Part shown: positions 1 to 64,000 of the stretch, piece by piece
How the letters are laid out: each line of letters opens with the position of its first letter
Position numbering within the stretch: the first letter of the stretch is position 1
Source: Fragilariopsis cylindrus CCMP1102
Taxonomy: Eukaryota > Bacillariophyta > Bacillariophyceae > Bacillariales > Bacillariaceae
NCBI GenBank assembly: GCA_900095095.1
Contig: FMBT01000475.1
Location: forward strand, 22,451-86,450
DNA: 64,000 nt
Direction: 5' to 3'
Translations under genes and position numbers: made by a program
Notes under the pieces: model-generated
What the model saw: the letters and a program-made list of their open reading frames with translations, nothing else
Told to the model about the DNA's origin: nothing
Database searches by the model: none

Positions 1-1497
1 TCCTCCTCATTCATTTCTGGCATTTTACCATTCCTTGCAGTATCAGACAATGGGTCGATACCATACTCAGCCATTAATTGGTTTCGTATAATACTTTCCA
101 ATTTCGGATAAGTTCCGACTAACAATCATAGATACGAAAAACAGCACCGGGTGTTGACGGTGCAATCATTCGATAATAGCGAAACATTACTTACCCATAG
201 GATGATCAAATTGCACTCCAGTATCTTTGTCCCCACTTGGCATAACTATAACATAACTAAATTAGGACTACGCTCTAGTAAACATTCTTGTGTACCAGTA
301 CTGGATTGGGTGCTTGTCGTGCTACATCGGTAGCTGCTTCAACTTTTTTGGTGTTAATAATTTTTGGTTTAGTCTTACAATTCTTCTTATGTACTTTCCA
401 TGACGCTACTTGACATTCTCTTGAGCAGTATCCAACAAGCTTACATCTATTGCATTTTTTAGTGGCAGTATTGGTACATCCTTCATGTCCACAAATAAAA
501 ACAGATCTGGTGCTATCGCGGTTATGGTATGGTAAAGTATTATTCGCAGTTACTTGGTCGTGTACTATATCATTTGATATTGAATAGCAAATGTACTATC
601 GACCATAAGAAGAAGTTGCCGAAACAGGTTCTCGTCTAATTTATCTTTTACTCGAATCAATGCCGTTGTAAAACATTCTTTGTTCGTTGCACGTTGCATT
701 TGTGTCAAAACATGACTTTCACCATAAATATTAAATATAATATGAAACTGCAAAAGTATAGAATTTGCAACCAGAGTGTGTGTGATATCGTCTCGTGATA
801 CTACACCAGCTAAGTCCTTACGTAGGATACTAAATCCTTCTTTATCACTTTTCCCGTCGAAGATTTGCTTTCGAATCAATTTCTTTACTTTAGGTAGAAA
901 TAGAATTCCCTGTCTTGGATCGATTGCAGCAAGAAAACTAACAGCACTAGCAATTATTGACGTACAGTTACATCGTTGATGATTCGTTATTACATTCCGA
1001 CACCAGATTAATAATGTTTTATTCCGAATAATCCTTTTAGAAATATCAGATATTTCATACGATTCATCTATGTAGCAATTTGCGATACCAGAAGTATCCT
1101 TCCTTGCGGCTAATACTAAAAGTGGGAACTCTAACACATACAAAAGGAACATCGCATCATCTTCGGATTTGTCTAATCGGGTAAGGATACTCTCACTCTC
1201 ATTATCACTCCCTTCTACATCGTTATCGTTGTTATCTTCAATATTTCGAAGTAATTTGGTATAGAATGATTGAAGAATTGATAGTTGATCGTTTGTTGCC
1301 TCTGATGGATATGGGAATCCTAAAGCTAACAAGGCAAGATCTGGTTCTACACATTGACTGACCTTCCTTTCAGAGGCGACGACCATCCGTCCAATTAAAT
1401 CCTCCACGGAGGTTAACATATCATATCCGCTTCTACTAGTAGTAGTAGAACTTCTACTAAAGGCTTCCTCCATAATCAATTTTGACACCGCAGTCAA
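1..1497 (-). CDS. MYND zinc-finger protein, partial at its 3' end
   Basis: The main open frame (1497-565, about 310 residues) is a mostly helical region that I do not recognise. After two small frame changes near 560 and 515, the same strand encodes a clear MYND zinc finger at 493-377. Its spacing is C-x4-C-x7-C-x2-C-x5-C-x3-C-x7-H-x3-C, with the typical pieces GYCSREC and HKKNC. MYND fingers bind Zn and usually mediate protein-protein contacts. A GTAAGT donor near 199 and a TTAG acceptor near 117 suggest an intron, and the frame then continues off the left edge (VGTYPKLESIIRNQ). The stretch between the finger and the donor is also broken in frame (stop at 277-275 in the MYND frame). The start is the first Met of the long frame. 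The MYND call is firm; the exon structure downstream of it and the role are not. Confidence 0.7.
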
Positions 1498-2088
1498 GAA
1501 CTTAGGCTGGTAGTGTCGATCAGAAGTGTACTAAAGAGTATACCTCCGAAGTAAAGTAGTTACACAAAATACAAATCTAATAAAATCAAAATTTAAAAAA
1601 AATCTAGTACATACTACTAGTACCTTGTCGATTGGTCGCGCAAAAAACGGTCGAGTGAGTCTAATCTCGTCTGTCAAGATCTCAGTTAATGAAATTTTAC
1701 ACGTGTTAAACTTAGTAGAAGCCACACGTGAGACATTTTTACGCGGATGACTACCCAATGCATCGCGAAAATCTTTCGATCACTCTTCACGCTGCTTGAA
1801 CACACTTGCTTGACGTGTGATCAAAGAATTATACTTGTGACGACAGAATTTCGATCAAACAAACAAGAACAAATCATAAAAAGACTGGAATAAAAGCACA
1901 GTACACCGAGTTACACTTACTTGTCAACATAACCTATAAAGAAAATAGAATCAACATACAGAACCCTGCACACACCAATTCAATTCAATTTGATCCAACC
2001 GTTTTCGAAAAAAGAAAAAAAGCGACGCCGACTTCCCTCCGAGACTCTAATTAGAACAACTACTACTAAACTAAATATATTCGCAAGT
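1498..2088. other. Intergenic region between divergent genes
   Basis: This 590-base gap separates the start of the MYND gene (-) from the UBC6 start (+), so it should hold both promoters. It is AT-rich. A 75-residue minus-strand frame at 1758-1531 has no recognisable domain and I do not call it a gene. Confidence 0.5.
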
Positions 2089-3434
2089 ATGAGTAAAAGT
2101 CCATCACTAAGAAGAATTCAAGGTACGAACGATTTACTACAATATTTAATATTAATTTGACTTTGATTGATGATGAAATGTACAAACAAACTTCCCAAAA
2201 CAACAACAAAGAAACTCATATTCATCTTTTAAAACATTTATTTGATTCTTCCTGTTTCTACGAACTTTACTACGTTGTATAACACACCACACACACAACC
2301 TGCATGTACACAAACACATTTATTAGCTGATATTCGTGAATTAGCATTAGATCCATCAGATCAATATACAGCTGCACCATTAGAAAATGATATGTTTGAA
2401 TGGCATTTTACTATCCGTGGTGCGGTGGACACTGATTTTGATGGTGGTATCTATCATGGTCGAATTTTACTTCCACCAGAATATCCATTCAAGCCACCAC
2501 ATATTGTTTTTTAACACAATCAGGACGATTTGATATCAATACAAAAGTTTGTTTAAGTTTCAGTGCATACCATCCAGAATTATGGCAACCAGCATGGGGT
2601 ATACGATTAATATTAGAAGCATTGATATCTTTTTTACCAACACCTGGTGATGGTGCAATTGGTGCATTAGATTATTCATCGAAAGAACGTAAACGATTAG
2701 CAAAAGAATCAATATTATACTGTTGTAAACAATGTGGTCCAATCATTAATTTATTACCAAAATTAGATCCCGACAACGATGAAAGGAAAAAATCTGATAT
2801 GGCAACAAAAAAGAAAAGTTCGTCATCGTCCTTTGCAAAAGAAATTGAAGAATTAAAACGATTACAATTAGAGCGTGAAGGAAAACGTGGTGGTACTACT
2901 ACTAAGAATAATAAGAATATTAATAACGGTGATAATAAAAAGAAAGATAATGAGGGGGATGGTAGTAAAAAGGACGTTGAAAAAGACGACCAACAACAGC
3001 AGCAGCAGAAAGAGGACTCAACAACGAGCGAAGAAGTCGCTTCAGCCGCCGCGAAGGTTGAAGAAAAAGGAAAAGTAGTGGAAGAAAAATCAGCATCCGA
3101 GGATACCAAAGAAGCTTCCGTAGTAGAAGAAGAAAGCAACGCCACTACTACTACTACTACTACCGACGATGCAACAGCCGCTGCTGCTGCTGTTAGAGAA
3201 GTAGAACAAAGCAATTCATGGATGTATGATCCATTATTGAATGTATCAATTGTTTTCTTTTGTTTAATTTGTGCTCTATTTATAAAGAAAGCATTCGATC
3301 TGTCAGTAGAATTGCAAGCATTGCAAGATTTACCATCACCATCACCAATCGACGTAAAAGAAGCCGCGGATGCTGTAGCTTCTTCTCTTGCTAATGCTGC
3401 TTCTTCTGCTTCTGGCGGTGGTGAAGATTTGTAA
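2089..3434 (+). CDS. UBC6/UBE2J-type ER-anchored ubiquitin-conjugating enzyme E2
   Basis: The protein belongs to the Ubc6/UBE2J family, tail-anchored E2 enzymes that put ubiquitin on ER-associated degradation substrates. Exon 1 is 2089-2122 (MSKSPSLRRIQ), followed by a GT-AG intron at 2123-2326; exon 2 begins at 2327 and restores ADIRELA in frame. The UBC fold has FEWHFTIRG, PPEYPFKPPHIVF, TQSGRF, the catalytic Cys in KVCLSFS (codon 2550-2552) and WQPAWGIR. A stop appears at 2512-2514 because the T run at 2507-2512 seems one base short; adding one T joins PHIVF to LTQSGRF. After the UBC domain comes a Lys/Glu/Thr-rich linker of about 170 residues, then a single membrane helix (LLNVSIVFFCLICALFI, near 3232-3290). 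About 40 residues follow the helix, longer than a usual tail anchor. Family identity is very secure. Confidence 0.92.
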
Positions 3435-3736
3435 GGAGTGCTGGTATCTTTTTTGCGTAACCTCAAGATGAATTCGTGTTCCATCATCACTACAAGTAGA
3501 TACTTACGTGAAAAAGAAGAAGGAAACGAAAATAAAAAAAGTTTGGTGAAAATTGAAATAAATTATGACGAAAACGAAGAAAAATTAAAAAATTGTTTTG
3601 TATATTTGATAAATAAATGGATACCCTTAACCTACTACACTAGCTAACTAGTTCATATAGAATATATCACATCAGTATCACATCAAAGTAAATTTATTTA
3701 TTTATTTATTTTTGTATATAAAGTCAATATACTATT

Positions 3737-5404
3737 TTATAAATTACTAGGTACGAAAACACTAAATCCAGAGTATGCTGTTGTCATAACACAGCTTGAT
3801 ATTTGTGGATGCCAATGACATTCTTTGAATTGTTTTGATCCCGAATGACAAAATAATAATTGGGGTGGTATATCAGCAACGAGTTGTTGTATATCATTAC
3901 TATTATCATTGTTGGCGTATGGTGATGATGGAACATCTTCTTCTACCGATAGATCATATATGTATACACCAACCTCGTCACTCATTGCAAGCATACTTTC
4001 ATCGGTTGGATGCCATTCGACAGATGTAACAGGCGTTTGATGACATGTAAAACGTGCCAATGGTTCAGGTGCTTTCTTTTTATCATCCCCACCACCAAAA
4101 TGTCGTAAATCCCATACACAAAGTGTACCATCATCAGCACCGGTTGCTAATAAGTTACTTACAAGTTTGTTCCAACTAAGTACATTAACATCTGTATTTG
4201 GATGTAAGTATGGTCGTAACATAGCCTTGTTGGGTGCTCTTGTATCGTATATAGCAACATGCCCATTACTTTCAGCTGCACAATAACAGTCGATTCTGTT
4301 GGACTCCATTGTAAATCTTCAATAGAAACTCCACCGGGTGTTTCATAGGATGGTGAAACAGTATACGACGATCCATCTTCATTACTTGTCCATAAATGTA
4401 TATTACCATCATTGTCACCTGTTGCTAACGAACCACGTGTAACATTCGACCAATCTAAAGCAAAACCTTCTGAACTATGTCCATCATATGAAAAGAATGG
4501 ACCATTAGTTTTCGTAATACTGCTTGTTGTACGGTTACCACGACCTTCCGATATTTCAAATCGATTACGTAATTCTTCTATATCAAACAAATTAACCTTC
4601 CCAACATCACTCCATGTAGCAACAATATTTTGATTTTGTGGCATAACACGTAGTCGATTAACACCACCATAATGTGGTAATGAATAATGTTCAAGGATTG
4701 GATCCAAATCAAGATCTTCATCCTCATCATCAGAATCTGATCCATCGCCATCCTTGTCGTATTCATCACCTAATATATCTTCTTCATCATCATCTTTATC
4801 TTGTGGTAATTTACTTAAATCACTTAATTTTAATACTGTTACCTTGTTCGAACTTGGATTGTCAGCTTGAGTACCAACTACAGCCTGTAATGTATGTGGA
4901 TACCGTTGACGATTCTCACCAAGATTATCTCTTAGTAAATCAAAACTTAATGATGGCCATTCTGGTGTTAACGTATGATACATTTTATATGCAGTTGGAT
5001 CCATTTCTAATTCAATTTCTTCTTTATCATCTTCCTTCTTATGTCCCATTAATGGATGCCATGATTGAATGACTTCAACGTCATCACCAATTTCTGACAT
5101 ATTCATTTTCCTGCTCCTGCTGTTGATGGTGGTTTCATTGATTCATCCTGATCTTCCATATATCATCATCATCATCATCATCATCATCACTAGCATCATC
5201 ATCACTATCATCATCATTGTTCTCAACCACATCTTCTTCTTGAATAATTTCATCAACAATGGATCTTCAAATCTAAGATTTTCTTTCGTCTCTTACTTCT
5301 TCTTCCTTCACTGCATCATTTGGTGTTGCGGAAGTACGTTGCTGCTTATCATCTTTAACTCCACCACCACCACCACCGACACGACGCTTAGATTGCTTCC
5401 CCAT
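3737..5404 (-). CDS. GRWD1/RRB1-type WD40 ribosome-assembly protein
   Basis: GRWD1 (yeast Rrb1) is a nucleolar WD40 chaperone of ribosomal protein L3 needed for 60S assembly. The sequence has the family's acidic N-terminal region, the HYGGVNRLRV and GHSSEGFALDWS motifs, and repeats ending in NIHLW, LCVWDLRHFG and VYIYDL; it closes with CHWHPQISSCVMTTAYSG. Two long frames (5106-4159 and 4309-3737) overlap; the natural protein passes from one to the other near 4285-4295, right after SIEDLQWSPTESTV. Upstream, a start at 5404 (MGKQSKRRVGGGGGG) with poly-Asp stretches joins the rest only after further frame changes, so the true N-terminus is probably there and not at 5106. The gene faces UBC6 tail to tail with about 300 bases between. 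Several breaks in an essential gene point to assembly indels. Confidence 0.9.
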
Positions 5405-6115
5405 TCTTTTTCTTCTTTTCTTCTCTTCTACTTCCTCTACCCGTTCTTTTCCTGTTACTTGTGCATAATGAAATAAAAGCCAGGAGTCTATTTTACCGCT
5501 GATGATGGATTAATTCTTGTTGTTGATGATTTTTAAAACTTTTGATCTTTCATATTGCTGCGCGTGTAAAATGAATGGTCTGCTCGCGCAGAGCGAAGGT
5601 CAGACACACTTACTTACTTTTGAAAAATCTCCTCAGTCGTACAGTACCCGTCCTGTTTCGGGTTTTTAGCGCGGTACCATACTAGCGCGAGTGATTTTAG
5701 GTACTTTGTTGGTACTGGGTGTTTACATAGGCCTTACATAAGGAAATACACGATAAAAATAGATGAAAAATATCGCACTCACCTTGGTACTGGTACGTGG
5801 CGCAGTAAGAGAACGTTGGTACTGGTACCTTGACGCGAGTAAGAAAGTCAGTACTTTGAATTGGATTTTTAATAGGCCTATGTAAAGCAAAAAATTCAAA
5901 CATAAAAATGACATTGCCACATGTATGAGGTTTAAAAATTTAATTAGAGAGAGGAAATTATTAAATTTGATTGGTTAATATTAATAGCACGACAAAGTGC
6001 GAATTATGCAGCAAAGACATCAATAGTACAGTAGATCCATCAAAAGAAGCAACATGATCCCTGACAAGAATGACAACAGCAGTAACAGTTTGACGACAAA
6101 GACAGGATAACAAAT
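5405..6115. repeat. Repeat-rich upstream flank of the recombinase gene
   Basis: No gene is visible. The block holds several copies of the motif TTGGTACTGG(TAC), near 5709, 5783 and 5815. It also has an inverted pair: TTTACATAGGCC at 5722-5733 and its complement GGCCTATGTAAA at 5875-5886, about 165 bases end to end. The same GGCCTATGTAAA recurs at 9193-9204 on the other side of the recombinase, followed by more GGTACT motifs. This suggests that repeats of one family flank the Crypton-type gene on both sides. Confidence 0.6.
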
Positions 6116-8536
6116 ATGGATAGGGGAGAAAACTTTGAAGGTAGTGATAACGAATCAGAGGTAGGTCGTACCTATCATAATCCACCAATGCTTACACAAG
6201 AAGCAGCAGGTGTGTTAGCTGGTTTTGGTGCTGTGTATAACAACAACAACAATATTTTGATTCCTTCCAACTTTCAACAAGAGAGAGATCAACAAACTGC
6301 TGATTTGAATGCGGTAATGGGACTAGACATAACATTCGAAAATGAAGAGAGTGGTAATAATGAAGTTGCCATTGGTGCATCATCAACTCTTGGTACATCC
6401 ACTAGGACTTCACGAAGAGTAACCTTGTCAGCTCAAAAACAGAAACAACAACACCAACCTGTTATCAATAATCCGTATGAAAACAATAACAAAAAACGCA
6501 ATCAACCTTCTCTACCAACACAGGCATTACGGACATCAACATCAGCAGCATCTGCACAAACAGTGTTAGTGCCTCCAGCGCCACTAGCGACACATCAGGA
6601 GACAATGAATGCATATGCAAGAAATTTAAAAACAGATCCACTTAGTGGAATGAATAATATATCGGACCAACAGAAAAAAAGCCTTACATCAGCAACCCAT
6701 AACACAACTAGTCATGAAAAGAGGGTAACAGCAGCAGAGGTACGCTTCATTGATATATTGAAGGAGCATGCAAGCAATGATACAGTTCTCATGGAAGAGA
6801 TTAATACTTATGTATGGATGGATGATGGACTGACATCCGATCGACGTCTTTATTCAACACTTCGAGGTAACAAGACTGCTGCTGTAAAAAAAACAATCCT
6901 CAATCGAGCATTAAATATATGGACTATGAAAATTGAGAACTTGAGGAAACCAGGTCAACCATTAGATGCAAATTCCCATGAACAACAAGTGAAGTATTTG
7001 TTCCGTGCCTTTCAAGATAGAGGCATTGAATATGCACCAACCGACTTCAAAGGCGAAGGTGAATTCTTGGGTGTATTGAGAGAGGATTGGAAGGAGAAGA
7101 AACAAAAAGATGTTACATTTGCAACAAAACGTACAAAACCAGAATATGACGAGTATGGTGATGAGAAGTTTGAGAAGCTATTCACAGACGGAACATTAAA
7201 CCCATACACTAATCCACATAACTTACAAATCTGTATCATCTGGGGTTTGGGACGTTATCTAGGATTTCGTGGTCAGGACGAAATCGTCTATTCCAAATGG
7301 AGTCAATTTGAGATAACAAAGTATAAATCTGGGCCAGATCAAGGATTACGGAAGGTAGAAGCACATATCAAGGATGGTTATGATAAAAGTAATAATTTAA
7401 AGTTGGGAAATACTGCACCATGTGAACATAAACCAGAGATCCGAGAAGATCCGAATAATATTCATTGTTGGGTCAAGTTGTTTGCGTTGTATCGTGAAAA
7501 ATGTCCTGATGAACAGCAACGATTTCTTTGTAAAATAGATGACAACATCACAAGAACAACTTGGTATTATCCAAAAAATGCAATAGGGAAAACTAAAATT
7601 CGTGCAATGGTCAAGGAAGCAGCTGAGACGGCAGGATTTCTAGACTGGGCAAAGTTTACTGCACATCGGAATCGAGATCGAATGGTAACAGCAACAGTCT
7701 CTAACACTAATGTCACATCAAAAGCGTCATTAGCACAAGCTCGTCATGGTAATGCGAAGTCTCAAGATCCATACAACCACAACACAGCAGTGCAAAAACA
7801 CCATCTTCAAAATGCTCTTCTTGGTGGAATTCATGGTAATGGTGGATTGCAGACTAATCACAAGTCTTCAACTAATACATCATTGAAGAATGAAAACGAT
7901 GATGATGAAAAGGAAAACAAACCTATCATTAATGACAACAATAATAAAAAGGATACACAATTAACAAAACAATTATCGTCCCCCACCAAAGATCAATACA
8001 GAATGCAATTAGCTGCAGCAACAACAACCCATGAACAAGATGCACAAAGATTGGAGAAGCGTAAACACAAACGTGATGATTACAAACAACAACGTAATGA
8101 TTACAAACAACAGAACAAAAAACTTAAATCTGATCTTACCAAGATTGAGCATGAACTTTCGATTGAATTACAAAGATCAAAATCAAACGATGATGCTCAT
8201 GCTGTGGAAGGAAAACAGCTCAAATCTAAAATTGGAATGCTAGAATTAAACTATTCGAACATGAAGGAAGCAATGAAAATTGAAAGACGCGAGAATAATG
8301 CATTAGTAGAGCAATTAGAAGGTAAAGAATCTGAAATCACATCATTACAACAACAACTACAACAAAAGGCAACTGATTCGAAGCAGCAAGCAACTGATTT
8401 GAAGCAGCAAGCAATCGATTCAAAGCAGCAAGCAACCAATATCGTGTCATTACAGCAACAGCTCTCTAATGCACAGCAGCAACAGATGTTGCTGATGATG
8501 CAACAACAAAATCATGGTAGTTGTACCATCATGTAA
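6116..8536 (+). mobile_element. Crypton-type tyrosine recombinase (DUF3504-like), 806 aa
   Basis: This is an uninterrupted single-exon frame. The middle part matches the Crypton/DUF3504 tyrosine-recombinase fold: a helical core-binding region (about residues 205-330), then the catalytic domain with GLGRYLGFRGQDE. All catalytic positions are visible: Arg385, His517-x-x-Arg520, His544 and Tyr553. The 9-residue gap from His544 to Tyr553 and 33 residues from Arg520 to Tyr553 fit the family (Cre has 9 and 32). The N-terminal 200 residues are low complexity. The C-terminus (about 625-800) is a Lys/Gln-rich coiled coil with repeated KQQATD units. Such enzymes cut and join DNA through a phosphotyrosine link, and Cryptons carry little else. 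No DDE transposase or reverse transcriptase is nearby. I cannot define element ends. It could also be a domesticated host gene. Confidence 0.82.
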
Positions 8537-8699
8537 ACAATGTATAACATACCATCCATTGTGTCAACCATTATATATATGTAAAAATAAATAGTTTATT
8601 ATTATAATCATTACCATCACTTTCATAGTTTATTACACATAAAATATCCTGAATATAATCGTATCATCATGTTGTCGTCACAACATAGGAGCTCCTTCC

Positions 8700-8747
8700 A
8701 AATGAACCACCAAATGAACCACCAAATGAACCACCAAATGAACCATC
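8700..8747. repeat. 12-base tandem repeat, four units
   Basis: AAATGAACCACC is repeated four times in a row; the last unit has one change (ATC for ACC). It lies 165 bases after the recombinase stop codon. Confidence 0.9.
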
Positions 8748-9010
8748 AAACCACACCACTGACTAATCACTAAGAACCAACAACTAAATATCAATCACCG
8801 CGACTCAGCACAAAGGGCAATGAAGATACAATACAGGGTGGCCATCTCCCTGATCGTACCAACATCCTAAGCATCAAAGAATCTGTGCAAATGTAAGTAG
8901 CTATCAATAGTAGGAAAAGTGAGAACAGCAAATACACATACCGTACATTTTTTTTGTTACTGTACAAGATTTTTTTATTTTTATTGTTTGAAAAAAAATG
9001 TCGGTGAAAT

Positions 9011-9073
9011 TTGAGTGCGTCAGTCAAGAAATTCAAATTTTTTGAGTGCGTCAGTCAAGAAATTCAAATTTTT
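9011..9073. repeat. Direct tandem duplication of a 31-base unit
   Basis: The string TTGAGTGCGTCAGTCAAGAA with the following ATTCAAATTTT occurs twice back to back. Related ATTCAAATTT strings follow near 9155. Confidence 0.88.
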
Positions 9074-9192
9074 ACTTAGGAATTTTTTTTTTAAAAAGGT
9101 TCGAAATTTTTTGAAAAATGGGCTTATGTAATTATCAAAAAATATTACTTAAGAGATTCAAATTTGAAAAAAATTCAAGTGCGACAATAAAG

Positions 9193-9320
9193 GGCCTATG
9201 TAAATTTACAGTACTTAGGAGATACCTTGGTACTGACCGCCTTGGTACTAAAACACGCCTTGGTACTAAAAACACACCTTGGTACTGACACCCATCCGCC
9301 TTGGTACTCGCCTAGGTACT
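9193..9320. repeat. GGCCTATGTAAA plus CCTTGGTACT cluster
   Basis: The block starts with GGCCTATGTAAA (9193-9204) and continues with five or so CCTTGGTACT or CCTAGGTACT motifs, ending in the palindromic GGTACTGGTACC. The same two motifs occur upstream of the recombinase (5700-5890), so they may mark parts of one repeat family or the element flanks. Confidence 0.65.
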
Positions 9321-10132
9321 GGTACCGTGCTCAATGGTGGTGAGAGAAAATTCATCACAACAATGATGAAACTTTACACTTTTAAGCACCTCCGCGGCAA
9401 CACCCGCCTCGTCAGATCTTCTTTAATAATAGACGGATTTTAATAATGAGAACCTCTACAGATAGCTCACATCATATACTTACACACTGATGCATACAAA
9501 CAAAATCTGTTCTATACAAGGTAATGAAATATTGTGTATTAGTACTAGAAGAGGTGGGACAAAAATAAACACATGTGCAAGAATAGAAATAATAAATAAA
9601 GTATTGGTGGAAAAACTTTAAAAACATGTCAAGGGCATCAATATATGTATACATTATCTATTTCCATTCTTAGTTTTACTATTTGTCTCTTTGTATTGAT
9701 GGATGAATTTAATTTTTAGTCATTCGTTGTTAAAAAATTTAATTTTGTAGTGCATCTTCGCACCTATCTGTTGGACGAGCTACTAAAATTAAATCAAATG
9801 TCTCACAAAATAAGCACTAGAATAACAATACAGTAAATGCAAATGGACAGAATCAAATAAAAATAGAAGCGGTGCATCGCTGCAAAGAGATGCCTCTTGC
9901 ACTACAGTACTGGATAGGTAGTGGGGCATGCCAAGTAGCTAGCAAAATCACAATCGCACTAGTATTTGTACCTTGCTGCAAACCCGTAACAGGACGGGTA
10001 CGCTCATACCTTCCCAATTTATGCCGCTTGTTTACGGAAAACTTCAGCCAAAAGGGATGGCTTCAGTTTTCCTTATAAAACTTCATGCAATGACCTCAGT
10101 CTTCGACTTCGTTCATTGCCTTCAGTTTTAAT

Positions 10133-10215
10133 GCCAGTACCAAGAAAGTACCATGACACGTAGTTCCTCGTGCTTCGCCCTCGGCACTAGCGCATGGTAC
10201 TTTCTTGGTACTGGC
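10133..10215. repeat. Perfect 23-base inverted repeat, possible hairpin or small element
   Basis: The left arm (10133-10155, beginning GCCAGTACCAAGAAAGTACC) and the right arm (10193-10215) are exact reverse complements. The 37-base spacer is GC-richer than its surroundings. The arms contain GGTACT, the motif that clusters on both sides of the recombinase. It may fold as a strong hairpin or be a miniature inverted-repeat element. Confidence 0.85.
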
Positions 10216-10482
10216 GCGCGGCCTAAAACAGGCAAGGTATTAACATACTTTACTTGTTCGTGAACCAATCATTTTTGTTGGCAAGCTACTTGTACGCAAT
10301 ACAGTAAGTTAGTTAGATTTATCGTGAGATCAAAAGATTTTTATCGGTACCGGCAGCAAGATTACCAACGAATAATACTAGTGATGGAAGGGCAAAATAA
10401 GGCATGCACAGTGACAAAGAACCAATAAAAAGAAAGAGAAGAGAGAGAAAGGAAGAGAGAGAGAGAGAATTACAACGCAACA

Positions 10483-12264
10483 ATGGTATCGAAAACGGAA
10501 AACAGCGATGAAACAACGCCTGGTACTGATGCTCAAGTAGATGCACAGGCTGATGCCATTCGAGTAGTACTAGACTCTAATGATGATGCTGACGACGGTG
10601 AGAATAAAAATAAGAATAAAACGACGACGAACAATAAACAACAACAGCATCAACAAAGAAGAAATACAAGAGATAATAACAGTATTAATAATGCAAGAAA
10701 GAATAATAATGCAAGAGATAATACAAGAAATAATAATAATGATACAAATACAAATACAAAAGCAACATTCTCAAATTTTAGTACAGCAAGTGATGATGAA
10801 TTTTGTATGGTAATAATGGAACGTTTAAATGAAGATCCTATATCAAAACAATATCCAAGATTATTTAATATAATACCAAATATATTCTTGAAATGGAGAA
10901 AACGATATTCTATAACAAATCCAAAATTATGGAAACGTTTATTTGATTTAGATCGTGTTATAAAAGAATTTATAGAAGCATGTCCTGTGATTGATTCTGT
11001 ATTAACAATGATTGAAAGTGAAAAAAATCAAGACGACGAAGAAAGTGAAGGAAAAAAACAAAAGCAATGTTATACAATAATTGATCTATGTTCCGGGAAA
11101 GGTTATCTTGGTATGATATTATCAGAAATGTTACCACCATCAAAAATATTTCGTATCGTATTAATGGATATAGCATGGCCGATGCGGAATGTACCCAATG
11201 CCAAAAGTAAGCCACAACATATCAATTGGGATCACATATATGGTAAAATTGGTGGTAGTACTGATGAAATTGAAATTGAAACTGAAATTGAAAAAGGTGA
11301 AACTAAAATTGAGGATGAAGTTGAGAATGAGACAACCAACGTTGGCGTATTATGTCAAGATATTACAATCGAGGATGATAATGGTACAACATCTACATCG
11401 TCTACACCTCCCAACACATATTATGATACATGGCCGATACCAATTGATACATCAAAGCAAGATCTAAAGTCATCGCGTCAATTAAAGAAGATAAGTGAAC
11501 ATTTTTATCCAACAAGGATCATCCTGTTATTATGATAGGGATACATTTATGTGGTATATTATCTATGCGTGCTATTGATTTATACAATACGAATAGAAAT
11601 ATTAAATTATTTGTATTAAAGCCATGCTGTTTACCAGGGATGGTACATGCAAAGCGTAAGGAAATTTTTTCATTTAATAAAGATCATTTGTCGTCGCTTA
11701 AAAATAATCATCCTAATCAGCATACATTTAAAGCAGAAGATGTTTGTGTACATGGTAAGTGGAAAAGAAATAAATGGATTAATGGACCACCACGATCACA
11801 TTTACAACCCAAATTTATTAAGTGGTGTACTAATTTATATCATGGTATTAATGAAATTGATTATGACGATGATATCAACCAACAACAACAACAACAACAA
11901 CAAGTTATTAACAGCAGAAACAACTACGACGGCAGAATCTAGTGGTAGTACTGAAGATAATGATGATAGTAATAGTAGTAATGACAACGATGTTGATGTT
12001 GAAATCGAAAGCTTAACTATTAATAGCAATGATAATAGTGTAGTAAAACAACCTGATGGTGATGATGATGATAATGTTGCAGTTGAAACAATCACAGAAA
12101 CAAAAATTTCAACAACCACACAAAAATTACATACACGTATACAAGTTCAACATGATGGTGGATTTCAAAATGATTTTATTTTTGCGGAACGTTTACCTAT
12201 ATCATCTACAAAAGTTTGGTATGAATTAAATAAATATAAAGTGGAAGTAGAAGTAGAAGTATAG
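10483..12264 (+). CDS. SAM-dependent methyltransferase (METTL25/TRM13-like fold)
   Basis: After a low-complexity N-terminus rich in Asn and Gln comes a helical segment and then a Rossmann methyltransferase domain. The SAM site is IIDLCSGKGYLGMILSEM (near 11083-11130), followed by RIVLMDIAWPMRN and, later, IGIHLCGILSMRAID with LFVLKPCCLPGMVHAKR. The second group (HLCG and KPCCLPG) resembles the family that includes TRM13-like tRNA methylases and METTL25; the substrate is unknown. The C-terminus has HDGGFQNDFIFAERLP. Two frame changes break the gene: near 11515, where an A seems missing before CAAGGATCATCC, and in the CAA repeat near 11880-11940. The end is taken from the frame that carries the conserved GGFQNDFIFAERLP segment. 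A partial copy of the KPCC region lies downstream at 13848-13955. Confidence 0.75.
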
Positions 12265-12826
12265 TATCTCACATACCGTACTATACAACGAGAAAATCTA
12301 TCCATTGAATGAAATAAGATAAGATAAGACTCAATAATATTATCCTAGAAATTTTTTCATTGTAACAATCCAAATAATAATTGATCCTATTCGTACTACG
12401 TGCGTAGTGAATGTTTGCTTGTGTTATGTGTTAAAATTACTGCAGTACAATTATATTACCAGGTACGTTTATTACTAGCTAGTATTAGTAGCTAGTATTA
12501 GATGCTAGTAACTAGTAGTAGTAGCTAGTAGTAGTAGCTAGTAGTAGTAGCAGCTCTAGCTAGCTCTCAGCTAGTAGTAGACTTCCGTACCCACGTTACA
12601 TAAAAGATGCAATATTTTAAATAAATAAATGCATGTGTGGCGCGCGGAGAGGCTCTGTGTTAAAAAAGTTTAATACCGTAAAACGCAACATGTAACGACT
12701 ATGATACACAATGTATACAATATCACGATCTAATCTAAACAACTACGATATGTACGATACACTCGGCCACCAATTTTAATGATCCATTTGTGATCCCTTT
12801 GTACAGCCACACACAACATCTGCAAC
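12265..12826. other. Intergenic region with CTAG/TAG repeats
   Basis: No gene is seen. Near 12479-12580 there is a run of CTAG- and TAGTAG-type repeats that is partly self-complementary. Base composition changes sharply at the next gene start, 12827, toward more G and C. Confidence 0.5.
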
Positions 12827-13651
12827 ATGAATTACCTCTTTTTACTGCCGCTCCTTTCGGTAGTCGCCCTCTCGACTGCTGGTGCCGCCGAAGAAACCAA
12901 CGGGCACGGCTGCACTGACGCTACCCTCCCACGGCTGGATGTGCCTCACTGCAGTAGTGGGACAAGCGGCGTTGCCACAATTAACCGACGGCTCGTAACC
13001 CTCAAAGACGATTTTCCGGAGAGCACTGTCGAACTTTGTTACACGGACATTTCCCTCGAGCTCAAGTTTCAGGCCCAGGATGAAATTTCGTTCCTAGTCA
13101 ATGAAACCTACGTGAATAACGATTCCATTTGGATGTGGACGGTGATGGAAGCGTTCATTGCCACAGGAGATCATGATCCCACCGAATACCTCGAGTTTGA
13201 GGTGGCGCCCAACAACGTCATCTATACAGCGAGGATCCATAACCCGAACAAGGATTTTACAAAACATTCGGCGGCTTTCATTGACGACTGGGATTCCTAC
13301 CCCATCACATCCGAAACCACACGTGATGTCGAGGCACAGACGTGGACCTCGGATGTTTCACTGCCATTAAGTATGTTCAATGTCGCGGCACCGGAAGGAA
13401 CGCATTGGCGGATGAACTTTTTCCGGACTTTTTATGCGAGCAGCACAGATTCGACCGCCGAACAAGAATATGGCGCTTGGAATCCGAACAAACTCGTTAG
13501 TTTTCATCAGTCACCCTGCTTTGGTAAGGTTCGATTGGATGGAGACGACAAAGCCGCGTCTGAAAAGTGTGACGAGCCATCATTGTCAGGCGGGAAGTCA
13601 AGCAAGAGCAAGAGCGGAAAAACGAAACTCGTCAAGAGGACAAGAGTATAA
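12827..13651 (+). CDS. Secreted CBM9-like (carbohydrate-binding) protein
   Basis: The 274-residue protein starts with a clear signal peptide (MNYLFLLPLLSVVALSTAGA) and so is probably secreted. The body fits the carbohydrate-binding CBM9-like fold: FLVNETYVNNDSIW, an aromatic MWTVMEAFI stretch, YLEFEVAPNNVIYTARIHNP, then WTSDVSLPLSMF and WRMNFFRTFYA. Related proteins bind sugar chains. The C-terminus is Lys/Ser-rich. The gene is single-exon and unbroken. It is visibly richer in G and C and in C/G-ending codons than its neighbours, which suggests a different origin or expression class. It sits between the methyltransferase gene and a decayed copy of part of that gene. The fold call rests on motif resemblance only. 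Confidence 0.7.
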   Translation: MNYLFLLPLLSVVALSTAGAAEETNGHGCTDATLPRLDVPHCSSGTSGVATINRRLVTLKDDFPESTVELCYTDISLELKFQAQDEISFLVNETYVNNDSIWMWTVMEAFIATGDHDPTEYLEFEVAPNNVIYTARIHNPNKDFTKHSAAFIDDWDSYPITSETTRDVEAQTWTSDVSLPLSMFNVAAPEGTHWRMNFFRTFYASSTDSTAEQEYGAWNPNKLVSFHQSPCFGKVRLDGDDKAASEKCDEPSLSGGKSSKSKSGKTKLVKRTRV

Positions 13652-14606
13652 ACACAGACAGAATACTGGACGCAAATATTATTGTGTGGTGTTACCTATT
13701 TTATTTTATATAGTATATTATTATTGTTTACTTCTGCTTGTTACTGTGCTTTTGTTTCACATCACAGTGTTGTTTTCAATTAAGCGTGCCATAATTTTCC
13801 TGTCATCTTACAAGACAAAATAAATTTTCTCTATGTTTAGGTAATTCATACAATACAAATACAAATATCAAATTATTTGTACTAAAGCCATGTTGATTAC
13901 CAGGGATGGTTCATGCAAAGCGTAAAGAATTTTTTTCATTTGATAAAGATTATTCGTGGATTGATATAATTACAGCAATATACACAATATACAAATACAA
14001 CAATATACACGATGATCTAATCTATTCGGGGAGGAATGGACGATCGTAACCGCAACGAACGGATCCGATTGATATATACGTACAGTATCTATTCATTGTT
14101 AATGAACACACATAGTAGTACTTATCAATTTAAATATAGCATATAGTATGATTCAATTGTAATTTCCTATATCTATTTATAATTACCTTCTTGTATTGTG
14201 TATCGATCCATCATTATCTTTGTTTTTGATGTCTCTTATTGCGGTTAAAAGGGGTTACTTTAACCCTAATATTTTAAGGTTTTAGCGTAGCGCGTGTAAT
14301 TTTGATCACGATAGCGCGGTCACTTAATCAGGGGAATAATAATCGCTAAACGCGAGGCGGTCGCGTGCAGTATCTCATTTTTGTATAAAATAAATATGTA
14401 GAACAATGGAAAAGCATCGCTGAACCCATAGAAGATCAAAAATATTAATCATCGATCCGATACCGTATAACAGAAGAAACTGTAGGATATCGATGGACTA
14501 CATATCCTACATGTACATCCAAATATCTATCATTCCATACCACGCTCCTTGCTCCTCTGATTAATAGGATAACAACCCTATCTTATTATTATTTTTATTT
14601 GGTATC
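13652..14606. other. Intergenic region with a methyltransferase gene fragment
   Basis: Apart from the duplicated fragment at 13848-13955 I see no coding sequence. The stretch near 14230-14360 is less AT-rich and carries several GCGCG and CGCG strings. The region just before 14607 should be the promoter of the next gene. Confidence 0.5.
13848..13955 (+). pseudogene. Decayed partial copy of the methyltransferase gene
   Basis: This stretch matches 11582-11690 of the upstream methyltransferase gene with about a dozen differences. It includes the codons for LFVLKPC and for the GMVHAKRKE that follows. The copy has an in-frame TGA in place of the codon after KPC. Nothing else of the gene is visible here, so it is a non-functional fragment left by a local duplication. 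Confidence 0.85.
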
Positions 14607-14700
14607 ATGAGGGTAGACCAACCTCAAACAGCACCCGCTTCGGCAGGAGGAAGCGGTAGTGATCTAATTCAGAATATGTGGAATTCTATCTTTCATTCTG

Positions 14701-14732
<32 letters not shown>

Positions 14733-17700
14733 CATGGTAAAGATGGTAGAAATGATAGTAATGGTACAAAGAAGAATGACACTGGTAGTTCATTATTAGT
14801 AGCAGACAACATGAACAGCAATCCTGCGGAACAAAGAGATGACGACGTTGGTGACGATTTTCTCGGAGAAAGAGTAAGAAGTCTTGAATTTAACCCAGCA
14901 AAAGTTTACAAGTTTGTTGATGATATTGATTCTGATTCTTGTTCTGCTTCTAGTGACAGTGACAGTGACAATGACAGTGACACTTATGATATTGATAATG
15001 ATATTTATGACAATAGTACAAGTAGGGGAATGTTACCAGTAGAAATAAAAGATTTATATACGGGAATGTCAAAAAAATCTGATGAGGTTGATGGTGATGG
15101 TGATGACTACAACAACAAGGAGGTCCTGTACGAGGAATCGAACCTTGCAAGACAAGAAGAACCACCAACATCACCAAGATCAAGACTTCAAAAACTACTA
15201 TTTCAAAAGCATCGCTCGTCTACTTCAATGGCAACGCCAACACCATCAGCAACACCACCAACACTCTCGCATTCAGAAGAACTTAAGAATGCATGTGCTC
15301 GTGGTAGTATTCCGTTCCTTCGTCCGACGAAAACAAAAGTAAAATCAGGCAGTAGTAACAACTACCGCAATAATGCATCTTCATCAATGGCAACACCATT
15401 ATCGTCATCATCATCAGCAGCAGCAGTAGCAGCAGCGGCACATTCAGAAGAACTTAAGAATGCAATTACTAGTCATTATAAGCAACGTAGTCTTGGTAGT
15501 AGTACTCCATTCCTTCGACCGACGCCGAAAGCTAAATTAGGCAGTAATAAAGATGCTACTTTATCACCATCATCGGTATCATCCTCGAAGTTAGGACTGC
15601 CGCCAATATCACCAAAGAAATATTCAATATCTAAAATAAAAAATGCACAGCAAAATAATCCAAACCCAAAAGCAGACGAATTCTTTTTAGAGATTAAAAA
15701 GTGGCATAATAAATTCAAATTGCGTGATATAGAAAAAGATAAACCACCATCATTTGATATTAATATATCATATTCTAATAAGAATGGTATTGTTGTTGAT
15801 GATAATGAAAACATTGCAGATGAAAATGTTGGTAATAACAACAAAATCAACGACGACGGTTACGATTACGATGTTGACAACACCATACACGATCAAACCA
15901 TGCCAACTTTTTTAATACAAGACAACAGCGTCAATGATAGTGTTAATGATGACGATAACGAGGATGGTAACGATAATGATGACGATGATAGTAGCAAGAT
16001 AAAATCGTTGGTGAAGTCGAAAGAAACTACGACGACGAAGAATAGGAAAAAGAAAAAGAAATTTTGGAAAGTACGTGGTATATTCAAGGAGCGTAGTAAT
16101 GCAACATCAAGTAAACCCAGTAACATCGATACCATTCGTACCTGTATTGCGAATGACAATAATGATAATGATGATCCTGATAATAATATCACCGAAGAAG
16201 GTATTGAGATATCAAACGAAAAACAACAACAAAGCTATGGTAACAACGATGACGGGAAGTTGTTGTTGTTGGAGGAGGAGAAGGAATCTATAGATAGGAA
16301 CGATGATGTAATCGAAACCACCAAAAAAGCTGGTGTACAAGTATTCCATATCAAAAGGGAGAAAGCTGCTGTAGCTGTTGTTGATGATTATTCCAAAACG
16401 ATAAGGACAACGACGATGAAGAAGAACAAGAATCTACAACAACAACAACCGAACTTCATGCAGGAGCGAGAAATAGTCAAAAAAGATACCACTACCACCA
16501 CTGCGGCCTTATCCAAGAACAAGAAGAAGAGAGAGATAAAGAAGAGCAAACAGAAACATAAATGGATCTTCTGGAATAAAAAGATGAAGGACGAGGAACA
16601 ACAACAGAGTGTTTTGTTGAATGATCCACTTTTGAATAATGAATTTATTGAAGTAACAAAACCCCGTACAGGTCATTCTAAGGTGGGTAAAAGAGAGGTA
16701 AAGGAGATAACGAACCATGACGGTTCTCAGATGAATATTATTATAGCATCCTCCCAATCTACAACAAACTCCCGATCTGCAACAACAATAACAGATGACC
16801 ATGATTCTGTGAAGCAGTCAAACCAGATTCCTACCCCCGTATCTATTATAACTGTTACTACTCAAGACCAAAGGGATAGCGACGTTGGTGTTGGTACTGA
16901 AGACGATCACCACCGCGAAGATCATCGAGATGATAGCACCGACGATAGCACCAAAATACAACTAATCGATGGTAAAAACGACGAGAAACATGGACATGGG
17001 ATGATTTCTAATGTCGACGAGCTCTGCGACGATAAATTAGACGATGTTACCATCACATCTATCGGTATTGAGATAGAACATTTGGAGGAAGATAAGGGTG
17101 ACGTCAAGAACGAGAACAAAAAGAAGAATAAATACTGGAACATATCAGACTTGTTTCGAACGACAAGGAAAAAAGATAATGATGAAAAAGTGTCCGAGAC
17201 TAGTGATTGTGGTACTACTATGGCTGCCATTCCTTTGAGTATGCATGAGCTGGAAGACAACGGAGTAAGGTCGAATGATGAAAATAAATCATCGTCGGGT
17301 GTACAGCAACAAACGTACAACGAGAAAACACTTGGACTGGCACAATCATCAACGAAAAAGCCTATTAAGTTACCCGAAATATCATTCGAAGATAGACTAA
17401 GCAATTTCATCTCTCTTGAGGCAGCTAATCGTGAAGCCGTTCAACAATGCACAACAACGGTGATCGACGATAAGGAAAGCAGCAAGTCAACCGCACTACT
17501 ACTTAACGTGGCAGAAAAGTCAGTTGTCATGAACAACAATAACGAAAGTGAAACAAAGGAAACAAATCATCCCGATGTTAATTTACCAAAAGATGAGGAG
17601 GAGGGAAAAGGAACAAATATCGTAGCGACGACTGCCGAAGTCCTTCAAGTCCTCGAGGAGGGAGATGCAACTGTACTAGCAGCACCAGAAAAGAAGAAGA

Positions 17701-18715
17701 CAGGTTTACTATGGACGCAAGTGCTGACAAAAATGAGATCGATGATATATTCACAATTGATACTCCAGAAGAAGAAGGCGTGTTTAATACATACTCAAGT
17801 GCTGACAAAGATGAGGTTTGGAGTCGTGATGTGAAGGACGTAGTGAAGGGTTCCAGTCCGATTTTGGGCTTGGTGGAGTCTAGTACTGCGATGCCAACGA
17901 TAAGTGCTGATACGGATAAAATATCAAGTGTACCCGAATCGCCTCCTTCGTGTTCCGATTCGAAAACAAGAAGTACTAGTGAAGTTTGTAATGAGTCCAC
18001 GACTTCCGGTATGACCGAGGCTACTAGAAATAGTGGCGTAATTGTTCCCAGTATGCCGACCAAATTGCCATCGCGGGTTAATTCAAAGGTAAGCGCTGGC
18101 AAAAATATTGACAAACAACAAAAGAAAAAGAGAGAAACCGATAGTAAGCCATCATCATTGGAAATGATCACCCTGAAGAATAACACCACAGACAGCATCA
18201 CGAAGAAGAGTACTCAACGCACGAAGACAGCTACTACGCCCAGCATTTCTCTTCGAGAGCAGCCGCCGCAGCAAAAGCAGCGTACTCAGAAGGATAATAT
18301 TCAATGTGCGAAATCCATCGAAAAGGGTAAGACGAAGAAGAGTGACCGTATATCTACTGCAAAAGTTCAAAAGTCTACGAATCCCTTTGGGAATAAAGAT
18401 ACTGAAAAAGACAAAAAATCTGAGAAGAAGAGAAAACCGGAACTGTCATCTACCAGCCTCTTTGTTGGGAAAGATACTAGAAAAGAAAAACGCAAGGAAA
18501 GAAAGGCGCAAATGTCTACGACACTCTTTGGAAAAGATACTGAAGAGGTAAAATACGGTGGGAAAAAAGCAGAATTATCTACGACCCTTTTTGGCGCTGG
18601 CGGAAACCGACAAAAGAACCAGCAACAACAGAAGAGGAATAAGAAAAAAGAGAACAAGACGAGTACCGAGAGGAAGTCGAAACTGCTATCTTACACATTA
18701 TTCCAGAATTCATAA
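14607..18715 (+). CDS. Very large low-complexity protein with repeated basic-aromatic and LFG motifs
   Basis: I do not recognise this protein (about 1,370 residues if both frames are joined). The frame from 14607 closes at 17834, but the frame from 17711 continues the same style to 18715. The switch probably falls in the A-rich run near 17690-17705. Most of it is disordered and rich in Asp, Asn, Ser and Lys. Repeated short motifs stand out. Two are HSEELKNA...PFLRP copies (near 15270 and 15440). Three are basic-aromatic blocks (KKKFWKVRGIF, KHKWIFWNKK, KNKYWNISDLF). At the C-terminus four to five units carry STTLFG or STSLF separated by charged linkers (18370-18700). Such spaced motifs look like docking sites for a partner, but that is inference. 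No signal peptide or membrane helix is seen. Confidence 0.65.
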
Positions 18716-21262
18716 TTGAAAGTAACCAAATAACAACAATTCTTGCTTCAAATTTTATCTGATTCGTGTCATATGTTTTTGCTACAGGGAGGTATATATA
18801 GTGTCTTGTTTTTGGCCTCTGAGCATTACATTGTTCTAGGTAGTATATTGTATAGGCTTGATAATAAAGAGCGTTCTTCTAATACAGTACTAGGTTTGTT
18901 TTATCGTAGAGAGCTACAACACAATTAATTTGTTATGTGTATTAGCAGGACAAGAGCCAGTGATATTTTGCACTGAACCTCTCGTTTTTTTTTTGATGCA
19001 TACACACAAACTCCCACTTCTCCTTCTCTAAACATTATTCTCCTGTGGTTGACATAATATATTATATCACCACGCATCCAAAAGTGGTCAATGCCATATT
19101 GTTGTGGTTTTGATGAATTGATGGATGATGCAGTAATTTTGGTTTGTTTTGTGCAACAACCTTCTTCCTTGGTCTGCAAATTGGTAGAAAATTAACTGCC
19201 CCCAAAGCAGAGTTTATCCCTTGCAATATGCCTTCATCCACAGTTTTTGATTCCATTAGAACATATCTAGTCTCTTTTTTTGGAATGAACATAGTTTATA
19301 CTACCAGCCCTCTATTTTGTTTACCAAAAATTGTATCCTAATTTATAGAGATCATTGCTTGGTCTGCAGAATATCTCTGCAATCTCCAAGGTCAAATCAT
19401 AGCTCCACTCCACAAGTAAACATGAGAGTATTGTTATCAGACATGCTCCAGTCTTAAAGTTGTTGAAAGATAATGCAATTGTTTTATGACCCAGAGAGTA
19501 TTAGAAGGGGGAACCAATTATTGACAGGTGTGTTTGATTTTTGATATTGTACATACCTGCCTTCTTTGTGGATGGAATAGCAGTGGTCCCACCACAGGAG
19601 TAATATCCACCAAATATCTTCCCTGTTAGGCAAGTCTTAACTGCAAGTTCAATTATTGATCGCAATGAGTTAGGGTTTTATCTGAACGAGGGAAAAACTG
19701 TATCAACCCTTGAATATTCAATATGCCCAGTATGACAGTAAAGAAGGTTATTCTAGATAGATATTGTACAGGGGGGCTACAAGCTACTCTTCAGTTAAAC
19801 TTTAGAACAATTGCACATGTATATTTATGATTTCTCTTGCTTTCTTGTTTTGTACCTGCCGTGAAAGCCCAAGGTAAGAACATACACCAAGCCGGAACTT
19901 ACCTACCTACGCCACAAAGGCTCTACTTTGTTATCATTACCATGTACTATTTTAGGAATTGTTTGCTGAAAGTTCTATTAAAAAGTCCCTAACAAATGAG
20001 ATAGTTTGTTGTTCATTTCTATTGAGAATCATGTTTTTATTCCGCAACTACAGGAAAGGAATGCTGTAGGAGGCATACATAATGTTCCAGTACATTATGT
20101 AGATGCTGGTGCACCTGACCTGGCAGGTGTTGTCATCTGCAACCTTTTTTTTGAGATATTTTGTTGTGTGTACACATATTATTCTTGCTATGGTGGTGTT
20201 AGTAACAACAGTAGTGTAGGCTATTGCTTGACCTCCGAAGGGGCTAATATGACTAACCAATATAATTATGTTGTATTGAACATGTGTAGAGGTAATGTTA
20301 GAACAATTGGATACTATCAATTGTTTCAGAAAGCCATACATATAGTTGGGGTGCCATGGGTCAAAACCCAACAGCACACTGAAAACCCTAAAATAACAAA
20401 ACTGTGTGCAATCAACGCCTTGATGCACCATCAATATGGACTTAGTACACAAAAAATATTATATGGAGCATACCTACAAGGACCACATAATGCTTATTTA
20501 GGACCCAAAATAAGCTTTTCCACTTTTATGCACACCTAAGCTGGATCATCAACACAAAGCACCAAGAGTAAGTTCCCTTTGGTATATATGGTGCACCCCA
20601 TCCACATATTTTGGGATGATTCACCTTTTTGAGTGTACTATATGTCACCAAAACACTGCAAATGGGCTGTATATCATCACACAAAGTGGTACTTATTGTA
20701 TTATATACTGCAGAGGAACTTAATTTGTTTGTCTCTGTATCATCATAGAGGTTTACTCTTCATAAAAAATATGAGAGTGATCTTCCTTATTATGACTGAC
20801 TGACTGACTGACTGACTGGCAGAAACATAGATTTATGTGTTGACGTTGGTACAGGTGCCTCAGATGGTACTTCGTACGTGGTTATTACAAGGCCGTTATT
20901 TTAATTAATTTAACAATTTTTGTATCTCATTTTTCTCATTTTCGCTTGACTTTTTATTCGTTTCTGTATACTTTTTATATATGAGAGCGTGCTGACGTCC
21001 GTTATGCAATCGTGCACACAAAATCAAAAATAAACGATCAAATAATAAATAGAGATGATGTATCAATTGTCAACGAGAAATTCGAAAGGATCGAAAAATT
21101 TGTTCGTCGCGCCGTTCTACATTCAACATACCGTTTTGTCATCACTAATCATTAAAATAGTTAGTAGAAGTTGAATGGTCAACACACACGGAAAACCCTT
21201 CCGTTTTAATAACAAGCTGTAATCGGGACTAGGAAATAGTTCACCATTTTTAATCATTCAAG
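18716..21262. other. 2.5-kb region without a confident gene
   Basis: The longest frame, 20006-20539 (+), has no recognisable domain and no typical codon pattern. Short open stretches occur on both strands, for example a minus-strand piece near 19680-19560 (IIELAVKTCLTGKIFGGYYS) and one at 19292-19062. Some end at GT or AG sites, so a decayed intron-bearing gene or an old mobile element is possible. The texture differs from the rest of the window: few trinucleotide repeats and more mixed sequence. A TGAC tandem repeat lies at 20793-20816. The last few hundred bases should be the promoter of the gene at 21263. Confidence 0.45.
20793..20816. repeat. TGAC tetranucleotide repeat, six units
   Basis: Six perfect TGAC units in a row in non-coding sequence. 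Confidence 0.95.
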
Positions 21263-24200
21263 ATGATGCTGTATCTTAACACTATAACTATGATGGGGTG
21301 GTCCCTAGCTCTATCGAGGCCAAGAGTTGCTAGAGGACAAGTAGTAAAACCCACCCCAACCTACCGAGTTCGATCAGGTCTCAGAAAACGGGATTTACAA
21401 CAGGCAGTTTTTGACCCATTAGATATGATACTTTCTTTCTCTGATGATGGTTCAGCTAGAGAGGATGAATTTTATTTGGACCTATTTGAAACTCCTGATA
21501 CATTAACAAACCCAGAGTCAACGTTCGCTATATCAACTGCAATGAATGCTTACCTTCTCCCCGAAATTAATGATTACTTTGATGATATGAATTCTGTCGA
21601 GAAGGTTTCTTCGGAGATATTAAGTCTTAATCAACGATATGAAACTACCGTGAACTCATCTGGACAAGCCAATACTCGTAAGGGTACAGAAGCTAGGATG
21701 AAAGTTATTCTAACTTTCGATCAATCTCCTTCCCCGAAAACGGAAGCTGTTCTAGATGCAACCAGACTAATAATGACTAATATGACATACTTCGTCACAA
21801 ACTTGTCAAGTGCTCTTCCACAAACAGATGATGACAACGAACTTAGTGGAGTGTACGAGGCTATTCGAAGAGAAATACGCATTCCTACTTTTGTTGAGCC
21901 CCCCGAAAATATTGTAATCGCCGTTGTTGATACTGGCGAAGGAGATGTCGATAAAACTGATCAGAATATCGTCGCTAATCCAGTCGAAGAATTATCACCT
22001 AACGTTCTATCAGCAACTGTTCCAATTGTCCTTATAGTAGCAGTCTTGGCTGCTATTGTCGTTTTCTTCGTATTCCGAAAGAGAGGTAAACAGATGGTAC
22101 CAGAATCACCTAAGAATTCGGCTATGTTATATATGGATGTCGAGAATGAGGTATATAGCATGGATAGAAGCGTTAACACGTCCAAATCACCTGTTTCGCC
22201 ATTACTTCAGCCGATGCCACCGCACCTTTGCCTTGACACCGATATCCAATTCAACATGTCCAATGACAGTGACGTACAGCCTCCAAGTACTCCAGGTACT
22301 CCAGGTACAACGGGCACAGGAGGAGGATCAGTATTTTCAGGCCTTGATAGCGAGTTTGGTGGTGTTCTTTCACCGAGGTCGTTGTCATCTCCTAAGTCAA
22401 TTATGACAGGTTACACTTGTGGTAGTGCGGCTACTATTCGGGCATCAAACCTGAATGTGTCATCTCCGAAGTCAACGATGACAGGCTACACTTGTGGTAG
22501 TGCATCTACTATTCAAGCATCAAATCTGAATAATAAAAAGAAAAAATCAAGTACACCAAAATCACTTGTTACAGGCGGCTCACTGTTCGCTTTCTCGGAG
22601 GTAGATGAGGAAAATGATGACACTGAGGATCTCGAATTATTGGAACGAAAGCAGCCATCCACTACCAAATCTATCGCAAGTCACAATTCTGAGGAGAATG
22701 CTTATACTGGAAACGAATTAGAAGGTTCTACGGATGGATCAACAGATGGTGATACTGATGAAACAGAAGCCATGTCCTCGCTTGAAGGTGTCTCTATTAA
22801 CTTACCAGTAAAATCAAAGGAGGAAGAAGAAATCGAAGTAACGATAACACCTTCTGTTGATAAGGTCGACGGTGTGTTTCAAGTTCTTGCTGACCTCGAA
22901 GATATGGAAAGTGCTATTGGACCGCGCGACCCAACGCCTACTGCTTATATTGCTAGTACGGCGCGGGATGCCACTCCACGGAAGAGCAACACGGCGATGG
23001 ATGGAACTTTCGCGTCTCCATTTAAAAGTGGCGGAAAGCACGAAGGAAATGACAGCAAAAAGCCAACCGTTAGTGTGGCTAGTAGGGCATCGAATCTCGT
23101 GAGTGGCCTCTTCAAAGGAAAACGAAAGAGTGTCAGCACACCTTCCTCGCCAGTTTCATCGCCGAGAAAAGAAGGAACACTCAGTGCCCCTGCATCTCCA
23201 ATCCAACATGTCGGTAAACATTGGCTGTTATCGTCCAAAACCAGACAGTCGAGGACTACCAATATGCCACCGAAATTGGACTATAATGATGATGACTACG
23301 ATATGAATCTCAGTTGCCCATCTGAAGACGAATCATACAATGACACTATCAAGGATAGTATCAAGGATAGTCGTCAAATTGTTGATCGAGCACCTCAGGA
23401 TCCTCCCGAAGACTTTGCTGGAGGTCGACGACACGCTGGCGACAGAATTGGAGTTGATGGTTCTGCCATGTACCAAAATCTGACTCCCGAAGACTTAGCT
23501 GGAGGTCGAAGGCACGCTGGCGACAGAATCGGAGTTGATGGTTCTGCCATGTACCAAAATCTGACTCCCGAAGACTTAGCTGGAGGTCGAAGGCACGCTG
23601 GCGACAAAATTGGAGATGATGGTTCTGCTATGTATCAAGCAAATGCGATGGACTTGACTTCCGATGACTTTTTGGCTGGAGGTCGACGACACGCTGGAGA
23701 TAAAATTGGAGGTGATGGTTCTGCTATGTATCAAGCAAATGCGATGCATCCGACAGACTGGTCGTATAAGTCCAGCGATGCCGAATCTATTGGAGATTCT
23801 ACAATCGATGAAACCAACGATAGTGAAAACATGCCAAATCAATACATATTCAAGAATAATATGAATCTTCTCCTCGATACAGGAACGGACGCTGATAACG
23901 AAGATGACGATAGAGAGTCTGCTAATATGCCGAATGAAAGTACTCGTACAGCATCATCTGTATCTGCAAGTCGTCAACTGATCGATGATTTAGTTTGGTT
24001 AGAGAAAAAAATTACTGCAACAGTACGAGAAGAAGAATCTGGAGTCGATAATGCCGACTCTTTATCGTTCGATGACAATACTGACGGAGTTTATGAGGAG
24101 GAAACATCGAATGATGATTCTATTGTAAATGAGAACCCGGCCTTGTTATCATCTGCAGACGTTCATGCTACTAATTCGGCAGCATCAAGTATCGTATGTA

Positions 24201-24445
24201 AAGACTGTTTTGCTCCACCGGGGAAACTCCATATAGTGATTCATTCTACGAAGGATGGACCAGCGGTTCATACGGTAAAAGAGGGAAGTAGCCTGGAAGG
24301 GGAAATATTCCCAGGTGACCTGATAATTGCTGTTGATAATGTTGATACACGATCTTTTACAGCAGAACAAGTAATGAAAATGATGGCAACGAAGGGTGAT
24401 AAAGAACGAAAAATTACCGTTCTACACTCCCACGAAGAGGCTTAA
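21263..24445 (+). CDS. Type I membrane protein with tail repeats and a C-terminal PDZ domain
   Basis: The 1,060-residue single-exon protein starts with a hydrophobic N-terminus (a weak signal peptide, MLYLNTITMMGWSLALS). A lumenal or extracellular domain of about 220 residues with several N-glycosylation sites (NSS, NMT, NLS) follows. A single membrane helix (IVLIVAVLAAIVVFFVF) lies at about residues 254-271. The long cytoplasmic tail is Ser/Thr/Pro-rich, with two copies of SPKS(I/T)MTGYTCGSA. From about residue 713 to 832 it carries four copies of a 27-35 residue unit, LAGGRRHAGD-(R/K)IG-x-DGSAMYQ. Residues about 980-1056 form a PDZ domain (KLHIVIHSTKDGPAVHTVKE, then SSLEGEIFPGDLIIAVDNVD). 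PDZ domains bind C-terminal tails, so the protein probably links a membrane receptor-like part to a scaffold. Function unknown. Confidence 0.82.
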   Translation: MMLYLNTITMMGWSLALSRPRVARGQVVKPTPTYRVRSGLRKRDLQQAVFDPLDMILSFSDDGSAREDEFYLDLFETPDTLTNPESTFAISTAMNAYLLPEINDYFDDMNSVEKVSSEILSLNQRYETTVNSSGQANTRKGTEARMKVILTFDQSPSPKTEAVLDATRLIMTNMTYFVTNLSSALPQTDDDNELSGVYEAIRREIRIPTFVEPPENIVIAVVDTGEGDVDKTDQNIVANPVEELSPNVLSATVPIVLIVAVLAAIVVFFVFRKRGKQMVPESPKNSAMLYMDVENEVYSMDRSVNTSKSPVSPLLQPMPPHLCLDTDIQFNMSNDSDVQPPSTPGTPGTTGTGGGSVFSGLDSEFGGVLSPRSLSSPKSIMTGYTCGSAATIRASNLNVSSPKSTMTGYTCGSASTIQASNLNNKKKKSSTPKSLVTGGSLFAFSEVDEENDDTEDLELLERKQPSTTKSIASHNSEENAYTGNELEGSTDGSTDGDTDETEAMSSLEGVSINLPVKSKEEEEIEVTITPSVDKVDGVFQVLADLEDMESAIGPRDPTPTAYIASTARDATPRKSNTAMDGTFASPFKSGGKHEGNDSKKPTVSVASRASNLVSGLFKGKRKSVSTPSSPVSSPRKEGTLSAPASPIQHVGKHWLLSSKTRQSRTTNMPPKLDYNDDDYDMNLSCPSEDESYNDTIKDSIKDSRQIVDRAPQDPPEDFAGGRRHAGDRIGVDGSAMYQNLTPEDLAGGRRHAGDRIGVDGSAMYQNLTPEDLAGGRRHAGDKIGDDGSAMYQANAMDLTSDDFLAGGRRHAGDKIGGDGSAMYQANAMHPTDWSYKSSDAESIGDSTIDETNDSENMPNQYIFKNNMNLLLDTGTDADNEDDDRESANMPNESTRTASSVSASRQLIDDLVWLEKKITATVREEESGVDNADSLSFDDNTDGVYEEETSNDDSIVNENPALLSSADVHATNSAASSIVCKDCFAPPGKLHIVIHSTKDGPAVHTVKEGSSLEGEIFPGDLIIAVDNVDTRSFTAEQVMKMMATKGDKERKITVLHSHEEA

Positions 24446-24593
24446 AGAGGTTTTATGGAAGAAAGCATAAATGATAAGTTGAATAATAAGCAATATGTGT
24501 ACCTGTTTACATTTTTTATAGAGAATAATTCGAGACAGATTTACTTTTAAGACATAGATACTCTATTCTATTCTAGTTTTTTCTTCGTATTCT

Positions 24594-26336
24594 TTACTCA
24601 ACCCACAGTCGTTCCTTGTCAATATCAACAGTTAAAACCCGATCCTCTAAAAATGCAAGTCCCATAACAATTATATGAACATTATCTCTCTTCTTGTCTT
24701 TTGGAAATTTCTTCCATGTTGTTTCAGGATCGAATGGTGTTACTATTGGTTTCTTTGCTCGTAGTGTACAGATCTGTTTTGTTTGTTTTTCATTGTTACT
24801 ACTACTACTACTACTAGTAGTAGTGGTTGTACCCCCCAAAATTGATGTTGCTGTATCAAAATTAATTTCAACATTCCCAAATAATGTCTTATCTTTTCTT
24901 TTTCGTGCTAAAAAGTATTGTTCATCATACAAACTACGACTAACGACCATCCCCGTTACACCCGTATCAAATATAACTAATATAGTAGTTTTAGACTTGT
25001 TGTTTTTCTTCTTGTTTTTGTTACTACCTTTATCGTTGTAGTCGTCATCATCGTCGTCATCATCAATGAGAGGAGAACCATTCACATAAAATGATTTTGC
25101 ACAAGCTGTGTAATGACCGACCGGATCTCCATATCGACGTCGTAATATATTCGTCATGGGAATATAAGTAGTAGTAGTACCAGTTGTTATGACATTGTCA
25201 TCTTCGTTGTCCTTACCATCAGTACCACTATTAGTACCACTATTAGTACCACTATTAGTAGTACCAATCAATGGATGATTTGATAATGTAAGTGTTCTTG
25301 GTCGTGATAAAAGATTTATTCGAAATGATTGTACATCTGTTTGTCCTAAGAATGATGGTCTAATCCTAGCATCAGTGTCACGGATCATTCCAAAGAAAAC
25401 TCCACCCGGACCACCCATAATAGATTCTGATGCAACACCAAATATAACTTCTTTTTTGTTCTTTCTTTGCATTTGACTCTGCGTTTGAGGAGGTGATGTT
25501 GTTACTGTTGTTATCCGATTACTATCACTACTGCTATTATCATTATTATTATCATTATTACTATCAGGAATAATAATAATATCAGTAGTAGGAATAATCC
25601 AATCAAAGTATGCTTTACGCCATAAAACTTCACCTTGAAAACCATCGAATATTTCAGTTGTTGGATTTAATCCTGGTATTGGATGACCTTGATTTTTATA
25701 ACAACCTGATTTTTCACGTGTATTCGTCCACAAGATCCGGGTATCATTAAAAATGGACTACCCGTATCTAATACAGCCTTAAATATACTATCATCAACTT
25801 TATAGGATATTAGTAATTCTTGTCCTGTATTAACTAATGGTATTGTTACCATTGATCCATTACTACTATTGTCGTCATACTGGAAAATTGAAGGACTGTT
25901 ACTATTATCAAGATCACTACCACTACCACTATTACTTGCATCCAGGACGCCACGAGATTTACTGATGGGAGAAGTAGAAGAAGAAGTAGCAATGGCGTCA
26001 TACGCATCACTAGTCGTAGGTGAAAACATTGTTGTAGTCACTATCGTTGCTTTGTAAGGAACCATCTTCTTGAAGATTTTATTGTCGGGATGGCATGATT
26101 GACTTCGTTATCGTTATCGTTATCGTTATCGTTACTGACATTGAAATTGACGTTGTATTTCCGACTCATACCATACCAGTGCGACCTTTGCTGCCAATAA
26201 CGACATAGTCCCGAGTTGTAACGAATGCATGTATACCACGTATAACTATATCATCATTATTCTTGAAAATTATAGTATCATAACAACCCGATATTGTTGC
26301 AATAACGACGACCAAAAACAACGACGACGAATGCAT
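24594..26336 (-). CDS. Secreted aspartyl-protease-like protein
   Basis: The two lobes of a pepsin-like fold are suggested by two Asp motifs: FKAVLDTGSPFLMIPGSC (first, near 25745-25790) and ILVIFDTGVTGMVVSRSLYD (second, near 24925-24985). DTGS is canonical; the second, DTGV, is variant at the fourth position, so full proteolytic activity is uncertain. Two long frames (26065-25667 and 25733-24594) overlap and the reading passes between them near 25725-25740, just after GSC. A start at 26336 gives a good signal peptide (MHSSSLFLVVVIATISGC), with one or two further frame changes before 26065. If that start is right the protein enters the secretory pathway. Low-complexity Asn/Asp/Ser inserts interrupt the fold. 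The protein shape is supported; substrate and activity are not known. Confidence 0.68.
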
Positions 26337-26963
26337 TGTAGCTCAATATTGTAATGATCTATCCTCCTTATTTATCCTCGTTCCTCGTCCCCTACTCAAA
26401 ACAGCACTACCTAACCTCTAACTTTTCTCGACTTGAAGATTATATGTTATTTCTTGGTACTGTGGTAGAGTATCGAAATTTCGCAACGAGGGTCTTGTTT
26501 CATCGCAGTCCATCATCGTCAGCAGATTTTTTTGAATAACGATACAGTATCACAGGATGATCGGATGATGATTTTCCAAAACGGGACTGACTCGTTTTCG
26601 TTCAATCACGAGAACAAAGGCGCGCCCGAATCAATTATTCTTTGATACACATAATAATATTATGATCATTCATTCTTCCTTTCACCGATTTGTGAGGGCA
26701 AGAAGAACCTGCTAAGCCCTGCCGGCGCTGCGACTCCAGAGAACTGCCATAATCTTCACAGAAAGCAATCCTCCCTCCACGGGATTTGTATTTAATTTAA
26801 CAATAGACCTTTTAGGATTATTCTTGTCATCAACCACCATACTGTACTAAAAATGGATTATTCTTTCTTCTTATTCAGTAAACAATTCGTCCATCCATCA
26901 CTCTGTTCGAGAGATTGAGGGAGAGATACGATAAAAGTCCGGAAACGCGGCGACAGGGGGACG
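26337..26963. other. Divergent intergenic region
   Basis: This gap lies between the aspartyl-protease-like gene (-) and the next gene (+). I see no coding sequence. Composition moves from AT-rich to more mixed toward the right end. Confidence 0.5.
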
Positions 26964-28421
26964 ATGTTAACGTCTTGCCACCCAAAGCGAGGATTCTCGA
27001 ATCTGTATTGGATTCGTTGGATATGCTTATTGATGGCCTGTTTGTTCCTGTTTGTCGTTGTCTTTCTATCGAACGTCTTCTACGACTCGCAAACGCAATA
27101 CGATATCCATATTGATGCTCCCTCTCAAACAAAAAGAAAAAGCGACACTAATAACAATGGGGTTGCAATTGCAAACAACGCCACATCTGTTGTCACAGCC
27201 ATCAGAACAAAACAGTCATTGCCGCCACCCAAAGCGACGAAAAACAAAAAAATCAAGCTGTTCCAGGCCATTAATACCTTTGCTATCAACAAGGACAAAA
27301 CGAACAACGACGATGGCAGTGGCAATGGAAATCCCACCATCTCCTACCAACCCTACGACCAATGGTCGACGCTCGCAAGCATCCAACGCGCCAAACAGCA
27401 ATATGCTGCCCGTTCCTTGGTGGATCAAAATTTGGAAATCACCCTGGTCTGCGCCATGTTCGAATCTGACGAGAGGATTCTTGTCGCGAACGATCTGCTG
27501 CAAGCGCCCTGCGATCATGTGAGTCGATTGGAGCGATCCACGGCCACCGAATACGGGAACGGAAACAGGAATTTAAATTCAAATTCAAATTCGAATGAAA
27601 CCCTCTTTTCCGAGGTCTTTTCCAAGCGAGAACTCCCGTTTTTGCAAGACCTGCTGGATGCGGCAGTTTCCGTGGCCCGGAACGAAAAAACGAACCACAA
27701 CACTGCTGGCAACACAACAGCAGAAAAAAAAAACAGTAACGACGACGACGATGCTGACGATTTTTATGTCATGCTGACCAATTCGGACATTGGATTGACA
27801 AAGGATTTTTACAGCTTCCTTCTTCCGTTGTTGGAGGAGAAACAAAAGGCCTACACGATCAATCGCTGGTCCATACCCATGGAAGGAAAATCCCACCCCA
27901 TCTCAATCCGGAGCCCCACTAATGACCCCCAGAAAATCGAAAAATTGCTCACCCAGATCGATGCCTCCCTGGTCACCGGAATGAAACACCCGGGATACGA
28001 CTGTTTCATCATTCATTCGTCCATCATTGACAAAATCTCCCTCGGAACCATGTATGTGGGATTTCCTCCCTGGGGGAGTGCATTGCAGATCATACTCAAG
28101 GACATTGTCGCAAAAAATGCGTATAAACAAGTCAGGTCCACTCCCGAGGCGACCTTCCACCTCGGTGGCAAGGGAACCTGGTCGAATAAGAAAAAAGACG
28201 CCACCGCCAAAACCGTATTAAAGTACATCAAAGAGCGATACAAGGAGGATATTGCCGACTGTCCGAAATCAATTTTTGCGGAAGATCCCCACACGGTAAT
28301 GAACGCAGCGATTTGCGGGAGGGTCTTTCGAGAGGATTACAACCGCCACAAAAGCCGCCGCAAAGGCACCAAATCAAAACGACTCAAACGACGAAAGCAA
28401 AATGATCTTTTCCGGCATTAG
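26964..28421 (+). CDS. Type II membrane protein, possibly Golgi glycosyltransferase-like
   Basis: This 485-residue single-exon protein has a short cytoplasmic N-terminus, a signal-anchor helix (WICLLMACLFLFVVVFLSNV, about residues 19-38) and a lumenal domain, the layout of Golgi enzymes. The lumenal part contains LEITLVCAMFESDERILVAN, then FYVMLTNSDIGLTKDFYSFL, CFIIHSSIIDKI and VGFPPWGSALQIIL, and ends in a basic tail. TNSDIG resembles the Asp-containing metal-site region of some GT-A glycosyltransferases, but I cannot assign a family. Asp-rich and Asn-rich inserts occur. Codons are visibly richer in G and C than most of the window. The start is the first Met before the anchor helix. Topology is well supported; function is inference. 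Confidence 0.68.
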   Translation: MLTSCHPKRGFSNLYWIRWICLLMACLFLFVVVFLSNVFYDSQTQYDIHIDAPSQTKRKSDTNNNGVAIANNATSVVTAIRTKQSLPPPKATKNKKIKLFQAINTFAINKDKTNNDDGSGNGNPTISYQPYDQWSTLASIQRAKQQYAARSLVDQNLEITLVCAMFESDERILVANDLLQAPCDHVSRLERSTATEYGNGNRNLNSNSNSNETLFSEVFSKRELPFLQDLLDAAVSVARNEKTNHNTAGNTTAEKKNSNDDDDADDFYVMLTNSDIGLTKDFYSFLLPLLEEKQKAYTINRWSIPMEGKSHPISIRSPTNDPQKIEKLLTQIDASLVTGMKHPGYDCFIIHSSIIDKISLGTMYVGFPPWGSALQIILKDIVAKNAYKQVRSTPEATFHLGGKGTWSNKKKDATAKTVLKYIKERYKEDIADCPKSIFAEDPHTVMNAAICGRVFREDYNRHKSRRKGTKSKRLKRRKQNDLFRH

Positions 28422-28668
28422 CAGCGACTCGAAAACCACCAAGCCGTCCTTGCTGTACGTGAAGATTTCTCTGGCCTGTTTCGTCCCAACCTTTGGACTG
28501 TTTGGGGTCCGCGATTTTGTCCGCAACCGCAAGGAAGAACAAAACCTCAAAGAGGCCATTGAAACCGTTGATGCCCAGAGGGCGGAGTATTTTGGGATCG
28601 ACAAGGACGGAAAGGCGTGGCGTGCGTGGTGTGTCGACATATTGGATTTCCATTCATTCTCCCGATAG
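28402..28668 (+). CDS. Small single-membrane-span ORF overlapping the previous gene
   Basis: An 88-residue frame starts 20 bases before the previous stop, in another frame. It has one likely membrane helix (KISLACFVPTFGLFGVRDFV) followed by a charged helix (RKEEQNLKEAIETVDAQRAE) and a Trp-rich end (GKAWRAW). Codon style is the same GC-richer type as the preceding gene. Overlapping genes are rare in such genomes; it could be a separate small protein or the displaced C-terminus of the previous one after an indel. I cannot decide. Confidence 0.4.
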   Translation: MIFSGISSDSKTTKPSLLYVKISLACFVPTFGLFGVRDFVRNRKEEQNLKEAIETVDAQRAEYFGIDKDGKAWRAWCVDILDFHSFSR

Positions 28669-29028
28669 ATAGAATCGCAAAACCCCTCCTTGGGCTATTT
28701 ACGTTGCACTAGCTAGCTACTACCATATAGAGCAACAATAATCATTTAAAGAACGAAAAGTCAACCGCCTTCAAAATCTGTAGTTCTGCGCACTTTTAAA
28801 AAATCTACATCTTTTCAACCTGGCCAAGCCGCATTTGGAGATTGTGGATTGATTCCCCCAAGGGAGAACGTTCGTTGTACAACAAACATCAAACAAAAAA
28901 TACAGTTTTGGGATAGTTTGTGCTTTACACCCATTCATCCTTTTGTAAAAGTGCAGTTTTATTATTCGTACTTGGGTTTTACTAGTATTAGTATTAGTAG
29001 TAGTAGTATTATCATTATATCATTAGTG
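28669..29028. other. Intergenic region
   Basis: No gene is seen in 360 bases. A short run of TAGTAG/TTAGTA repeats lies near 28985-29010. Confidence 0.5.
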
Positions 29029-29331
29029 TTATAGTATTTTTTTAAAGCAGCACAAGGCGGCTTCCTTCAATTCCTTCAGGCTCTTGTCGGGATCGGCAAA
29101 ATCGTTCAAAATGGTAAATTCAAACACACCAGACCCTAAACCAAAATCGATTTCGTTGATAATGCTCTTGATCTTGCCTCGTAGGAAGGATTCCTTCGAT
29201 TCGTCCTCGGGGATTTTCAAAGCACCTTTGGCAATGTCCTCTTCGAGGCGGGCTTCGAAATCCTTGACGGTCGTCAGACCGACCCAGACACAGATCAACT
29301 GCGTTAGACTTACATATGGTTCAGAAGCCAC
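29029..29331 (-). pseudogene. Possible gene fragment of unknown family (C-terminal 100 residues)
   Basis: The frame encodes a charged helical segment (VKDFEARLEEDIAKGALKIP and FLRGKIKSIINEIDFGLGSG) with codons much richer in G and C than the adjoining AT-rich DNA. The richer stretch starts abruptly near 29300, so the N-terminal part looks missing and the first residues read through unrelated sequence. I do not recognise the family. It may be the remaining 3' end of a gene, or a small gene whose first exon I cannot find. Confidence 0.4.
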
Positions 29332-29357
29332 TTATTATAGGTGGCATAGTCTATGCT

Positions 29358-30278
29358 TTAATTTGTTCTATTTTTAATAGCTTTTATAAATTGTGGTATA
29401 CCTTCTAGACTTCCTATGAAAGAACCGAATGCAAATAGTCCAGATGTTATAGTAAATAATTTTGTTGTCGTATCTGATGCTACTGATGCTGATGCAGCTA
29501 TTAATGCTGCAGTAACTAAAATTGCATCAATACATAAAACAGATGTAACAGCTTTATCGGATAATGGTTTCAAATTTCCTTCATTGTCATGATTCGATGA
29601 TCCACCACCAACAAAAAAATATAATAATTGTGATGACATAATAATTGCTCCACCCCTCATAAAACCGACCGGCGATTTCGATAGTATCATTCGAATTAAA
29701 CCTAAAAATTGTCCAATAATTTTAACTCGTACTGCAAAACGATATGTAATTGCAGCTTGTCTACGTTGTTTTTCTTTACCAGATGATGATGGATATGTTT
29801 TTTCATTATAAGCGATCTTTGCTGATTTTATACGTGCATTATCAGATGTACTAAAATTAAATAATGATAGTAATGATATAGCTATAAGAACTAATCGACT
29901 ACTACTTGCAGCAGTTTTTAGTATTATGGCCTTATAAAGAAGTATTCCAGATGCTCCAGTATATGCAATTGGTAAAATTTTAGCACTTGCCAATTGAGTT
30001 GTTGTTGTTGTTGCTTTTGCAGTCGACGTCGTCGTCGATGAAGAATATTCGTTGCGACTACGTCGATTATTATAGTAATTTGATGATGGAATGCGTGTTG
30101 TGCTTTTGCTCGTGCTCGTGGTGAAACGTAATTGTTGTTGTTGTTGATGTCGTCGAGCAAATAATGTTTGTGGTGCGAGAGCCATCACTCTTGACGACGG
30201 TGCGGTGGTCAGAAAGACAAGCGCCGTACATAATAGGATGACGGAGAGAAACATAGTTGATGCATTTCTTATCATCAT
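29358..30278 (-). CDS. Multi-pass membrane protein, possibly plastid-targeted
   Basis: The 306-residue protein has an N-terminal signal (MFLSVILLCTALVFLTTA) followed by MALAPQTLFARR and a Ser/Thr/Gln/Arg-rich stretch of about 70 residues. That layout, signal peptide plus basic hydroxylated region, fits a diatom bipartite plastid presequence, although the usual Phe after the cleavage site is not clearly placed. Four or five membrane helices follow (ILPIAYTGASGILLYKAIIL, LVLIAISLLSLFNF, GAIIMSSQLLYFFVGGG, VLCIDAILVTAALIAASASV, LFAFGSFIGSLEGI). I do not recognise a family. The frame is unbroken. Its stop lies 27 bases from the GC-richer fragment at 29029-29331. Confidence 0.65.
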   Translation of the reverse strand: MMIRNASTMFLSVILLCTALVFLTTAPSSRVMALAPQTLFARRHQQQQQLRFTTSTSKSTTRIPSSNYYNNRRSRNEYSSSTTTSTAKATTTTTQLASAKILPIAYTGASGILLYKAIILKTAASSSRLVLIAISLLSLFNFSTSDNARIKSAKIAYNEKTYPSSSGKEKQRRQAAITYRFAVRVKIIGQFLGLIRMILSKSPVGFMRGGAIIMSSQLLYFFVGGGSSNHDNEGNLKPLSDKAVTSVLCIDAILVTAALIAASASVASDTTTKLFTITSGLFAFGSFIGSLEGIPQFIKAIKNRTN

Positions 30279-31025
30279 TATGTCAAAAGATATAGTGATT
30301 TTGTTGCTCGTTGTACCGGTATAGTATTGATTGTGTAGAATAATAAACTCTTGCGAATCGAAGATACAAGTAACTTACTTGAAGTATCTTACGGTTTTTT
30401 GTTTGCTTTGATTTAAGATTTAAGGCAAACAAGCCAAAGCACAATTCTATTATTTTTTGCACAGTGGTAAATAATTTTACGTATATTATTATTAACTCGC
30501 TAATAATTTTTGTTTTTTGTATAAGGTTATTTCAAAGACATTGAAGTACTGTACTTAATGATAATAACAATATAGAAAAAGGCAATGAAACAGTAACCAT
30601 TCTTCAAGTAACAATAATATATAGGAGTGGTTGGTATATATAGAAAACTAGAGGGACCAGAAAAGTAGGGATACAATGTTAGGGTTGTACATGTCTTCCT
30701 TTAAAATCCTTCACATAATAAAACCTTCAATATGGCTGTCTTTTACTCTTTTGTATTTACATTTGTAGAACGATTTCTTATAGCCTGATTCGGAATGGTA
30801 CCATTGTTTTGGGAAAAAAGTTATATAATGCTAATTAATGACTGGTTCAATGATCATGCATGTAATATAATTATAATATATGGGATACTATTTGTTGATG
30901 ATGAAAAAACAACAACCGGTTATCTTTGTCGGTCAATAATACAATAGGTGTTACAAAGATCTAAATGGTATACGCACGCACCAAACACCGAACACCAAAC
31001 ACACACAATTATTTGTTGTCTCTAA
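30279..31025. other. Intergenic region
   Basis: About 750 AT-rich bases between two minus-strand genes. No coding sequence or RNA gene is recognised. Confidence 0.5.
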
Positions 31026-32137
31026 TCAATTGGAATTATGTTCGCTGATGCTGTTGTCAACCATCGTCGTCAACGATGGCGTTGGTACTGAAAACGATGA
31101 CGATGACGATGACGATGGTTCCACCAGTAATGATGGCGTGGTATTGTTATTGGTATTGCTACTGTTATTGTTATTGTTATTGTTATTGTTATTGTTATTG
31201 TTATTGTTACTGTTAGTGCTGTTGTCGTCCGCCATCACCATCATCGTCGTCAACAATGGCGTTGGTGGTGATGACAACGATAATGATGATGATGATGATG
31301 ATGATGATGATAGTTCCACTAGTAGTTCTTCCACTTGTAATAGGTATGGCAACATCATATCGTGTGCAATGAGTGTCACACTCAGACCGAAAAAGATCGG
31401 AAGAGAACACCAGGAAGATAGAAAAAATGTTCGTCGTTGATCCAAAGCAGTCCGGCACAAAATGCAGATCCGGCCAAAGCCGCGAATGGTACGACACAAC
31501 CAATATCTGGCGGCACGAAATTGAACCGGAAACGGAATCGATTGTGAGAATTATCATTGTTGTCGTTGACCGGTGGTGATTCTGGTAGACAGGACAACAC
31601 CCATTTCGGAATCTTTTGTACATTGGCGGTCAATGCCACTGCCGACGTTGAGAGTGGTGGCGACGCGGTCATTGCATTGATTGCACCAAATATGGGGGCA
31701 AAGAACAATGCATGCCATGGCGAAAATTGTTCACCATCGCCGTTGTTATCATCATTACGAGCAATGTACACAGCAGATATATTCCCGGCAATGCCCAACA
31801 CGAGTGTAAATATCGCCGTATAGAATCCGATACGTTTCTTCGCAACATTACTCCATCGTTCGAGAATTCGGACAAAGAAAACACCCAAATTGTTGAAGAG
31901 AATTACACACAAATACAAACCCGGTCCATCGAACACCCCGGCTTGTTCGCGGATGACTGACGTTGCAATCAATAGACCAAAATGAATCGTATTCCCCGTC
32001 ATTTGACCGACAAAGCATTGATAGCGGACCACCGATAACACATCGGTCCAAGCCGAGAAAAATGCTAACGAGCAGACCAATGCCAAACGAATCCAATAAT
32101 TGTTGTTGCTGTTGTTGTTGACGGGCATATCGTCCAC
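31026..32137 (-). CDS. DUF1275 (YoaK-like) membrane protein
   Basis: The first frame (32137-31382) has several membrane helices and the DUF1275 signature: LAFFSAWTDVLSVVRYQCFV followed by GQMTGNTIHFGLLIA. Later helices include YLCVILFNNLGVFFV, FYTAIFTLVLGIAGNISAVY and VPFAALAGSAFCAGLLW. DUF1275 proteins are widespread in bacteria and fungi; no function is established. The frame changes near 31385-31400, where LPGVLF is followed in the other frame by FFGLSVTLIAHDMMLPYLLQ, the final helix. The C-terminus then runs through long Ser and Asn repeats; the TTATTG repeat at 31150-31210 encodes poly-Asn. The stop of the second frame, 31026, is taken as the end. Family call is good; the tail is less certain. 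Confidence 0.78.
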
Positions 32138-33246
32138 CAGTTTTCTAACCGTACACGTGCGTAGGTGGAAAGCTTCAAGCTACTATCGAATGCTCCTGTA
32201 GGGATAGGACAACAGTAGGAGGGTAACGACAGTGCTGCTAGTACAAGAAATTATTGTCTAAATAAATAGACGATATTGTTATACGGTTATTATATTCTTG
32301 TGTTGTCTTGTCTATACAACATATCATTGTATATATATTTAATCGGCTCACATGATTGAATTCTTCTCGTCGTCTTTTCGGAAAAATAATACAGACGCTT
32401 TGGAGAGGTCGGTGAAATCAATCTGCCAAAAATACAAATCGCTTCTCTTCGCGATTTGGCTTCCCTTTGATAAGCGCAAATTTTCAGGGTGGATGGTGGG
32501 GTTGGGTGGTGTACAAGACATGTACTAGAGACCTTATTGGAGCTATATGATGGTTGATATCTTTCATAGTGGTCTTTGAATGATGTGAATTGACCTAGTA
32601 TAACATGCAGTATGGTCAAGAATTTGCAATTTAAATAAATAATGATATTACTAAAAGTAGTACATGTAATTTAATTTGTGAGAGGCAAGTTATTTTTTGT
32701 TTCGATGAAGCGAAAATCAGAAAATAAGGCGGCGGCAGGAAAAAGTTAACGCGTTAAAATATTTTGTTTTTTGTGTAGTACTAGTAAGTACAGTACTGTA
32801 CTTAACCCTAAAAAATAGCACATACTTTTTCTCTGTACCACAAGAATTTGTATAATTTATTTGAAATATAAAAAAGTGTCAGTTGATGAACTGTCCTGCT
32901 GTTTTTTTGAAATTTCATCTTCAATCTCTTTTTTGTTAATTGGGGGTTGTCACTCTCACTAACAGCATTACCAGTGGCGTTCGGCTCTCTCCTCCCTAAG
33001 TATGTACTTTCATTTTCTTAATTTCAATTTCATTTTTTCTCTCTCTTTCTTTGTGCGTCGAACTTGGTTTGTTGGTGTTACTGTATATATTTGAATCGCG
33101 GCTTATTGTGCATAATATTATAATTTTGTTTTGATCGACCACTCTTTCGAATAATACAATACAATACACAGTAGAGTATACTGTAGTATACAATATAACA
33201 ACAAAAGACAGTAAATAGTAATAGTAAAAGTAATAATAATATAAGA
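32138..33246. other. Divergent intergenic region
   Basis: 1.1 kb between the DUF1275 gene (-) and the small acylated protein (+). AT-rich, no coding sequence recognised. It should hold both promoters. Confidence 0.5.
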
Positions 33247-33507
33247 ATGGGTTGTGGGAGTTCTAAATCGGGATTGAATGCTGTTGATGATTCTGTTCAT
33301 GTTATGTTACAACATGATAAGAAAGTTCAACTAAGTAAAGGACAACCTGAACATAAATATAAGGCACGAGCTGAACATCCTTTATTATTAAGACCAAAAG
33401 CTGCTATTATTGAAGGAACAGAACCAGAAGAAGATGGTGGTGGTGGTGGTGATGGTGGTGGTGGTGGAGATATAACATCTGCTACTGATGATGGTGGTAC
33501 GAACTAA
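33247..33507 (+). CDS. Small N-myristoylated/palmitoylated protein
   Basis: The 86-residue protein begins MGCGSSKS. Gly2 with Ser6 is a classic N-myristoylation signal and Cys3 is a likely palmitoylation site, so it is predicted to sit on the inner face of a membrane. The middle is basic (HDKKVQLSKGQPEHKYKARA); the end is Gly- and Asp-rich. No enzyme domain is present. Proteins of this type often anchor signalling partners, but no partner is visible here. The acylation motif and unbroken frame support a real gene. Confidence 0.7.
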   Translation: MGCGSSKSGLNAVDDSVHVMLQHDKKVQLSKGQPEHKYKARAEHPLLLRPKAAIIEGTEPEEDGGGGGDGGGGGDITSATDDGGTN

Positions 33508-34482
33508 TAATGCATATTATATATAAGAAAACTATTTTCGAAGGGATATATTTCGAAGGGATATTCTATTTTATCATATTAAAACCTGATATGATAATAC
33601 GGTACGCTGAGTGTAAGGATGGATGATTTTGATTTTTTGTAAATCGGGCGAGAAAGGAATACCTCGAAAAGGAGGGAGAGGTGAAGAAAAGAAAAGAAAA
33701 AATAAGAATGGAGGAAAATAAATAGAGAGTTGATTGATGGAAGAAATAATACTGTAGATATTTTGAGGCAATTTTTTACCATCATCAATGACACAAAAGA
33801 TATTCGACATGCACACCTGCTCCTAGAAAAGAACAGAAGAAGAACAGTTACACCGCTAGTGTAGCCGGTATTAGAGAGAGAGATAGGGTGAATTCTCTGT
33901 AAAAAATTAAATGGAATGGAATGAAATGAAATAACGCGAAAGAAAATTTTATATATGTACTTTTTTGATTTGTGTAAATAAAATAAATAAATAGTTTAAA
34001 ACAAAACTTTGAAAATGAAACGTATATGTTTGCGTGCCCCTTCCTTCCTTCCTCCCTTCCTTGCTATAATACCCTACTGTACTAGTAGAATAGTTAGGAA
34101 AGAACAAACAAATAGGTTGCAGTATAAAAAGTCAACCAAGTCTCGGCACTTGTTGTTATCCCATTCATAGAACATTAGGTAGACCCTATAATGAGACAGG
34201 AAGAAAAAGTTATGATTGGATACGGTACGCAATGATAGAATACAATATTTTAAAAAAAAAATATAGTATTTTTTCCTTCTTTTGTTGATTGAGTTGCTGT
34301 TCCCATGCTGCTCATTTATTATAGGGGTAAGAGGACAAGTCCTTTATATTATTATCAATATTATTATCATTATGATATTGTGATATTTGCTGTTCCTGTT
34401 GTCGGGGCATGATGATGGCGCGTGCAATAGTCAATGCTGTTGACGATGATAGAGCCGACGGCGTAACCACCACCTCGCCAGG
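33508..34482. other. Intergenic region between convergent genes
   Basis: No gene is recognised. The part from about 34360 to 34482 resembles the 3' coding region of the neighbouring LRR gene and looks like a partial duplication of it. Confidence 0.5.
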
Positions 34483-35040
34483 TCAAACTTCGTCGTCGTC
34501 GATGCAGTCGCTGCCAAAAACGTTAATGCCTTGTTGCTGATGTACTAGTAGTGCATCTTGTTCTTGCTTTTGATTTATTCCCCGTTTACGAAGTAAATGG
34601 AAAATTATACTGTCGTAAAAGTGCCCCATTGCTGCTATCTGCTGTTTTGTCTTGAGACAAGGCTTCGGCTTTTCTCTTCTTTGCTGTTGTTACTGTTACT
34701 TCCATGCTCATTATAGCGGTAGGACTACTAGTCGTCGGGGTAGCGGAGTTAATAGTATTATTATGATATGACGATATATGTTGTTGTTTTCCTGGATGTT
34801 GTCCTTGACATGACGAAGATGACGCAACAATAGTCGACGATGATGTTGAAGGCGTAACCACCACCGCATCAAACTTAGTCGTCGTCGAAGTTGGAGTGTT
34901 GTTGTTCGACTTTAATAAAGAAACAGACGACGATGAGGAAGAAAAACTTCTACTACCACTTGTTCTTGTTGTAGATAGTTTTGAGTTTATTCCTAATACT
35001 GGTCCATTACGAAGTAAATGATAAATTATATTTGTATTCG
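34360..35040. repeat. Imperfect tandem duplication at the 3' end of the LRR gene
   Basis: Blocks in 34750-35030 recur about 400 bases away in 34360-34610. The clearest pairs are ATTACGAAGTAAATGATAAA at 35006-35025 against TTTACGAAGTAAATGGAAAA near 34585, and GGCGTAACCACCACC near 34850 against the same string near 34460. Confidence 0.7.
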
Positions 35041-36502
35041 AATAATAACCCTGACGATTATTTGCTCGCTCTAATACAACAGGCCATACCGATAATGGGA
35101 TAGGATTATTGAACCGTCCTTTTGATAATAATACTCGTCCGCCATCATTCAAGTCTTCACATTAGAAAAATAATATGCATAACGGGAACAAAAGAACGAG
35201 ACTCGTTTGTGAGTTGAAAAAGTTGATTTGATTATGATAGATTCCTTCGATTCGGTTTGATTCTGGTAATTACATAAATCTGCTGCACTCACCTAATGCT
35301 AATAAAATTTCTGTCGTACATAGGGGTGATTCAGTTATTCCATGTCCAAGACTTGTTATCTCTTCATGAAGAGATAGAAATTGCAATAGATTCTTCCTTT
35401 CGCGATTTTGGTGTTGTTGTTGCTGCTGCTGTTGTTGTTGTTGTTGCTGCTGTTGTATATCGTCATCATTCCACTGATTATGCTGCACATCATCGATAGT
35501 CTTTGTATCATTATCCATACCTTGACGATCGCGTCCTTGAATAGATAACACAGGATTCCCCAATAAATTTAAACAACGCAAACGTATCGTTGGGGGTAGT
35601 ACTTGTACCGACGCCGTTTTGCTGTTGTGGTTGTTGTTGGTGCTGCTTGGTTGTTGCGAGTGTGATCTTGATGGAGGTTGTGTGTTTTCCAAAATACTAG
35701 TCAATGATTTAATATTATTATTGGGTAATACAATACGTGATAGTTTTGGATATTCAATTAAAAAATCATGTGATAGTATCTTTGATACAGTTTTTTCTGT
35801 TAAATTTCCATATTCAATTTCTAATATTTCTAATGATTCTTTAAATTGAATTAGATTACTTTGTAAGTCATCAGCTAAACAAAAATTACGATCATAATTA
35901 TTATTTATATCCATATTTGCAACACCCATCATCGTCTGTTTTTGTCCCCTGTAATATATATATCGAAGATTTGGTAGATTCATAATAGGGATTGGTAAAA
36001 TTGTCCGTGGTGACTGGTCTTCATAATTATCATCTCCGGAATGGATACGAAGATCAATTAAATTTGTTAAATATCCTATTTCCATTGGTAATGAATGATC
36101 AACAAGTTCATCACAAAAATGAAATGCAAGTTCTTTTAATGTATCACATAAAAGACAAATTTCACGTGGTAAGCTATTACAATAATATATCGATAACTTT
36201 GTAAGACGCGATAAACGACCGATAAATGGTGGCATATCCCAATAATGAGGAGTATCATCATCATCATCATCATCATCATATTTTTGATGTTGCTGTTGCT
36301 GACACCTCTTATTATTGCTATTATCATTGAATTTTAAACCGAGATCAACCAAAGCTATGACATATCCTTCTTTATCCCATTCCACGTACGACAAATATTC
36401 GTTATTATTGCAGTCGTTATTACGGCGGATGTTATTACATTCTTTAAGAATCAATGTAACTGCTAGTTCCTCTATTGCTTTTGTATTAGGAGGTATCATC
36501 AT
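34483..36502 (-). CDS. Leucine-rich-repeat protein, two exons
   Basis: Exon 1 (36502-35293) encodes LRR units: RLSRLTKLSIYYCNSLPREI, LKELAFHFCDELVDHSLPME, LTNLIDLRI, LPNLRYIYYRG, LEILEIEYGNLTEKTV and LSRIVLPNNNIKSLTSI. A poly-Gln stretch follows (near 35410-35460). The intron (35292-35155) has GTGAGT and AG ends; splicing restores LLALDLNDGGRVLL. Exon 2 encodes PIPLSVWPVVLERANNRQGY and NIIYHLLRNGPVLG, a C-terminal segment that often ends diatom LRR proteins. The open frame stops at 34586, but a frame change would carry it through a second copy of the same segment (SIIFHLLRKRGINQ) to 34483. LRRs bind proteins; the target is unknown. Confidence 0.78.
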
Positions 36503-37206
36503 CTGGCTAGTGAGTATCTATCTTCTTCCTTGCTTGCATGCAAAGTTCGATACGAATTTAGATAATTGACGAAGCGCACACAATCTGTCGATCTCTCTCT
36601 CTCTGTCCTTTTATGCACTGTTGTATGATGGCATCCTACCGTACCTCCACTTGACGTCATCATCGAATCATAATGTTGATGTAACGTTATGTGTGTATAA
36701 ATTTCTTTCTGTTTTCAAGAGTCAAGAAATAATAATGTCAAAAAGTGAAGTCAAAATAAAATGAATTGATGAGGGCTTCTCGTTTTTTTAGTCGCGATGA
36801 TGTCGCGCTGACGTTTACTGCATGATGCGCCGAACGTTTGGGATCATTCACTAGTGTGTTAGTCCCGTAATATATGTACGCACAGCAATATGCCAACCAC
36901 AGGATTATATGGTTAGACATATACTATTAGTATCTTCGGCCTCTCTTACCATAAGCTGGTCAAAAGAAGTCATCATAGTGGGATATAACAAATACATGAA
37001 AGTATATTATATCGATATGTCATATTATATTTCCTCATGAGAACTCATCATCATACAACTACTTGTAGTATCTAGTTTTTCTCTTAATTAGTCGATAAAT
37101 ATACATGTAATTTTAATATTTATTCCATTCCCAGTTGAAATAATACTATATGTAACTATTCAATATTATTTGCACAAATCTTCTGCCGATATATCAAACA
37201 CGTCCC
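36503..37206. other. Intergenic region
   Basis: 700 AT-rich bases between two minus-strand genes; no coding sequence or RNA gene recognised. Confidence 0.5.
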
Positions 37207-38784
37207 TCATTTTCTTCTAATCCTATCCTTTCGCATAGTTCGTATACTGCGTTCTCTCTCAATTTGAAGAGAAAGATTTCTGAGGTCGGCTATAACATCA
37301 CCTGTAGAAGCATCCAAAACGTTATTATCTTCGTCTTCATCGACTTCATTTGCTATCTGACTTCCTTGGTAGTAATAGTATGCTTCCGATCGATTTGATA
37401 GACGAGCCTTAGATTGACGTTCACCTAACATCCTATTCTTGTTATTCAAACGACCGGTTTCTACGTCGTCATTATCATTATCTTCTTCACATTCTTGAAT
37501 TAAAGTTAAATCGCTTTCAATAACAGAGATATCATTTCCGAATGCAGGTGGGTCCTGTTTCCCTCCCCGCCACGTTGCTAGATCAATACTTGGAGCACCA
37601 TCCATACTGTGTTTTCCAGAAATAGAACTTCCCGTCGCTCCATCTATACTACTTGCACACCATTTTGACATGTTTTCGGTATATGTGAATTTACTAGAAG
37701 CCTGTGACATCATAGACCGTTGAGGAGAAGGTGCTGGTCGATCCATATGATCGGAAATACTCCCAGCACTACTTTTTGTTGTCGCCGATGACGTTGGAGA
37801 GATCCTATCGTTGTCGTGAAAGACAGTTGCTGATGACGGTGTTCCATTATTGTGGTTTTTGACACCACGATTCGATGATAATGATTGTTTTTGTCTTTGC
37901 TGTCTTTTCTTTATAGGAAGCTTGATAACCTTCATTGGTTCTTCGTTCCTATCTGACCTCTCATTTTTGTCGCGGCATCGACGAGAAATATAGCGACAAA
38001 TATAGAAGGCACAACATAAAATCACAACCGAACCACAAAATCCAAGAGCTGAATAAACAAATATCATGATCCATTCTTCCGTAGAGAATACGTTTGCACC
38101 TTCGTTGTTGTTGTTAGTTCCTCCTTCTACCACGGTACCTTTAACTTTCGAATAATGGTCTGGAATAGTCTCAATTTTTTTATTATCTTGAATCCAAGAT
38201 TCAACTACTTTAACACTATTTATATCAATAATCAAATATGTAAGTTTTTGTAAAAATTCTTCCGCATCGTCATTTCCTTCAGTAAGAAGTTCTGTTAGAT
38301 ACAGTTGTTCATTTTGTCCCGAAAATGCATTTCGTAATAATGTATCAATGAAGAAATTAGATGGTAATTTATCAGAACTGAATGTTAATGAACCTTCAAT
38401 TTCTAATGTTGTAATGAAACTCCCCTCAACACCATGTACGCCAAAACTTTTTGTTGACAAGTCAATATGTGAAAAGTAATCAATGAAACCAGGTTCTGTA
38501 CTTTTATAATATGCATAGAAGTATTCATTAAGATAATTGGATGTAATGGATTGCATTTTCCTATTAAGTTTTACAGAATCAGAATCAACTTCGGACCGTA
38601 ATTGCATTACAATTGAACCAAACGAAAGTTCAGCAGAGGTGGTCGTGGTATTAGACGCAACCGCAGCGGCAGCAGACACAGTTGTTGTCGCCATATTGCT
38701 TGTTGCTGCTACGGCGATGGTCAACAACAAAAGCACAAGCTTTTGAGCAGAAAAGAAGCTAGAGCATGTCGAAAGAAGAATCAT
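37207..38784 (-). CDS. Type I single-pass membrane protein, receptor-like
   Basis: This 525-residue unbroken frame has an N-terminal signal peptide (LVLLLLTIAVAATSN), a lumenal or extracellular domain of about 200 residues, one membrane helix (WIMIFVYSALGFCGSVVILCC, about residues 235-258) and a cytoplasmic tail. The lumenal domain contains LEIEGSLTFSSDKLPSNFFI and is not a family I can name. The tail begins with a stop-transfer block (RYISRRCRDKNER), then KVIKLPIKKRQQRQKQ, a Ser-rich region, and an acidic stretch. The architecture is shared with the genes at 21263 and 40398, though without the PDZ domain seen in the first. Confidence 0.75.
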   Translation of the reverse strand: MILLSTCSSFFSAQKLVLLLLTIAVAATSNMATTTVSAAAAVASNTTTTSAELSFGSIVMQLRSEVDSDSVKLNRKMQSITSNYLNEYFYAYYKSTEPGFIDYFSHIDLSTKSFGVHGVEGSFITTLEIEGSLTFSSDKLPSNFFIDTLLRNAFSGQNEQLYLTELLTEGNDDAEEFLQKLTYLIIDINSVKVVESWIQDNKKIETIPDHYSKVKGTVVEGGTNNNNEGANVFSTEEWIMIFVYSALGFCGSVVILCCAFYICRYISRRCRDKNERSDRNEEPMKVIKLPIKKRQQRQKQSLSSNRGVKNHNNGTPSSATVFHDNDRISPTSSATTKSSAGSISDHMDRPAPSPQRSMMSQASSKFTYTENMSKWCASSIDGATGSSISGKHSMDGAPSIDLATWRGGKQDPPAFGNDISVIESDLTLIQECEEDNDNDDVETGRLNNKNRMLGERQSKARLSNRSEAYYYYQGSQIANEVDEDEDNNVLDASTGDVIADLRNLSLQIERERSIRTMRKDRIRRK

Positions 38785-39314
38785 GACGAATTAATTTAGT
38801 TGGAAAACCGATAGCAGTGTAGCCGATATAATGCTGTATTGCAGTATGTACTGTATTACTATCGAAAGGTATTTCTGGTATGTTATCAAGATGCGTGTTT
38901 GTGGTACTGTACTGTATGTGTCGGTAGGCCGTATTTTTTTGTAACAGAGAGATTTCTTTTGCTTTTACACGGTGGAAGCATAAATAACGTTCTTTAATTC
39001 AATTAAATAATAGAAGTATGATGGAAGCGTTGTTAGCCAAACCGTCGTAAAGATTTGAATTTCTGACCGTTGTGGATTTTACCTGCTCACATAACGGTAT
39101 TTTTATCCACGACTGGGTGAAACTTTAAGGCATTTTGTGGCATTTCAATAAATGAGCAATATTATTAATAATGACACCACTGACTCCATAAGTCTGCTCA
39201 ACCTCTCAACAAAACTCACATCTACGATCAAGAACATCAGAAGCGCCAAGAAAAGTAAGTTGCAGATAGCATCATTTCAGCAAAAAGAAGAAAGTTGACG
39301 ATAATAATACAACA
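38785..39314. other. Divergent intergenic region
   Basis: 530 bases between two divergently transcribed genes for secretory-pathway proteins. No gene recognised. Confidence 0.5.
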
Positions 39315-39884
39315 ATGACAAATCAACATACTATGACTCAATTAGCATCGGCCCTGCCACTCCTCGTACTAGTAGTCGCACTTTTTGCTATACAGGTACA
39401 AGCCCAAGGAGGGTCAGCAACAATTAAAAATTATTGTGGTGTTAAAGCATGTATTGAACCATTGAGTATGACATGTGAAGAAATGATTGATAGATACGAA
39501 TTTCAAGGATCATGTTGTTCATTAGAATCCGTTCCACAAATTAATGGTTGCCGAGTCACTGTTAGTTATGGGAATTGTTTTTGGTATCCATGGTGTGGTG
39601 ATTGTGATGAAAACGATCAAAAGGAGATAAGTCGATGTAATAATGTATTTGAAACAGATGCCAATGTTCGTCCATGCCCAGCAGGGTCTTTTGATCCACT
39701 TGCAATACAAAGTGATCCAGAATGGTCTCCACCAAGTTGTTCACCAACAATGTCACCAACCGATTCTTTTCCTCCGACAGTAGAAGGTTTTGGCGAATCA
39801 TCAACGGATACTACTACTAGTACTACGAAAAGGATCGCTACTATGATAATTTCTATTCTCGCTTTTATTGCAACCACCGCCTAA
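39315..39884 (+). CDS. Secreted Cys-rich protein with C-terminal membrane or GPI anchor
   Basis: The 189-residue protein starts with a signal peptide (LPLLVLVVALFAIQVQAQ). A Cys-rich domain of about 110 residues follows, with many regularly spaced cysteines (NYCGVKACIEPLSMTCEEM, GSCCSLES, YPWCGDC). Next is a short Pro/Thr/Ser stalk (SPTMSPTDSFPPT). The C-terminus is a hydrophobic helix (TMIISILAFIATTA) with almost nothing after it, as in GPI-anchored proteins. It is probably displayed on the cell surface. I cannot name the Cys-rich fold. Confidence 0.75.
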   Translation: MTNQHTMTQLASALPLLVLVVALFAIQVQAQGGSATIKNYCGVKACIEPLSMTCEEMIDRYEFQGSCCSLESVPQINGCRVTVSYGNCFWYPWCGDCDENDQKEISRCNNVFETDANVRPCPAGSFDPLAIQSDPEWSPPSCSPTMSPTDSFPPTVEGFGESSTDTTTSTTKRIATMIISILAFIATTA

Positions 39885-40339
39885 AACGTATCAACCATTA
39901 ACGATAGTTGTCGTTTTGTGTATGTTCTTCTCATATCATTGGATGGGTGCGTGGACTGCAATGGAAGGGAAGATGAGGTGATTCATGCTACTTGTAGATA
40001 TCGAAGCAAAAAAAATACCATCAATTACATTTTCTGTTCTATAAAATTTGACGTATTAAATATAATGTATGTGCACTGCAAATTGAACGTTTGGAATATT
40101 ATAATAATATATGTCGTTAATATATAACAAAGAACAAAGAATAGTAGTGATACTAGTAGTAGTAGTAGTAGTAGTAGTCAAGGAAAAAATAAGAACAAGA
40201 ATAAATTATAAATTCATTATACTATTTCTCCAAAAGCTATCAATAATAGTGCTTATATTCTGTATATGTAACATACAATACACTCCTCGAAGAAGGAGCG
40301 TCGTTGTCGTGGATGATTTCTATTTGTTTAGTGGTAATT

Positions 40340-40376
<37 letters not shown>

Positions 40377-40397
40377 ATTACACGTAGCTAGTGAATG
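39885..40397. other. Intergenic region between convergent genes with CT repeat
   Basis: No gene recognised. It contains a TAGTAG run near 40155-40185 and a perfect CT dinucleotide repeat at 40344-40374. Confidence 0.6.
40344..40374. repeat. CT dinucleotide microsatellite
   Basis: About 15 uninterrupted TC/CT units in non-coding DNA, 23 bases from the stop codon of the neighbouring minus-strand gene. Confidence 0.95.
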
Positions 40398-42744
40398 TCA
40401 TCGATGATGATCCGGGCTCATTTCTACAGATAATTCGCAGCTACAGTTATTCGATTCTATACTAGTACGTGTAACAGTAGATGATTCGTGGGTCGTATCA
40501 TCGTCATCGTCATCGTCATCGCCATTATCAATATCAATAGCATCCTTTTGCAGTGGGTGAAAGCCATTGTTGTCCACAAGAATACAGTCAATATCTGGAT
40601 CATTATTACTTTTTGGTGGAGTGATACCAGTTTCAATATTATCCTCATTATCATTATCATTATCATCGTCACTATAACTATAGTCAGGATGCGTACGGTA
40701 TTCAGCTGTGGACTTCGTATTGGATGTATCATCACGAGACAATACTAAAAAATCAATATCTTCTCGTCCTTCTTGATTGTTGCCCGACGTCGTCACCGCA
40801 AGATAGCAATGATCAGCCACTTTCTGCTGCACCCTCTCTTGAATCTTGTATTCTGTTTCAAGTACAGTGTACCCATTATTTTTCTCTATAGCAATCAAAC
40901 AACCTTCCCCTAAAAGTATAGATGATTTGTTGTTCGATGATTCTAAACCTTGAATTGAGCGACGACTCTTATTACCGATAGAAATACCATCTTCATCAGA
41001 ATTATAACTCCTGTCGATAGTACTGGACCAACCTGACTCGTCTTCCTCCGAAACAGAACAGATGTTACTGTTAAGCTGTTTCTCGTTGTCGTCATTGTCG
41101 TTATCGTCATCCTCAAAATCAGCCATAACTTCCGGGATCGGCAATATAAGCGATAGGGCTGTGGTTGTGATTCCTGCATCAAAGGAGGATAGTGTGTGCC
41201 GTTTACTACTATCAGTAGATTCGGAAAGTTGCTGCACAGCGATATTGATATCAGCTGTATGCTCTTTCTTATTTTCGTGCATCGTGTTTTCTTCAGTCGG
41301 TCCTGTAGTAGTTACAGCTTTGGGCTGCTGCTGCTGCTGCGACGACAAGGATGACAACGAGACGAACTTCGTTGCGGGAATCGTACTAAGGTTGACAAGA
41401 CTTTCAATCTTGGTATCGTCGGAGACACGATGGATGTCAGAAAGCTCTGTAACTTTATCACTATTATGATTGTTGTCATCATCATCATAAATAGGGGTAT
41501 TGATAACATCAATGTTATCAAAACGTGAACTTGTTGTAATGGTAGAAACGTCTGCTAAAGACATATCATCTGTGACGATGTGATGATGAGAAAAACAGTC
41601 ATCCCGACGATGACGATTATGATGTCGATCATGATGATGCTGGTGGTCAGACTTTTCTCCCTCTTCGTCGGATGGATAAACCTCGTCGTAGTAGAGAGAG
41701 GATTGATCGCTACTAGCATAGATTCTAGCAACAGCAGTTGTAGGAATGTAATCTTTGCTGCTGCGACTTTCTTCGTGACGAATTTGACGATGGATTCCGA
41801 TTCTTTTATTAGATTCGTCTGCTCCACTACCGTAGAAAGAACCACTGGAATCCGTAGAAATAACCCGAAACTGTTTTCGTTTTTCGTCCCATGCAACCAA
41901 TTTAAGCGATTGAGAAGAGAGGTTACCACTACCACTATCGGAAGATGACAATTGAATCATCGTTGTTTCCATCTTCTTGTTGAATTTGCGACGTTCAAGG
42001 AATTCGGATGCGACTAAGAATAAACCACAAAGAACAATCGAACTAGCAAAACCAATCACAATCGCCGGTAGGGTAGTTGTTATGGCCGTAGTATTCAACT
42101 CTACGGTATCCGTCGTTGTTGAAGAAGCAATAGAATCGTCATCCTCATCTTCATCGACATCTGCATTGTTTCCATCCAAGTCATTGCTAGTAACATACCC
42201 ATTATAGGACATATCGATGTTACTGAAAGTGGGAGGATAATTTGGCTCTGATAACAACCTACTACCATATACTTCCGGAGTAGGAGAGGGAGAGATGCCC
42301 TGTGATAATATTAGATAGAAAAGAAAAGGAAGAAAAGTAGTAATGAATTGAGAGATCAGACTAACAGATAACTGGAAGACAGCACGATATACAAATTTAT
42401 CTGTTCCAAAAATAGTGATGTTACTTTACCTCGTATTGAAAATTGTATTGGTCGTCAACATAATAGTCTTTATGTTCATTATCATCGTCATCGTAGAAGT
42501 AATCTTGATACCAATCTACTAGCATCAAAAGATGACAACGGGCACCATTACCAATACTACTACAACCTCCACCTCCATTCTCACCTCCACGGAGATTATA
42601 GCTCTTATTACCACCATCGCTATCATACATATTAATGTCAGTAACAACAACAAAAAGTTGTCCTGATGTCCTGACCAGACTAGCCATCACACCAATTGTA
42701 CAAACGACAAGAATGAAGAGTGTGAATATATCGTTGTGATTCAT
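40398..42744 (-). CDS. Type I single-pass membrane protein, two exons
   Basis: Exon 1 (42744-42430) encodes a signal peptide (FTLFILVVCTIGVMASLV) and an acidic, Tyr-rich segment. The intron (42429-42300, GTAAAG...CACAG) splices in frame GAG to GGC, giving ...QYEV changed to ...QYEGISPSPTPEVY. Exon 2 (42299-40398) adds the rest of a short lumenal region, one membrane helix (LPAIVIGFASSIVLCGLFLV), a basic stop-transfer (EFLERRKFNKK) and a long acidic Ser-rich cytoplasmic tail. Total is about 738 residues. The tail has WDEKRKQFRVIST and a Tyr-rich patch (SLYYDEVYPSDEE). The family is unknown; the layout matches the genes at 21263 and 37207. Confidence 0.78.
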
Positions 42745-44304
42745 GATTGCTGATTTGATTTGATTGCGATGGCAGTAGTATAGAAAATTATAATATATTG
42801 ATTATGCTACAATACGTCTTTTTAAATGTTGTGATTTTATTGCATCAGTATTCTTCTTTTTGTTTTGGTTTATGATCTTTTAGTAAGATGGCTCCGGATG
42901 AGACATACACAATCAAATAATAAGCTTGTAGTTACCGCCACCGACAAGCGTCGTTATCGTTGCCGTTGTCTCAAAATCGAGAGAATTGAATCATTTCATC
43001 ATCCATTATTTTTAGTTAAAACATGTTGTGTTGTGTTTATCATCGTCGTGCATTCTCCCTTTCGATTAATTTCATCGTGTATTCTCTCTCACACATACAC
43101 AAATACAAAGTCTCATTACTTTTTGATGCATTCTCGAGATAATGGTGATTGGGGGTAGTTACGGTATCATAGAAGAATTCAGAATCGAACGAATCATCCA
43201 CGATGATACCACAAGCCACATGCCAAGTAGTGCAGTTAAAAGTTGGAGTAGATGATTTTTGGGTAGGGGTAATAATGAATAGTGAGTCCCTCAGTCAAAA
43301 ATTTCAAGCATATGAAAGCAATCATGGTACTTAGAGTTTTTCATTCAGCAATAGGATTGCCATAAAAGTCGAAAATTCTTTCGTAAATCCCGTCGTATCC
43401 ACGCATGGATGTGAGGAATATCATCAATTCTCGATTCGATTCGATTTGATTCGCTGCCCAAGCAAGCAGCATCATCTATCTCATCACATAGTGTCGTTGG
43501 AACGTGGATGTCTCCCTGCTTCCCTTCTTCTATTATTAATTGGTTCGATTCCGATTCATTCATTCCGATTCCATTCTCTATCGCTGCGAGGAGTTACAAC
43601 GTTTTTGTGTCTTTTTGTTCTATTTTGAATTTTTTTCAACATCAAAATCTCGCGCCATATTAGTTTAATCGAGTTAATCGTATAGTCTGGCCTTCGTATT
43701 TCATTCGTGTATCATGCACGACTAAACCTATATTTTGCTTCTTAGAACCGCACATAATTTATTGTCACTGGACATCGTCACGAAGAAACTGAAAACGACC
43801 TGCTATTTTTTTGTGCTACTTTTTTAGTTGATTGAACAGTAGCCATCACATCCTGCTTCTTATGTTGACAACTTAATAGCTAATAATTGGTTCACGATAG
43901 CTTCACCGCTCGACCATCGCACGTTCAATTGCCTAAAGGGTGGCGTCGTACGATTACCGCCACTCATCGTGGTCGCGCAATCAATAAGAAAACAGATGAC
44001 ACATTTTACGTCGAATCGACGTGTAAAAGAAATGAGAACCGGCTTTCATCCGATAAACTCTCTTGTCCTGCGTTGTGGGATTTTGCTTGAAAAAAGAGTT
44101 TCGAAGTTCTTCCGGCCATTCATATCGAAATTCACCAATCAACTCACATTTCAAGATTTCTATTAGTATTTCCTCTTGCGCTCTCGACACACCTCTATTT
44201 ACAATAACCCTAAACTTTTTCAACACGTTAGAAGCCAAGAAAGATCCACTCAAATCAAACAATCGTCAACGCCCAATCCCGAAAATCAAATCAAAATTTC
44301 AATC
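42745..44304. other. 1.5-kb divergent intergenic region
   Basis: Between the membrane protein gene (-) and the CCCH gene (+). Short frames occur on both strands (43563-43345, 43887-44090) without recognisable domains or typical codon use, and I do not call them genes. The last 300 bases, before 44305, are likely the promoter and 5' leader of the CCCH gene. Confidence 0.5.
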
Positions 44305-45359
44305 ATGCCTCGCGGAAATAGCAACTACGTGGATAACAAGGTTAGTAATGGTGGAAGAGGAGATGGTAATACTAACTACAATGGCGGTGGACGTGGTGGA
44401 GGAGGAGATGGTAATAATAACTACAATGGCGGTGGACGTGGTGGAGGAGGACAAGGTGGACAACGCCGTCCACCATCATCAAAGGGACATGGATCGGATG
44501 TATGTATTCCATTCTTAGCTGGAAAATGTACATTTGAAAAGGGTTGTCGTAAACGTCATCCAACGAAGGAAGAATTACCAAGATTATTAGCTCGATATAA
44601 ACAGATACGTTGCCGATTTGCTGATGAATGCTATACAGATGGATGTTTATTTTTACATCCTAAAGAAGCGAAAGGCAAATTGGATGGACCAGCATTTATT
44701 GAATCAAATGATTTCCCACCATTGAAGAATAATTCTGGAGATGCTACTGCCGCATCAGGAAACGATGGTAGTGATGGTGTCAAATGTATTCCAGTCCAAT
44801 TCGAACTCTGCTTGGGAATAACAAAAACAGCAATGCTACGACCAATACGAGTGCTCCCGCTGTTGTCGTTCCAGATTCGAGCAGCAGCAACCGATCAGAA
44901 AGCTGCTTCTGAAATTTCTTCCGAACGATCCTGCATCATCATCGGGTCGTCCTTCCCCAACACAAGACCAGCGCAGCAGCAGCCACCCAATGCCGCCTGG
45001 GGTTATCCAAAACGGTAACGGTGGACCACCGCAGCAGCAACAGGGAGGAGGAACCTCCTCCACAAATGATGATGAATCATCCTCAACAAGGGCCACCTCC
45101 TAACCAAGGATATTACGGTGACCTCATGGAGGACCTTCTGGTCCTAACGGAATATCCTATGATTGATCCAAATACAGGATATCCAATGCAAATAGATCCA
45201 GCTTATTATCATCATCAAATGCAACAGCAGCAACAATATCATCAACAATATGCCCAACAGCAACAAGCTCCGTACCCAATGATGACCGGTTATAACATGC
45301 CTGGTCCTCCTATGGTATCATTCAATGCAGAAGCTAAGGAATTTGTTCCAGAAATCTAA
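44305..45359 (+). CDS. CCCH zinc-finger RNA-binding protein with PAM2 motif
   Basis: The start is taken at MPRGNSNYV (44305). A Gly/Asn-rich N-terminus (RGG-like GGGRGGGG twice) leads to two CCCH zinc fingers. The first is C-x7-C-x5-C-x3-H (VCIPFLAGKCTFEKGCRKRH); the second is C-x5-C-x4-C-x3-H (CRFADECYTDGCLFLHP). The very C-terminus, VSFNAEAKEFVPEI, is a PAM2 motif, which binds the MLLE domain of poly(A)-binding protein. Together these suggest an mRNA-binding protein acting on poly(A) mRNA. Between them, the reading passes through at least three frame changes (near 44785, 44900 and 45090) while keeping Ser/Asn/Gln/Pro-rich coding style. The zinc fingers and PAM2 motif are firm; the exact middle sequence is not. 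Confidence 0.82.
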
Positions 45360-46759
45360 GCTATCATCATCATCTGTGACTTTGTATGATCTTCCTGTAC
45401 TACTATTCCCTCGTTGTTATTTCTTCTCTTACAACAACAAACCAAGCTAATAATGAACAATTCTTCGTTCATTCCATCATCATTGTACTACTACTACCAC
45501 TACTACCATCAAGACCCCCCCCCCCCTATTCACCCAAAGAAAAACAAATGAAAGTACATTTCCATCTCTTTCTCTCTATGAGTCAAGTTGCCCTTTACGC
45601 GTCAAGACACATGACGCGACACGTTCTTTTTATAATATTCTTCTTTTTAAACTTTTTTTTACAAAACTTCAACGACCTGATCACACCCCGATTGATGATC
45701 AAAACATCCACGATACATACCATCGTCATTTAAAACAAGATCGATGTTACCTTATTCATGTTCCAACTTCCTCTCTTTATTATTCTTGGAGGTTATGGTT
45801 ACCGATACCACGGCTCGGGAGCCGTTTAAGTATGCTGTATACCCAACCTGAATAACCAAGGCTTTATTTAAAATCAACTCCAAGAGTGAACAATCTAAGA
45901 TATTCCATACTTTGTGATATGTAACTTTCTTACTAACTGCTATTCAATACATAATGGGATACGTTCACCAAATACAAACGATAGATACTCTTTTAATATA
46001 AATGATACCTTTTGTTTGTGTTTAATAGTTGTGATTCTATTATTCAGTACTGATTTTAAAAACATACGCTACTCCTTTTGTAAACATTCTTTATCACTAT
46101 TCTTTGATTACTACGTTTTGCTATAAACAAAAGATTGACTGATCTAATACTATCGAACATACAGATTAGCAAGAATCTATCATTTAGACAACTCCACTCA
46201 CATCTTCAGAATATGTACCGGTAGTCGTTCGTTCTATCATCTAAAGAACCTATACAAACTGATGTCAACCACTACTTTTACAACAGCAGTGGCAAGATTT
46301 TCGTAATCGCAAATAATATCGTGAACTTTTTCATCAGCTTTACATTATATTAGATTGACTTCTCGTTTCAAATTAGGTATTGATCCGAAATTTAATTTGA
46401 CTCTCGCGTGTGTGCCACCTCATGACTGTACTTTTATAGAATCTCTATTTATGTACTCTCCAAATTTGACTAATTCAAATTTGATATCAACACAACCTGT
46501 GATGACGAACTGAAGCAAGGTTGGATTTTGTGAGAAGATCGACGTTATTTTGCTCCGGCAAATTCGTTGTGGCGAAGAAACAGCGTCTCGGCATGTTCTG
46601 CCTTGATGCAACCAACCCTGCACTTTGAACAGGTCCCCCCCCAAAATATACAATACTAACCCCCCTCACCATCTCAGGAATGAGTTGACATATCGATTCT
46701 TCATCAATGCAATCTAGTACAATTTTAGGTATAGGATACCCTCGAGGCTGGTAGGAACA
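45360..46759. other. 1.4-kb intergenic region between convergent genes
   Basis: No gene recognised. A C homopolymer lies near 45517-45525. A minus-strand frame at 46653-46420 has no recognisable domain. Confidence 0.5.
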
Positions 46760-47917
46760 CTATGTTTTCCTCTTCCTACTACTACGCGTACGCATCTCAG
46801 GTGATTCTTCATTATTACTATTAGTTTCTTCATTGCGATCCCGACTACCATTGCTACCGCCTTGCTCTGTTCCTTTTATAGTTGCTGCTTTCGTCGACAT
46901 CGCTGATCGACGTCTTTGGGGTTTTTTTCTTTTTCTTTTGTTTTTGCTTCCTACATTCCTTGCACCGTACCCCATGAATGATATAATATGTAGTGCTAAA
47001 TTATTCATTTCTCTTGACATTGTATAACCAATTACACTTGCAACAAACCAGGTTCGGGGAGTTAACCCGGTATTTTTACGATCAACCTTATTAAACGGTG
47101 TCAATATTCTTCGTGCATCGTCATCAGCATGATGATTTGACAATTTAAATATTCGATCAATACATAAATGAACATTAAATTGTATTCTGTATGGTAGATA
47201 GGAATCAAGTGATGATTTCAATATCTTTGTTATTGGATCATCAGACCAATATCTCTTTGCTATTTCATATGGTGTTCTTGATCCATGTGATAAATTATCT
47301 CTTAATAGCATACATTCTGGATTTGCATTAATAACTTGTTTGAGAATATATGATGGTACTTTAGACCATGCACACCAATGTAATATTGTACGTTTATTTG
47401 AATCTTTTGGTTGTGCTTTAAAGATAATATTACGAGATTCATTCGGATAGTCAGTACGATATCTTTCCAATATCCGTTCCACAAGTTCCAATGCAGATTT
47501 GTCGCATATACCACCGGCTAATATTTCATGTAAACAATAATTACCTGTATGAATATTCTTACGAAATAATTCTTGTTTAATTATAGATCTTGCTGTATCA
47601 TCGTCGTCTGCTGTTCTCATATTCTTCTTTTTCTTTTTCGCAGTATTATCCCCGCTACATGGAGGATATCGTTTATCCCAGTCTCTAACGCGTATCAATG
47701 CCCTGTCGAGCTGTCCTTCTTCGCAAAGGAAAAGTAAAGTCCGATTTGATACATCTTCATCATCACTACTGTCACTCTCATAACTACTATCGCTTAAGTA
47801 ATCGTCGTCATTCTCGTCAACCTCTTTCATATTTTCTTCGTGCTCACTTGCATTACCATCATCGTCGGCATCAACATCAACATCAACATTGTCGGATAAA
47901 GATAAAGCAGTAGACAT
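46760..47917 (-). CDS. Ankyrin-like repeat protein with acidic N-terminus and basic C-terminus
   Basis: The 385-residue unbroken frame starts with an acidic stretch (about residues 1-55). Helical repeat units follow: TLLFLCEEGQLDRALIRVRD, GNYCLHEILAGGICDKSALE, and RTILHWCAWSKVPSYILKQV followed by SRTPYEIAKRYW. These resemble degenerate ankyrin repeats as seen in many diatom proteins. A hydrophobic segment (TWFVASVIGYTM) may be buried or membrane-associated. The C-terminus is strongly basic (KNKRKRKKPQRRR, then RTRSSRKRKT) and looks like a nuclear localisation signal. Role unknown; a nuclear protein-interaction function is inference. Confidence 0.68.
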   Translation of the reverse strand: MSTALSLSDNVDVDVDADDDGNASEHEENMKEVDENDDDYLSDSSYESDSSDDEDVSNRTLLFLCEEGQLDRALIRVRDWDKRYPPCSGDNTAKKKKKNMRTADDDDTARSIIKQELFRKNIHTGNYCLHEILAGGICDKSALELVERILERYRTDYPNESRNIIFKAQPKDSNKRTILHWCAWSKVPSYILKQVINANPECMLLRDNLSHGSRTPYEIAKRYWSDDPITKILKSSLDSYLPYRIQFNVHLCIDRIFKLSNHHADDDARRILTPFNKVDRKNTGLTPRTWFVASVIGYTMSREMNNLALHIISFMGYGARNVGSKNKRKRKKPQRRRSAMSTKAATIKGTEQGGSNGSRDRNEETNSNNEESPEMRTRSSRKRKT

Positions 47918-48932
47918 CTTCGATTTCTCTCGCCTTTTCTCTTTGGCATTCTTGTCACCTTAAAAAAGAAACATCCAAAATTATTTGAAATTAGTTTTTT
48001 TTGTCTTGAAAAGTAACAGAGGGAATTAAATTGATCAGTCACGAGTCACACTACCGCCCGGCCCTGTTTCCGTCAAGTAAGCAAATTTCTAATTCTAATT
48101 CTTTCGATTCATTTTTTCTCACACTCGAAAAGAAGAGCACAAGTACAGAAGAAGAAGAAGAAGAAGAAGAGAAAACTAGGAAGAAACAAAAAGATACATA
48201 AACTTTACAGCTAGTACATTAGAGAGGATCGATAATGGACTAGAACGACGATGACGATGTGCCATATTGTAATCATTGTCAGTGTGCGGGGCACGGCGAT
48301 ATTAGTGAAAGTAAGGACAATCTCGATCCTCTTCATATTTGATCATAAGTTATCTTCGTATCTATTCATTAATTTACTAATATATCGATTGTACCCTTAA
48401 CTATTTTGTTTGTTTGTAAAATAGTTTCAGTCTACTATGACATAGTGAATATTCTTTCATAAGAATAGTGCATCTGGTATTTTGTTTTTGTTAAGAATAA
48501 TGTAAACAACTTTATTCCTGATATTGTTCTTTTAAAATTGAAAGCTACCGTACATATAATGACCAGGTACTGCATAGTAGATAGCGTGTTGTTGTATGGT
48601 TACGGTATCACTTGGAAGAAGCACCTTCCGTCCACCAAGTATCTAGTGCTAACACACCCTCGCATCAAATAATGCCAATCAATCAATCAATCAATAATTT
48701 GTCAATAACATCTTATTCCATCTTTTTCATCCTCCCGTCGAAGAAAAACTGCAATGCGTAACGATTGATCAATGGATCAAAAAAATTCATCTCCAGTTTT
48801 TTTTTTCTGTAACTTTTCGATTCGATTCGAAGATTTGCATTATCTTTGTTGATCAAAAAGCTAGGCTATGCTATGCTATGTTATGTTATACTATACTATA
48901 TCACCACTTCACTAGCTAGCTAGTACCATATT
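47918..48932. other. 1-kb intergenic region
   Basis: No gene recognised between two minus-strand genes. It holds an AAG run near 48150-48170 and a CAAT tandem repeat (TCAATCAATCAATCAATAA) near 48678-48696. Confidence 0.5.
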
Positions 48933-49874
48933 CTAATGATTATCCCATTGGATTGATTCTGTTGCTTGATGCCACCAACCTTCAAAATCAAAATCCCAAA
49001 TTTCAAATATATCAGCACCACCACCATCACCATCATTATCACCATCCATACAATTCATCCATGATAAGTCTTCACATTCTGGACTCATAGCAACTAATGC
49101 AAACCACATACCAATTAATTGAAAAAATATTGCAAGTATTGCCCATTGCAGTCCAATAAATTTTGATGGACAACACATGCATACTTCTTGTTGACAAGCA
49201 ACAGAATCAGAACCCTTGGCTTCACGGGCAACTGTATCATCATAGGTATCAGCAATAGAAAAAATACCAATTGTTACACCATAGTATAAAAATAATAATT
49301 GCAGTAACATATTATACCAATAAAAATCTGCAATAATTATACAAATATTAAATACTGTATAACCCAAACATATATATACAGTTATCTTATTTGGTGAATA
49401 ACATAATGTTATTAATAAACTTATTGTAAATACAATACAACCAATTAATGATGTTATACGTCCACCACTTAATATAACAAATATCATACTAATAATAGAA
49501 CATCCAACATATCCAGCTGGTATAATAAGACAACGGCAACCACCAGCGAATGTAGTAACACCACCTTCATTTTCAAATACATTTATACGATGTACGTCAC
49601 CACATGTTATCCAACATGCTATTGCATGACACCATTCATGTATAAATACAGCAATTAATCGTATTGGTTTAGCAATTAATGTTTTCCATGTTATTAATGC
49701 TAAAAATACATATGCAATATATAATAATAAAAATAATGTTTGTTTATCATTACAACATGACCAATTTGTTATTAAATTATTATCACCACCATTATCATCG
49801 TCACCACCCATCTTCTTTTGAAATTTATCAAGAAGACTGACTGACTTAATTATAAATTTATAAAGCGTACGCAA
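48933..49874 (-). CDS. M50B-like membrane metalloprotease
   Basis: A multi-pass membrane protein with the zinc-protease motif HExxH as HEWCH in LIAVFIHEWCHAIACWITCG (near 49620-49680). This is followed by GGVTTFAGGCRCLIIPAGYV, which matches the M50B-like family (PF13398). Around it are at least six hydrophobic helices (FLLLYIAYVFLALITW, IISMIFVILSGG, LIGCIVFTISLLITLCY, ITVYICLGYTVFNICIII, LLQLLFLYYGVTIGIFSIA, WAILAIFFQLIGMWFAL). M50 family enzymes cut within membranes; this subgroup is widespread in plants and algae without known substrates. The C-terminus is acidic. A better start may be the Met of MGGDDDNG at about 49811, since the first 21 residues are not conserved in style. Confidence 0.75.
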   Translation of the reverse strand: MRTLYKFIIKSVSLLDKFQKKMGGDDDNGGDNNLITNWSCCNDKQTLFLLLYIAYVFLALITWKTLIAKPIRLIAVFIHEWCHAIACWITCGDVHRINVFENEGGVTTFAGGCRCLIIPAGYVGCSIISMIFVILSGGRITSLIGCIVFTISLLITLCYSPNKITVYICLGYTVFNICIIIADFYWYNMLLQLLFLYYGVTIGIFSIADTYDDTVAREAKGSDSVACQQEVCMCCPSKFIGLQWAILAIFFQLIGMWFALVAMSPECEDLSWMNCMDGDNDGDGGGADIFEIWDFDFEGWWHQATESIQWDNH

Positions 49875-50280
49875 AAGTAAAAAGCTTATTGATGTCGTGT
49901 TTTTTTTCTTTTCCTTCTTTCCCTCGATCTTCTACGCTACGCTTCGAGTATATACTCTTGTTAAGTGTCCTTATATCGTTGGGAAAGACAGGAGACCAAC
50001 CACCATGGTCAAATCCTTCAGAATAGAATGACGAGCTCGACTCGAGATTCGAAAAAGGGATATGAAGCAAAAAGATAGTAAGAAGAAAATCAATGATCGC
50101 CAAACGACTGACTCTTTATTATAAAAACGCGTCTCGCGTTCAAATCGTGACTGAAAAATAATGATGAGAATGCAATACAGTAGCGAGGAAGGTTGGCGCG
50201 CGCCTACGCATAGCACGTGAAAAATGAAAGGATCTACTAAAACATCAATTTCAAATCATACTGTATCACGATCGGAATGA
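49875..50280. other. Divergent intergenic region
   Basis: 400 bases between the protease gene (-) and the SET gene (+); no gene recognised. A GGCGCGCGCC string lies near 50195-50204. Confidence 0.5.
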
Positions 50281-52905
50281 ATGACATCAACGACATATTT
50301 AGTATCATCCCATAAAAGACACAACCATAAGGAATTCCTTCTCTCACATTTAATACGTTCTACCGCTGGTGTTGCTAGATTTTTGGTCTCTAGAAAGATG
50401 ACGATATCGTCGTCGCCATTGACGATTATTGTACTATTAATAACTCTTCTTGTCGTTCATACCGTCATGTTTCCAACGAGGACTACTAGTACTAGTGCTA
50501 GTACTATTTTTGTCAATGCTGCTGCTATTGAATGTGGTGTATATTTAGCACCAAGTTCAATACCATTTGCAGGCCTTGGGATGTATGCAGGGAATAGATC
50601 CATATCACGAAATGATATTGTTACATATGGAGATATTCTTATTCCTATCGTTGAACGACCATGGCACATTGAACGTAGATTAAGTGATCAACGTAATTTT
50701 TTTATGGGACGAATATGTATGTACAGTATTTTATAAAAAAATTGTAGATTTTTTTTTCTCTGTTCTTTTTTAAAAAGTACAAAAGTATGATATATATTTT
50801 GATGAGCTCTCTTTATTGTTTGTACATTCTAAATATGTTTTTTTGGTCTTTTTTTGGTCAATTGATTCGTTCCACAAAACAAACAAATAAACAACAGATC
50901 TGGAATGCAGATACATTTGATTTTACAGATGAAGAATTGGGTGAAGAACTTGTTAGTGATGTTGCTATGGCATCTCCTGGTGTTGGTGCTGCAGCCAATA
51001 GTTACATGTCTATGATTAATGTTGATGATTATCCAATTAAAATTAGTAGAGCTAGTCTTCCTCCAGATTCACCTGGACATGGTGCATTTACAATATATCA
51101 TGGACGATCCTTTTATGCAACTACACCAATTGAACCAGGACAAGAAATCTTCGTTAGTTACGGAGAAGACTATTTTACGAGTCGTACACATACTTATGGG
51201 TATCTGCCAATGCCAGAAAGAGATTACGAACGAGCTGACCATATTTTAAATACGGGCCTCAACATTATTCGACACAACAAAAATATTACAGTAAAAGGAG
51301 GTAACATAGATGCTACTACTTCAAATTCCAAGTCCGATGAACGTAATAGAGAATGTTCCGCTGAGGAAAACAATAATTGTGATGCTGCTTCATCGTCAGA
51401 CGACGAATCGCTTCGAGAGGAAATATGGAATGACGCACATGCTTTGATAAAAGATATATCCGAAAATATCTTCAATACGTCTCGTATATTGAATGCCATT
51501 CCCGCTAACATATCTGTAATCGAAGACATTTTAGAAGATGGTGGTACAGCATATCAAGATTATAATCGATCTGTAAAAGACTTGAAATGGTTAGAAGAAC
51601 ACGGACAGTGCATGGATAACATTATAGTCGGTAGATCTACTATCCCCGACGCCGGACGAGGGGCATTTGCCACTCGATATATTCCGAGCGGTGGATTAGT
51701 CTCGCCAGCTCCACTAGTGCATATTGATGATATTGACAATATGGTTATGTTTATGGAACATGTATACAATGAAGACGATGAATTAGTACCCAACCGTTGG
51801 GGAGAGTATACCTGGCAGCTTATTCTCAATTACTGCTTTGCACATCATCAATCAACGTTATTGTTATGCCCGTACGGTCTTTTATCATCATTGATCAATC
51901 ATTCTAAGGAAAATTTCAACACGAAGATCCAATGGAGTGAAGATCATCGGATGCGTCACCCAGAATGGTTAGAGGAACCAATCAAAGAATGGGGTTTAGA
52001 ATTTCATACCGGATTACAAATCGATTTCGTAGCAACACGAGACATTGAAGCCGATGAGGAAATTTTAATCGACTATGGATCATTCTGGCAAAAGGCATGG
52101 GATAATCATGTAGAAGAATTTGAGTTTGAAGAACATCGATCCGAATACTACAGGCCGGCATACGAATTGAACGAACTAGTGTTCAACGACGACTTCGAGT
52201 TAAGAACAGAGAAGGATCGAGCATACGAATTGGACGGTGTCCAGATGTATTGTAGATGGTGGTATCTTCATCAAATTAACAAACGTTTAGAAAGAGATCA
52301 GGCTTGTAACATCGTTCGAAAACTCGGTGAAGATTCATATTTAGTCCAAGTGGTAAGGTGGAAGGACGATAATGAAGATCGAACTACAAGCTTTGAACAA
52401 GATCATGTTCTTTTTTGGGGAGTCCCAGGAGACATATTTTACTTTGAAGATCTGCCAAATTCAAGAGATATTCACCAACAATGGGCTTTCCGGCATCCAA
52501 TAATGATTCCAGAGGAAATGTTTCCTAATGTGAGTTTATTTGTTTTACTTTGTGTCTCCTCGTGTCATTCCTTACTCAGCTAGCGAGTTCTGTTCTTTTT
52601 CTTCTTATGTGTATCTATGTTTTAAGCTATGGAAAAACGTCGACGATGAGGGCAATGGCAAATCTTTTCCACATTTTACTTTTCCCAAATTCCGGGACGA
52701 ACACGACGACGATGATGAGGATGATGATGATGACCATTATGAGGAGGAGAATCACGAAGAAAATGACGAGGGAGACGATGATGAGATCGACGAGGAAGAC
52801 GATGATGAGATCGACGAGGAAGTGGAGGCGGACCGTGATGATGATGATGATTTCGACCATGATGAAGAAGAAGAGATCCATGATGATGATGATGATGATT
52901 ACTGA
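50281..52905 (+). CDS. Protein with two SET-type domains, signal anchor and acidic tail; three exons
   Basis: Exon 1 (50281-50716) carries a hydrophobic signal or anchor (LTIIVLLITLLVVHTVMF) and CGVYLAPSSIPFAGLGMYAG. Intron 1 is 50717-50897 (GTATGT...CAG). The T run at 50697-50703 appears one base too long; with six T the sequence reads NFLWDEY, then IWNADTFDF in frame. Exon 2 (50898-52529) gives a first SET half (GHGAFTIYHGRSFYA, then PGQEIFVSYGEDYF) and a second complete set (IVGRSTIPDAGRGAFATRYI, SSLINHSKENFNTKIQW, ADEEILIDYGSFW). INHS and the DYG region are the SAM- and substrate-site motifs of SET methyltransferases. Intron 2 is 52530-52626 (GTGAGT...AAG). Exon 3 (52627-52905) ends in a long Asp/Glu tail. 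SET enzymes methylate lysines; a signal anchor is unusual for histone-directed ones, so the target may not be a histone. Confidence 0.82.
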
Positions 52906-53262
52906 ACACTGTATGTACGAATTTAAACTAAATAAAAGTTATAATATCGATTATAGTTGACTTCGTCGGTCCGTTCACTTGTATAAAACAATATTATACT
53001 TCTTACGTTTAGATATACATTATCTCCTTTCTTCACTTTATTTTTCTATTTCTAGAATATACTTCGTATTTTTTTTTTGTGTGTGTTTAGTTGTAAACCA
53101 ATTTTGGGGGGCTGTCTCTTTTCTCTCTCTAGTAGTAATATTAGTAGTAAAAATTTAAGCAGCAGAAACATACCGTAACACTGCCACTTATTCTTGAAGA
53201 AACATCAGTAACAGTGTTATTGTACAAGTGTGTGTGTTCTGCTGTTGTTATTGTTCTTGTAT
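52906..53262. other. Intergenic region between convergent genes
   Basis: 360 bases with no gene recognised between the SET gene (+) and CSN1 (-). Confidence 0.5.
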
Positions 53263-55441
53263 TCAGTACATATCTTCGGGATTCATCGCAGCGGGATGAT
53301 GGGCAGCAGCCGAAGCATCCACGTCGACCATATGAGTATCGTGATCACCCCCACCACCACCCTGCCCATCGAATGCATCCATATCCTCAAAGTACGCACC
53401 TTCATCATCATCGTCGTCGTCACCATCATCACTACTACTATCCGCCATAGCTGCTCCTCCAGGTACCAATGCTGATGATCCACCAAAACGCCCAGTCGGT
53501 TTGTGTTGTTGTTGTCGGTGTCGTCTACTGCCTCTCATCCCCCCTTTGTTTCCCCTTCGACCACCACCACCACCTCCTCCGCTGATGTTGCCGACGGCAG
53601 AATTTGGATTATGGTATACCAGATCGTGTTCCAAACATGCCAATCGTACCAACATCGCATGAGAATCATCCATGATACGTTCCTCCATGGAATTAATTCG
53701 TAATGTTGGATTTTGTAATGGTTGTTTCTGAAAGAGGATTTTCTCGCGACAATCCAACCGTGTTGTGGATGGTAACAACTTCCGATCCATCAAATCGACC
53801 AACGTATCGATAACAGAATCTAGATCATTATTATTATTATCATTATCATCAGAAGAGTTAGGAAAGAATAAATCTTTCAAACTTTCTAGTTTTACCCGTT
53901 GATATGGTCGTAAATATTCAACGACACAATTTTCACGGATGGTTTGGATCAATGCATTCCAGCGGGTCGGTGTTAGGTAAACGTCGACAACTACTCCCAA
54001 TGGCAATAGGGGTTGCGACAATGATGTCGATGTTGATGCTGACGTATCACTATCATGGATACACGAAATAGCTCGCATACATGGTTCGTAGTTCGCACGA
54101 GAATAATAAACCAAAAGTTCCTTCACGGCAGGTACCAATTCCAATGCTTCTGGATCATCAGTTAATGTTATCATCTTAGATCGATCTCTCGTTACAAGAC
54201 ACATTAGACCAGCATACAATGCAACATCTTCAGGAGATATCACACCTCGCCAATGTAACATGTGTGTGTTGTTGTTATTATTATTATTATTACTGTCGTC
54301 ACTATCTCCAGACCCTTTCATGACTAATGGAAAAAACGCATTGGCAGCACCACGATAATCTTTTGCTACCATTCTTTCAATACCTTTCGCAATTTGAACT
54401 TTGACACCAATATCACGAATAATGGCTTCATCGGCAGTATTATTGTTATTATTATTGTTATTAATGACGTTATTGTTATTGTTGTTGTTGGTGTTGATTT
54501 TGTTTGAAGACAATAATGATTTTAATGTCGATTCTGTCCGTTCTGCATAATCACGAACGGAAATGAAATTTCCTGCATTTAAGGCTGATTCTAAAATAAG
54601 TAATCCAATTTGTGCCGTTTGGAGTTTACTTGTTGAATAATCCATTGCACGAAATAAAGATGAATTAACATTTGTGAATGCATTATCTTTTACAAAATCG
54701 ATTACTTTGTCATTGTTGGTATTGGTATTATTAGTAGTAGTAGTGGTAGTAGTAGGTGCAATTTTCATATCACGTCCGGATCGAAGATCATGTTCGGCTA
54801 AGGCCAAATATGCGGTCCGAATAGCATCCTTGTGCAAACGAGATTGTGCCGAGGATAAGCGTCCCTCCAAAATTTGACGTTTATCACGATTGGTTGTCTC
54901 GGTAGTATTCATCCAATTGACATCAAGGGGTGGACGACCTGTATATTCATTTTTATTTTATTTTATTTCATGTGGAAGAAGGCGTGCAAACATAAAATAA
55001 GGTGAAAAAAGCATTGGAAAGTTAGCGATGTGTTGCGACAGCCACTAAATAACAAATAAGGATCATTATCGTCGTCTCAAACAAGAAAAATCGATTTCAA
55101 TTTAATTTAATTTTTTTTTTCAATAAAAATAAATCAATAATAAACTTACCCTCCAAAAGATCCATATCGAAAATTCTTCCTCCACCTCCTCCGGTGTCTT
55201 CTCCATTATCATGTCCATTACCAGCAAAAACTTGTCTATATAGTTGAACATTTCTATCTTTTACCATTTGTTTTTCGGCTAAATCCAATGCACGTTGACG
55301 TTGGATTAAATTCAAATTCAAATTCAAATTGCTGTTGTTATTACCAGCACCGTCTACGGAACGTCCTCCTTGTGCAATTGAAATCAATCGTCGTAAACGG
55401 GTTTCACCGGAATACCGACCAATGTAAGATTCTAAATCCAT
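53263..55441 (-). CDS. COP9 signalosome subunit 1 (CSN1/GPS1)
   Basis: CSN1 is a core PCI subunit of the COP9 signalosome, which removes NEDD8 from cullin ubiquitin ligases. Exon 1 (55441-55150) starts MDLESYIGRYSGETRLRRLI, the typical CSN1 N-terminus. The intron (55149-54939, GTAAGT...ACAG) is phase 1; splicing gives DLLEGRPPLDVNWMNTT. Exon 2 (54938-53263) has the helical repeats (DAIRTAYLALAEHDLRSGRD, SKLQTAQIGLLILESALNAG, GIERMVAKDYRGAANAFFPL) and the PCI region (ISPEDVALYAGLMCLVTRDR, then YQRVKLESLKDLFF and SMEERIMDD). Asn repeats interrupt loops. The C-terminal 120 residues are Gly- and Asp-rich and not conserved. No frame break is seen. The assignment over its proteasome paralogue RPN7 rests on the N-terminal motif. 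Confidence 0.88.
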
Positions 55442-56798
55442 GATGTTTTGTTTGTTTGTTTGTTTGTTTGTTTACGATTATTATTTCTTCGAGTGTGAGA
55501 ACGTATTCTACGGTAAGTCGTATCTCTTTCGTCGAAAATCTTTTTTTCTTTTATTTTACTAGCTAGTCTAACAGCCAGCGTTCCTCGCTTTTTAATGTCT
55601 TTTCTTTTTTTATCTTTCAAAATTCAAGGTAGTGTCTATTCTAGCTTTAGTGAAGGTGTTCGTTATTTCCCCGATCTCTATCGATTTTATCTATGAACAA
55701 GCAGTTGCCATTTAGTTCAACAATTTTTTAAAGTGGTCGTAGCAATTATTTTTCAAGAATTTGCAGTAATTTGTTTCGGTTCGAAATTATTGTGAAGATC
55801 GCGGTAGAACCGCTAAGAAAGTCAGTCCCGTATGATGATGGTGAATGAAACATGCATCTACTTACATGTACAAGTAGCACGTTAAGGAATAGTGAGGAAA
55901 ACAATTCAAAGCTCAATAACATAGTTGGCTCCTATTTGTTCCACTGGCCAGAAGCAGATACCTATGGATGATTACATTACTATACAAATCATATTATCAT
56001 GTGAGAATCTGTTACTGTAACTGAGTGTGTTATTCTTTTTTAATGATGGTGCATCATTCGTATTCCATGGAAAAGGATGGGTTTTTGAATTATTTGTCCA
56101 TCCACTAGTAGCTAGTATATTTACCATTGACTAATGCATGCCTATATGTATTTACTTTGTGCTATGCATACACCACATCAGAAAGTGGTGTGATGTAATT
56201 AAACAAATAGCAATGAGGATAACATCCTCAAGTAGAAGTAGTAAAACTTTGTTGTTGGTGTGCTTACAACACACTCAGACAGCAGTGCTACATACGGGAA
56301 CATGATAAAAAGTATACTGCTGTAAACTTGGGACAAATCAAGACTACTATCAACTTTATTCAGATATATGTATGTATATATATATATATATATATATAGA
56401 TATAAATATGTAAATCAGAAATATCATTATTGTATTGTTAGGCTCAGTCATTCTTCATGTTGGGGTATGCACAATACAAGGCGTTATGCTAGTGTGGAAT
56501 AAAAGCTGGTCATTCATAGTACATGCGTGTAGATAGATGCATAAATAGATTATTGTGTCCAAAAATAAGATGTTATTACATTATCTTTATTCGCTATTTA
56601 TGTGTTTTTTTTTTACTTCAAAATTATGTTTTATTATGTACTTTGTTGTTTTGTATTATTTCGATCGAGCTGTAGTAGATGTGATGCATTATAGTTCGTC
56701 TTGCGCTAATATGACGATTAGGTACAGTATGTTGAATGTTTTTTCCTTTTCTTCCTTTCGTTGTTTTCATAATCATTTTTGTTCTTATTATGAAAACT
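55442..56798. other. 1.3-kb intergenic region with TA repeat
   Basis: No gene recognised between CSN1 (-) and the DnaJ gene (-). A TA dinucleotide repeat lies at 56375-56398. The short tandem run of GTTT near 55445-55470 sits just upstream of the CSN1 start and may be in its 5' leader. Confidence 0.55.
56375..56398. repeat. TA dinucleotide microsatellite
   Basis: About 12 uninterrupted TA units in non-coding DNA. Confidence 0.95.
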
Positions 56799-58224
56799 TT
56801 ACGATTGTTGACATTGGACAGGTTGTGCACCACCACCACCTTCTTCATCCGAATCGTATTCACCACCTTGATTAGAAACACCCCCCTTACCGAATTGTGT
56901 CACATCTGAAGCCTCACAATGAACAATTTCAGTGGTATCCGCATCATAATCAACATCCATTGTGGTTGACTTCGGACTAGGCAATATTTTTTTCAATTGT
57001 TCAATAGTTTTTGCATCCAGGTCACCATCTGATGGAAATTCAACTGTAAATAACACATATAAATACCTTTCACAAATGGATTACCATGTGACGGCATACC
57101 TTCATTAGGAATGATTTTTGTAAATGGTCGTCGATCATTCGTTTCTGGTTTAATAACTTCAACCGGGTGTGGATCGTACCACAAGATCCCGACCATCTAA
57201 ATGTTCAATTTTCCATTCAAATCCACATAATGCCTCATGTAAACTTAATGTTTTTGATACCAGTAAATCAGCACCCTTCCGTTTAAAGACAGGATGTTCC
57301 TTTTCTTGAATGACAAAATTAATATTACCAGGTTCAATATTCGGTTTTTCATCACCTTTGCCACGGAACACAACTTTTTGTTTATGTTTCATCCCCTTTT
57401 CCACTAATACCTCCAGGACTTCACGTTCGCGTTTGCGTTTGCATTGATACCCTTCTCCGCCACATTCGGAACAACGACGTTGCATTTGTTGGACCATACC
57501 CAATGCAATTTGACGTAATTCAATCACAACACCCTGTCCGTCACAACCAGTACAGACCTTGGCAGTACCAATAATTACTTGACGTGTAATAGCAAGTTTG
57601 ACAGTCTTTCCATTATATAATCTTCTAAACTAACTTTGAGAGGATGATTGACATCTTCCCCGCGCTTTGGTCCTTGTGGTCGACCACGTCCTCCTGCTCC
57701 GCCAAAGAACATTGAAAATAAATCTTCTTGGCTACCACCACCACCTCCGCCTTCCTCTAATCCTTCTAATCCATATTTATCATATTTGGCACGTGTTTCT
57801 GGATCACTTAATACCTCGTATGCTGTGAATTTAATTTGTGATTTTAGAGAGAGTGAGAGAGTGAGAAAGAGATACGAAAAGTGAGTGAGTTACTCAGTTT
57901 AATTTATTTTATTTGATCGATCCGTTCATTCATTCGCTACTGTAATTAATGGCTGTACAAACTACGACGTCTACGGTAGTACTCACCGGCATTCACTTCC
58001 TTGAAATGATGCTCGTCACCACCTTTATCGGGATGATGTTTGATTGCCATCTTTCTGTAGGCCTTCTTGATTGCTTTCGCATCCGCAGTTTTTTCAATTT
58101 CCAGTGTTTCATACAACTTGGTGGTATCAACGTTTGCCGATGCAGGACGACCACCAGGTCGACGGCCACCGCCACCACCACCTTGAGAAAAATGTTCCGC
58201 GAAAGGATCTCCACCAAAAAACAT
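56799..58224 (-). CDS. Type I DnaJ (Hsp40) co-chaperone with reduced zinc finger
   Basis: DnaJ proteins deliver clients to Hsp70 and stimulate its ATPase. Exon 1 (58224-57987) holds the J domain: [20 protein letters not shown] and the HPD motif in IKHHPDKGG. The intron (57986-57823, GTGAGT...ACAG) splices to [21 protein letters not shown] Gly-rich segment and [16 protein letters not shown] follow. Only two CxxCxGxG zinc motifs are seen (CTGCDGQG and CSECGGEG) where four are usual; the first and fourth are replaced. The rest ([53 protein letters not shown]) is canonical. Frame changes occur near 57618 (a T missing in TTATATAATGG), 57160 and 57062. The C-terminus ends acidic with no CaaX box (QPVQCQQS). 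Confidence 0.88.
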
Positions 58225-58903
58225 GATTAAATTATTAAAGTTATTATTTAAATCTCTGTATTGTTGAAACTAGATTAGTTTGATGTTGTTTTTTGTTACA
58301 ACAAGGAGTATCAAAGATAGAATATGAAATGACTGTGTGAGGGTGGTCTTGTGTTTGGATGTTCTCAGTACTGTAATTTCTTTTTTTTTGTCGTCGGTGA
58401 TTAAAACGCAATTTCAATGGGAACCACGAATGCTTTGTTTCGACTCACTCCTCTCTTTCAAGTGCGGAATTTATTTTTTTTCTTTTCAAAAAAACAAAAC
58501 AAAAGCAATGGCAGTAGATGTCGCACGACGTGGTCGTAAACAGCAATGCTACGCTGCCTGCGATTGGTGGACGATGAATTCTTTCATTTTCGCGCGAAAA
58601 TCGAAAATGCACGTGCTATACCTACCTTAGTAGTGTATGTATGTATCATGCTTAACTAAGCTATCTACCTTCATTCACCGTGACACGTGCATCGTCATCG
58701 TCAAACCAAAACAAAAACAATATAATAATCCATACTGCTACCAAAGAATACAAACAACATCATTCCATCGACGATGGACTTAAATCAGATCAGATTCAAA
58801 TCAGATTCAGATTCAGATCAGACTCAATGACAGCATAGTAATGATGTGAGATAAGAGGCTATGAATAGTTCAGAGTTTTCGTCCAGCGAAATATCGCAAC
58901 ATA
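58225..58903. other. Divergent intergenic region
   Basis: 680 bases between the DnaJ gene (-) and the B12-related fusion gene (+). No gene is recognised. A second possible start for the fusion gene, ATG at 58861, is in a different frame. No cobalamin riboswitch was recognised, and none is expected in a eukaryotic leader. Confidence 0.5.
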
Positions 58904-61900
58904 ATGCCACTATGCAGCCAAGAAACGACAGTAGAAAAAACGCCGTCGTCGATGACAACAAGTACACGTACACGTACACGTAGTCCAGAATGCAAATGCA
59001 GTATCCTTGTCATATCTGGAACCAATTCAGGTGTTGGAAAAACTACTGTTACCGTTGGACTTATGACAGCATTTGCTCAACAGGGATATATAGTTCAACC
59101 ATTTAAGGCTGGTCCTGATTTCCTAGATGGGATGCATCACGAGGCTGGTATTCGGGCAGGAGAAAAGGAGTTTAAACAACGACAAAGTAGTAGTAGTATT
59201 GAGAAAGAAGAAAAAGAAAGTAATATTACTGAAGATGTGGATTTCACAGATATCAACGGACGGCATCGAAATCATCGACGTTGTATCAATCTAGATGGAT
59301 GGATGATGAGATCTCCTGATATCGTTCTCGCATCCTTCCATTACCATAGTCAAGGTGCAGATATTTGTATCATTGAAGGTGCAATGGGTCTACACGATTC
59401 AATAGATGGAATATCTGATGATGGTTCAGCTGCTCAAATTGCTAAATGGTTGAATGCACCTGTCGTGCTGGTGGTAGACGCTGGTAAGATGGCACGATCA
59501 GTTGCAGCAATGGCTTTGGGATACACAGTTCTTGATAAAGAAATGAGAATGGGAGCTGTAGTAGTAAATCGTGTAGGTGGTAAGGTTCACATCGATTGGA
59601 TTAGAGATGCCGTAGAACACGAGGGAAGGAAAACCGGTGGATTATTGAAAGATGTGGGTACGGGAGAAGCAGTTTGTTTGCGGGTGCATTACCACAAGAT
59701 GGAAGTGTGGCTGTTCCGGAACGACATTTGGGTTTGACAATGCCAAACGAACAACAACAACAACAACAACAACAACATCATCAGGAGGAACAACTAGATC
59801 AGAATCAGGATCAGGATGAGAACGAAATGCGATATTTACGTTTAGCAGCTCTTGTGGAAGATAATCTAGATATGGATGCACTGTTCAAGATTGGCCAAAC
59901 GTCGCGTCAAGTAGCACAAGTATCAGCATTCTTGTCAAACTCTATTATACCACCACCCATACTCCAACCGGAACCATCTACAACCTGCTGTCGAATCGGT
60001 ATAGCACAAGATGAAGCATTCTGTTTTTATTACAGAGATAACCTACATCTTCTCCGACTGGCAGGTGCCGAACTCGTTCCATTTAGTCCCCTCACATCAT
60101 CACATCTCCCTCCCGCGTTGGATGCGTTGTACATTGGTGGTGGATATCCAGAACTACATGCACAAAAATTGCAAGAAAATGAAACACTTCGCAAGGATAT
60201 TCAAAGTTTTTCTCAAGCAGGAGGAGCAGTATTTGCTGAGTGCGGAGGATTGATGTATTTATCAAATAAATTACTTCTGTCGAAAGCGGAAACATATAAT
60301 ATGTGTGGAGTGATACCAATTTCAACGAGAATGACACCCCATTGCAAAATGTATTATGCAAGTATTGAATTTACATCCCAAAATCCACTATTTCCGTCCG
60401 GGGGGGCGCATTGTCGTGGTCAATTATTTCATTTTTCTGAAATCGTTGAAGAAGGGGCTGAGAATGAAATTTCATCTCCATTCATGGTAACACCACAACT
60501 TCCAGGTGCAAATCCAGAACCAGCTGGGATCGTCGTATACAACACATTCGCAAGTTACCTTCATCTTCATTTTGCATCGTTCGTGGATAAAGGTAAAAGT
60601 GATGCAAGTGGAAATTATAATGCTGGATCATTCAAGACAAAAACGCTGGCTGATCATTTTATACAAAAGGCAATCGCAACCTCTCCCCATCGAAAAGCTT
60701 ATGCTGTATCCTTTGTATCCGCGGCAACGGAAATCGTGTATGCGTTGAGACAAGAGTCTGCGCTAGCAGGTGTTACTTCGATTTGTGATTACCCCACAGA
60801 AGCTAGATGTGCTCCACGGCGGATTGTATGTCGACCATCGATTGACGCATCGTCCATGACGAGCGAAGAAGTAGAACATGCCATGGAGGAAATTCGGAAG
60901 CTGAAATTGGAGCATGGTAAGGAGGGTCCGCCCCGCCATTGGTTCGTGGATGGAAAAGCATTGCACGCAATGAATCCGCGAGTGGTGTTTGTACAAAATA
61001 CTTGTGATGTATGTGATGCTTCTTCCGATGATGTCCTACATGCATTGAATGAGCACGGGTTATCGGAAACAACTTCCGTCGTTCGTATTGCACCTACAAC
61101 ATTGAATGGCCTTTTTGATTCCATTAGGGATATTGCCAATGCTCTTGATTGCCAGGATCGTGGAAATAATTTGATTCAATCCCTCCAAGATCGCCTAGGA
61201 CGCGTAAAACATGAAATTGCACAACTAAAGGCACCAAGACCAAGAATTTTGTCTCTCGAGGACTTGCGCCTTTATGTACTGGAGGGCACTGGCTGCCTGA
61301 TTTGAAATATGAAAGTGGTTCCATTGATGCGCTTGGTGATATTGGTGGATGTCCTGCGAAAATACTAATGTGGGATGAGATAGTAGATGCAGATCCGGAT
61401 ATACTTGTGATTCGCCGTGTTCGGCAACCCCTGAACGAACACTTAACGAGCTGCACTTGTTGGCATCAAATCCCAATTTTTGGAAACTCGCTGTGTGCAG
61501 AAAGGTTGTGTGTATATAATTGATCATGGTCTATTTTCTCGCCCAGGGCCTCGGTCTAGTAGAAGGCATTGAAATGATGGCAACGCTATTTCGATGCATT
61601 CTCCACCATCGCCGTCAATATTGAAGAAGTGGGATAAGCAAATACTCAAATACGACTGCAGTACTAAATATGAATGTAACACCATTTCTCATTGTACAAC
61701 TGAACTTGCCGCCCGATTTAGTCCATGCCTTCTTGGGCGTCAGAAGAACGATGATGAATGCTCTACAGCTGAGAAATCTAGTCAAATAGTACGAAAGAAT
61801 AGATTGCGCTTTTGTAAACGTTACAAGATGTACTATTCCAAACTTTCAGCTTCCCGACAACCGTTCAGTCATTGCCTTATTCCTATACAAAGAAAAATGC

Positions 61901-63329
61901 AAAATGATGTGTCACTGTTGCTTATTGGGGGTGAGAACAAACAAGCTCAGCGCCTTAATGATACATGGGAGCTTCATCCCCTTCAAAAGGATGGAATTCT
62001 ACTTCTGAATGCAATGATATAGATCTATCCCCTCGAACTCTTGGTACCACATCAACATGGGAGTATCTTCGATGTGGCAAGATAGCTGGCGAAGATGTAC
62101 CCACACGTAGATCGAACCACGCTGCTGTAGCATGCGGCGACCATGTTCTGGTATTGGAGGTGGGGAGTGAACAATCTAACTCCGCTTACTCATTGTGAGC
62201 TACTACACATAGAATCCTTATGTTGGACTCACTGCTCGACACGTGGATCATTTGAACCAGGTCCAAGAGGTAATCCAACCCTTGTTTACTCCGACGAGAG
62301 AAACTGCGCCTTTCTGTTTGGTGGCTGGAATGGCAAACATGCTCTGAATGATGTATGGCGTCTGGACATGAACAAGTGGCAGTGGCAAGAGTTGGTTCAA
62401 GATTCTTCCATCATTGATGGAAAGAGCGTTGAACGAAGCTGGCCAACTCCCCGAACTGACCATACATCTGTCCTATGGGAACAAGACGAGAATAATGAGA
62501 GTATGCTAGTCTTCGGCGGTAATATCGAAGGACAAGGTGCCTGTTCAGAATTATGGGAACTTGGTGATCTCGACCACTGCCTGAATGACACTCGCCTGAA
62601 TGGTGAAAGCAAAAAAGCATATCATTGGGGGCATAATCAAAGTTTCTGGACCAAACCACCAGCAAGAACTTCTCATACAGCCGCTATTGTTGGAAGACTG
62701 GATCACGCAAGAATGGTGATTGTAGGAGGTACTTCTTCGGCATTAGGTGCCGGTCGTGGATCTATGATTTGTGATGCATGGATATTAGATCTTGGACAAA
62801 AAGATGGTATGTCAACTTGGTTGCAACTAGGATTGGAGTGGCATTGCCGTAGATCGTTGTAGACATTCGATGGCTTTTGTAGATGCTGAAAAATCGTAAT
62901 CTATGGCGGTTACGACGGCGAGGTTACGCTCGATGGGCGTATTGGGGTATGGCAAGGAAATGTGCCACTTCTGGGAGAAAGCAAGGCTCAGTACTTACAA
63001 AGATTTCGCCAAAAGTAAAAAACTGAGAAAGCACAAGATAGATGGACAGCAGAAATTCCGGTCAGGGTCCAAGATTTGTCACCTGAAACGCTCGCAAAGG
63101 CCAAACGTAGTAGGTTACCTGGTGCAATTTACAAAGCACTTCATCGCATGCGGTTTCTTTTAATCGTGACACATACATTGATCCTGATAGCGGATATTCT
63201 GTCTTCTCTCAAGTTTATTTGAAGAGAAAACCATGCTGTGGGAACGGTTGCAGGCATTGTCCTCACGGTCACGTCAATGTTCCTGGAAATAAGAAGTACG
63301 AGGACACGAATTTAGAGTTAGACTGGTGA
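58904..63329 (+). CDS. CobB/CbiA - BtuF-like - Kelch - DUF5522 fusion protein (frame-broken)
   Basis: Four modules lie in order on one strand. (1) Cobyrinic acid a,c-diamide synthase: Walker A SGTNSGVGKTT (59016-59048), PFKAGPDFLDG, IEGAMGLHDSIDG, PERHLGLT, then a GATase domain with catalytic Cys in FAECGGLMYL (60241-60243) and His in RGQLFHFSE. This family amidates the corrin ring with ATP and glutamine. (2) A BtuF-like metal- or corrinoid-binding fold from about 60690: VSFVSAATEIVYALRQE, GHWLPDLKYESGSIDALG, and the phrase DHGLFSRPGPR. (3) Kelch repeats from about 61900: LLLIGGENKQAQRLNDTWEL, AFLFGGWNGKHALNDVWRLD, MVIVGGTSS. (4) A Cys-rich DUF5522 end: YLKRKPCCGNGCRHCPHG. At least eight frame changes interrupt it (near 59672, 61275, 61430, 61560, 61985, 62155, 62850-62900, 63000-63150). 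All key residues of module 1 survive. Confidence 0.85.
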
Positions 63330-63504
63330 CGGCACACATTGATGCCGTCCTCCACAGGGCCACAGGAGAGAATGAATTTGAAGGTTGTTGTTTTTAAGGA
63401 ATTATATTTTTAAAGGAATTATTAATCTAGAGAACTATTTGATAGCTATGATTATACTACTATACTATTTTTTAATTTAGAGCTGTATTTTAGTATTATT
63501 TCTT

Positions 63505-64000
63505 TTACCATTCTGTTTCACGATAATCTTTCAGGAATTTACCATAAATTTTAGTATCGGTCATGATAGGATCTAGTATTCGTGATGCCGCATCAATTTC
63601 ATCGATGGGTGTTTGAAAGTTATTTACTTCCGCAGTCCGTGAGCAATTTCTAATGGATTTTCATCATTAATCCAACCCGTATCAATGGAATTCATGTAGA
63701 TGTGGTGTGACTTCGCTAAATCTTCCGCCACCGTTCTGGTCATCATATTCAATGCTGATTTTGCCATATTCGTATGTGGATATTACTCATTTTATATCTG
63801 TAGAATTTACCCTCCTATTTGCGGATACATTCACCACATATCGATACGAATATCGTCGTCATCACCTCATCGCCATTGCTTTCTTTTTTTCTATACCGTC
63901 ACGTTTTCATTAATAATGGTTGTAATTTTTGAATTTAATACGAATGGTGCTATAGCATTAATAAACATACATTCCATTACTTCTGGTGTGGATATTTGAT
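63505..64000 (-). CDS. Short-chain dehydrogenase/reductase, C-terminal part
   Basis: The window ends inside this gene, which runs leftward to a stop at 63507-63505. Recognisable pieces of the SDR family are [15 protein letters not shown] (the Asn helix), [26 protein letters not shown] and [16 protein letters not shown], then a C-terminal tail ending in KDYRETEW. SDRs are NAD(P)-dependent oxidoreductases with a Rossmann fold. The N-terminal nucleotide site lies beyond the window. The catalytic Tyr-x3-Lys is expected just before the SALNMM helix; YPHTNMAK there fits a Y-x6-K arrangement, so the usual spacing is not obvious. Frame changes occur near 63640, 63810 and 63890. The substrate cannot be inferred. 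Confidence 0.75.

Follow-up and report, generated by a model that had tools for sequence, protein, structure and literature searches.

Vancaester 2020 reportedly describes late cobalamin genes gained by diatoms, with five consecutive genes. A plasmid cluster of Deinococcus radiodurans carries genes for a binding protein, CobO, CobB, CbiB, an aminotransferase and CobQ. Algal corrinoid remodelling via CobT, CobS and CobC is described in the available sections of PMC4850488, which give no cbiZ or cbiB for the algal genomes analysed there. Excerpts of PMC4057078 report a CobB-like transcript in one haptophyte. The accessible text of PMC12803021 places CobU in seven diatoms and bluB in three. The premise of the first-pass annotation that diatoms lack cobalamin synthesis therefore needs qualifying, yet the same text of PMC12803021 still regards its own species as incapable of B12 synthesis. 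Part of the late B12 gene set has already been reported in diatoms. The portions of the literature covered by our searches contained no mention of the fusion described here, nor of CobB, CobQ, CbiB or CbiZ in a diatom, and neither a link between DUF5522 and B12 nor a cytosolic four-cysteine BtuF-like family was found in them; a literature search for DUF5522 returned no paper.

A second copy carries the four modules in one open frame

The window, the whole stretch of 64,000 nucleotides of Fragilariopsis cylindrus DNA that was analysed (C196:22451-86450), ends where its contig ends, at position 86450. Four modules had been proposed on its + strand in the order CobB/CbiA, BtuF-like, Kelch and DUF5522, and Pfam searches of window pieces recovered all four in that order, within a gene that runs from the ATG at 58904 through its stop (58904..63329, + strand), exactly as annotated. 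The proposal that they form a single fused gene was confirmed, with one caveat that it had missed: the window copy has no single open frame. A second copy on contig C672 (locus L008:3562-7989) is intact, with a stop-free frame of 1489 codons that encodes 1475 amino acids counted from the ATG. CbiA, GATase_3, Peripla_BP_2, Kelch and DUF5522 each scored above their own Pfam cut-offs in this copy. Since the C672 copy is one open frame, the fusion is, by sequence, real, and an artefactual joining of adjacent genes is ruled out. A scan of viral contigs, using the full-length protein, turned up no confirmed relative.

Compared with the C672 copy, the window copy has 20 frame-changing gaps of 1-2 bases within the gene and, additionally, 4 in-frame gaps. 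Nineteen of the 20 fall after 61250, within 2.7 kb of the contig end, and the 1 kb from 60250 to 61250 shows almost no mismatch. A neighbour encoded on the opposite strand, which by eye resembles DnaJ, is likewise broken up in the window and has a 380-codon frame on C672, which makes an uncorrected contig end a more probable source of the broken frame than decay of this single gene. The two copies differ by 25 synonymous and 35 changing codons of 1429, so strong constraint is not apparent.

The first module scores as a CobB with its catalytic motifs

The first module consists of a CbiA-type P-loop domain (59009..59630, + strand; Pfam CbiA 62.7 bits, cut-off 25.4) and a GATase_3 glutaminase domain (59992..60579, + strand; 118.7 bits, cut-off 27). 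The annotated Walker A (59015-59047), GATase Cys (ECGG, 60232-60261) and His (SYLHLHF, 60553-60579) motifs are intact on the + strand of the window DNA itself, and the CbiA-type domain also contains EGAMGLHD (59372-59398, + strand). The P-loop, GPDxLD, EGxMGLxD and ECGG, which holds the glutaminase Cys, were invariant across six aligned CobBs; the His motif was present in the fusion, C78, L103 and L105 and different in L104, and the C46 piece stops short of it. The module of the C672 copy scored 389.1 bits against PRK01077, the NCBIfam CobB equivalog (cut-off 254), and 349.6 bits against TIGR00379 (cut-off 261.4), whereas it reached 336.4 bits against NCBIfam CfbB, a nickel-sirohydrochlorin amidase with a cut-off of 560. 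Assignment to CobQ was rejected, with 36.4 and 56 bits where the cut-offs are 309.9 and 273. Among the 25 matches listed for the module in PDB sequences (E up to 1), there was no CobB-named chain. By family score and motif content, the module is a CobB with its catalytic motifs kept.

The BtuF-like module belongs to a leaderless four-cysteine family

The BtuF-like module occupies 60694..61650 (+ strand; ends mapped from L008) and has a binding-protein fold, with 39.8 bits for Peripla_BP_2 on C672 and 25.5 bits, under the 27.5 cut-off, for the in-frame part of the window module. The family alignment places its cysteine motifs at SICDYP (60778-60795), CDVC (60994-61023) and GGHWLPDL (61281-61304), all on the + strand, and assigns it to a four-cysteine family without a signal peptide, unlike transport BtuF; the four-cysteine alignments omit L061, whose BtuF-like neighbour is without the CxxC motif. 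The fusion was not listed for the NCBIfam BtuF equivalog at E <= 0.001, and the paralogue C611 reached 24.4 bits against its cut-off of 234. In a fold comparison made with a structure other than that of the diatom protein, heme- and B12-binding proteins tied as matches; these cover residues 1-294 of 351, so the DUF5522 fold is barely covered. Five plasmid relatives were found, one of them without annotation. The four annotated ones begin without a leader, and none of the four is adjoined by B12 genes or a transporter. Given the tied folds, the leaderless four-cysteine family and these neighbourhoods, the earlier assignment of the module as a corrinoid binder was not supported.

Kelch repeats and a DUF5522 tail

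The Kelch repeats (61850..62920, + strand; ends mapped from L008) scored 81.3 bits for Kelch_KLHDC2 on a window piece and 151.4 bits for the same family (PF24681) on C672, where the cut-off is 50. DUF5522 (63142..63278, + strand) scored 60.9 bits in the window and 56.3 bits on C672 (cut-off 25), and its CCxxxCxxC motif is present in both copies, in the window as CCGNGCRHCP within 63228-63263. Each of the three DUF5522 genes identified in the alga is fused to B12-type partners; besides the present gene, one joins DUF5522 to an adenosyltransferase, and the other is a BtuF-DUF5522-DUF71 fusion whose DUF71 carries the B12-type motif ECGEFH.

Bacterial DUF5522 was sampled with two peptide patterns, which matched 160 stretches, 56 of them confirmed as DUF5522; four were dropped because no called ORF matched DUF5522, leaving 52 loci with ORFs called by a simple rule. 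CCxxxCxxC occurred in 52/52 of these DUF5522 ORFs. Six of the 52 loci have BtuF-like and/or DUF71-B12 genes joined to DUF5522 or close to it, and the other 46 have neither. The ten BtuF-like and DUF71 matches among the 712 ORFs of these loci all lie <=2 genes from DUF5522 (rough P 2e-5), and no CobB match was found beside bacterial DUF5522 in the 52 loci at E 1e-3. The Pfam tally of neighbours covers 57 of 285, hand-picked, mostly nearest genes with close relatives omitted, and is not independent, as the 57 were chosen after the first neighbour results were known.

Late B12 genes in the same genome

The alga has three CobB loci, a B12-dependent methionine synthase (MetH) and late-pathway genes of the CobQ, CbiZ, CbiB, CobU, CobS, CobT, BluB and adenosyltransferase types. 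CbiB, CobU and CobS scored above their Pfam cut-offs, so the alga has the nucleotide-loop assembly genes of a late-pathway, cobinamide-salvager-like organism, a category used in the available part of PMC6461909. Several late-pathway genes were scored as exon pieces, below NCBIfam and above Pfam cut-offs, and the CobT piece reached 283.9 bits, under its cut-off of 319.3. Neither of the two families searched points to ring construction: CbiC had no match, and the only two TP-methylase genes are best named a siroheme-type methylase and Dph5. CobD was not found in the alga; a candidate on C89 was rejected, fitting HisC better (224 vs 143 bits). As judged from these genes, the B12 set of the alga looks like a late, salvage/remodelling-type pathway. 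The same genome also encodes many silicon transporters, in keeping with a diatom host.

Discussion

With slightly better than even confidence, we read the fusion as a single diatom gene whose product is a multifunctional enzyme of a late B12 pathway of the salvage/remodelling type. At the expense of ATP and glutamine, the CobB module would add amides to the a and c acetates of corrinoids that are not yet fully amidated; candidate substrates are precursors of the cobyrinic acid type or deamidated products of breakdown. The product would pass to the adenosyltransferase, CobQ, CbiB, CobU and CobS/CobT. More speculatively, the corrinoid might be held by the BtuF-like module, whose four conserved cysteines, together with the DUF5522 motif CCxxxCxxC, might handle cobalt or a metal cluster at hand-over, and Kelch might dock a partner. 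Support comes from the CobB scores, the invariant motifs, the intact C672 frame and the late-pathway genes, and further from the DUF5522 fusion partners in the alga, the bacterial DUF5522 neighbours and the Deinococcus radiodurans cluster. The reading is weakened by the equal match of heme binders to the BtuF-like fold, annotated plasmid relatives that lack B12 genes (4/4), the 46/52 bacterial DUF5522 loci with neither BtuF-like nor DUF71 genes and the absence of a CobB match at any of the 52, the L061 neighbour without CxxC, the failure to find CobD and the lack of a known cobyrinic acid source in the alga, the scoring of several late genes as exon pieces and the absence of any sign of strong codon constraint between copies. 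Corrinoid salvage or remodelling, as first suggested, remains a good frame because of the late-pathway genes, the B12-dependent methionine synthase, the absence of a CbiC match and the two TP-methylases best named as non-corrin types; the part that was not supported is corrinoid binding by the BtuF-like module.

The same tie in the fold comparison would also suit a gene of siroheme/heme metabolism, in which heme or siroheme is the ligand of the BtuF-like module and the amidase acts on a siroheme-type ring made by the alga. The a and c acetates also occur in sirohydrochlorin, whose nickel form is amidated by the related CfbB; the alga has a siroheme-type methylase, and no corrin ring-building genes were found in the two families searched. 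We nevertheless consider this unlikely, since the module passes the CobB cut-off and falls short of that for CfbB, the other DUF5522 partners in the genome are an adenosyltransferase and a B12-type DUF71, and the CobQ-, CbiB- and CbiZ-type genes would be left without a reason. Kelch repeats and binding-protein folds are common in regulatory proteins, and two further CobB loci could supply the chemistry, so the enzyme module may have turned regulatory, as a corrinoid sensor or scaffold; the kept catalytic motifs and a CobB score well over its cut-off make this rather improbable.

Two other explanations concern the DNA itself. That the window copy is a true decayed allele, not a misread contig end, would fit its 20 frame-changing gaps and changing codons that are not rarer than synonymous ones, but the crowding of 19 gaps near the contig end, the similarly split DnaJ-like neighbour and the nearly mismatch-free kilobase leave it little likelihood, and such decay would not affect the intact C672 copy. 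Bacterial contamination of the assembly might be suspected from the bacterial origin of the families and from CobQ, CobU and the C558, C91 and C78 genes, each found on a single contig. However, the fusion bears a eukaryote-type Kelch; second copies exist of the fusion, C46/C566, C611/C706, MetH, CobS and CbiB; candidate GT-AG introns, several per gene, rejoin the CbiB, CobU and CobQ frames; and the contigs reach 1.24 Mb and carry neighbouring genes of eukaryotic appearance, as judged by eye. We regard contamination as extremely improbable.

Beyond the proposed role of the fusion in a late B12 pathway, we tentatively suggest, with more doubt than belief, that bacteria and diatoms share DUF5522 as an undescribed B12-handling module, which would link corrinoid carriers, the cytosolic four-cysteine BtuF-like proteins, to corrinoid enzymes (amidase, DUF71, adenosyltransferase). 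The diatom might thereby take incomplete or 'wrong' corrinoids and assemble, remodel or repair cobalamin from them, using CobB, CobQ, CbiZ/CbiB, CobU, CobS/CobT and its own DMB via BluB and lacking only ring building. This would provide a functional lead for DUF5522 in bacteria and eukaryotes. Many marine algae are limited by B12 supply, and it is an open question of ecology which algae are able to make use of incomplete or 'wrong' corrinoids, for instance cyanobacterial pseudocobalamin. A CobB fusion in a diatom that also has genes of the CbiZ, CbiB, CobU, CobS, CobT, BluB and CobQ types makes this question directly testable, and suggests that B12-type molecules may be finished, remodelled or repaired in this alga, with import of the vitamin not its only route.

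The genes that Vancaester 2020 reportedly describes are likewise late-pathway, and CobB, the fusion or CbiZ/CbiB may be among those already described there. In the Deinococcus radiodurans cluster, as in the fusion, a late-pathway CobB stands beside a binding protein, but as separate genes, and that binding protein has a leader and is without the four cysteines. Compared with CobB/CbiA cobyrinate (hydrogenobyrinate) a,c-diamide synthases, the fusion shares the family score, P-loop, glutaminase and motifs, whereas it adds three modules and an insertion of ~50 residues after GPDFLD and its host is a eukaryote in which the ring-building genes searched for were not found. Unlike BtuF and other heme/B12 binders of ABC importers, its binding module has four conserved cysteines and no signal peptide and is part of a larger protein, and the annotated plasmid relatives stand beside no transporter. 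As for the DUF71-B12 subgroup, known from the available part of PMC3541065, a DUF71 with E-x-GEFH stands fused to DUF5522 or near it in the present alga and in bacteria; the window fusion is without DUF71 and has CobB and Kelch instead. With the algae of PMC4850488, as far as its available sections go, the present alga has CobS and CobT types in common, and it adds CbiZ, CbiB, CobU, CobQ, CobB and BluB.

The fusion gene is uninterrupted in a second copy

On the plus strand of the window, Pfam matches to CbiA, GATase_3, Peripla_BP_2, Kelch and DUF5522 follow one another between 58904 and 63329, confirming the domain order proposed in the first-pass annotation; the Peripla_BP_2 match is weak on the in-frame part of this copy. 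A second copy, on contig C672, bears out the claim that the modules are joined: its single stop-free frame of 1489 codons (1475 residues from the ATG) contains all five domains, each scoring above its Pfam cut-off. The frame of the window copy is interrupted. Aligned with the C672 copy, the gene in the window shows four in-frame gaps and 20 frame-changing gaps of one or two bases, 19 of them past 61250; over the aligned stretch there are 63 mismatches in 4556 bases. The window is the final 64 kb of contig C196 (assembly, 67.9 Mb). Piecewise matches to C672 start near 27.3 kb and continue to the end of the window, so C672 most likely represents the other haplotype. A neighboring DnaJ-like gene (56799–58269, minus strand), recognized by eye, is likewise broken into several reading frames in the window copy and forms a 380-codon frame on C672 (L008:1414–2553), suggesting that the broken window frame is more likely a contig-end error than decay. 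Among 1429 codons compared between the two copies, 25 differences were synonymous and 35 changing; these counts give no sign of strong constraint and are affected by window-copy errors.

The enzyme module is of the CobB type

NCBIfam assigned the enzyme module to CobB (389.1 bits; cut-off, 254); it also exceeded the TIGR00379 cut-off (349.6 vs 261.4 bits) but did not reach that of CfbB (336.4 vs 560 bits, NCBIfam). The Walker A and the GATase Cys and His motifs read earlier from the sequence were all located on the plus strand of the window, together with EGxMGLxD: Walker A (59015–59047), EGxMGLxD (59372–59398), the glutaminase (GATase) Cys motif ECGG (60232–60261) and the GATase His motif (60553–60579). 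The P-loop, GPDxLD, EGxMGLxD and ECGG motifs were invariant in an alignment of the fusion with two diatom and three bacterial CobBs. A further CobB locus on contig C78 is 46% identical to the fusion. A third, of a different type, is present in two copies on contigs C46 and C566 (L009:3660–5075 and L011:4474–5772); its match contains one TGA, closing the frame at the same place in both, which may reflect an intron or a damaged gene.

DUF5522 has B12-type partners in this genome and in some bacterial loci

A literature search gave no paper naming DUF5522. The domain occurs at four places in this genome, representing three genes (the present fusion and two others), all three fused to a B12-type partner. 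A gene with introns on contig C558 (L024:1082–3810, plus strand) combines a partial BtuF-like domain (20.6 bits, under the cut-off), DUF5522 and DUF71 (ECGEFH), and one on contig C91 (L025:1557–3575, minus strand) joins DUF5522 to a PduO-type cobalamin adenosyltransferase (177.3 bits). A B12 salvage role has been predicted for DUF71 proteins with an ENGEF/YH motif (PMC3541065).

Scanning the genome_contigs collection with peptide patterns yielded 56 bacterial DUF5522 loci, 52 of them usable (712 ORFs) and all 52 carrying the CCxxxCxxC motif. DUF5522 was fused to DUF71 in L030 and L031 and to a BtuF-like domain in L047; BtuF-like genes adjoined it in L031, L050, L061 and L071, and DUF71 lay within two genes of it in L047, L050 and L061. 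Across these 712 ORFs, all five BtuF-like and all five DUF71 matches fell within two genes of DUF5522 (rough P, 2e-5). Among 57 hand-picked neighbors, the commonest families were Peripla_BP_2 (five) and Diphthami_syn_2 (three), others shown occurring at most twice. Since phmmer gave no BtuF-like or DUF71 match in 46 of the 52 loci, DUF5522 also has other contexts. In six loci from Pseudoalteromonas and Enterovibrio (L060, L065, L066, L067, L073 and L079), a second Cys-rich N-terminal region precedes DUF5522 in the same small protein, and neither match was found nearby.

Late B12 pathway genes accompany the fusion

Ring-building genes were not found in the genome for the two families tested: CbiC had zero matches, and of the TP-methylases one was Dph5 (316.8 bits) and the other a piece of a siroheme-type methylase gene. 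The genome encodes B12-dependent MetH, BluB (184 bits; cut-off, 150), a CbiB-type gene on three contigs and CobQ-type exon pieces (120.2 and 77.2 bits, both under the 273 cut-off). Silicon transporters gave 27 matches (best, 1.1e-226), identifying the host as very likely a diatom. CobD was not found in the genome, the best candidate being HisC. B12 genes are clustered within 10 kb on C679, a nuclear contig of the diatom (L099:2335–9020): CobU carries a fused DUF4346 domain, and with it lie a long hydrophobic ORF that has no Pfam match, CobS and part of a CobT gene (283.9 bits vs cut-off 319.3). On contig C451 (L114:2205–4944, minus strand), a CbiZ-type ORF (108.9 bits; Pfam cut-off, 27) lies about 0.6 kb upstream of CbiB-type exons on the same strand, possibly forming a single CbiZ–CbiB gene.

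Proposed function and alternatives

Corrinoid salvage, remodelling or sensing had been proposed for the fusion. We lean slightly toward a role in late corrinoid salvage, repair or assembly, in which the fusion would carry out one of the amidations. With ATP and glutamine, its CobB half would amidate the a and c acetates, the BtuF-like module and DUF5522 would hold or hand on the corrinoid or its cobalt, and Kelch would dock a partner; the sequence features are established, and the substrate, ligand and partner are inferred. The main rival is that the fusion is directed at siroheme or heme. That the B12 genes are instead assembly contamination is disfavored because candidate GT-AG introns, several for each gene, rejoin the CbiB, CobU and CobQ frames and because second copies exist.

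Comparison with known systems

Diatoms reportedly acquired five consecutive late cobalamin genes, a set said to be complete in Fragilariopsis cylindrus in the 2020 work of Vancaester. PMC12803021, citing Vancaester 2020, lists seven diatoms with CobU and three with bluB. Given these reports, the late B12 pathway in diatoms is already partly known. Among bacterial precursor salvagers, 46% carry cbiA/cobB (PMC6461909), and CBA1, an algal uptake protein, structurally resembles BtuF (PMC10828217). Within the literature searched, as far as its text was available, no mention was found of the fusion, the DUF5522–B12 link, the four-Cys family of BtuF-like proteins related to the fusion's module, or the CbiZ/CbiB pair, and an earlier description is possible. 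According to PMC4850488, algal corrinoid remodelling uses CobT/CobS/CobC, T. pseudonana is negative for CobT and CobS, and the algal genomes analyzed yielded neither cbiZ nor cbiB; the diatom, with its CbiZ/CbiB pair on C451, differs from those genomes.
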